Shown here: positions 1-29,567 of the stretch, piece by piece
How the letters are laid out: each line of letters opens with the position of its first letter
How positions within the stretch are numbered: the first letter of the stretch is position 1
IMG/VR virus record: IMGVR_UViG_3300030060_003331
Location: 1 to 29,567 of that record
Length of the DNA: 29,567 nucleotides
Reading direction: 5' to 3' (one strand)
From: a virus
Position numbers and translations under genes: made by a program
The notes under the pieces: generated by a model
The model's input: the letters and a program-made list of their open reading frames with translations, nothing else
Database searches by the model: none
What the model was told of the DNA's origin: nothing

Positions 1-239
1 CATGAGGCTTCGCCTTAACGCGTGGGGCTTCGCCCTGACCAGTGACGCAGCACACAGCGCAGCATGATGCCTCCCCATACACACATGAGGCAGCAAATTT
101 GCACTATTTACCCCTACGGGGTAGAAATTTAGTTGGCAGATTTTCCTTGCATCGGTGGTCAGAATGCCGAAAGTGAATGGGTCAACTCATCGCCGAATCG
201 GTCGGCATCTCAACCCTTGCAACTCCAAAGGAGCCACCC
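1..239. other. Non-coding leader with hairpins and promoter-like cassette
   Basis: No gene is supported before position 240. The stretch holds two GC-rich mini-hairpins with TTC loops (AGGC/GCCT at 5-15 and GGGC/GCCC at 25-35), a longer stem TGCCTC/GAGGCA at 68-92, and at 109-187 the first copy of the palindrome plus promoter-like cassette that recurs at 3.1 kb. It ends in the ribosome binding site AAAGGAG at 227-233. Confidence 0.7.
109..187 (+). promoter_or_regulatory. Promoter-like cassette, copy 1 (class A)
   Basis: An inverted repeat TACCCC-TAC-GGGGTA (109-123) is followed by a stretch about 80% or more identical to 3136-3214, including ATTTAGTTGG, TTGCAT at 147-152 and GGTCAGAAT. TTGCAT sits 23 nt past the palindrome, close to where TTGACA lies in copies 3 and 4. 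It may therefore be a weak -35, with the CGAAAG region near 168-173 as the -10. The -10 is poor for sigma-70, so an activator or another sigma factor is possible. It drives the gene at 240 and probably the AAA+/VWA-like genes. Confidence 0.5.
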
Positions 240-545
240 ATGAACAACTTCGTTGTCACAACCACCGTCCAAATGGCAGAGCCATTCACCAAGACTCAGG
301 AATTCTACTGCCCCTTTGGGGCTGACGCAGCCTTCTGGAAGGCTGTCGATTCCAGCAAAGTGCTGGAAGAGTGGGGCTACCCAATGTCTGTGACATTGAC
401 CAGCAAATTGCAACTCAGCAATCCTTCGGATTGGGACTGGGATGTCGAGTCGCCCTGTGGCTGTGATGCTTGCAGAGAGGCTGAAGCCTACGACGAACTT
501 CCCCAGCTTTCAGCTGGTTTGTCCCACTCCAACTCCTGCTGCTAA
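240..545 (+). CDS. Small hypothetical protein with Cys cluster
   Basis: This 101-residue protein starts at the ATG at 240, which has AAAGGAG six bases upstream; an alternative in-frame start at 177 has no such site. I do not recognise the family. The C-terminal third has a C-G-C-x2-C cluster (CGCDAC) and a final CC, which could bind a metal. The gene is the first downstream of the class A cassette. It carries many of the small hairpins of this region (for example 310-322, 328-345, 350-368, 382-398, 420-432, 503-517). No function can be assigned. Confidence 0.7.
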   Translation: MNNFVVTTTVQMAEPFTKTQEFYCPFGADAAFWKAVDSSKVLEEWGYPMSVTLTSKLQLSNPSDWDWDVESPCGCDACREAEAYDELPQLSAGLSHSNSCC

Positions 546-604
546 AGCAGCACCTCAACTCCTGCTGTCTTCGACAGCAAAACTTACCTTGAAAGGGTAT
601 GCAA

Positions 605-1846
605 ATGTCCATCAGCTACGCTGAACAATCCACAGGGAACCTTCGTTCCCTTCTCCGTTCGCTCCGTAAGACCAGCGGAGGACTGTCGTCCTCTCTGTCT
701 GCAGCTGAGGCCAATGGCCTCAAGAAAGAACACTGCATTGCAGTGTTGCAGTACATCGACGATTGCAATCGTCACGGAAGACCGTTCCGGTCTTCGGATC
801 TCCGTCACTACGCTGGACTCTCCGAGTCCAAGACTGGCCGAATCCGAATGGTCAAGAAGGCGAAGCCTTCGACCCCCAAGGTGACGAAGTCACCCCGTCC
901 TGCTACCAACGGAGTTGAGTGTTCAATCACCAGCCTCGTCGATAGTGTCCTTGACACTAGACTGGCAGATGTCGAAGCGAAGCTTGCCGAAGCTGTTGCA
1001 AGCTCTGGTGGTGCTTCCAGCACCTTTGTGTTCCCTGAAAGGGAACCAGTTGTCCTTGACAAGCTGACCCACGAGGTCCTTCCGGACCTTGTTGACTGCT
1101 GCAATGACGGCTTCAACAACCTGTTGTTGGTAGGACCAGCCGGAACCGGCAAGACGACCCTCGCAGAGGACCTTGCAAAGGCTCTGGACCTACCCTTCGG
1201 GTCGGTCTCCTGCACTGCTGGACTCTCCGAGTCGGTGTTCACTGGCCGAATCTTGCCTACGGCAAGTGGCGAATGGACCTATCGGTCCACCGAATTCGTC
1301 AAGCTGTTCACCGAAGGTGGTGTCTTCCTTGCCGACGAATGGGATGCAGCTGATCCGAACCTGTTGACTTTGGTCAACTCAGCTCTTGCAAACGGCAGAA
1401 TGTCCAACGCCGTCTCTGGAGAGACGATGATCCGTCACAAAGACTTCGTCTTTGTTGCTGCAGGAAATACTTGGGGCTACGGTGCCGACCGGACCTACGT
1501 TGGGAGGAACCCAATCGACGGTGCCACCATGGACCGCACCGTAGGTGCCAAGTTCCATGTTGACTACTCCGTAGTCATCGAGGACAGCATCTTCAGAGCT
1601 TGCAAGAGTGACAAAGTCACTGGTGACGAGCTGAAGCAGCTGATCCACAGTCTTCGACGGTGGATCAAGACCGAACAGGCTTCCTACATCGTAGGAACTA
1701 GGGCAGTCGTTGCAGCTGTCCGGCTTGCAAATTCGCCGAAGCCGAAGAGCCTCGCCGACATCCTTGCAAGGCTCACAATCGACTGGTCTCCCAGTCATCA
1801 GACAGCTGCACAGCGTACTGCTATGGCAGCACACAGCACCAAATAA
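605..1846 (+). CDS. AAA+ ATPase, CobS/MoxR-like
   Basis: A 413-residue AAA+ protein. An N-terminal region of about 150 residues, rich in Ser, Lys and Ala and unassigned, precedes the ATPase core. The core shows Walker A GPAGTGKT near residue 177, Walker B with the core LADEWD near 240, sensor 1 as AAGNTWG near 285, and an arginine-finger-like MDRTVG near 310. The Walker B and sensor 1 style match the AAA_5 / CobS / MoxR group, which remodels partners or helps insert metals using ATP. The start at 605 is preferred over 599 because GAAAGGG (591-597) has proper spacing only to 605. The next gene is a possible VWA-like partner, as in CobS-CobT and MoxR-VWA pairs. The DNA is densely filled with short hairpins. 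The substrate is unknown. Confidence 0.88.
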   Translation: MSISYAEQSTGNLRSLLRSLRKTSGGLSSSLSAAEANGLKKEHCIAVLQYIDDCNRHGRPFRSSDLRHYAGLSESKTGRIRMVKKAKPSTPKVTKSPRPATNGVECSITSLVDSVLDTRLADVEAKLAEAVASSGGASSTFVFPEREPVVLDKLTHEVLPDLVDCCNDGFNNLLLVGPAGTGKTTLAEDLAKALDLPFGSVSCTAGLSESVFTGRILPTASGEWTYRSTEFVKLFTEGGVFLADEWDAADPNLLTLVNSALANGRMSNAVSGETMIRHKDFVFVAAGNTWGYGADRTYVGRNPIDGATMDRTVGAKFHVDYSVVIEDSIFRACKSDKVTGDELKQLIHSLRRWIKTEQASYIVGTRAVVAAVRLANSPKPKSLADILARLTIDWSPSHQTAAQRTAMAAHSTK

Positions 1847-1873
1847 TCACCCACGATTCCTGAAAGGAATACC

Positions 1874-2758
1874 ATGCGTTATTTGCAGAACACCAAGACA
1901 CGAATCGGCGTTCGATTCGACTCCGTCGAAGACATGATGCAAGCGACCAGCTTCGCTGAGTCTCATGCCAACCCAACCGCTACGGCGGAACAGCGTGAGG
2001 TCAACATGCAGGATCTGAAAGATCGCACCGTTGAGTCAAGCTGGACCGAAGGTGTCACTGATGCCGACTCGCTTGCAAACTTGTTTGCAAATCCACCGGA
2101 GTGGTTGATCAAAGCTGGCACGAAGTGCCTTGACACGATCAATGCCGCAGTCGGTTCCCGACTCGATGCCCCCATCAAACGTCGAAGACGTATCGGCGTG
2201 GAGGATGGTGACTCCGTCAACATCGACCGATTCCTCGTTCGGTCTTCCGAACCATGGGAGCGCATGGATTCCTACAGGAATACCACGCCGATTGTGACCA
2301 TCACCGTCGATCTGGTCACTGCCGGAGGCCAAAGACGCGATGAACTCCTTTGGAGGGGTGCCGCTGCTGTCGGTGCTGCTATGCAAATCGAGCGACTTGG
2401 CGGTCAGTGCGAGATCATCGGCATCAACTCTGTTGCAAAGGTGGACGGCGAACGCCGTCTGATTCAGGAGATTATGATCAAGCCAGTGCACGAGAAAGCT
2501 ACGCTTTCTTCGACGCTGATTTGCACGGGGCATGTCGGTTTCTACCGATATGCCGTCCTGAATTCGTTCTTCGCTTGCAGCGTTGGCAAGGTCAGACCCG
2601 GCATGGGGCAGTGCATGGACACCCCCATCAGCGTACTCAAAGACGTTGGCTGTGACATCCACATCGGCAGGAATTGCACTAGTGCAAGCAAGGCAATTGC
2701 AGAAGCAAATGCCGCCATTGAATCATTCGACAAGAAAGGACAAGAACAGCATGTCTGA
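1874..2758 (+). CDS. Putative VWA/CobT-like partner of the AAA+ ATPase
   Basis: A 294-residue soluble protein. Around residues 137-185 it shows a hydrophobic strand ending in TITVDLVTAGGQ, then a long helix with RGAAAVGAAMQIERLGG, then a strand CEIIGI. This is the strand-helix-strand pattern that opens a von Willebrand A fold, and its place directly after a CobS/MoxR-like ATPase supports a CobT-like role. The metal-binding DxSxS motif is not intact (DLVTAGG), so metal binding is doubtful. The start at 1874 follows the ribosome site AAAGGA, which lies in the loop and 3' arm of the hairpin ATTCCT/AGGAAT at 1856-1870. The fold assignment is inference from pattern and neighbour. Confidence 0.6.
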   Translation: MRYLQNTKTRIGVRFDSVEDMMQATSFAESHANPTATAEQREVNMQDLKDRTVESSWTEGVTDADSLANLFANPPEWLIKAGTKCLDTINAAVGSRLDAPIKRRRRIGVEDGDSVNIDRFLVRSSEPWERMDSYRNTTPIVTITVDLVTAGGQRRDELLWRGAAAVGAAMQIERLGGQCEIIGINSVAKVDGERRLIQEIMIKPVHEKATLSSTLICTGHVGFYRYAVLNSFFACSVGKVRPGMGQCMDTPISVLKDVGCDIHIGRNCTSASKAIAEANAAIESFDKKGQEQHV

Positions 2759-3014
2759 TGCAAACAACCCGCAGGGGGTGGGAATCCACCCCCTGCCATT
2801 TGAGATCGGTGTCGGCGTAGACACCCACGAACTGCTTGCAGTTCAGCTGCAAACAGCAGCGTATGAGAGTAACGCGGAAGCAGCTACGCTGCTCGTGTAC
2901 CAACTCTTGCGCACTGTCAATGCACTGGAACCACGCAGCGATTGGATGCACATCTTGAACGATGCAGCTATGCTGCTGGCACATGATGAAGGAATGCTCG
3001 ATTCAACCCCCTAA
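2751..3014 (+). CDS. Small hypothetical protein
   Basis: An 87-residue protein whose ATG at 2751 overlaps the end of the previous gene by 8 bases; AAGAAAGGA lies just upstream at 2732-2740. It is mostly helical by composition, with a Leu/Ala-rich middle (LLAVQLQTAAYES, TLLVYQLLRTVNALEP). No motif is recognised. A very strong 11-bp hairpin at 2771-2796 lies 20 bases into the gene. Two hairpins follow the stop, so this is probably the last gene of the first operon. Confidence 0.75.
   Translation: MSDANNPQGVGIHPLPFEIGVGVDTHELLAVQLQTAAYESNAEAATLLVYQLLRTVNALEPRSDWMHILNDAAMLLAHDEGMLDSTP
2771..2796 (+). other. Strong hairpin inside the start of a gene
   Basis: A perfect 11-bp stem GCAGGGGGTGG / CCACCCCCTGC with a GAAT loop, 20 bases after the start codon at 2751. 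It is the most stable of the small hairpins. In RNA it could pause ribosomes or polymerase early in the gene, or protect mRNA ends. No U-tract follows, so it is not a classical terminator. Confidence 0.8.
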
Positions 3015-3081
3015 CGGGGGTTAACCCGATTAGCGTATCCCTTTCACCCCTTGCAAGGCTCACCCCTTGCAGGGGGTTTTT
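3007..3081 (+). terminator. Two hairpins after the first operon, probable terminator
   Basis: CCCCC-TAAC-GGGGG at 3007-3020 begins just before the stop codon at 3012-3014. A second stem, CCCCT-TGC-AGGGG at 3063-3075, is followed by a T run (3077-3081). The second has the stem plus U-tract form of a Rho-independent terminator, though the stem is short. Confidence 0.6.
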
Positions 3082-3135
3082 CGTTAGACCCACAGGACAC
3101 GCAGATGCAGCGACTCACAGCAAATGATGATAAGC

Positions 3136-3214
3136 CACCCCTATGGGGTGAAAATTTAGTTGGAAGATTTTTCTTGCATTGCTGGTCAGAATCCCGATAG
3201 TCGATCCGTCAACC
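3136..3214 (+). promoter_or_regulatory. Promoter-like cassette, copy 2 (class A)
   Basis: Inverted repeat CACCCC-TAT-GGGGTG (3136-3150), then ATTTAGTTGG, TTGCAT (3174-3179), GGTCAGAAT and CCGATAG (3195-3200). It aligns over about 77 bases with copy 1 at 109-187. It precedes the small gene at 3248, whose leader carries GAAAGGACAAGCAC before the ATG, a leader shared with copies 3 and 4. Confidence 0.55.
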
Positions 3215-3247
3215 AGCAAACCAACCCCGTCTCGAAAGGACAAGCAC

Positions 3248-3481
3248 ATGAATAGCCACAGCCCACAATCCCCATTCAAATGGATCGTTGACGTTCGCAA
3301 CGTCCACGGCGATATCTTAGGCACGAGAGAATCCGTGGGTCACCTTGAAGACCCGAACGACGAGAGCAGGACACTGTGCGGTCGTAGGGTTCCAGATGCG
3401 ATCACCGATGGAGCGTGTCGGTGGGATCTTTGCAAGCGATGCCAGAAAAAAGCAGAGAAGCTCGGCATCGAGGTTCTGTGA
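3248..3481 (+). CDS. Small zinc-ribbon-like hypothetical protein
   Basis: A 77-residue protein starting at the ATG at 3248 after the leader AAAGGACAAGCAC. It has a TLCGRRV motif followed about 20 residues later by CRWDLCKRC, giving C-x(n)-C-x4-C-x2-C. This spacing suits a small zinc-binding fold, and many phages carry small early proteins of this sort. The DNA GACGTT/AACGTC at 3289-3303 forms a hairpin with a CGC loop. It lies alone between two promoter cassettes, so it is probably transcribed as a single early gene. Function unknown. Confidence 0.7.
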   Translation: MNSHSPQSPFKWIVDVRNVHGDILGTRESVGHLEDPNDESRTLCGRRVPDAITDGACRWDLCKRCQKKAEKLGIEVL

Positions 3482-3486
3482 GAAAG

Positions 3487-3557
3487 TTCCCCCCTATGGG
3501 GGGAAGAAAGTTTTTTTGAAAAAAGGTGTTGACAGGACTTGCCACTGTCGATAGATT
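3487..3557 (+). promoter_or_regulatory. Promoter cassette, copy 3 (class B)
   Basis: Inverted repeat TTCCCCCC-TAT-GGGGGGAA (3487-3505), then a T tract, then a good sigma-70 promoter: TTGACA 3529-3534, 17-nt spacer, TAGATT 3552-3557. The palindrome plus T tract could also end transcription of the gene before it. About 50 bases from GGTGTTGACA onward are nearly the same as in copy 4. Confidence 0.75.
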
Positions 3558-3600
3558 GATTGGACACAACCGGCAGACGAACTGCCAGAAGGACAAGCAC

Positions 3601-3765
3601 ATGAATGCTGATCGTTACGAAATCCTCTACGTGGGAAACAACACCCACATCATCGCTGATAAAGACCGCGACCTCTTCGTCGTTGGCACATACACAGATT
3701 ACGACGAATGCTGCAAGGCGTTCGACAAGCTGCAAATGCAGGACAGGACCGATTCAAGTGAATGA
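3601..3765 (+). CDS. Small hypothetical protein
   Basis: A 54-residue protein read from the ATG at 3601, set by the leader AAGGACAAGCAC and the class B promoter 44 bases upstream. The sequence looks like a short beta-rich fold (YEILYVGNNTHIIADKDRD, then LFVVGTYTDYDE) followed by a helix with CCKAFDKL. I do not recognise it. Its stop overlaps the probable start of a tiny membrane protein. Confidence 0.7.
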   Translation: MNADRYEILYVGNNTHIIADKDRDLFVVGTYTDYDECCKAFDKLQMQDRTDSSE

Positions 3766-3853
3766 CGTTGACCCGATTGACATGTGCATGGCGGTTGCAG
3801 GAATCCTCCTGCTGCCGACCACCTACCTACTTTGTTGGCTCTTTCTGAGATAG
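3758..3853 (+). CDS. Tiny single-span membrane protein
   Basis: A 31-residue frame from GTG at 3758, or 23 residues from ATG at 3782. It ends in one hydrophobic segment containing AVAGILLLPTTYLLCWLFL. It overlaps the preceding stop and fills the gap before the next ribosome site, as real small phage genes do. The sequence is short, so chance cannot be excluded. If real it is a small inner-membrane peptide. Confidence 0.45.
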   Translation: MNDVDPIDMCMAVAGILLLPTTYLLCWLFLR

Positions 3854-3864
3854 GAGATTTGCAA

Positions 3865-4158
3865 ATGATTAACAAGACGATCCACGATGCTGGTGACCTG
3901 CGCAGAGCATTTGAAGACATGGGCAGGGGAGATCAGTACAGCTGGGCAGGGTTCTGCGCTCTGTTCGACTGGATGCAAGAACTGAGCGAGGGCACCGGCG
4001 AGGATTACCGGCTGGATGTGATCGCTGAGTGTTGCACATGGTCTGAGTATGACAGCGTGCAAGAAGCGTGCGAAGCGTACAGCGTCGAAACGCTGGATCA
4101 GATGCCCGTGACGTACATCGTCAGGGACACACACACCGTGATGGTGGCTGACGGCTGA
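3865..4158 (+). CDS. Conserved phage hypothetical protein
   Basis: A 97-residue acidic protein. The core, with FCALFDWMQELSEGTGEDY, then LDVIAECC and WSEYDS, matches a widespread phage and prophage family of unknown function. From memory that family's pattern is a helix with an F/L-rich face, a TGE-turn, then LDVIALCCEFTEY. The start at 3865 follows TAGGAG with suitable spacing. A CAGCGT/ACGCTG hairpin at about 4080-4095 lies in the gene. The next promoter cassette begins ten bases after its stop. Family resemblance is good; no biochemical role is known to me. Confidence 0.75.
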   Translation: MINKTIHDAGDLRRAFEDMGRGDQYSWAGFCALFDWMQELSEGTGEDYRLDVIAECCTWSEYDSVQEACEAYSVETLDQMPVTYIVRDTHTVMVADG

Positions 4159-4168
4159 TTAAAAAAAG

Positions 4169-4240
4169 TTCCCCCCTATGGGGGGAATTACCCATTTTTC
4201 AAAATAAGGTGTTGACAGCACTTTACACTGACGATAGATT
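4169..4240 (+). promoter_or_regulatory. Promoter cassette, copy 4 (class B)
   Basis: Inverted repeat TTCCCCCC-TAT-GGGGGGAA (4169-4187), then TTGACA at 4212-4217, a 17-nt spacer and TAGATT at 4235-4240. It closely matches copy 3 and is followed by the same AAAGGACAAGCACATG leader. It probably drives the operon of small genes from 4287 to 6750. Confidence 0.75.
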
Positions 4241-4286
4241 GATTGAACACAACCGGCGAAACAACTCGCCAGAAAAGGACAAGCAC

Positions 4287-4667
4287 ATGCACAACGTAAT
4301 GATTGATCTCGGAGACCTCATCTGTGACGCAGTCCGTCAGGACCTGCCTGATCTGATGGATGCAGCCATGGAGGCCGTGAACGTCACGGATCTGGAGGCA
4401 CTTGACCTGCCAGAAGGCACCCCCACAGCACAGGAACGTGCTGACGAAATCGCAGCGGAAGCAGATCCGTGTAACTGCGATTACATGGAAGAGCTTGCAG
4501 ACAATTTGCAGTCTGACATCGAGCAGACTATCCGTGAGATGCTGCCTGAAATTATCGAGCGGCATTACATCGATATGCTCACCAACAGCGTGGCGGATGA
4601 ATTGCAGGGCGAGGTCGATGACCTCGTGCAAGACATCGAAGACGAACAAGAAGAAGAGGAGGCGTGA
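4287..4667 (+). CDS. Acidic hypothetical protein
   Basis: A 126-residue, strongly acidic and probably all-helical protein ending in a run of Glu. It contains a CNCDYMEELADNL segment. The start at 4287 follows AAAAGGACAAGCAC. It is the first gene of a run of short, stop/start overlapping genes served by class B promoter copy 4. Very acidic small phage proteins can act as DNA mimics, but nothing here goes beyond charge to support that. Confidence 0.75.
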   Translation: MHNVMIDLGDLICDAVRQDLPDLMDAAMEAVNVTDLEALDLPEGTPTAQERADEIAAEADPCNCDYMEELADNLQSDIEQTIREMLPEIIERHYIDMLTNSVADELQGEVDDLVQDIEDEQEEEEA

Positions 4668-4670
4668 CCC

Positions 4671-4817
4671 ATGCAAATTCAACCAAGAATTCAAGCCGTG
4701 CTCGATGCAATCGCAGAGGTCCTCGAAGAGATGACCACCAACGGCAACGTCAAGACTGAGAACCTGAAGAAGACGCAAGCTCTGCTTGCAAAGAAAAAGA
4801 AAGAGGACAAGAAATGA
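4671..4817 (+). CDS. Small basic-tailed hypothetical protein
   Basis: A 48-residue protein starting three bases after the previous stop, with GAGGAGG upstream as ribosome site. The N-terminal half is an amphipathic helix (VLDAIAEVLEEM). The C-terminus is Lys-rich (LLAKKKKEDKK). Its stop overlaps the next start as ATGA. No homologue recognised. Confidence 0.65.
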   Translation: MQIQPRIQAVLDAIAEVLEEMTTNGNVKTENLKKTQALLAKKKKEDKK

Positions 4818-4957
4818 GCGGACCATACAGAAACGAAGACGGCGAGTTTTTAATGACACACACTCAGATGATGCAAGAGTGTGCAATGGACCAGCGTGAC
4901 AGCTACGACGACCGCGAAGAAGATAGGCCCGACCACGACGAAGGAGATTGCGAATGA
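4814..4957 (+). CDS. Small acidic hypothetical protein
   Basis: A 47-residue protein linked by ATGA overlaps to both neighbours, which suggests translational coupling. It is rich in Asp, Glu, Met and Arg (for example DSYDDREEDRPDHDEGD). No fold or function is evident. Confidence 0.6.
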   Translation: MSGPYRNEDGEFLMTHTQMMQECAMDQRDSYDDREEDRPDHDEGDCE

Positions 4958-5271
4958 GCTACGAAGAACTCTCACAAGTTTTCACAGTCAAATGGGACTT
5001 TACACATGATGGTGATCAGATCGGCTGCGAAGGCTCTACGTTTGAGGTGCACTTCCGGGGCGATTACGTCCGTCATGACGTTGACACGGATATGGGCAAC
5101 AAAGAAGAGTACGAAGTCGAGATCTCAGCTGAGTGGGTTGAACAAATCAGCGGAGCCAATCGTTTTCGTTTGCAAGACGATCACACACCCATCAAAGAAA
5201 ACACGGATTTCCTGCTTGACTATTTCAGGAATCACGCCATCGAGCTGATGGAAGAGGAGGCAAACTCATGA
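4954..5271 (+). CDS. Hypothetical protein
   Basis: A 105-residue protein, beta-rich in its first half (FTVKWDFTHDGDQIGCEGSTF) with a C-terminal helix. The start at 4954 is chosen because AAGGAG at 4941-4946 is seven bases upstream; a TTG at 4948 is in frame but too close. It overlaps both neighbours by 4 bases. Family not recognised. Confidence 0.7.
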   Translation: MSYEELSQVFTVKWDFTHDGDQIGCEGSTFEVHFRGDYVRHDVDTDMGNKEEYEVEISAEWVEQISGANRFRLQDDHTPIKENTDFLLDYFRNHAIELMEEEANS

Positions 5272-5516
5272 CACGACCACGACCACGACCCAAACAATTC
5301 TCGCTCATGCTCACAGACCAAGACCTGCAAGTTATCCAGCAGGCACTTTGCGAGTCTGCTGGTGGATACAGTGGGCGCAAATTTGCACCTATGCCAGACA
5401 GGGAGGAGTGTGACCGCCGGGATGATCTGGCGGACAGCATCTTTGATTTCAGATCTGCAAGTATGCAGAACAACGCAAACCAATTTGCAATCGTTTCGGC
5501 CACAGTTGGAGAATAA
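5268..5516 (+). CDS. Small hypothetical protein with basic N-terminus
   Basis: An 82-residue protein whose ATG overlaps the previous stop (ATGA). It begins with an Arg-Pro repeat (MTRPRPRPKQ), then a strand-helix stretch (FSLMLTDQDLQVIQQALCES). The middle has PDREECDRRDDLADSIFDF. The helix-rich DREECDRRDDLADSI pattern resembles small phage proteins of unknown role. No function assigned. Confidence 0.65.
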   Translation: MTRPRPRPKQFSLMLTDQDLQVIQQALCESAGGYSGRKFAPMPDREECDRRDDLADSIFDFRSASMQNNANQFAIVSATVGE

Positions 5517-5520
5517 GACA

Positions 5521-6750
5521 ATGTACGGACAAGACTACATTGACGGCTCAGACCACCGTGTAGACACCATGCAAGAATACTTGCACAAGCACAGACACAG
5601 GTACACAGGAAGAAACCTGCTGTCTGCTGACAATTACAAGCGAACACCGCGAGGCATGGAAAAGTTTCGCAGAGATGCGTGCCAGATTGGTCGCAGCGTT
5701 GTCCCGCAAACAAGTTTGCAGTTGCCGCCGGGGTTCCTCCAGTCAATGGGTTTTGCCGCTGCAACGCTGTACCACTGCGCCGATGTAATCACAACACAGT
5801 TTCCTGACGGATCTGCAAAGAACTGGCTCAGGCACATAGGTGATTCAGCGGCGACGAATCCGCACGATCCAGACAGCATGTTCTTGCAGCAGGCGACGAA
5901 CACGATTGGCTGGCCCATAGCGCATCTTCGTGAACAGTCGAAGAGGCCGGGTCAAGATGGAAGGTGGGAGGTCTGGTTCCTGAACAGCCTTTGCAGCTGG
6001 CTTGCATTTCACAGGACATGGTTCGAGGTCTCGCCGTACACATCTGAGCTGCTCTCGCATTGTGACGTAGACAATCCAGACCAGCGTGCTATGGAATGGG
6101 CTTCGTTTCTTCCATCAGTCATGCTTGCAGATTCAAGAACGAACAACGTATTCCTCTGCAACGCAGTCTGGAATGAAATGCCAACAGCTGACATGAAGAT
6201 CGAAGACGTAAATTACACAACCGTCGAGGTCGGATACATGCTAGGCACAACAAACGAAGATGGCTTCAGTTGCGGAATCGTCAGCATGGATGACACAGAA
6301 AGCTATGAGGTCGTTTGCAAACGGATGAAGAAAACTGAGCATGGAGGCCAGAGCGTAGACGATTGCCTGCGCTGGGCACTCAATGCAATGTCCCTTGCAA
6401 ACTCGCACCCCAAGTACATCACAGCAACGGGTCGCAAAAACAATTCAGGGCAGCGCAAAGAACACAGGCACGACAACCCCATGTCACTCACGGCAGAGCT
6501 TTGCAGACCTGTGACTAGCAGGACGCTGATGCAGGTGGTCACTGAAGGTGACGGGAAGGGGCTGCCAACAGGTGCCATGACATCTGCGAAAACACCACAC
6601 ATAAGGCGTGGACATGTGAGGCGGCAACCACATGGACAGAGGTTCGAGGTCAACAATCCGGACACTCCCGTCTTCACTGACCGGCACGGAAAGCGGTATC
6701 ACAAGAAACAAATTTGGCCTATTATGGTTAATTCTGCTTTGCGGGGTTGA
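5521..6750 (+). CDS. AcrVA2-like phage protein (possible anti-CRISPR)
   Basis: A 409-residue protein read from the ATG at 5521. The C-terminal 50 residues carry PHIRRGHVRRQPHGQ, then KQIWPIMVN. This is the signature tail I associate with the AcrVA2-like family, common in phages: a H-x-RRGH-x-R-x2-HG motif followed by a W/I-x-P-x-x-V strand. AcrVA2 of Moraxella bovoculi (322 residues) blocks Cas12a production by acting on the nascent Cas12a chain and its mRNA. Many homologues occur where no Cas12a is known, so the ancestral role may differ. The N-terminal 280 residues here are not recognised. The position, last in an early operon of small genes, fits an anti-defence job. The family call is moderate; the anti-CRISPR role is inference. 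Confidence 0.6.
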   Translation: MYGQDYIDGSDHRVDTMQEYLHKHRHRYTGRNLLSADNYKRTPRGMEKFRRDACQIGRSVVPQTSLQLPPGFLQSMGFAAATLYHCADVITTQFPDGSAKNWLRHIGDSAATNPHDPDSMFLQQATNTIGWPIAHLREQSKRPGQDGRWEVWFLNSLCSWLAFHRTWFEVSPYTSELLSHCDVDNPDQRAMEWASFLPSVMLADSRTNNVFLCNAVWNEMPTADMKIEDVNYTTVEVGYMLGTTNEDGFSCGIVSMDDTESYEVVCKRMKKTEHGGQSVDDCLRWALNAMSLANSHPKYITATGRKNNSGQRKEHRHDNPMSLTAELCRPVTSRTLMQVVTEGDGKGLPTGAMTSAKTPHIRRGHVRRQPHGQRFEVNNPDTPVFTDRHGKRYHKKQIWPIMVNSALRG

Positions 6751-6776
6751 CAGTAAAACTTGACAGTGTATTTATA
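6747..6776 (+). promoter_or_regulatory. Sigma-70-like promoter
   Basis: TTGACA at 6747-6752, overlapping the stop of the previous gene, with TTTATA at 6771-6776 (18-nt spacer) or TATTTA at 6769-6774 (16 nt). TTGACAGT is repeated 13 bases later at 6760. It lacks the palindrome of the cassettes at 0.1-4.2 kb. It drives the DUF3846 gene. Confidence 0.65.
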
Positions 6777-6810
6777 AGTAACGAATTGAAAACCGATCAA
6801 GGAGATGATT

Positions 6811-7194
6811 ATGGAAATGATTAACACAAACACTGATGACGGGATTCTTTGCGTCATCATCAAGGCGGATGCGTCCGTCGAAGTCAAGCGCGTCGATGGA
6901 TCGCTTGAGTCGTACCAGAAGATTGTGAAGGGGTACATTGAGCCTGTCGATTTCACATGGAACGGGAGGCGCATGAGTGCCTACGTCAATGAGGAGGGAC
7001 TGATCCATCAGCTCCCGATCAACCCGCTTCTTTGTGCGATCGTTGGGCACCCAGTTCTGTGCGGTGATGCAGTCATCGTCGGTGCCCCTGACCAAGATGG
7101 AGAAACCACAGACGTATGCACTGCATTTGCTGCAAACATGGGTACACTAGAGGCGGCGATTTCAAATAGAATTGCAGAGAAGGTCGTCTTGTAG
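6811..7194 (+). CDS. DUF3846 family protein
   Basis: A 127-residue protein matching the layout of DUF3846, which is common on phages and plasmids. It has an N-terminal strand pair with a VDGSLESYQKIVKGYIEPV segment, then MSAYVNEEGLIHQLPINP, then a C-terminal VILLG-like strand (DAVIVGAPDQDG). Function in the family is unknown. The start at 6811 is chosen over 6805 because CAAGGAG at 6798-6804 abuts the earlier ATG and is spaced six bases from 6811. It has its own promoter and a strong terminator, so it is a single-gene unit. Confidence 0.8.
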   Translation: MEMINTNTDDGILCVIIKADASVEVKRVDGSLESYQKIVKGYIEPVDFTWNGRRMSAYVNEEGLIHQLPINPLLCAIVGHPVLCGDAVIVGAPDQDGETTDVCTAFAANMGTLEAAISNRIAEKVVL

Positions 7195-7216
7195 CTCCAA
7201 CCGATCTTCCCAGTTC

Positions 7217-7256
7217 CCCCTCCTTTGCTCACTTGTCCGGCAAAGGAGGGGTTTTT
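7217..7256 (+). terminator. Rho-independent terminator
   Basis: An 11-bp perfect stem CCCCTCCTTTG (7217-7227) / CAAAGGAGGGG (7241-7251) followed by five T. This is the clearest terminator in the window. It separates the DUF3846 gene from the next promoter. Confidence 0.93.
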
Positions 7257-7303
7257 ATTTGATGATAACTAAAGTTATGTGTGCACTTTTTTTTATATTT
7301 GAG

Positions 7304-7331
7304 TTGACAACAGTTTTCAGTGATGTACAAT
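7304..7331 (+). promoter_or_regulatory. Strong sigma-70 promoter
   Basis: TTGACA at 7304-7309, 16-nt spacer and TACAAT at 7326-7331, immediately after an AT-rich stretch (7287-7300). It is the best consensus promoter in the window and sits 34 bases before the next start codon. Confidence 0.85.
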
Positions 7332-7364
7332 GTACCTGCCAATTACGGCAATAAGGAGATACCA

Positions 7365-7748
7365 ATGCAGAAAGAAATCATCGAAGAAGCACGCAAGATT
7401 ACGACCTTGCTCGAAAGCGCACAGGGCGTGTTTCCCATTCTTTGTTACTACGAAGGCTGGCTTTCACCGAAGGTCGCAGACTTTGACATGGCCGTAGCTA
7501 ACGAGTGGAGCGCGGACAATCCTGCGTTGCCTCTTTGGAATCACATCGAAAACGATCTTTGCCGAATGACTGACTACGTCACAACACTGCTGCTTGCAAG
7601 TGGCATTGATGTCGATGACATCTTCGAGGCAAAGCAAGATGAACTTACGTTCACGAAGGGCACTCTCTCTCGCATGATTGGCAACCAGTTCAGGAACGCG
7701 CTGCGTCAATCAACGATGGATGAACTTCTGAAAAGCATCGAGTCTTAA
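7365..7748 (+). CDS. Hypothetical protein
   Basis: A 127-residue helical protein starting at the ATG at 7365, with AAGGAG (7353-7358) six bases upstream. Segments include EEARKITTLLESAQG, FPILCYYEGWLSP and a C-terminal helix with RNALRQSTMDELLKS. No family recognised. It is first in line after a consensus promoter and may be expressed very early. Confidence 0.75.
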   Translation: MQKEIIEEARKITTLLESAQGVFPILCYYEGWLSPKVADFDMAVANEWSADNPALPLWNHIENDLCRMTDYVTTLLLASGIDVDDIFEAKQDELTFTKGTLSRMIGNQFRNALRQSTMDELLKSIES

Positions 7749-7857
7749 TAATCCCGCCGTCCCACGTAAGGTTGCACGGCAGAACCATGATACTGCAATG
7801 AGGGGTGCGCATTCTTTGCAGGCGATCAAATTAGTACGCACTTTCATAGGAAAAATT

Positions 7858-8130
7858 ATGCTCAGTGAAGAAACAGTTGCAGACAAAATGCTCAAGGTCA
7901 TGCCCGAAGGTTATGGCTGCTTTGATTTTGCAGAAATGAATAAGATCATGAAAACTGAGAGGCTCAGCGTCAGCGAGGTTGCAAAGCGTGCCAACGTTAG
8001 CAGGCAAACGGTGCGCGGCGTGCTTGTGTCACCTGTCATCTCAAACCCAAGGCTTTCTACGTGCTACGTTGTAAGCAAGGCAATTTACGAGTTGGCGCAA
8101 GAGCTTAATAAGGCGAGGGCTGAAGTGTGA
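7858..8130 (+). CDS. HTH (Cro/CI-like) transcriptional regulator
   Basis: A 90-residue protein. Residues about 28-65 form a helix-turn-helix of the Cro/CI type: a helix with MNKIMKTERLS, then VSEVAKRANVS, then the recognition helix with RQTVRGVLV. No dimerisation or peptidase domain follows, so it is a small Cro-like regulator. I chose the start at 7858; a longer frame from 7798 has no ribosome site. It lies at the head of the recombination genes and overlaps the nuclease start (GTGTGA), so it may control that operon. Confidence 0.75.
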   Translation: MLSEETVADKMLKVMPEGYGCFDFAEMNKIMKTERLSVSEVAKRANVSRQTVRGVLVSPVISNPRLSTCYVVSKAIYELAQELNKARAEV

Positions 8131-9062
8131 GCTTGCCAGTCTCCGAGCTACACACCACTGATCTGACAGACAGTTGCCCACAGCGGGTGCTGCTGCGCTG
8201 GGAGGGCAAGCTCTTGCCCCACGCTCCTACTGCACTCGTCAGGGGAATGGTTGCGGGGTCTGCTTGCAGGTACATGCACGAATCCATGGCATGGGACAGA
8301 GAGGACGCGCCTGACTATGCCATGGATTACGCATGGAAACAAACCATGCAAGACCTTGAGGAGGATCAAAGAATCCTGACTGAAGCTGTGGAGAAAAACA
8401 AAGATGCAATGCTCAAAGAGATCCGAAACGTATTAGATCAATACATTGCAAGGCTTGGACCATTGTTTGCAAAGTCAGAGTTCGTGGGCTGCGAAACACC
8501 ATGCACCATGACACTTGACGGAGTTAAGTTTGCATCACACACAGATCTGATAGTCCGGGATTCCGGAAACGTGTTTGGTTACGGCAAGGGAAGATTAATT
8601 ATCTTTGACTGGAAGTGGAGGCAAGAATCACCGAGCAGGGCATACCTTGCAAGGAATTTGCAATTTGCAACTTATTGGTTAATGGCAAGGCAAGGTGAGT
8701 TTCTCATTGAGGACTGGGCTGGCTACACGCCTTTGCCAGACGCAGACAACGCGCAGCTTGTGTGGTTGCATTTGCCAAACCTGAAGCCGTACACACGAAA
8801 AACAATTACATACAACGACAACCAAGAACAACACGAATACAAGAAGGGTGACGTTCGCCCCTTGCGTTCGATATTAAAAACAACACAATACACAGACACA
8901 GACACGACACACATTGAGCGAGCACTCACTCGTCGTGTTAAGATGTACAAGGCAGGCTTCTTTCCTGCCACACCTGAACCAAACAAATGCTCACTATGCG
9001 AAGCAGAAAGTTTCTGCCCTCGTTTCGATACCACGCCATTAGAAGGAGATGCAAATGGCTGA
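8127..9062 (+). CDS. Cas4/RecB-like PD-(D/E)XK exonuclease, Fe-S type
   Basis: A 311-residue nuclease. The catalytic core shows SHTDLIV with Asp140 and FDWKW with Asp161 and Lys163, the D...DxK pattern of PDDEXK_1. A QFATYW helix follows, like the Q-x3-Y motif of RecB nucleases. Cys17 near the N-terminus and Cys288, Cys291 and Cys297 near the C-terminus have the spacing of the iron-sulphur cluster in Cas4 and AddB. It starts with GTG overlapping the regulator's stop. It is directly upstream of a Bet annealing protein, so the likely role is 5'-end resection for phage recombination. No cas1 or cas2 is present, so a spacer-acquisition role is unlikely. Confidence 0.85.
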   Translation: MSLPVSELHTTDLTDSCPQRVLLRWEGKLLPHAPTALVRGMVAGSACRYMHESMAWDREDAPDYAMDYAWKQTMQDLEEDQRILTEAVEKNKDAMLKEIRNVLDQYIARLGPLFAKSEFVGCETPCTMTLDGVKFASHTDLIVRDSGNVFGYGKGRLIIFDWKWRQESPSRAYLARNLQFATYWLMARQGEFLIEDWAGYTPLPDADNAQLVWLHLPNLKPYTRKTITYNDNQEQHEYKKGDVRPLRSILKTTQYTDTDTTHIERALTRRVKMYKAGFFPATPEPNKCSLCEAESFCPRFDTTPLEGDANG

Positions 9063-9879
9063 CCTAATTTTTACAGCTGGCGAAGTTCAATTCATACAAG
9101 ACAAGTTTCGTCTGAACGAATCGCACCTTGGTGTTTTTATTGAGGCCGCGAAGCGTTACAACCTGAACCCCATTGCAAACCAGATCTACCCACAGGTCAG
9201 GCAAGGCAAGCTCAGCATCACAACCGGCATTGATGGATACCGATTGGTTGCAGACCGCACAGGTAAGTACGCAGGCAATGACGATCCTGTCTACGACAAC
9301 GAAGAGTCACCGAAGGTTGCAACAGTCACTGTCTACAAGATTGTGTCAGGCAATCGGTGCGCGTTCACCGCGAGTGCTCGATGGGACCAATACTTTCCCG
9401 GCGAGAAGCAGGGGTTTATGTGGAAAAAAATGCCACACCTCATGCTAGGCAAATGCGCAGAAGCTCTTGCGCTGCGCAAAGCGTTCCCGGCAGAACTGAG
9501 TGGGATCTACACAGCAGAGGAGATGGAGCAGGCAGGAGAGCCAGCTGTTGCGTCACCCTCTCCCAAGGCACAAAGGGAAGTCCCACCACACCGTGACGAG
9601 GTTGAAACCACAGTGGGGTTCAAGAAGGCGTTCGTTGCTACTGTTGCCGATTGGATTGGTGAGCCGGATGTCTTGCCGCAGTGCAAGACGATTCTTGAAA
9701 AGCTGGGCATTGCACAAGATGGCAGTGCAAATGCCGTGGATTTTAGCAACGCCTCTGCTTGGGTGTCTGGACAAAAGGATGCCAGCAGAACGTATGATGA
9801 AGCTATGCTCGGCAAGGAAGTGGAGCAAGAAGAAGACAAGGTCGCAACAGAGCCTGAAGGTGAGGAAGTCCCATGGTGA
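9055..9879 (+). CDS. bet: Bet/RecT single-strand annealing recombinase
   Basis: A 274-residue protein of the RecT/Bet family. Diagnostic parts are FIEAAKRYNLNPIANQIYP, then ITTGIDGYRLVADRTG, then MWKKMPHLMLGKCAEALAL followed by RKAFPAELSGIYTAEEM. These proteins coat and anneal complementary single strands made by a partner exonuclease. The start at 9055 is preferred to 9049 because AAGGAG at 9043-9048 needs spacing. The tail after residue 170 is variable and acidic, as usual. It overlaps the nuclease gene upstream, giving a Red-like pair. Confidence 0.93.
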   Translation: MADLIFTAGEVQFIQDKFRLNESHLGVFIEAAKRYNLNPIANQIYPQVRQGKLSITTGIDGYRLVADRTGKYAGNDDPVYDNEESPKVATVTVYKIVSGNRCAFTASARWDQYFPGEKQGFMWKKMPHLMLGKCAEALALRKAFPAELSGIYTAEEMEQAGEPAVASPSPKAQREVPPHRDEVETTVGFKKAFVATVADWIGEPDVLPQCKTILEKLGIAQDGSANAVDFSNASAWVSGQKDASRTYDEAMLGKEVEQEEDKVATEPEGEEVPW

Positions 9880-10688
9880 ACGGAATTCAAGACAACAGCA
9901 ACGCTTCAACAGAGGAGTTGCAGAGGTGGTATGACAGCATTGGTGGTACGCATGGAACGCGGTGCAACGCAGTAGAAAAGATCATCACTGACAGTGAGTC
10001 TACTGTTCGTGAACAGTGGGTCCGGATGGGTTGGGCATTGAAGACAATCCGTGATGACAGTTTGTTCTCTGAGGACTTCGACTCGTTTGCCGACTATGTC
10101 GAACAGAAGCTGGGGTACAAAAAGTCTTGGGCATACGAAGTAATTGATGCAAGTGAAGTTGCAAAAGTTGTTCCCATCAAGGCGATTTCGCAAGCACGGG
10201 TTCTCGCGCAAATGGAGCCAGAGGAACAGCAGGCTGTGTGGGAGAAGGCTGTAGAAAATTCTGAGGGCGAGGTCACTGCAAAAGCCATCAAGGTTGCAGC
10301 AAACGAATGCTTCAATGACGAAGAGCCAAAGCAGGAACTTCCGAAGGAATCGCAGGAGAGTGAATCCGAGGAGCAAGAAGAATCTGGTGAGTGGCCTCCT
10401 CCGAACAGCGACGAGGAAAAGTTTTTCAACCACTGCATGGATCTTCGTAAGGAACTGAGAAATATTTGTGCCACCGCGAAGAAGGCTATTCTCGAACAGG
10501 ACGGCGGTCACTGGTTTGACTTCGATCAATTCGAGTCATCTTTGAAAAATGCGGCACGAATTCTGAGGATGGCTACTCCAGCTGCCGATTGTCCTTATTG
10601 CAAGGGTGAAGGTTGCGATGTCTGCGCAAACTTGGGCTGGTTGCCCAAGGGCGTGTATGACGCTTTGCCTGACAGTATGAAGGAGTAG
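9873..10688 (+). CDS. Phage DNA-metabolism protein with C-terminal zinc finger
   Basis: A 271-residue protein. Residues 35-110 show the pattern MGWALKTIRDD, LFSEDFDSFADYV, then a KKSWAYEVIDASEV helix. I know this from phage and plasmid proteins with a KfrA- or ParB-helix-like DNA-binding segment. A long acidic linker rich in Glu and Ser follows (about 155-180). The C-terminus has CPYCKGEGCDVC, a CxxC...CxxC zinc finger. It overlaps the bet stop and lies before the helicase, suggesting a replication or recombination role. The exact function is unknown. Confidence 0.65.
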   Translation: MVNGIQDNSNASTEELQRWYDSIGGTHGTRCNAVEKIITDSESTVREQWVRMGWALKTIRDDSLFSEDFDSFADYVEQKLGYKKSWAYEVIDASEVAKVVPIKAISQARVLAQMEPEEQQAVWEKAVENSEGEVTAKAIKVAANECFNDEEPKQELPKESQESESEEQEESGEWPPPNSDEEKFFNHCMDLRKELRNICATAKKAILEQDGGHWFDFDQFESSLKNAARILRMATPAADCPYCKGEGCDVCANLGWLPKGVYDALPDSMKE

Positions 10689-10691
10689 GCC

Positions 10692-10976
10692 GTGGATGAC
10701 ATTGGAGACCTTGATGCTTGCTTCGACGCACCAATTTCAGAGAGCAGCAGCCCTGCGGTAGTCATTGTCGCCCTGTCAAAATGGGTCTCTCTAATGAGAG
10801 CAATGGATGCTGGTGAGGACAAGCGACACCGTGAGGTTCTGTCGGTGCTTGTCAGGCTGGTGCATGTCTGGGCAGAAGAGTTACAGCAAAACCCATCCTA
10901 CGATGAACTTGGTCAGCAACTTGTTGACAATATCGTGGGAGCTGTTGAGACAAAATACACTTTCGGTTCTGACTGA
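10692..10976 (+). CDS. Hypothetical protein
   Basis: A 94-residue helical protein starting with GTG at 10692; AAGGAG at 10680-10685, inside the end of the preceding gene, sets the start. It contains VVIVALSKWVSLMRAMDAGEDKR, broken here by no recognisable motif. It lies between the zinc-finger protein and the helicase. Not recognised. Confidence 0.65.
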   Translation: MDDIGDLDACFDAPISESSSPAVVIVALSKWVSLMRAMDAGEDKRHREVLSVLVRLVHVWAEELQQNPSYDELGQQLVDNIVGAVETKYTFGSD

Positions 10977-10996
10977 ACCACAAAAAAGGAGATGGC

Positions 10997-12652
10997 ATGG
11001 AGCTACGGCCATATCAAAAGGCTGCAGTTGGCGGTTGCGTCAACTCATTGCGCAGTCATGCAAGTGCGTTGGCAGTGATGCCAACAGGATGCGGCAAGAC
11101 AATTGTTTTTAGTGAGACCATACGGCTTGCAAGCAAACGGTGTTTGGTTGTTGCACACAGAGAAGAATTGATACGTCAAGCTGCGAAAAAGATAGAAGCT
11201 ATGACTGGTGAAAAACCATCTATCGAAATGGCAGAGGAAAAAAGTTACGAACCTTACTTCGGAGTTAAAAGCAAGGTAGTTGTTGCAAGCGTGCAAACCT
11301 TAAACGCCAAGAACCACCTCGGGAAAAGAATGAATCGGTTCACCCCTGATGAGTTTTCTCTTTTGGTGATTGATGAAGCACACCACTCAGTGGCAAACTC
11401 ATATCTGAATGTCATCAATTACTTCAGGAGGAACAGGTCACTGAAGGTGATTGGTGTGAGTGCAACTCCAGACAGGTCAGACAAACTCGCACTGGGCGAG
11501 GTCTTTGAAGACGTTGCTTACAAGTACGAACTTTTGCAAGCCGTCAAGGATGGCTGGCTAGTTCCCATCCGGCAAACAGTGGTCAGGGTTGAATCGTTGG
11601 ACTTTTCCAGAGTGAACAAGGTTGCAGGCGATCTCAATCAAAGGCAACTGGCAGAGGTGATGGAATACGAAAAGAACCTGCATGGCGTGGTGACTCCAAC
11701 CCTAGAGCTGACTGGTGACCGAAAGACCATTGTTTTTGCAAGTAGTGTTTTACATGCGACACGGATTGCAGAAATACTGAACAGGCACAAACCTGCTTCT
11801 GCTCGAATGCTGTGCGGCAAGACACCGAAAGATCTTCGAGCAACCATGATCGAAGACTACGCCTCCAACAAATTTCAGTATCTGGTGAATGTTGGAATCA
11901 CTGTCGAAGGATTTGATGATCCGGGCGTTTCTGTCATTGTTATGGCCCGACCATCCTCTTCAAGGTCCCTAGTCGCTCAGCAGGTTGGCAGGGGGACTAG
12001 GCCGCTCGCTAACGCCTTTGAAGGTATTTCCAATGACCACAGCCCCGAAAGCTGCGAGGCGCGTAGGAGGGCCATCAAGGACAGCAGGAAGCCATACTGC
12101 GAAGTGATTGACTTTGTGGGCAATTCTGGCCGCCACAAGTTGATGTACGCATCAGATATTTTGGGGGGTGAGGCAAAGGAGCGTGCGCGTGAGATCGTTA
12201 GAGAGAAAACCTTACAGGACACAACGCCAACACCCGTTGACATAATTGAGGAACTCGAACGCGCTGAAAGGGTTGCTGAAGCAGAAGAAGCTGAGCAAGA
12301 CGCTGTTGTCAAAAGATCCAAGATCAAAGCCGAAGTTAAGTACAAAGCAAGAGACCTAGACCCGTTTGATGTTTTGCAAATTGCAACACCGAAGACAGTT
12401 TGGACAGGAGCCAAGCCCTTGTCTGTGAACCAACAGGCAATGCTTGAAAGGAATGGCATACAGACACACGATGTAGACAATCACACGCAGAGATTGTTGT
12501 TCAACGAAATTGTCAAGCGCAGGAAAGATGGCACCTGCACATATAAGCAAGCTAAGTTGTTGAGAAAATATGGCTACACTGGCAAGGAAAATTTTTCAGA
12601 GGCAAGTAGGATCATTGATGACCTAGCAGCGAACGGATGGAAGAAGCCATGA
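10997..12652 (+). CDS. SF2 DEAH-type helicase
   Basis: A 551-residue superfamily 2 helicase. Motif Q-like RPYQ lies near the start. Motif I is MPTGCGKT (residues 28-35), motif II DEAH (126-129), motif III SAT (155-157), and motif VI QQVGRGTR (328-335). A C-terminal extension after about 400 is charged. Its end is a domain with a KQAKLLRKYG core that recurs at the end of many phage helicases of this kind, where it may bind DNA. The start at 10997 has AAAAGGAG upstream. It overlaps the primase start by 4 bases. Likely role: unwinding during phage replication. Confidence 0.9.
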   Translation: MELRPYQKAAVGGCVNSLRSHASALAVMPTGCGKTIVFSETIRLASKRCLVVAHREELIRQAAKKIEAMTGEKPSIEMAEEKSYEPYFGVKSKVVVASVQTLNAKNHLGKRMNRFTPDEFSLLVIDEAHHSVANSYLNVINYFRRNRSLKVIGVSATPDRSDKLALGEVFEDVAYKYELLQAVKDGWLVPIRQTVVRVESLDFSRVNKVAGDLNQRQLAEVMEYEKNLHGVVTPTLELTGDRKTIVFASSVLHATRIAEILNRHKPASARMLCGKTPKDLRATMIEDYASNKFQYLVNVGITVEGFDDPGVSVIVMARPSSSRSLVAQQVGRGTRPLANAFEGISNDHSPESCEARRRAIKDSRKPYCEVIDFVGNSGRHKLMYASDILGGEAKERAREIVREKTLQDTTPTPVDIIEELERAERVAEAEEAEQDAVVKRSKIKAEVKYKARDLDPFDVLQIATPKTVWTGAKPLSVNQQAMLERNGIQTHDVDNHTQRLLFNEIVKRRKDGTCTYKQAKLLRKYGYTGKENFSEASRIIDDLAANGWKKP

Positions 12653-13449
12653 GTGAATGGATCAGAGCGTCTGGCAACAAAGCGTGCCCAATCTGTGGCA
12701 AGAAAGATTGGTGCTTGATTGCCAAGGACAATAGCGCGGTGATTTGTCCTAGAAAAGAAGAGGGAAGCAAGAAGTACATTGATGGGTCTGGGTATCTGCA
12801 CGTTTTAATACCCGGACAGTACGAGAAAAAAAATCCTGAGTGGAAATCTGAGCTGCCAGAGCACAACACTGTCATGGGGATGCTGGCGAAGAAGTACATC
12901 AAAGCATTTGATGATAAGCGAAAGGTCATCTCTGACCTTGGTGTTTCAGAGGAGTCTCTGAACAAGCTCTTCTGCGGGTGGAGTTCTGCAAACAATGGGG
13001 TAACTTTTCCTATGTTCCGTCACAGAAGAAGAGTGATTGGAATACGAATCAGAACTGCAACAGGGAAAAAATTTGCAGTGAAAGGAAGCCGACAGGGATT
13101 GTTCCTTCCTAAGGACTGGGACATAGAAGAAAAAGGTGTCCTTGTTTGCGAAGGGCCTACAGACACAGCTGCTGCCGTGGACCTTGGTTTCTCTGCCATA
13201 GGCAGGCCGTCTTGCATGGGCGGAGCGGACCTCATTTCCGAAGCTGTAGGAAAAAGGCATGTGGCGATAATCGCAGACGATGATGGCCCCGGCATGGATG
13301 GAGCTAGGAAGCTCTCAGACAGGTTGCGCAGGTTCTGTGCATCTGTGAAGATTGTGGTGCCCAAGCACAACGATCTTCGTGAGTGGAAAAAACAGGGCGC
13401 GACGAAACAGGATGTGATGGATGAAATTGCAAGAACAAAGCCCTGCTGA
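12649..13449 (+). CDS. Primase with CHC2-like zinc finger and TOPRIM domain
   Basis: A 266-residue protein. The N-terminus has a four-Cys zinc site (Cys13, Cys16, Cys22, Cys33). The TOPRIM domain shows VCEGPTDTAAA with Glu168 and Asp172, and IADDDGPG with Asp210-212, the acidic residues that hold Mg2+ in primases. There is no helicase part, so it is a stand-alone primase shorter than T7 gp4 or DnaG. The SF2 helicase just upstream may be its partner. I use the ATG at 12649 (ATGA overlap with the helicase); an in-frame ATG at 12637 is also possible. Confidence 0.88.
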   Translation: MSEWIRASGNKACPICGKKDWCLIAKDNSAVICPRKEEGSKKYIDGSGYLHVLIPGQYEKKNPEWKSELPEHNTVMGMLAKKYIKAFDDKRKVISDLGVSEESLNKLFCGWSSANNGVTFPMFRHRRRVIGIRIRTATGKKFAVKGSRQGLFLPKDWDIEEKGVLVCEGPTDTAAAVDLGFSAIGRPSCMGGADLISEAVGKRHVAIIADDDGPGMDGARKLSDRLRRFCASVKIVVPKHNDLREWKKQGATKQDVMDEIARTKPC

Positions 13450-13825
13450 ATGGAACGTCGAAATACCATATGAGCTAATTAGTCCAAATAAGCTGATGAG
13501 AATGCACTATCGTGTTAGAATGAAAGAGCACGAGAGAGTCATGACTTTGCTTTGGACCTACGGTCGGCCTTTGGTGGAATTTGACTGCCCGGTTAATGTC
13601 CACATAACCCGTTTGTGGGGTTCAAGGCAAAGAGCAATGGACGAGGATAATTTGTACGGAGCTTGCAAACTTTTGATTGACGCGCTGAAAAAACCTAAAG
13701 GCAGAAGCAGGCAGGGTCTGTCTGTCATTTTAGATGACGATCCTAGCCACGTTTCGCTCAAGGTTGTGCAGCGTAAAGACGATGAAGGTTTACGACGGGT
13801 TCGTGTCAAAATTACACCGCGTTGA
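13421..13825 (+). CDS. rusA: RusA-like Holliday junction resolvase
   Basis: A 134-residue protein close in size to E. coli RusA (120). The key stretch is AMDEDNLYGACKLLIDALK (Asp74, Asp76, Asn77, Lys83, Asp87), followed by GLSVILDDDPSHV with Asp105-107. This is the RusA pattern D-x-DN-x(n)-K-x3-D with a later DD. Such enzymes cut four-way junctions to free phage DNA before packaging. It overlaps the primase end by 29 bases and has no strong ribosome site. A terminator begins 20 bases after its stop, closing the DNA-metabolism operon. Confidence 0.82.
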   Translation: MKLQEQSPAEWNVEIPYELISPNKLMRMHYRVRMKEHERVMTLLWTYGRPLVEFDCPVNVHITRLWGSRQRAMDEDNLYGACKLLIDALKKPKGRSRQGLSVILDDDPSHVSLKVVQRKDDEGLRRVRVKITPR

Positions 13826-13845
13826 ATAAAGAACATCTCCTTTTA

Positions 13846-13884
13846 GGGGCCTCTGTCAACGCATCGGCAGAGGTCTCTTTTTTT
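13846..13884 (+). terminator. Rho-independent terminator
   Basis: CCTCTG (13850-13855) pairs with CAGAGG (13868-13873). The stem extends outward through G-U and G-C pairs (GGGG with TCTC). A run of T ends at 13884, directly against the next ATG. Confidence 0.82.
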
Positions 13885-14145
13885 ATGCCCAGTGCTAAAC
13901 CAAATGAATTTTTGCAAATTCTCCAGATGGTAATTTTGGTTGGTGCTGCTGGTGCGGTTTTCCTGAATTTGGGTCGCAGAGATGCCAAGCTAGATCATGT
14001 GTCAATGCAGATAGCTGAGCTTCGTCTTGTTTCTCAGGATCTTGTGAAAGCTCAAATCATTGGTTCAGCTAATGACACAAACCAAGAGAACGTTATGAAC
14101 GATTTGAAAACACGAATAGAGAGGTTGGAGGATAGGGGCGACTAA
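13885..14145 (+). CDS. Small membrane protein with coiled coil
   Basis: An 86-residue protein with one membrane span (MVILVGAAGAVFLNL) near residues 15-30 and a coiled coil after it (LRLVSQDLVKAQ, LKTRIERLED). The ATG at 13885 directly follows a terminator T-tract and has no ribosome site; a TTG at 13822 is in frame but would be translated through the terminator hairpin. The topology resembles small holins and XhlA-like lysis proteins, but I find no specific motif. It heads a block of five membrane proteins. Confidence 0.65.
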   Translation: MPSAKPNEFLQILQMVILVGAAGAVFLNLGRRDAKLDHVSMQIAELRLVSQDLVKAQIIGSANDTNQENVMNDLKTRIERLEDRGD

Positions 14146-14361
14146 TTGGAAGAGCATCTCACATCAATCGCAGTTGGTATCGCAGGGCCAGCCATCCTCG
14201 GCGTGTTTGCATTTCTTTGGAAAGTGAACAGCAGGTTGGCTGGCATTGAAAGAAAGCTAGAAGCCCACGATCACAGGATCAAGGACAACAGGGCCACGCT
14301 ATCGAAACACTTTGACAAGGCTTTCACAATTAGAAAATCAGTTTCAGAGATAGACAGATGA
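14146..14361 (+). CDS. Small membrane protein with coiled coil, holin-like topology
   Basis: A 71-residue protein, apparently starting with TTG at 14146 (AGGGG is seven bases upstream; no ATG is in frame nearby). One N-terminal membrane span (VGIAGPAILGVFAFLW) is followed by a charged coiled coil (LAGIERKLEAHDHRIKDNR). The layout repeats that of the preceding gene. Size and topology fit class III holins or XhlA-like proteins. The function is a guess from topology and position. Confidence 0.6.
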   Translation: MEEHLTSIAVGIAGPAILGVFAFLWKVNSRLAGIERKLEAHDHRIKDNRATLSKHFDKAFTIRKSVSEIDR

Positions 14362-14723
14362 AATCTACAATGCTGACTTTGTGTATGTTGTTTTTGGTTT
14401 CCTGTGCGACAACAGGAATACCACGAATTGGCATTCCTGCTGCTCCTAGCATCTCTGCTGTCACTTCAGAATCACAGCCCCTTACTGTCCTTAGTGGAGT
14501 AGGGGGCTTGTGCGTTGTTGCAGGGGTGATTTTGCTAGTAGTCACTTCTGGCCGTAAAGGTTGGTATGCTTGTATTGCAGGGATCGCAATGGTGATCCTT
14601 AACTACCTAGTAGCAAAGTACGATGATATTTTGTTTTATCCTTTGATTCTTTGTACTGGGGTCATTTCAGCAGCTTGGACCTACAAAACGGTCAAGCAAA
14701 TTTTGCAGGAGAAAAAGCAATGA
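14358..14723 (+). CDS. Lipoprotein with additional membrane spans
   Basis: A 121-residue protein. The N-terminus is a lipoprotein signal peptide (MLTLCMLFLVSC) with a lipobox LVSC, Cys16 being the lipidated residue. Two to three further hydrophobic segments follow, around 43-62 (LSGVGGLCVVAGVILLVV), 70-84 and 92-107, then a basic tail. A lipobox plus several spans is odd, because lipidated proteins usually lack inner-membrane segments. Linked to neighbours by ATGA overlaps. Possible lysis or superinfection-exclusion protein; unproven. Confidence 0.65.
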   Translation: MKSTMLTLCMLFLVSCATTGIPRIGIPAAPSISAVTSESQPLTVLSGVGGLCVVAGVILLVVTSGRKGWYACIAGIAMVILNYLVAKYDDILFYPLILCTGVISAAWTYKTVKQILQEKKQ

Positions 14724-14860
14724 TTCATCTGGCTTCATTTTCTAGTTTTCTTGGCACATTTTGGTTCATGGTGCTTCTCTCAGTTGGCAGCTTTGGAGCA
14801 GGGATTGTCTTCAAGACTCCTTTTCTCAAGCTGATTACCGGAGGTAAGTACAGTGGCTAA
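14720..14860 (+). CDS. Small single-span membrane protein
   Basis: A 46-residue protein starting in an ATGA overlap with the lipoprotein gene. It has one span (WFMVLLSVGSFGAGIVF) and a short basic tail (KTPFLKLITGGKYSG). The stop overlaps the GTG start of the pilin-like gene. No homologue recognised. Confidence 0.6.
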   Translation: MIHLASFSSFLGTFWFMVLLSVGSFGAGIVFKTPFLKLITGGKYSG

Positions 14861-15065
14861 AAAGATCTGGAGCAAAATTGTCTGTTTTCTGCGCGACGAG
14901 CGCGGGATGCAGACTGCCGAGTACATGATCCTCGGCACTGTCATGGGTGCTGGCTCGATTGGTGCGATCAAGACCGTCCGAGATGGACAGGTTGAGAAGT
15001 TCCAGCAGCTCTCAGAAGCTCTCGACACAAACTCCGACGGCACCATTGGTGGCGGCGGCGGATAA
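14853..15065 (+). CDS. Flp-type (type IVb) pilin-like protein
   Basis: A 70-residue protein. A basic leader ends in FLRDERG, followed by MQTAEY and a hydrophobic stretch (MILGTVMGAGSIGAI). This gives the Flp prepilin motif: cleavage after Gly, Glu at +5 and Tyr at +6. The C-terminus is short, polar and ends in a Gly run. The GTG at 14853 overlaps the previous stop and has CCGGAGG upstream. Flp pilins are normally bacterial surface fibres of the Tad system; no tad, prepilin peptidase or secretin gene is in the window. It may use the host's machinery, mimic a host pilin or be an acquired host gene reused in the virion or membrane. Confidence 0.65.
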   Translation: MAKKIWSKIVCFLRDERGMQTAEYMILGTVMGAGSIGAIKTVRDGQVEKFQQLSEALDTNSDGTIGGGGG

Positions 15066-15116
15066 AGTTGAGAAAAAAACTGTCACTCCAAATCGGTTTA
15101 GCCCGATGATTTAATT

Positions 15117-15896
15117 ATGGAGAGACGTACAGCTAAAATTGCAGCCATTTCATGCTCGCACGCACCGTTTACCCCCCCAGAAACACACCAATGGGTGCTT
15201 GACACACTTTCCGGAATTCCGGATCTAACCCATTTCGGGCACCTTGGTGATGTTTTTGAGGCGGGGGCGGCCAGCATTCACGCATCCAGTGCTGAATATT
15301 CGCACACTCTTGCAGATGAATACGAGCACGCGCACAATTTTCTGAAGTCAATAAGAGAAGTCATTCCAGAAAATTGCAAACGCTGGATCAACACAGGCAA
15401 CCACGACGACAATCTCACAACCCAAGACCCAAGAAGAATACCCAAAGATTTAAGAGGGTTAGTTCATTGGACGAAACACCCGGAGTGGGGCGAGGAGTTT
15501 CGCAAATGGTGCTGGGTTCCATATGAGAAATCTAAAAAAGGGGTTTACCGGGTCGGCCAGTGCCATTTCTACCACGGGTTCGATTGCTCAATGAATTCTG
15601 ACGAGCTAGAGGGCCTGCAAATGATCGGGGCTTGCGGGTGGATACCTTACAGTTTGACAGTGAGAGGCCATACGCACAGGCCAGTGCCACCAACCCAATG
15701 CAAACGAACAGGAAAAATACCACTGCCATATTATTACTCCAACGTGGGTACTTGTGGTCCCTTGAAGCCAACGTGGGCAAAGAGGAAAGATACCAGCCTA
15801 TGGGGCACTGCTATAATTGTCATCGAATGTGTTTGGGATAAACCTTCACGCATCTACGGCAAAAGCTGGGACGCAGAATTGATTGTGATGCCATGA
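15117..15896 (+). CDS. Calcineurin-like metallophosphoesterase
   Basis: A 259-residue enzyme. Metal-binding motifs are HLGDVFE (Asp45), NTGNHDD (Asn95, His96), FYHGFD (His153) and VRGHTHRP (His185, His187). Motif I, normally D-x-H, reads SCSH, so the first Asp is replaced by Cys13 while His15 stays. The rest of the active site looks intact. Phage enzymes of this fold cleave phosphodiesters or cyclic nucleotides, or process DNA ends; the substrate here is unknown. There is no good ribosome site before 15117, while the next gene overlaps the stop (ATGA). Confidence 0.85.
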   Translation: MERRTAKIAAISCSHAPFTPPETHQWVLDTLSGIPDLTHFGHLGDVFEAGAASIHASSAEYSHTLADEYEHAHNFLKSIREVIPENCKRWINTGNHDDNLTTQDPRRIPKDLRGLVHWTKHPEWGEEFRKWCWVPYEKSKKGVYRVGQCHFYHGFDCSMNSDELEGLQMIGACGWIPYSLTVRGHTHRPVPPTQCKRTGKIPLPYYYSNVGTCGPLKPTWAKRKDTSLWGTAIIVIECVWDKPSRIYGKSWDAELIVMP

Positions 15897-16069
15897 AATC
15901 AGCCTCAGAAAAGATGCAAGAAGAGGTCAAGAAACATGTTATGTATTGGCAGACTGAGTTTGATATTGACAAATGGGCTGTTGCTGGTGTTCTTTTTGAC
16001 ATAGCAATGGACATGCTTATGGTAATTGATGCCGAAGAAGAAGATGAGGAAGACGAGGAAGACGAATGA
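15893..16069 (+). CDS. Small acidic protein
   Basis: A 58-residue protein with an amphipathic start (SEKMQEEVKKHVMYWQTEFD), a hydrophobic middle (WAVAGVLFDIAMDMLMVID) and a pure Glu/Asp tail. It overlaps both neighbours as ATGA. It is directly followed by a run of very basic proteins, so pairing by charge is conceivable. No family recognised. Confidence 0.65.
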   Translation: MKSASEKMQEEVKKHVMYWQTEFDIDKWAVAGVLFDIAMDMLMVIDAEEEDEEDEEDE

Positions 16070-16242
16070 AGAAAAAGAAACCCGGACTGTATGCCAACAT
16101 CCACGCAAAGCGAAAAAGAATCGCAGCTGGCTCTGGTGAAAAAATGAGAAAGCCCGGAGCAAAGGGTGCTCCAACAGCCAAGGCTTTCAAAAAGTCAGCT
16201 AAGACGGCCAAGAAAACAAAGAAGAAGTCAAGGAAAAAATGA
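16066..16242 (+). CDS. Lys-rich phage protein of the KKKKPGLYANIHAKRKRI type
   Basis: A 58-residue, extremely basic protein. The start KKKKPGLYANIHAKRKRI and the following GSGEKMRKPG and GAPTAKAFKKSAKTAKK are nearly identical, from memory, to small proteins in marine T7-like phages. These are encoded close to structural genes and have no proven role; DNA binding or packaging help is plausible given the charge. Overlaps both neighbours by 4 bases. Confidence 0.78.
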   Translation: MKKKKPGLYANIHAKRKRIAAGSGEKMRKPGAKGAPTAKAFKKSAKTAKKTKKKSRKK

Positions 16243-16529
16243 TGGCAAAGTCAGCGGCATGGCAAAGAAAAGAAGGTCAAAACAAGGCTGGCGGACTCAA
16301 CGCTAAAGGTAGGGCGAGTTACAAAAAGCAGACAGGTGGAACTCTCAAGCCGCCTGTTAGCGCAAAAAAAGCCAAGTCCAGCAAGAAGGCGGCGAGCCGC
16401 AGAAAGTCTTTCTGCGCACGAATGTGTGGTATGAAATCTCGACTGACAAGCGAGAAGACAGCCAGAGATCCAGATAGTCGTATTAACAAAGCCCTGCGTA
16501 AGTGGGACTGCAAATGTGGAAAGAAGTGA
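16239..16529 (+). CDS. DUF6321-like basic protein
   Basis: A 96-residue basic protein. The stretches AWQRKEGQNKAGGLNAKGR, LKPPVS, then RRKSFCARMCGMK and ARDPDSRINKALRKWDC are highly characteristic of a family (DUF6321, as I recall) found in cyanophages and other marine podoviruses. The C-terminus ends in CKCGKK, so Cys residues may bind zinc. It starts in an ATGATG overlap with the preceding gene. Its role is unknown; it lies at the border of early and virion genes. Confidence 0.8.
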   Translation: MMAKSAAWQRKEGQNKAGGLNAKGRASYKKQTGGTLKPPVSAKKAKSSKKAASRRKSFCARMCGMKSRLTSEKTARDPDSRINKALRKWDCKCGKK

Positions 16530-16533
16530 TATA

Positions 16534-16701
16534 ATGCCCAAGGTTGGTAAGAAAAAGTTCCCATACACCCCAGCTGGCAAGAAGGCCGCCAAGAAAGCTG
16601 CAAAGAAAGCTGGAAAGAAAGCCAGTGCAAAGAAGACGAGCAGAAAAAACGGCAAGTCTATGATGATGAAGAACAAAAGAACAAACAAGCGATCTTATTG
16701 A
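16534..16701 (+). CDS. Lys/Ala-rich histone-tail-like protein
   Basis: A 55-residue protein starting MPKVGKKKFPYTPAGKKA, a sequence common in marine T7-like phages, then AAKK repeats like the tail of histone H1. It ends in a second basic patch (NKRTNKRS). A GTG at 16516 is in frame, but the ATG at 16534 fits the family start. Such tails could condense DNA; this is inference from composition. Confidence 0.75.
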   Translation: MPKVGKKKFPYTPAGKKAAKKAAKKAGKKASAKKTSRKNGKSMMMKNKRTNKRSY

Positions 16702-16733
16702 TCCGATTTAACTTATGAAGAAAGGGGCTAATC

Positions 16734-16880
16734 ATGCCTAGAGGCGGCGGCGGCGGAGCAGTAACACAACACGGCGGACAAAAGCGTGGCCCTAAAAAGG
16801 CGACCAAGGGCAAGGGAACAAAAGCGGGAACAAAGGCAAGAACTGCCGGTGCCCGCAAGGCAAAGCGTAGAACTAAGTAA
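16734..16880 (+). CDS. Small basic Gly/Lys-rich protein
   Basis: A 48-residue protein with a Gly run (RGGGGGA) and a Lys/Arg/Thr-rich remainder (KKATKGKGTKAGTKA). AAAGGGG lies ten bases upstream of the ATG. It is the last of four consecutive basic proteins. Disordered and probably nucleic-acid binding by charge; no family recognised. Confidence 0.65.
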   Translation: MPRGGGGGAVTQHGGQKRGPKKATKGKGTKAGTKARTAGARKAKRRTK

Positions 16881-16897
16881 GTTCAGACGGGGCTTAG

Positions 16898-17524
16898 ATG
16901 GCTTATTCAACAGGACTATTTTGGGCTGACCAAGACAGCGGCTTGGTAGACTCTGCTCTTGATGTGTATGGCGCATCAGGCTCTATCGTCACAGAGGAAA
17001 CTCTTAAGGCTGCGGAAGCTGCAAAAACTATTGCAAGAATTGATTGTTCAAATGCTACTGCAGTGATGATTATGCCTTTGCTTGGGTCGATTGTTACAGG
17101 CAGCGGAAACGATGATGTCAAGTTTGCAGTTTACGGAGTTATGCCGCAGGGTGAACTTAGTGAACCAAACGCAATTGACGATGACAAATTTCTGTTCAGG
17201 CTTGGAACACCAGTTGCAGCTCTTGTAACCAGCAACACAATTACTGCAACTTCTGCTTGGTCTATCAAAACACCCGGCGGATATCCTTTCGCGCACCACG
17301 CTAACGAAGATGGCGACAACCACAACATGAGTCCCTTTGTGGTTCCAGTTGCAATGTCAGGCTCAAACATTCCAGATGGTGACGTAGGAACTTTAGAGGA
17401 TACGGAAACTGGGTTTTCTATTTTTCCGGGCATCAATTCTTTTCAACAGTTGGTAATTGCGTTTGACAAGGGAAGCCTCGGTTCTGCACAAACATTCAAC
17501 GCCCTTATTTCACTTCTGTACTAG
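16898..17524 (+). CDS. Putative virion protein, paralogue A
   Basis: A 208-residue, beta-rich, mildly acidic protein starting MAYSTGLFWAD and ending LISLLY. Shared features with the next gene are the STGL start, an I-x-C core followed by hydrophobic strands and P-L/M, a V-Y-x3-P segment near one third, a VVPVAMS-type segment near two thirds, and the LLY end. I infer a distant duplication. Position at the head of the late block and composition suggest a virion shell or tail component. No HK97 or other known fold is identifiable by eye. Confidence 0.65.
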   Translation: MAYSTGLFWADQDSGLVDSALDVYGASGSIVTEETLKAAEAAKTIARIDCSNATAVMIMPLLGSIVTGSGNDDVKFAVYGVMPQGELSEPNAIDDDKFLFRLGTPVAALVTSNTITATSAWSIKTPGGYPFAHHANEDGDNHNMSPFVVPVAMSGSNIPDGDVGTLEDTETGFSIFPGINSFQQLVIAFDKGSLGSAQTFNALISLLY

Positions 17525-17532
17525 GAGAAACT

Positions 17533-18303
17533 ATGAGCTTTTCTACAGGACTGAAACTTGGGCCAGCTTTGTTTACAGGCCAGAGCACCGGAGCAGCACC
17601 ACACAACACTCCGCAAACATCCTTTTTCGGTACGTCAGGTGGTTTCTTTTTAGAAAACAATCCTGATGAATCAAAGCAAGATTTGCAAAACACGCAAGGC
17701 GGAAGTTACAAAAGAGTAGGTGTCATTCCGTGCGCTGGGGCAAAGTCGGTGATTATTCAGCCGATGATGCGAACTGCGCACACAGTTTCAACGATTACAG
17801 ACAGCAGTGCGGCTGCTGCTTCAGATATCACAGATGCGGCCAAGCGTGTTGGTTTTGAAGTTTACGCAGCAAAACCAATAGGTGATCCAGCAATTCTAGG
17901 CAACGACGACAGAATGGTATGGTCCATTGGTTTCATCCAAAGTATTTCTTGGACCAAAAGCGGCTTCGCTCTCGCTACGTCAGGCACAGAAATTACACAC
18001 CCGGATGACAGCAATGCCTATGCGCCATATGTAAACGGGGGCGTTGCTGACATTACAGTTACTACTGTCGGCAAATTCATTCCGCACATAGTTCCTGCAA
18101 CAATGTCAAGCGCTGCAGCAGCACAGCCAGATATCACGGACGGTACTTCTACCAGCTACACAGGCACAGCTGATGCAAGTTTTTGCAACATTACACTCGG
18201 GCCATTTACTGATTGTTTGTATCTAGCACCTTGCACCACAAACGATACTGCAATCAAACGTGATGGTTTGTATTTCTCTTACAGGTTTGCACTTCTGTAC
18301 TGA
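17533..18303 (+). CDS. Putative virion protein, paralogue B
   Basis: A 256-residue protein starting MSFSTGLKLGP and ending YRFALLY, similar in plan to the 208-residue protein before it. It carries the matching IPCAGAKSVIIQPM, FEVYAAKPIG, HIVPATMS and DGTS segments but has longer loops. AGGAG precedes the ATG. Together with paralogue A it may form a two-component layer of the particle. Its stop overlaps the start of the HNH gene (TGATG). Confidence 0.65.
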   Translation: MSFSTGLKLGPALFTGQSTGAAPHNTPQTSFFGTSGGFFLENNPDESKQDLQNTQGGSYKRVGVIPCAGAKSVIIQPMMRTAHTVSTITDSSAAAASDITDAAKRVGFEVYAAKPIGDPAILGNDDRMVWSIGFIQSISWTKSGFALATSGTEITHPDDSNAYAPYVNGGVADITVTTVGKFIPHIVPATMSSAAAAQPDITDGTSTSYTGTADASFCNITLGPFTDCLYLAPCTTNDTAIKRDGLYFSYRFALLY

Positions 18304-18512
18304 TGAACTCTGAATACGCAAAATACCATTCCAGCACACGCATGAAAAAAGAGCGTGCTTTGCGTAACAAAAACAGGCGTGCCGCTGCAAAAGCTGGCGT
18401 GGTGCACAAGGGTGACGGCAAGCACATAGATCACAAAGACGGCAACCCGCGCAACAATGGCAAGAAAAATCTTCGCGTCATTTCTGCAAAGGCAAATAGG
18501 AAGAAGCAGTAA
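18303..18512 (+). CDS. Small HNH-like endonuclease
   Basis: A 69-residue basic protein. KYHSSTRMKKERALRNKNR is followed by GDGKHIDHKDGNPRNN and NLRVISAKANR. This is the compact HNH form common in marine phages: IDHxDGNPxNN...NLR...N. The last catalytic position is Asn, as in many of these small members. It is inserted between virion genes with 1-base overlaps on both sides. Such nucleases can be homing enzymes or act in DNA packaging; which applies here is unknown. Confidence 0.82.
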   Translation: MNSEYAKYHSSTRMKKERALRNKNRRAAAKAGVVHKGDGKHIDHKDGNPRNNGKKNLRVISAKANRKKQ

Positions 18513-19474
18513 TGTCAGTAACAGAAGCAGATCTTCAGGGTTTTGCGAGACGGGCTTTAGGGTTCCCAGCTAATTCAGCTATGACTGCACATCTCGAATC
18601 CACAGTGGATGAGATGATTAATAAGGCATACAAGATGGTTTGGTTGCCCGCTCTTTTGCCGGGTCAAACTATGGGGCACCAGTGGTCTTTTAACAAAGGG
18701 ACCACAGTGTTCTCTACGAGAGCACCTTACTCCACTGGTACGATTTCTATAGCAGCAGGTGGGACAACCGTTGATGGAGTCGGTGTCAACTTCCCTGCAA
18801 ACCAGATTACAAACGCACACATACTTGTGGAAGACCAGCTTTTCGAGGTTGCTTCTAAGACAGACTCTGACACCTTGGAATTGGAGTCAGCCAGTGGCGT
18901 ACCAGAGTCCGCAATTTCTGGCGCGAGTTACCAGCTTATTTACATCAACTATGCAGTGACTACAGGCGCAGGCAATCTTGGGCCAATCACTTACGCACCC
19001 AACTTTGGTGATGGGCCAATCAAGGTCGTGGCAGATACGATTATTGATGACTTGCGTCAGGCTAACATCCCTAACAGTGGTCGCCCTGAGTATGCCTCAA
19101 TATCCGGTGGCACCGTAAAGCTGTGGCCTGTTCCTGATGCTGAATATCAGCTCAGGTTTCAATACCTGACCGACATTGGTACAGCAAGTGAATCAGCTAG
19201 CCCGATGCCAGACTACTGCGATGACTGCATCTACGCTGCTATGTCTGTGTGTATTGCAGAGCACCTTGGCAGTGGTGATGTAAACTCTGCAAGAGCGTAC
19301 TTCTTGCAAAGACTGACGCACGCTGTTGCAGCTGACAAGGCAATTAAGAGTTTGGAGTATGGAGATTTTCTCGGGTACAATGGGGACAGATCAGATGGTA
19401 TGAGCCGTATGAACCGCCCTCGCTTGTACACTTCTGACGTAACTGTTTATCAAAACAATAGAAATTCAATCTAA
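18512..19474 (+). CDS. Putative head-tail adaptor or neck protein
   Basis: A 320-residue protein. The helical N-terminus (FARRALGF, MINKAYKMVWLPALL) is followed by beta segments WSFNKGTTVFSTRAP, GTISIAAGGTTVDG and a LYI-type strand, then SISGGTVKLWPVPDAEYQLRF. The C-terminal helix has YAAMSVCIAEHLG. This order (helical start, W-x-F...F-x-T beta part, a 'x-L-W-P-x-P' strand) resembles phage adaptor proteins that join the portal to the tail. The start overlaps the HNH stop. The call is by pattern only. Confidence 0.6.
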   Translation: MSVTEADLQGFARRALGFPANSAMTAHLESTVDEMINKAYKMVWLPALLPGQTMGHQWSFNKGTTVFSTRAPYSTGTISIAAGGTTVDGVGVNFPANQITNAHILVEDQLFEVASKTDSDTLELESASGVPESAISGASYQLIYINYAVTTGAGNLGPITYAPNFGDGPIKVVADTIIDDLRQANIPNSGRPEYASISGGTVKLWPVPDAEYQLRFQYLTDIGTASESASPMPDYCDDCIYAAMSVCIAEHLGSGDVNSARAYFLQRLTHAVAADKAIKSLEYGDFLGYNGDRSDGMSRMNRPRLYTSDVTVYQNNRNSI

Positions 19475-19483
19475 GGAATTCTG

Positions 19484-19702
19484 ATGTCCGCACATAACAC
19501 TCTGGCTGATCTAGGACGCGACCAAGCTGGAACTGGCTTTGAAGGTAAGTTTGTTTACTTTGAAGCTGGAACCCCGACTGGTAGCATCTCTGGTTTTGGC
19601 AAAGGCGCACTCGCTGTTGACACTGCAAACGGCAAGCTGTTCATCAACACTGGCACCTTTGCATCCGCTACATGGACCGTGGTGGGTTCACAGACCGCTT
19701 AA
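19484..19702 (+). CDS. Small virion-associated protein
   Basis: A 72-residue protein. The end, GKGALAVDTANGKLFINTG and ATWTVVG, is a short beta-hairpin pattern often seen in phage head fibres, decoration proteins and tail tips (as 'G-x-L-Y-x-N-x-G-T...W'). Likely a minor virion protein. Its ribosome site is weak (TAAGGAATTCTG before the ATG). Confidence 0.6.
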   Translation: MSAHNTLADLGRDQAGTGFEGKFVYFEAGTPTGSISGFGKGALAVDTANGKLFINTGTFASATWTVVGSQTA

Positions 19703-19711
19703 GGGTAACTA

Positions 19712-20314
19712 ATGTCTAAGTTCCAACGCCCGTTAGTTGCAAGGACTGCTGCTGACGGCAATGCTATTATTACGACCAGTGGTGTTTTAGGTGAAGCAGG
19801 GTCTAGCTACAAGATCTTATTGACTTCATTTAAGATGTCCACCAACACCAAAGCTGCTGAAGTTATCGAAGAACATTACGACGCTGACGGCGGTGCAAGT
19901 GAAGGCGTTGCCCGTAACATAGCTGGAGCTGACGTAGTCAACCATGTATCTATGGGGTACATGCGTGGCACCGTTGCCATGAAAGGTTTCATTCCTTTTG
20001 ACAAAGCTATTGGTTTAACAGAAACTAGGTTTGTTAGTTACAACGACACTGCTCTTGCAAACAACGCCACAGGCGAAGTCGAAAACTCTACTAAGATTTT
20101 TGAAGTAGAAGTTCGTTTGGCTTCCACTAACGATGGCAATGCGCCGCACAAACTGAAGTTTAAGATGTTCTTTGAAAAATTTGATATTGACTGGTCTATG
20201 CGACAAGAAAACGTTGGAATTACCTTGTCGGGTAAACTTACCGGAAGAGTCAACTCCGGTGATTACAGCGCAGGTGACGAGACAGTTAGCTTTGTCGAAG
20301 AAGGCGGAAACTGA
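19712..20314 (+). CDS. Putative virion protein
   Basis: A 200-residue beta-rich protein with no cysteine. The middle has YMRGTVAMKGFIPFDKAIG and the C-terminus NVGITLSGKLTGRVNSGDY. Such all-beta proteins with soluble ends in the late block are usually tail tube or minor tail components. I recognise no family. The stop overlaps the next ATG (TGATG). Confidence 0.6.
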   Translation: MSKFQRPLVARTAADGNAIITTSGVLGEAGSSYKILLTSFKMSTNTKAAEVIEEHYDADGGASEGVARNIAGADVVNHVSMGYMRGTVAMKGFIPFDKAIGLTETRFVSYNDTALANNATGEVENSTKIFEVEVRLASTNDGNAPHKLKFKMFFEKFDIDWSMRQENVGITLSGKLTGRVNSGDYSAGDETVSFVEEGGN

Positions 20315-20454
20315 TGGACGATGAGAAGATGAACAACTTGGCCCAAAGCATGGAACAGGTTAGTGATGCAGTAGCTGAAATGAACGCTAATGTTCAAGAG
20401 CTTGTACAGGCTTTGAACGAAGTTGTGGAACTTGTTTCTGAGGCTCTTACCTAA
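20314..20454 (+). CDS. Small coiled-coil protein
   Basis: A 46-residue, acidic, all-helical protein with clear heptads of hydrophobic residues (MNNLAQSMEQVSDAVAEMN, then VQELVQALNEVVELVSEAL). It overlaps the genes on each side by one base. Perhaps a chaperone or small trimer-forming part of the tail; no family recognised. Confidence 0.6.
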   Translation: MDDEKMNNLAQSMEQVSDAVAEMNANVQELVQALNEVVELVSEALT

Positions 20455-21437
20455 TGACAACTAGAAAAATTGGCAACGACTTACCCGGATCTTCTTTTAC
20501 AAGAGGTCACAATGACGCACGCAAAGACAAGGCAGTGCGCAGGATCATGTACCACCACACGGGTGACAAAGCTGCCCTGTTGGCTCACATTGAACTAGGC
20601 ACATATTCAGAGGCTTTTCGTCTTTCCGACGGAACACAAGTTCCGCGAGTGCAAGGGACCGACGACCAGTTTGGCAATCCAGTGTTTACTGGTGGGCAAC
20701 TGGTTCATCCAGAAGACACAACTCTTAACTTGCAGACAACTAAAGTAACCAAAGTCGGCAGAGATAGATGGATAGCCGTACTTACTTACTTCAGGATAAT
20801 CACTGATCCATATGGCGGTGGGCCAACGCCCGGAAGTGTCTTGAAACTGAGATGTGATTTTGAGTCACATCGAGTGTACACAGACGGTGTACCAGTTGAA
20901 AATGGACCGTATGAATATTTCAATGACTACGCTCTTCCCGGTGGTTCGATTATCGCTGTGGGATGTCCAACACCACCTGTTGGTGGGGGCGAAGGGACAT
21001 ACGGTGACGATGGTGGTGATGGCAATGAGCCTGACGAAGAGCAAACTACTCGCAAAACTAACCCAAACAGTTTCAGTCGAACAATTTTGTTGCCCATAGT
21101 CAGGTTGCAAGTTCCCTTTGCGTCTTATGCCAACCCGTTTACATACGCAGGAAACGTGGGTGGTTTGAATTCTAAGCCAGTTGACTTTGGTGAAAACCTC
21201 TCTTTGCAAGCAAACATGGTTCGGTTTGATGGTGTGCAAATGGACGAAATGGGTTCAGTAACTAGCTCAAACGGTCAGTCTGGTAGGTTCTTTGGTGTGT
21301 ACCAATTTAGTTTGTCGCCAACGCAATTCTTTGAACAAGTTCCCAAATATTGCGGTGGCAAATGGACGATTGAGTTAGTGAGATCAGTCAACGAGCGCGG
21401 CAGTTGGGCTACGTTTTCTGAGTTGGGGCTTTCATGA
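20454..21437 (+). CDS. Putative tail or virion protein
   Basis: A 327-residue protein, beta-rich, with a Gly/Asp linker around 182-200 (VGGGEGTYGDDGGDGNEPDEE) dividing it in two. The second half has LLPIVRLQVPFASYANPF and GRFFGVYQFSLSPTQFF. The next gene also carries an Asp-rich linker. It overlaps the next gene by 4 bases. Probably a tail or fibre component. Confidence 0.6.
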   Translation: MTTRKIGNDLPGSSFTRGHNDARKDKAVRRIMYHHTGDKAALLAHIELGTYSEAFRLSDGTQVPRVQGTDDQFGNPVFTGGQLVHPEDTTLNLQTTKVTKVGRDRWIAVLTYFRIITDPYGGGPTPGSVLKLRCDFESHRVYTDGVPVENGPYEYFNDYALPGGSIIAVGCPTPPVGGGEGTYGDDGGDGNEPDEEQTTRKTNPNSFSRTILLPIVRLQVPFASYANPFTYAGNVGGLNSKPVDFGENLSLQANMVRFDGVQMDEMGSVTSSNGQSGRFFGVYQFSLSPTQFFEQVPKYCGGKWTIELVRSVNERGSWATFSELGLS

Positions 21438-22102
21438 CGCGCACATCAGCAGTGACATTTTCGCAAAAGATTAGACCGTTCTCTGAGCAGTTCAACAGAG
21501 ACATGCGCGATGTCATTTCTGACTTGCAAGAAATGACTCAATATTTGCAGCCGCTGCAACATCTAATCAAGAAGGCTGACATTTCTGGAGAGGGTGGGGG
21601 AACTGCTGCTTTTCCAGCTGCTATCACAAGTAGCACTTTGACAAAAGGGGTGTACCGAGTCAAAGAAGTATTGAAACTTCCTGACCCCGAGCATGTAGGT
21701 GCAGAGTCAAGAGAAGGGTACGCGGTCAATATTGCAGAAATATCTGGCGGGCCAGTTCAAAACCCAGAGTGGATTGGCACTGGGCTTTCTTCAGAGTGCG
21801 CTGATGGTCTTATTGCACTCGGTGCTAGAATAAGCGTTGAGACTATTCTTTTTGACATCGTTACGTGTTTTGAATACGAACCTGCATTTGCTGGTGATCT
21901 ACCAGATGAGGAAGACGGCAACGTAATGAGAGTCCCACTAGGGACAGAAGAAGAGCCTGCATTTTTCTTTCACCACATCCTCCCAATCTGTGTTAGCTGC
22001 CCTACAAGCGGTGACAATGGTGACGACGATGACGATGACGATGATGGGAATGATGGAGAGTTTCCAAGGCGAGGCTCTGGCATGAGGGGTGGCTACTCAT
22101 GA
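21434..22102 (+). CDS. Putative virion protein with poly-Asp tail
   Basis: A 222-residue protein with a helical start (EQFNRDMRDVISDLQEM) and beta core. Near the C-terminus there is an uninterrupted run of Asp (GDNGDDDDDDDDGND, from repeated GAYGAY codons at about 22012-22045) followed by a basic Gly end. Asp runs may bind Ca2+ or act as a charged linker. The GAC/GAT repeat could vary in length by slippage. Confidence 0.6.
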   Translation: MTRTSAVTFSQKIRPFSEQFNRDMRDVISDLQEMTQYLQPLQHLIKKADISGEGGGTAAFPAAITSSTLTKGVYRVKEVLKLPDPEHVGAESREGYAVNIAEISGGPVQNPEWIGTGLSSECADGLIALGARISVETILFDIVTCFEYEPAFAGDLPDEEDGNVMRVPLGTEEEPAFFFHHILPICVSCPTSGDNGDDDDDDDDGNDGEFPRRGSGMRGGYS

Positions 22103-23562
22103 AGCAGGCAATAATGCAAGTTGCTTTTTGTTGCAGAGAAAACCCATGCGGTGTTCTTGTAGGGACTTTAACTTCTTGCTGCCTTGCAGAAACTATTACA
22201 CACAATGTGTGTTTAATCCCCGACGAAATTTGCGCATTGACTGAAGATGGGCCAATCATATTTCGTGGCACTATTGATGGCGTAGATGATTGTTGGGAGT
22301 TTGATTGCAAAATTATTGACCACGTTTGCGGCGAAGATGACGGTGCAATTGTTGGCGGTAATTGTTGCCCTAGCGACGAGTTTATTACTTACGTTGAATG
22401 GGCAGCAATCTCGATGAATTTGAGTCCAACAGAAGAAGGAACTACTTGTCCAACTTGTTGCGACGACGACCCTGATCCACCGTGTGGCCCGTTTGGAAGT
22501 CGGTTTACATTTAGTTACACAGTGCAAAGCCACACCACTTGGGGTTCTAAGGCTTACAACGATTATTACTATTGCGGTTATACCTGCGGGCCAGTTAATG
22601 GCTCACCTATACAAGAATGGGGTGGATATGCAGACATGAAGAGTTGCGGTTTATCCGGCGTAAATGGGTTTGAGTGCTGTGGCAATTGGGATTGTGGTGT
22701 GTCTTTCCCGCAAGGTAACTTTAGTACCCCAGCTCCAACTCCTATATTTACTTGCAGTACCAGTGACATTTGCCCTAGTTGCTTTCCAGAATTTAATCAA
22801 GATGAATGCAAATACCAAGTAGTTGGTGCTGGGCCAAGACAATCATTTTGCGGCACTTGGCTTGCAGAATGTAATGTTCCAAGAAAAGAATGCAGCTGGA
22901 ATTCAAGTACGCAAACTGGGTCTGCACTATATGAAGGTCCCGGTATTTTTACACCGTCTTATAGTGAATATACCGGAGGTGGATACCCCGGCAATCCCAT
23001 GTACCCTGATGTGTTGGTTGTTCCTTGTTGCGCAAGTCCAGATGCAGACCAATTTTTTACATGGATAAGAGGGCAAATTACGCCCGGTGCTCCTATTACT
23101 GGCGTTTGGAAATGCAGTGCTTCGGTAACGCCTTCTTCAAGTGGTATGTCGGCAAGTTTTTACCCAAGGTCGGCAGATGGCGGGTTAGGACCGCAATTGT
23201 TTTACTACCAATTAAACCACCCCGGAATGCACGTTAGATTAAGCGAAGTGTTTGATCCGGGTGAAGGCGATAACAGTTATGACTACGCTGGATATAACAG
23301 ATGTGGACCGGGCAGTTATACTCCTGTATTTGGACCTGAACTTGACCCGTTCGGCATTACGACTGATCCAAGCAGACCTCCAAACCGAAAAATATACGAC
23401 CCACACCCAGAGGCTTTGCAAATGACAAGAGTCGGCCCAAGTGGAACCTCTTATCCGAGGAACAGCTGGGAAGTTGGGACAACAGCAGGGCTTGCTGATC
23501 CGGGTTGTGGTACATGGCTCTATTCTGGTGGTCGAATTATTCAAATAGAAATGAGTTGCTAA
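22099..23562 (+). CDS. Cysteine-rich putative tail or fibre protein
   Basis: A 487-residue protein with 35 Cys by my count, including six CC pairs (FCC, SCC, NCC, TCC, ECC, PCC). It is also rich in Gly, Pro, Tyr and Trp, with few Lys. Cys are dense up to about residue 310, with two more near 396 and 468 and one at the end. This suits a disulphide- or metal-stabilised, extracellular, receptor-facing protein. No family is recognised and no signal peptide is obvious (MKQAIMQVAFCC is short). It overlaps the preceding gene by 4 bases. Confidence 0.65.
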   Translation: MKQAIMQVAFCCRENPCGVLVGTLTSCCLAETITHNVCLIPDEICALTEDGPIIFRGTIDGVDDCWEFDCKIIDHVCGEDDGAIVGGNCCPSDEFITYVEWAAISMNLSPTEEGTTCPTCCDDDPDPPCGPFGSRFTFSYTVQSHTTWGSKAYNDYYYCGYTCGPVNGSPIQEWGGYADMKSCGLSGVNGFECCGNWDCGVSFPQGNFSTPAPTPIFTCSTSDICPSCFPEFNQDECKYQVVGAGPRQSFCGTWLAECNVPRKECSWNSSTQTGSALYEGPGIFTPSYSEYTGGGYPGNPMYPDVLVVPCCASPDADQFFTWIRGQITPGAPITGVWKCSASVTPSSSGMSASFYPRSADGGLGPQLFYYQLNHPGMHVRLSEVFDPGEGDNSYDYAGYNRCGPGSYTPVFGPELDPFGITTDPSRPPNRKIYDPHPEALQMTRVGPSGTSYPRNSWEVGTTAGLADPGCGTWLYSGGRIIQIEMSC

Positions 23563-23850
23563 ATGACATCTTCAATGCAATGCAAGCACGGCTCAGAGCC
23601 GATATTTACAGATGAGGGTGTGGAGTTCAACTGCAAGTTGGGCCTGTTTGGCGGAAAGCCTAATTGGACACAATGCGCTGAATGCACAAGTTACGAGGGT
23701 GAGAGCCGTGGATTAGGTGACACTATTGCAAGGGCTACCAAGAAAATTGGAATCAAGCCTTGCAAGCCATGTCAAAAACGAAGGCAGAAACTAAATAAGG
23801 CAATCCCTTATGCTCCAAAGAATAGTAAGCCAAAGACTTCTTCCGAATAG
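23563..23850 (+). CDS. Small phage protein with GLGDTI...CxxCxxRxxxLN motif
   Basis: A 95-residue protein starting one base after the previous stop. N-terminal Cys pairs (MQCKHGSEP, FNCKLG, QCAEC) may bind metal. The middle GLGDTIARATKKIGIKPC, followed by CQKRRQKLN, is a short motif I know from many phage structural-region proteins, where it ends in 'C..RREKLNK.. P'. Function unknown. The next gene begins 40 bases before its end. Confidence 0.68.
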   Translation: MTSSMQCKHGSEPIFTDEGVEFNCKLGLFGGKPNWTQCAECTSYEGESRGLGDTIARATKKIGIKPCKPCQKRRQKLNKAIPYAPKNSKPKTSSE

Positions 23851-24133
23851 CCAAGAGATTTCTATTGCATTGGGAAGAGACAGAAAAGTGTCTGCGTTGA
23901 TATTCGCACACTCCGGAAGCTCGAATGCTGTAGTGCAAGTATATGCAATACCAGATGTGCGCCCAGACTCTACGAAATCTAATTACAAAATTTACCACAC
24001 CACTGTTACAGCAGCTACTACAAATGTTTTCAGGCTAGAAGACATAGAACTTGATTTTAGCAATCATGCCTTAGAAGTAGAAACGGACAGCAATGGCGGT
24101 GGTCACATAATGCTTACAGTGGTGGGAAATTAA
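23810..24133 (+). CDS. Small beta-rich virion-associated protein
   Basis: A 107-residue protein read from the ATG at 23810, overlapping the preceding gene by 41 bases. After a short basic start it is a series of strands (VSALIFAHSGSSNAVVQVYA, VFRLEDIELDF, HIMLTVVG) like a beta-sandwich. The unusual overlap makes the exact start uncertain. Likely a minor virion protein. Confidence 0.58.
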   Translation: MLQRIVSQRLLPNSQEISIALGRDRKVSALIFAHSGSSNAVVQVYAIPDVRPDSTKSNYKIYHTTVTAATTNVFRLEDIELDFSNHALEVETDSNGGGHIMLTVVGN

Positions 24134-25594
24134 ATGGCTATTATTTACGATTCAACTAACGGTCTCTTTACTAGGTTGGGAAAAATTTTCCAGCTTAAAA
24201 AAGTCTTGAACACCTTTAAGACTGATATTCGCACAGAGACAGATGACATTACTGCTACTTTTACAGATGCTACAAACTGGCAAATTGGCGGTTTAGTATC
24301 TAATAGAGAAACGTTCGATACTTTCTTAAGCAGTTTTGAATCTCTTGTTGACCAAGCAGCCCGCCGCGTTCTCATGGAAGCTGTTGCTGACGGGCTTGAT
24401 TTGAAGCCTAGAGACATGAGACATGCTCTTGAGTTGTTGATTGAAGACATGCGAACTACTGCTACAAAAACAGTAGGTGGTAGCAGCGTTACACAAACAG
24501 TGCACGTTGACGATTCAACTGTCAGTACAACCGTTGCTGAAATTTCTAAGACAGCAAACGCTGGCGTGATGCTCGCAACCCCTCTTATGCCCATGAACCA
24601 ACTCGGTAGTTCTGTGCAGAAGAACCAACAAAACGCAAGAGTAGAAACGCTTCGAGTTGAGTGCGTTTCAGACGAGTCAAACGGAAGACAAGCTGGCAGC
24701 GAGGTGTTTATAGCTACTGGCAAGAAATCAGTTGGACCCCAGAACTATCAGTACCCACTGGGAAGTGCAACAGCCAAGAGAATTACAGTCACTTCTGCAA
24801 ACAGCAATGCCTCTCAGAAAACAAAGCAAGGCAGTAACATTCTTGCAAATAGCGGATTTGACAACACTACTTCTGCTACTGCGTTTCCGGGCTGGACAGC
24901 AGACAGTAGTCGAGCCAGTGGATCGTTTAGCAATGGCGGAACTCCAGACAGCAGCAACGCCATTGAACGCATGGCTGTTAATTTTAGCCCTGATGGATCG
25001 TATGGAATTGCCTTCAATGGCGATGGCAATGAGAAACACCGCATCTATCAAAAGTTTGGCACGGCTGCTGGCACCATGGGTCTAGTTAAGCCACTCAGAA
25101 CATACATTTTTGCTGCAAACATTAGGGCACACGCAGACTCAGGAACTATTTCTGGTGGTGTTCTCAAGTTCTCTCTTACTGACGCTTCCTACAATGCAAT
25201 TACCACAGCCACCACCTCGCATGATTTGAGCAGCGACAACCTTGCAGCAACATGGGAAAGAGTCACGGGAGTCTGGCAAACAGATGCTGACTCCATTACT
25301 AAGGACTCTAGGTTTACTGTTGAGTTTACGACAGCTCTGACAGACAACAAGACGTTGATTATGGATGAGCTGGTTCTTGCAGAGGCAGTGCAGTTGTATC
25401 CGGGTGGCCCATCTGTCTTGATTGTACGAGGCTCTGCTGACTTTCGTAACCAAGACAGACTCACACTTGCAGTTGCAAACAACCGCGCAGGCGAAATGCA
25501 GAACTTCTTTGACCAGTGTTTTGGCACATGTCAATACAACTTGAATTTGCCTATCGCTGGCACAAACAGAATTAACGACAACCTGATTGGGTAA
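24134..25594 (+). CDS. Putative tail protein with carbohydrate-binding-like domain
   Basis: A 486-residue protein. The N-terminal 130 residues are helical (RRVLMEAVADGLDLKPRD), the next 100 beta-rich. Residues about 235-420 look like a CBM_4_9-type jelly roll: NILANSGFDN, FPGWTADS, HRIYQKF, then YIFAANIRAHAD, and TWERVTGVWQ and IMDELVLAEA. Such domains bind sugars in phage fibres and in enzymes. This fits a baseplate or fibre that touches the cell surface. The start follows the preceding stop directly. Confidence 0.68.
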   Translation: MAIIYDSTNGLFTRLGKIFQLKKVLNTFKTDIRTETDDITATFTDATNWQIGGLVSNRETFDTFLSSFESLVDQAARRVLMEAVADGLDLKPRDMRHALELLIEDMRTTATKTVGGSSVTQTVHVDDSTVSTTVAEISKTANAGVMLATPLMPMNQLGSSVQKNQQNARVETLRVECVSDESNGRQAGSEVFIATGKKSVGPQNYQYPLGSATAKRITVTSANSNASQKTKQGSNILANSGFDNTTSATAFPGWTADSSRASGSFSNGGTPDSSNAIERMAVNFSPDGSYGIAFNGDGNEKHRIYQKFGTAAGTMGLVKPLRTYIFAANIRAHADSGTISGGVLKFSLTDASYNAITTATTSHDLSSDNLAATWERVTGVWQTDADSITKDSRFTVEFTTALTDNKTLIMDELVLAEAVQLYPGGPSVLIVRGSADFRNQDRLTLAVANNRAGEMQNFFDQCFGTCQYNLNLPIAGTNRINDNLIG

Positions 25595-25597
25595 ACA

Positions 25598-27895
25598 ATG
25601 GTCTACGTAGAAGAAAGTTACGACGAAGAGAAGCGCAGGCTGTTAGCAGAAGAGCAAGCGAGGCGCGAAGCTAGTAGGCCCGGTTCCGATGAAATAAACA
25701 GAGAGTTAGGGATGATTCATGCCCGAAACCCTGCAGACCCCGGACCTCGCCAAAACGCCGTAGACGGAATTTTTGATCAGGGAGACGGACTTCGTGCTGA
25801 CACGCCTTATGACGAAGGCATTGGGATGGGGCCAAACGAGTTTAGAGAATCAGAAAATAGAAAACAAATTCGAGAAACTGCGCAGTTCACTCAAGACCTA
25901 ATTGAGGGAAAATTTGACGCTCAAATTGAAGAGCAAAAAAAAGCAGCAGAAGCAGCAGCTAAACAAGCAGAAAAAGAGGCGCGACAGCAAGGCCCGTTTG
26001 GCACACAAGGCAGCTCTGATGACGCTGAATACAACCGCAGGGTAGCAGCTCGGGCTGCTGGTGAATTGCCAGAGCAAGTTGCAAAGCAGCAACAGGTCCA
26101 ACAAAGGATTGCAAACCGCAGAGAAGGCTACGAACAACGAAGACTGGCAAGGCAGCAAAGAGACGCGGCCCGTAGATCTGGCACGACACAAACAGACACA
26201 CCACGATCTACAGATTTCCCTACAGGCATCTCTACAAGCAGGGGCATGAACGTTGCAATGACAACAGCCTCTGTTAATGGGCAAACTCGCCCCATTTTGA
26301 GCAATGACCCTAACAGGACCCTTAGTCCTAGTGAGTGGCAACAGACTTTTGCAGATGGTGACACTGCTGCAATAGAGGCTTTCGACAACACAGCTGAGTT
26401 TATCGGGACTCTTGATACTCCAAAAGCAAGGCAGTGGAACGAAAAGTATCAAGAGATTCAACAGCAAATTCAGTCCATCGAAAGCAACGAAGCACTTACT
26501 CCTACAGAACGTAGGCAGGCAATGGCTGATCTCAACAGCAGGAGAGCGCGTCTCGCTGCCAGTGTCCCTGATCTTGGTGATCTAGGAGAGCAGTCTGAAA
26601 GACAAGAGATTCAACAGGAGAGAGACGAGCAAAGCCAGAACCTCCGCGAGTCAAAGCAGAAGTTGACTGACATAGCAAACGTCGTGAAAGCTGCTGATGC
26701 AAGGCGTGATGCTCAAGAAGCACAAGGCATTCCCGTTAGCAACGAACAATACGAAAACATGTTGCGGGACGAGTACCAAAGACGGCAGCGTGCTGCTCAG
26801 GTAGCTCAAGACCTCATAGACGGAAAGACAGAAGCTGAAGATGTAGATGAGACTGTAGAAGGAGATCTTAATTACAGTGACGCAAACGGCGGTCTAATCC
26901 CGTATAGCGAAGATGGTGTTACTAAATTTAGAAACGCAACTACACCGGGCATGTCAATTCCTTCCAAACGAATAGGTGGAACAATTTACCCAGCCCCTGC
27001 AAACGATGCTCAGATCAAATCTTTGCCGAGCGGCAGTGTTTATTACGACCAGAACACTGGCGGCTTGAACGTTTCTAAGTTGGGTCCTAAATCGCCACGG
27101 GAAAGATTTGAAGAATCAAGAGCGCAGTTTGAGGCAGAGCAGATTCAACTGGCTGAAGAAACCTCTGAGCGCGTGCATTACCAAATGGAAAAAGACTACA
27201 ACAATGGCATGGAAGCTGTGCGTGCTGGCGTTGCTTTGATAAACTCTAAAAATTCAGAATACAACATTACTGAAGAGCAATTAATGAGAGGGGATCTGAC
27301 TGGTGTTAGTATGTACGACAGGTCTGCTTTCTCTACATCAGACATGACAAAGTTCATGAATGTGCCCCCTGACCCTAATTCAGATGAGGGTCGCAAGATG
27401 ATTGCAGAACAAGTCCGCCAAACTCTAGAGCGCAAAGAAATTGCACGCAGAGAAGCAATGCGGCACGCGGCAGAAAGAAACGAAAAACTCGCGCCGTATG
27501 CAAATGCCAGCTCTAATTACCAAACGATTGTTTCTGGAAATGAAATTTTGGTGCAAGCTGACAATGACGAGCAGTTTGAAGCCTACGTGATTAACCAGAA
27601 AAACAGCGAGTTTGTAGGAACAGCCGTCCCTATTTTTGATGACGGTGAAGATTTGCAAAGAGCTGGTTTTAGTGCTCTCAACACGGCCTACTACAATCCC
27701 ACAGCAGGTCGAGTCATTGCCCCTAACTTTCCTCGTAACGAGTATTCTGGAACAATGTCAGCTACAGACTTCGACAATTTGTACAACGCAATGATGCGTG
27801 CATACCCCGGACTTTTGACTACAGTAGAATCACAAAGAGCAATGTTTAACCAGATCGCTGAACACAGCGGCTACGACGGTTCACAGAATTTCTGA
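25598..27895 (+). CDS. Large coiled-coil virion protein
   Basis: A 765-residue protein rich in Glu, Gln, Arg and Ala. Long helices dominate 1-160 (SYDEEKRRLLAEEQARREAS, EEQKKAAEAAAKQAEKEARQ) and 250-420, with a more globular C-terminal part after 500 ending in a YPGLLTT helix. It has no membrane span and no enzyme motif. Size and composition suit an internal (ejected) virion protein of a podovirus or a scaffold-like protein. The partial gene after it has the same flavour. Confidence 0.65.
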   Translation: MVYVEESYDEEKRRLLAEEQARREASRPGSDEINRELGMIHARNPADPGPRQNAVDGIFDQGDGLRADTPYDEGIGMGPNEFRESENRKQIRETAQFTQDLIEGKFDAQIEEQKKAAEAAAKQAEKEARQQGPFGTQGSSDDAEYNRRVAARAAGELPEQVAKQQQVQQRIANRREGYEQRRLARQQRDAARRSGTTQTDTPRSTDFPTGISTSRGMNVAMTTASVNGQTRPILSNDPNRTLSPSEWQQTFADGDTAAIEAFDNTAEFIGTLDTPKARQWNEKYQEIQQQIQSIESNEALTPTERRQAMADLNSRRARLAASVPDLGDLGEQSERQEIQQERDEQSQNLRESKQKLTDIANVVKAADARRDAQEAQGIPVSNEQYENMLRDEYQRRQRAAQVAQDLIDGKTEAEDVDETVEGDLNYSDANGGLIPYSEDGVTKFRNATTPGMSIPSKRIGGTIYPAPANDAQIKSLPSGSVYYDQNTGGLNVSKLGPKSPRERFEESRAQFEAEQIQLAEETSERVHYQMEKDYNNGMEAVRAGVALINSKNSEYNITEEQLMRGDLTGVSMYDRSAFSTSDMTKFMNVPPDPNSDEGRKMIAEQVRQTLERKEIARREAMRHAAERNEKLAPYANASSNYQTIVSGNEILVQADNDEQFEAYVINQKNSEFVGTAVPIFDDGEDLQRAGFSALNTAYYNPTAGRVIAPNFPRNEYSGTMSATDFDNLYNAMMRAYPGLLTTVESQRAMFNQIAEHSGYDGSQNF

Positions 27896-27921
27896 ATAAT
27901 ATTTCCGCAGAAGGATTTGCG

Positions 27922-29567
27922 ATGCAAGAAGACTTTAGAGAACAGTTTCGTTCTGACTTTGTCCCTAGCCCTGAGCCTACTGAACCAGTAGAAGAGTTTG
28001 CAGACTTGACTGATTCCGGAGTTCCGGAAACACAGGCAATTGACTCTGCTGCAAAACAAGAGCAAGAAGAAGCTAAGCGTTTGCAAGAAGAGCAGGCTGA
28101 CCAGCTTGACTCTATGGACCCGCTCAAACAACGCAGAGCACAAGAGCGTGCAGACGACAAGAAAAGAGCGGATCAACTTGTTGACCCTGACTTCCAGCAA
28201 AACAAAAGAGAGGTGCTGGAGATTGCTCAGGAGCGAGTTGCGCAGAACCACCCTAATGCAAAAAGGGGCACGCCTGAGTATTACGCTCTAATCAAGTCAT
28301 ACCGCAACAGGTATATGGAACGACGCGGATTCGACGTAGTTGATCCTGTTGCCCCGCCTAAAAAGACTGCGCTCACCAAGGCTTCTAAACAGTTTGACGC
28401 TATGCAGAGATCTGTGGATCGAATGCTTAAAACTCCTGAAACCAGAGCTAAAGAGCTGGAGGAGGCACAGAAAAAGGAAGCAGCCAAGAGGCTAGAAGAA
28501 CGACGTTACACAGAACGGTTGCGAAACGAGGGCGTTGTAGAGGTCAGAGATGGTGTTGGTTACACAGTCAAGATGGACGAACAAGGTCGAAGGCAGCTTG
28601 CTGGTGGAGGCTTACGCGGATTTGCACAAAGACTGAAATCTAGCGGGACAGATGTTCTCACTAATATTGCCAGTGGTGATTTTGCCGGTGCTGCACTTTC
28701 TTATGCAGGCTTTCTCGGCGACTTTTATATTGGCGGACTTGAGTCAATCAACAACCAACTTGACCCGTCTACCGAAGCTGAGTTGAACGCTATCGCTGAG
28801 TACAGGATGCGCAACATCATCAACGAAACGGATTACAAGTACAACATGTACTTGAAGTATCCTGAGCTGCAAAAGTTTGAGCCATCTTATTTGCAAGAAC
28901 TAAGCACCGCTTTTGTTGACGGAGTTAAAACAATTTCTACTGGTGCTGCGGGCATGTCGGCACTTGTTACCCAGCTAGGCGTAGGCGTTCTAGACGCTAC
29001 TGGCGTTGATGGTGGTGAAATCTTAGACCAACATTACATGATTGACAAAGCTATTGACCTTGCCTTCCAGCAAGACTTTTCTGCAAAAAGGTCAAGAAGC
29101 AAAGTAAACGAGATGTCTTTTGCAGGCGATCTTGGCATCGAGCTGTCGAGAGAGTTGCCATCTGTAATCCTCGATTTGGCGGCTGGTATAGGCGTTGGCG
29201 GCAGGGTTGCTAAGGGTTTGAGCAAAGAAGGATTGAAGAGAGCTATCCAAGAGCAGGCGCGAAAACGCGCTCTTGGTGCTGCAATAGTCGATTCGACTGA
29301 AGTTGGTGGTAATCAATTTATTGATAGCTACCGGCATTACACAAGTGACCCTAACGTAAACCTCACAACCGCTAGAGCTTTGGCTACTTATGAAGCCAGC
29401 TACGCCACTATTGCAACAATGGCCTTGGAGTACATTGGTGGTAAATATATATTTAAGGGCAAAGGTCCCAAGCCAGACGAAGCTGTCCAAGAGACGCTTC
29501 GTGTTGCATCGCGTCGCGTAGCAGCAAAAGTCATCAAGGCTGGTGGCGTAGAAGTTACTACAGAGCT
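27922..29567 (+). CDS. Large internal virion-like protein (partial, runs off the window)
   Basis: An open frame from ATG 27922 (AAGGATTTGCG upstream) to the window end without a stop, at least 548 residues. The first 240 residues are charged and helical (QEEAKRLQEEQADQLDSM, AKELEEAQKKEAAKRLEER). Then come amphipathic and Gly-rich segments that could touch membranes (DFAGAALSYAGFLGDFYIGG, AAGMSALVTQLGVGVLDA, ILDLAAGIGVGGRVAKG). Podovirus internal proteins that are ejected into the cell look like this. No lysozyme motif is seen in the part visible here. Confidence 0.75.
   Translation, partial: MQEDFREQFRSDFVPSPEPTEPVEEFADLTDSGVPETQAIDSAAKQEQEEAKRLQEEQADQLDSMDPLKQRRAQERADDKKRADQLVDPDFQQNKREVLEIAQERVAQNHPNAKRGTPEYYALIKSYRNRYMERRGFDVVDPVAPPKKTALTKASKQFDAMQRSVDRMLKTPETRAKELEEAQKKEAAKRLEERRYTERLRNEGVVEVRDGVGYTVKMDEQGRRQLAGGGLRGFAQRLKSSGTDVLTNIASGDFAGAALSYAGFLGDFYIGGLESINNQLDPSTEAELNAIAEYRMRNIINETDYKYNMYLKYPELQKFEPSYLQELSTAFVDGVKTISTGAAGMSALVTQLGVGVLDATGVDGGEILDQHYMIDKAIDLAFQQDFSAKRSRSKVNEMSFAGDLGIELSRELPSVILDLAAGIGVGGRVAKGLSKEGLKRAIQEQARKRALGAAIVDSTEVGGNQFIDSYRHYTSDPNVNLTTARALATYEASYATIATMALEYIGGKYIFKGKGPKPDEAVQETLRVASRRVAAKVIKAGGVEVTTE

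Follow-up and report, generated by a model that had tools for sequence, protein, structure and literature searches.

Flp/Tad (type IVb/IVc) major pilins, such as Caulobacter PilA, are short prepilins with a glycine before the cut, Glu5 and Tyr6 in the mature protein and one hydrophobic helix without a globular domain, the mature form being about 45–52 residues long. Neighbouring subunits of the Caulobacter Tad filament are held together by hydrogen bonds from mature Glu5 and Tyr6; without these residues (Glu19 and Tyr20 of the prepilin) assembly fails, whereas neither expression nor processing depends on them (PMC11067988). The protein discussed here shares all the features listed for this class. 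It differs in being phage-encoded, with no Tad machinery found alongside, and in having a distinct, Phycisphaerales-type sequence that the Pfam model Flp_Fap does not recognise.

Two kinds of phage system are comparable. A Flp pilin was annotated in the Vibrio harveyi prophages phi354 and phiGAN1709 in a 2025 study and listed among virulence factors (PMC12482185). That case, set beside ours by description only, likewise concerns a Flp pilin encoded by a phage; it was read there as an adhesion/virulence factor rather than in terms of host matching, recurrence or mechanism (PMC12482185). Pseudomonas phage proteins acting against type IV pili, e.g., a protein of the filamentous Pf phage, likewise target receptor pili against superinfection, although, unlike a phage pilin, they inhibit pilus function through other proteins (PMC8764522). 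In the literature searched, coverage of which was partial, no description of recurrent, host-matched pilins in phages was found. We know of no Pseudomonas phage anti-pilus protein that is a pilin homologue. What is new here, at the level of sequence, is a recurrent, host-matched Flp pilin as an accessory gene of phages.

The prepilin gene and its family

The window, as the whole 29,567-nucleotide stretch analysed is called below, corresponds to positions 1 to 29,567 of IMG/VR virus record IMGVR_UViG_3300030060_003331. The genes relevant to the pilin locus are as follows:

13822–14145, plus strand: tmA, 107 aa, one hydrophobic segment; located upstream of tmB in window-type phages
14146–14361, plus strand: tmB, 71 aa, N-terminal transmembrane (TM) segment and a coiled-coil-like part; first gene of the module, 51–97% identity, 24 viral loci
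14358–14723, plus strand: lipoTM, small protein with about three hydrophobic stretches and an LVSC lipobox; belongs to the module upstream of the pilin
14720–14860, plus strand: tm46, 46 aa, single TM segment; its 3′ end overlaps the pilin start; neighbour of the pilin in window-type phages, L025 and L026
14853–15065, plus strand: gene for the Flp/Tad-type prepilin, starting with GTG, 70 aa; residues 1–18 form the leader, with Gly last, and residues 19–70 the mature part
15117–15896, plus strand: metallophosphoesterase-like gene (PHROG 221 metallo-phosphoesterase, E 5e-05); the gene after the variable site

The GTG start of the pilin gene is preceded by a GGAGG Shine–Dalgarno sequence. The translation is MAKKIWSKIVCFLRDERG^MQTAEYMILGTVMGAGSIGAIKTVRDGQVEKFQQLSEALDTNSDGTIGGGGG, where ^ marks the predicted cut. 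The leader has class III traits, being short and net basic with Gly at −1, and the mature part has Glu at +5 and Tyr at +6, followed by a hydrophobic stretch. A six-frame scan of the window for this combination (G-x4-E[YF], a short net-basic leader and a hydrophobic stretch) gave one match, whereas order-2 Markov shuffles gave 0.035 on average. The mature form of 52 residues comprises a single N-terminal hydrophobic helix without a globular domain; the AlphaFold2 model is likewise helix only, at moderate confidence (mean pLDDT 70).

Profile comparison with hhalign, using three annotated alphaproteobacterial Flp pilins and six Phycisphaerales pilins as the reference set, gave a match to Flp pilins with a probability of 98.6% and E 1e-15. 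Pfam PF04964 (Flp_Fap) did not match the window pilin. However, it also missed the pilins located beside complete Tad operons in two Phycisphaerales contigs (G001 and G002), and a more distant Phycisphaerales pilin scored 23.5 bits, below the 32.2-bit cut-off; hence, the miss in the window probably reflects a limit of the model. DUF4244 (PF14029) weakly matched the leader and first helix (E 0.004), over 18 residues only and under the curated cut-off. PHROGs contains no family for the pilin, and the plasmid search returned weak Flp matches only. The search of solved structures with the pilin profile gave chance matches only, and the structure search with the AlphaFold model gave nothing significant; both were uninformative, since the fold signal of a single helix is too small. 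By descent, as its sequence features indicate, the window protein is a Flp pilin, and by predicted function it is very probably one as well. The reading of this ORF as a Flp-type prepilin in a phage, made in the initial annotation, is confirmed by 20 viral relatives and by the profile match. Relatives lacking the Gly/Glu/Tyr residues were sought, none was present among the 15 aligned sequences, and the claim stands.

Distribution among phages and the variable site

Relatives of the pilin are encoded on 20 IMG/VR contigs, all of them with Gly(−1), Glu5 and Tyr6. In the 15-sequence alignment, F12, D15, G18, M19, Q20, E23, Y24 and most other positions up to G45 are invariant. In the mature part, 19 of the first 27 positions and 6 of the next 18 do not vary; the start of the leader and the C-terminal part are variable. 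Between the window pilin and that of L001, over 46 codons from Gly18, 53% of synonymous sites are changed (pS 0.53) with no amino acid change (pN 0.000), and pN/pS is 0.02–0.29 in other phage pilin pairs. These values indicate strong purifying selection on the pilin frame and its mature part. Among 50,697 cultured-phage records, no relative of the window pilin was found, bar one chance match at E 6, and two generic Flp queries against the same records gave no match. For cultured phages, the earlier remark that Tad-family pilins are rare in phages is supported.

The pilin gene is present in about seven phage lineages, represented by the window type (L024, L032, L017), L025, L026, the L027 group, L028, L033 and L034. 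Phage L026 is T7-like and carries the pilin between the scaffold and major capsid genes, with tail proteins also around. In the L027 group the pilin lies near the terminase; in G012 a terminase is present elsewhere than at the pilin. The pilin of the window is flanked by genes for RecT, primase, helicase and the SU10 adaptor, and in L027 and L028 it is preceded by a small TM protein. In the stretches compared, the window type, L028, L033 and L034 have no ORF in common besides the pilin. In a tree of the pilin proteins of phages and hosts, the sequences were too short to separate single from multiple captures.

Several other features of these genomes were recorded. Giant ORFs (2297 to 3217 aa) are located upstream of the pilin in three phage types (L025, 5–9280; L028, 9–9659; L027, 1112–8002). 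The window encodes four consecutive, very lysine-rich, histone-like small proteins, K1–K4 (16066–16880), which are conserved in relatives, and a cysteine-rich protein of 487 aa without a PHROG match among the putative structural genes (22099–23562).

The tmB–lipoTM–tm46 module (14146–14860) is kept in about 20 viral contigs. It is common to several phage backbones, is more widespread than the pilin and possibly has a role in lysis or exclusion. Gene tm46 is found at the same place, with 63–89% identity, in the pilin loci that have the module, and is also kept in pilin-less phages. The site after tm46 is occupied in four ways: by the window-type pilin; by a second, divergent Flp-type pilin in which Gly(−1), Glu5 and Tyr6 are retained (L073–L075); by no gene, with the metallophosphoesterase directly next (L070, L079, L081, L083); or, in L067, L077, L080 and L082, by a small protein unrelated to the pilin, with an N-terminus resembling a secretion signal. 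This alternative cargo has a GPRTxYxGTV motif (L067, 4739–5047; L077, 4682–5200; L080, 2651–3169; L082, 4660–5205). The same pattern of presence and absence is seen in a T7-like pair, L026 with the pilin and L069 without it. Since the pilin is absent or replaced in close relatives, it is dispensable for the module and the virion. Judging by this distribution, it behaves as an accessory “moron” gene.

Cellular relatives and apparent host matching

The matches in the genome collection were on the two contigs G001 and G002, both from marine Phycisphaerales/Planctomycetes MAGs. Each contains a complete Tad operon (TadV-TadE-CpaB-CpaC-CpaF-TadB-TadC-Omp-TadD, in which CpaC is the secretin; five of the gene labels verified with Pfam) followed by two pilins, the first being 56–62% and the second 68–71% identical to the window pilin. 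Tad-linked relatives are placed after TadD in G001 and G002, in G055, where the operon is full, and in G083, where it lies partly within the stretch. The pilins of the Tad operons in G001, G002 and G055 have the same leader and C-terminal pattern as the phage pilin; however, they are chromosomal and directly downstream of TadD, whereas the phage copies stand alone within phage operons. No other window protein matched the G001 and G002 loci, so that the pilin alone is shared. A search of 181 host genomes for phage contigs with the window metallophosphoesterase gave one match, 51% identical, on G205, a phage-like 7.8-kb contig in a MAG of the same family; it carries a window-like HNH gene and no pilin in the stretch. 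Pilin similarity suggests Phycisphaerales as hosts of these phages, to which G205 adds weakly, since contigs may be misassigned when MAGs are binned.

The second phage pilin type, GSISAEYTVLTMVMGAGSIGAVASLRDGQIDQFTIAEERLSIESDSSGANTGGGG, is 61% identical to the G055 pilin and 46% to those of G001 and G002, while the window pilin is 52% identical to the G055 pilin. The latter (GAIASEYAVVSLVMGAGSIGAVALLRDGQIEQFGKIEERLSIDNDATGAAG...) directly follows TadD of a complete Tad operon and has the C-terminal pattern EERLSI...D..GA in common with the second phage pilin. The two pilin types found at this site in phages thus appear to pair with two host pilin types, which is suggestive, the comparison covering three host genomes. 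The phage pilins match the host pilins over the whole length, including the C-terminal end, which in the Tad pilus of Caulobacter lies on the outside (PMC11067988). At mature positions 1–27, the residues of the phage pilins overlap those of host pilins except at position 9 against the pilins G001b and G002b, and consistent differences from these two are limited to positions 9, 33, 36 and 37.

Predicted role of the phage pilin

Peptidase_A24 (PF01478) was absent from 13 viral records, and T2SSE (PF00437) gave no match above the cut-off in them. Two sub-threshold T2SSE matches were to frames of about 600 aa in G013 and G009; that in G013 falls within the 602-aa primase/helicase of L034. The records include G009 (the record of L029), a nearly complete contig of 72.9 kb with ends overlapping by 1161 bp. 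This overlap (L094/L095) is only 90% identical, as if two strains had been joined in assembly. No Tad genes were found near the phage pilins in the contigs examined, and no complete phage-encoded Tad system, with its own prepilin peptidase and assembly ATPase, was found in the 13 viral records. As no machinery was found in the viral records, the pilin must rely on the host TadV and Tad machine. The initial suggestion that it rides the host's Tad machine is borne out insofar as viral records without machinery would need that of the host.

The invariance of Glu5 and Tyr6 in two otherwise widely differing phage pilin types is best explained by an assembled subunit. A reused membrane anchor, the other option offered initially, is less favoured because these assembly residues (PMC11067988) are invariant even in the second, divergent pilin. 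The captured phage pilin is therefore best regarded as probably a processed, assembly-competent subunit used by the host machine. The following course of events can be proposed. Phages infecting marine Phycisphaerales would have acquired a Tad (Flp) pilin from the host and retained it as a moron. During infection, the phage prepilin would insert into the inner membrane, and the host prepilin peptidase (TadV/CpaA) would cut after Gly18. The cleaved pilin would join the host pilin pool, from which host CpaF, TadB, TadC and the secretin may build pili containing both subunits. This supply of host-matched subunits, probably late in infection, would give the phage control over the subunit make-up or quantity of Tad pili, or over the membrane pilin pool. 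The likeliest benefit would be a reduction in competing infections or in the loss of progeny to pili on dying cells.

Since pili are established receptors for phages, and phage activity against them has been described, control of pilus-dependent adsorption (superinfection or progeny re-adsorption) is the benefit we favour, by analogy and tentatively, as it falls somewhat short of being probable. A possible but doubtful alternative is that the phage pilin tops up the host supply: it would be a functional substitute keeping host pili working in particle attachment and surface motility after host transcription shut-off, comparable to the support that auxiliary genes give to host metabolism, with no anti-phage role. 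A faithful substitute suits both the whole-length host match, with its outward C-terminal region, and the very low pN/pS, and it accounts for the sequence observations almost as well as adsorption control does. The match over the whole surface is equally expected from mere pilin supply and alone is no proof of an adsorption role. However, Tad pilins return on retraction to a reservoir in the inner membrane (PMC11067988), so that the need for new subunits in a short lytic cycle is questionable.

The phage pilin might instead enter the filament and halt its extension or retraction, thus removing receptors. Pseudomonas phage proteins do block type IV pili against superinfection (PMC8764522), and the phage pilin keeps every known assembly residue; however, there is no consistent change on one packing face, and positions 9, 33, 36 and 37 are too few to point to a broken interface, making such poisoning unlikely. 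The whole-length host match appears to fit co-assembly or mimicry better than simple poisoning. Still less can be said for a free inner-membrane pilin that mimics a sensed pool and shifts c-di-GMP and the cell-cycle state without assembly, even though recycled Tad pilins were proposed to signal through PleC in Caulobacter (PMC11067988) and the phage neighbours are small membrane proteins. Glu5 and Tyr6, dispensable for expression and processing, should then be less constrained, but are invariant in both phage pilin types, and the sensor of the proposal is that of Caulobacter, not of Phycisphaerales.

The order of genes, in which the pilin follows three small membrane proteins (window type, L025, L026) or a small TM protein (L027, L028), would also suit a membrane component of a lysis module, in which the TM helix would act with tmB, lipoTM and tm46 in a holin-like or regulatory manner and pilin ancestry would be incidental. 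This is very improbable: some phages keep the module but lack the pilin, in L033 and L034 the reverse is seen, and such a protein would not have retained the leader, the Gly at the cleavage site and a C-terminus matching that of the host. Misclassified host DNA, although pilins are normally cellular genes, is ruled out by the phage genes flanking the pilin in the window, L026 and L027, with no Tad gene in the contigs.

Adsorption control by a co-assembled subunit thus remains the preferred reading. In its full form, in which unrelated Phycisphaerales phage lineages captured or exchanged host-tracking Tad pilins as built-in subunits managing pilus-dependent adsorption, it is a possibility that we put forward with reserve. 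The sequences suggest that a marine planctomycete virus, like several otherwise unrelated viruses, controls the adhesion pili of its host cells. Phages usually counter pili with inhibitors of the machine; unlike this strategy, the phages described here encode the pilin itself, in a form that appears to match that of the host. If co-assembly is true, the virus would rewrite a host surface organelle from within, and if the adsorption reading is true, the phage strategy would be mimicry of the host's own receptor subunit. The phage pilins also point to Tad pili as something over which marine planctomycetes and their viruses are in conflict. To our knowledge, phages of marine planctomycetes are nearly unknown in culture, and the pilin type may provide a sequence handle for the host assignment of such viruses.
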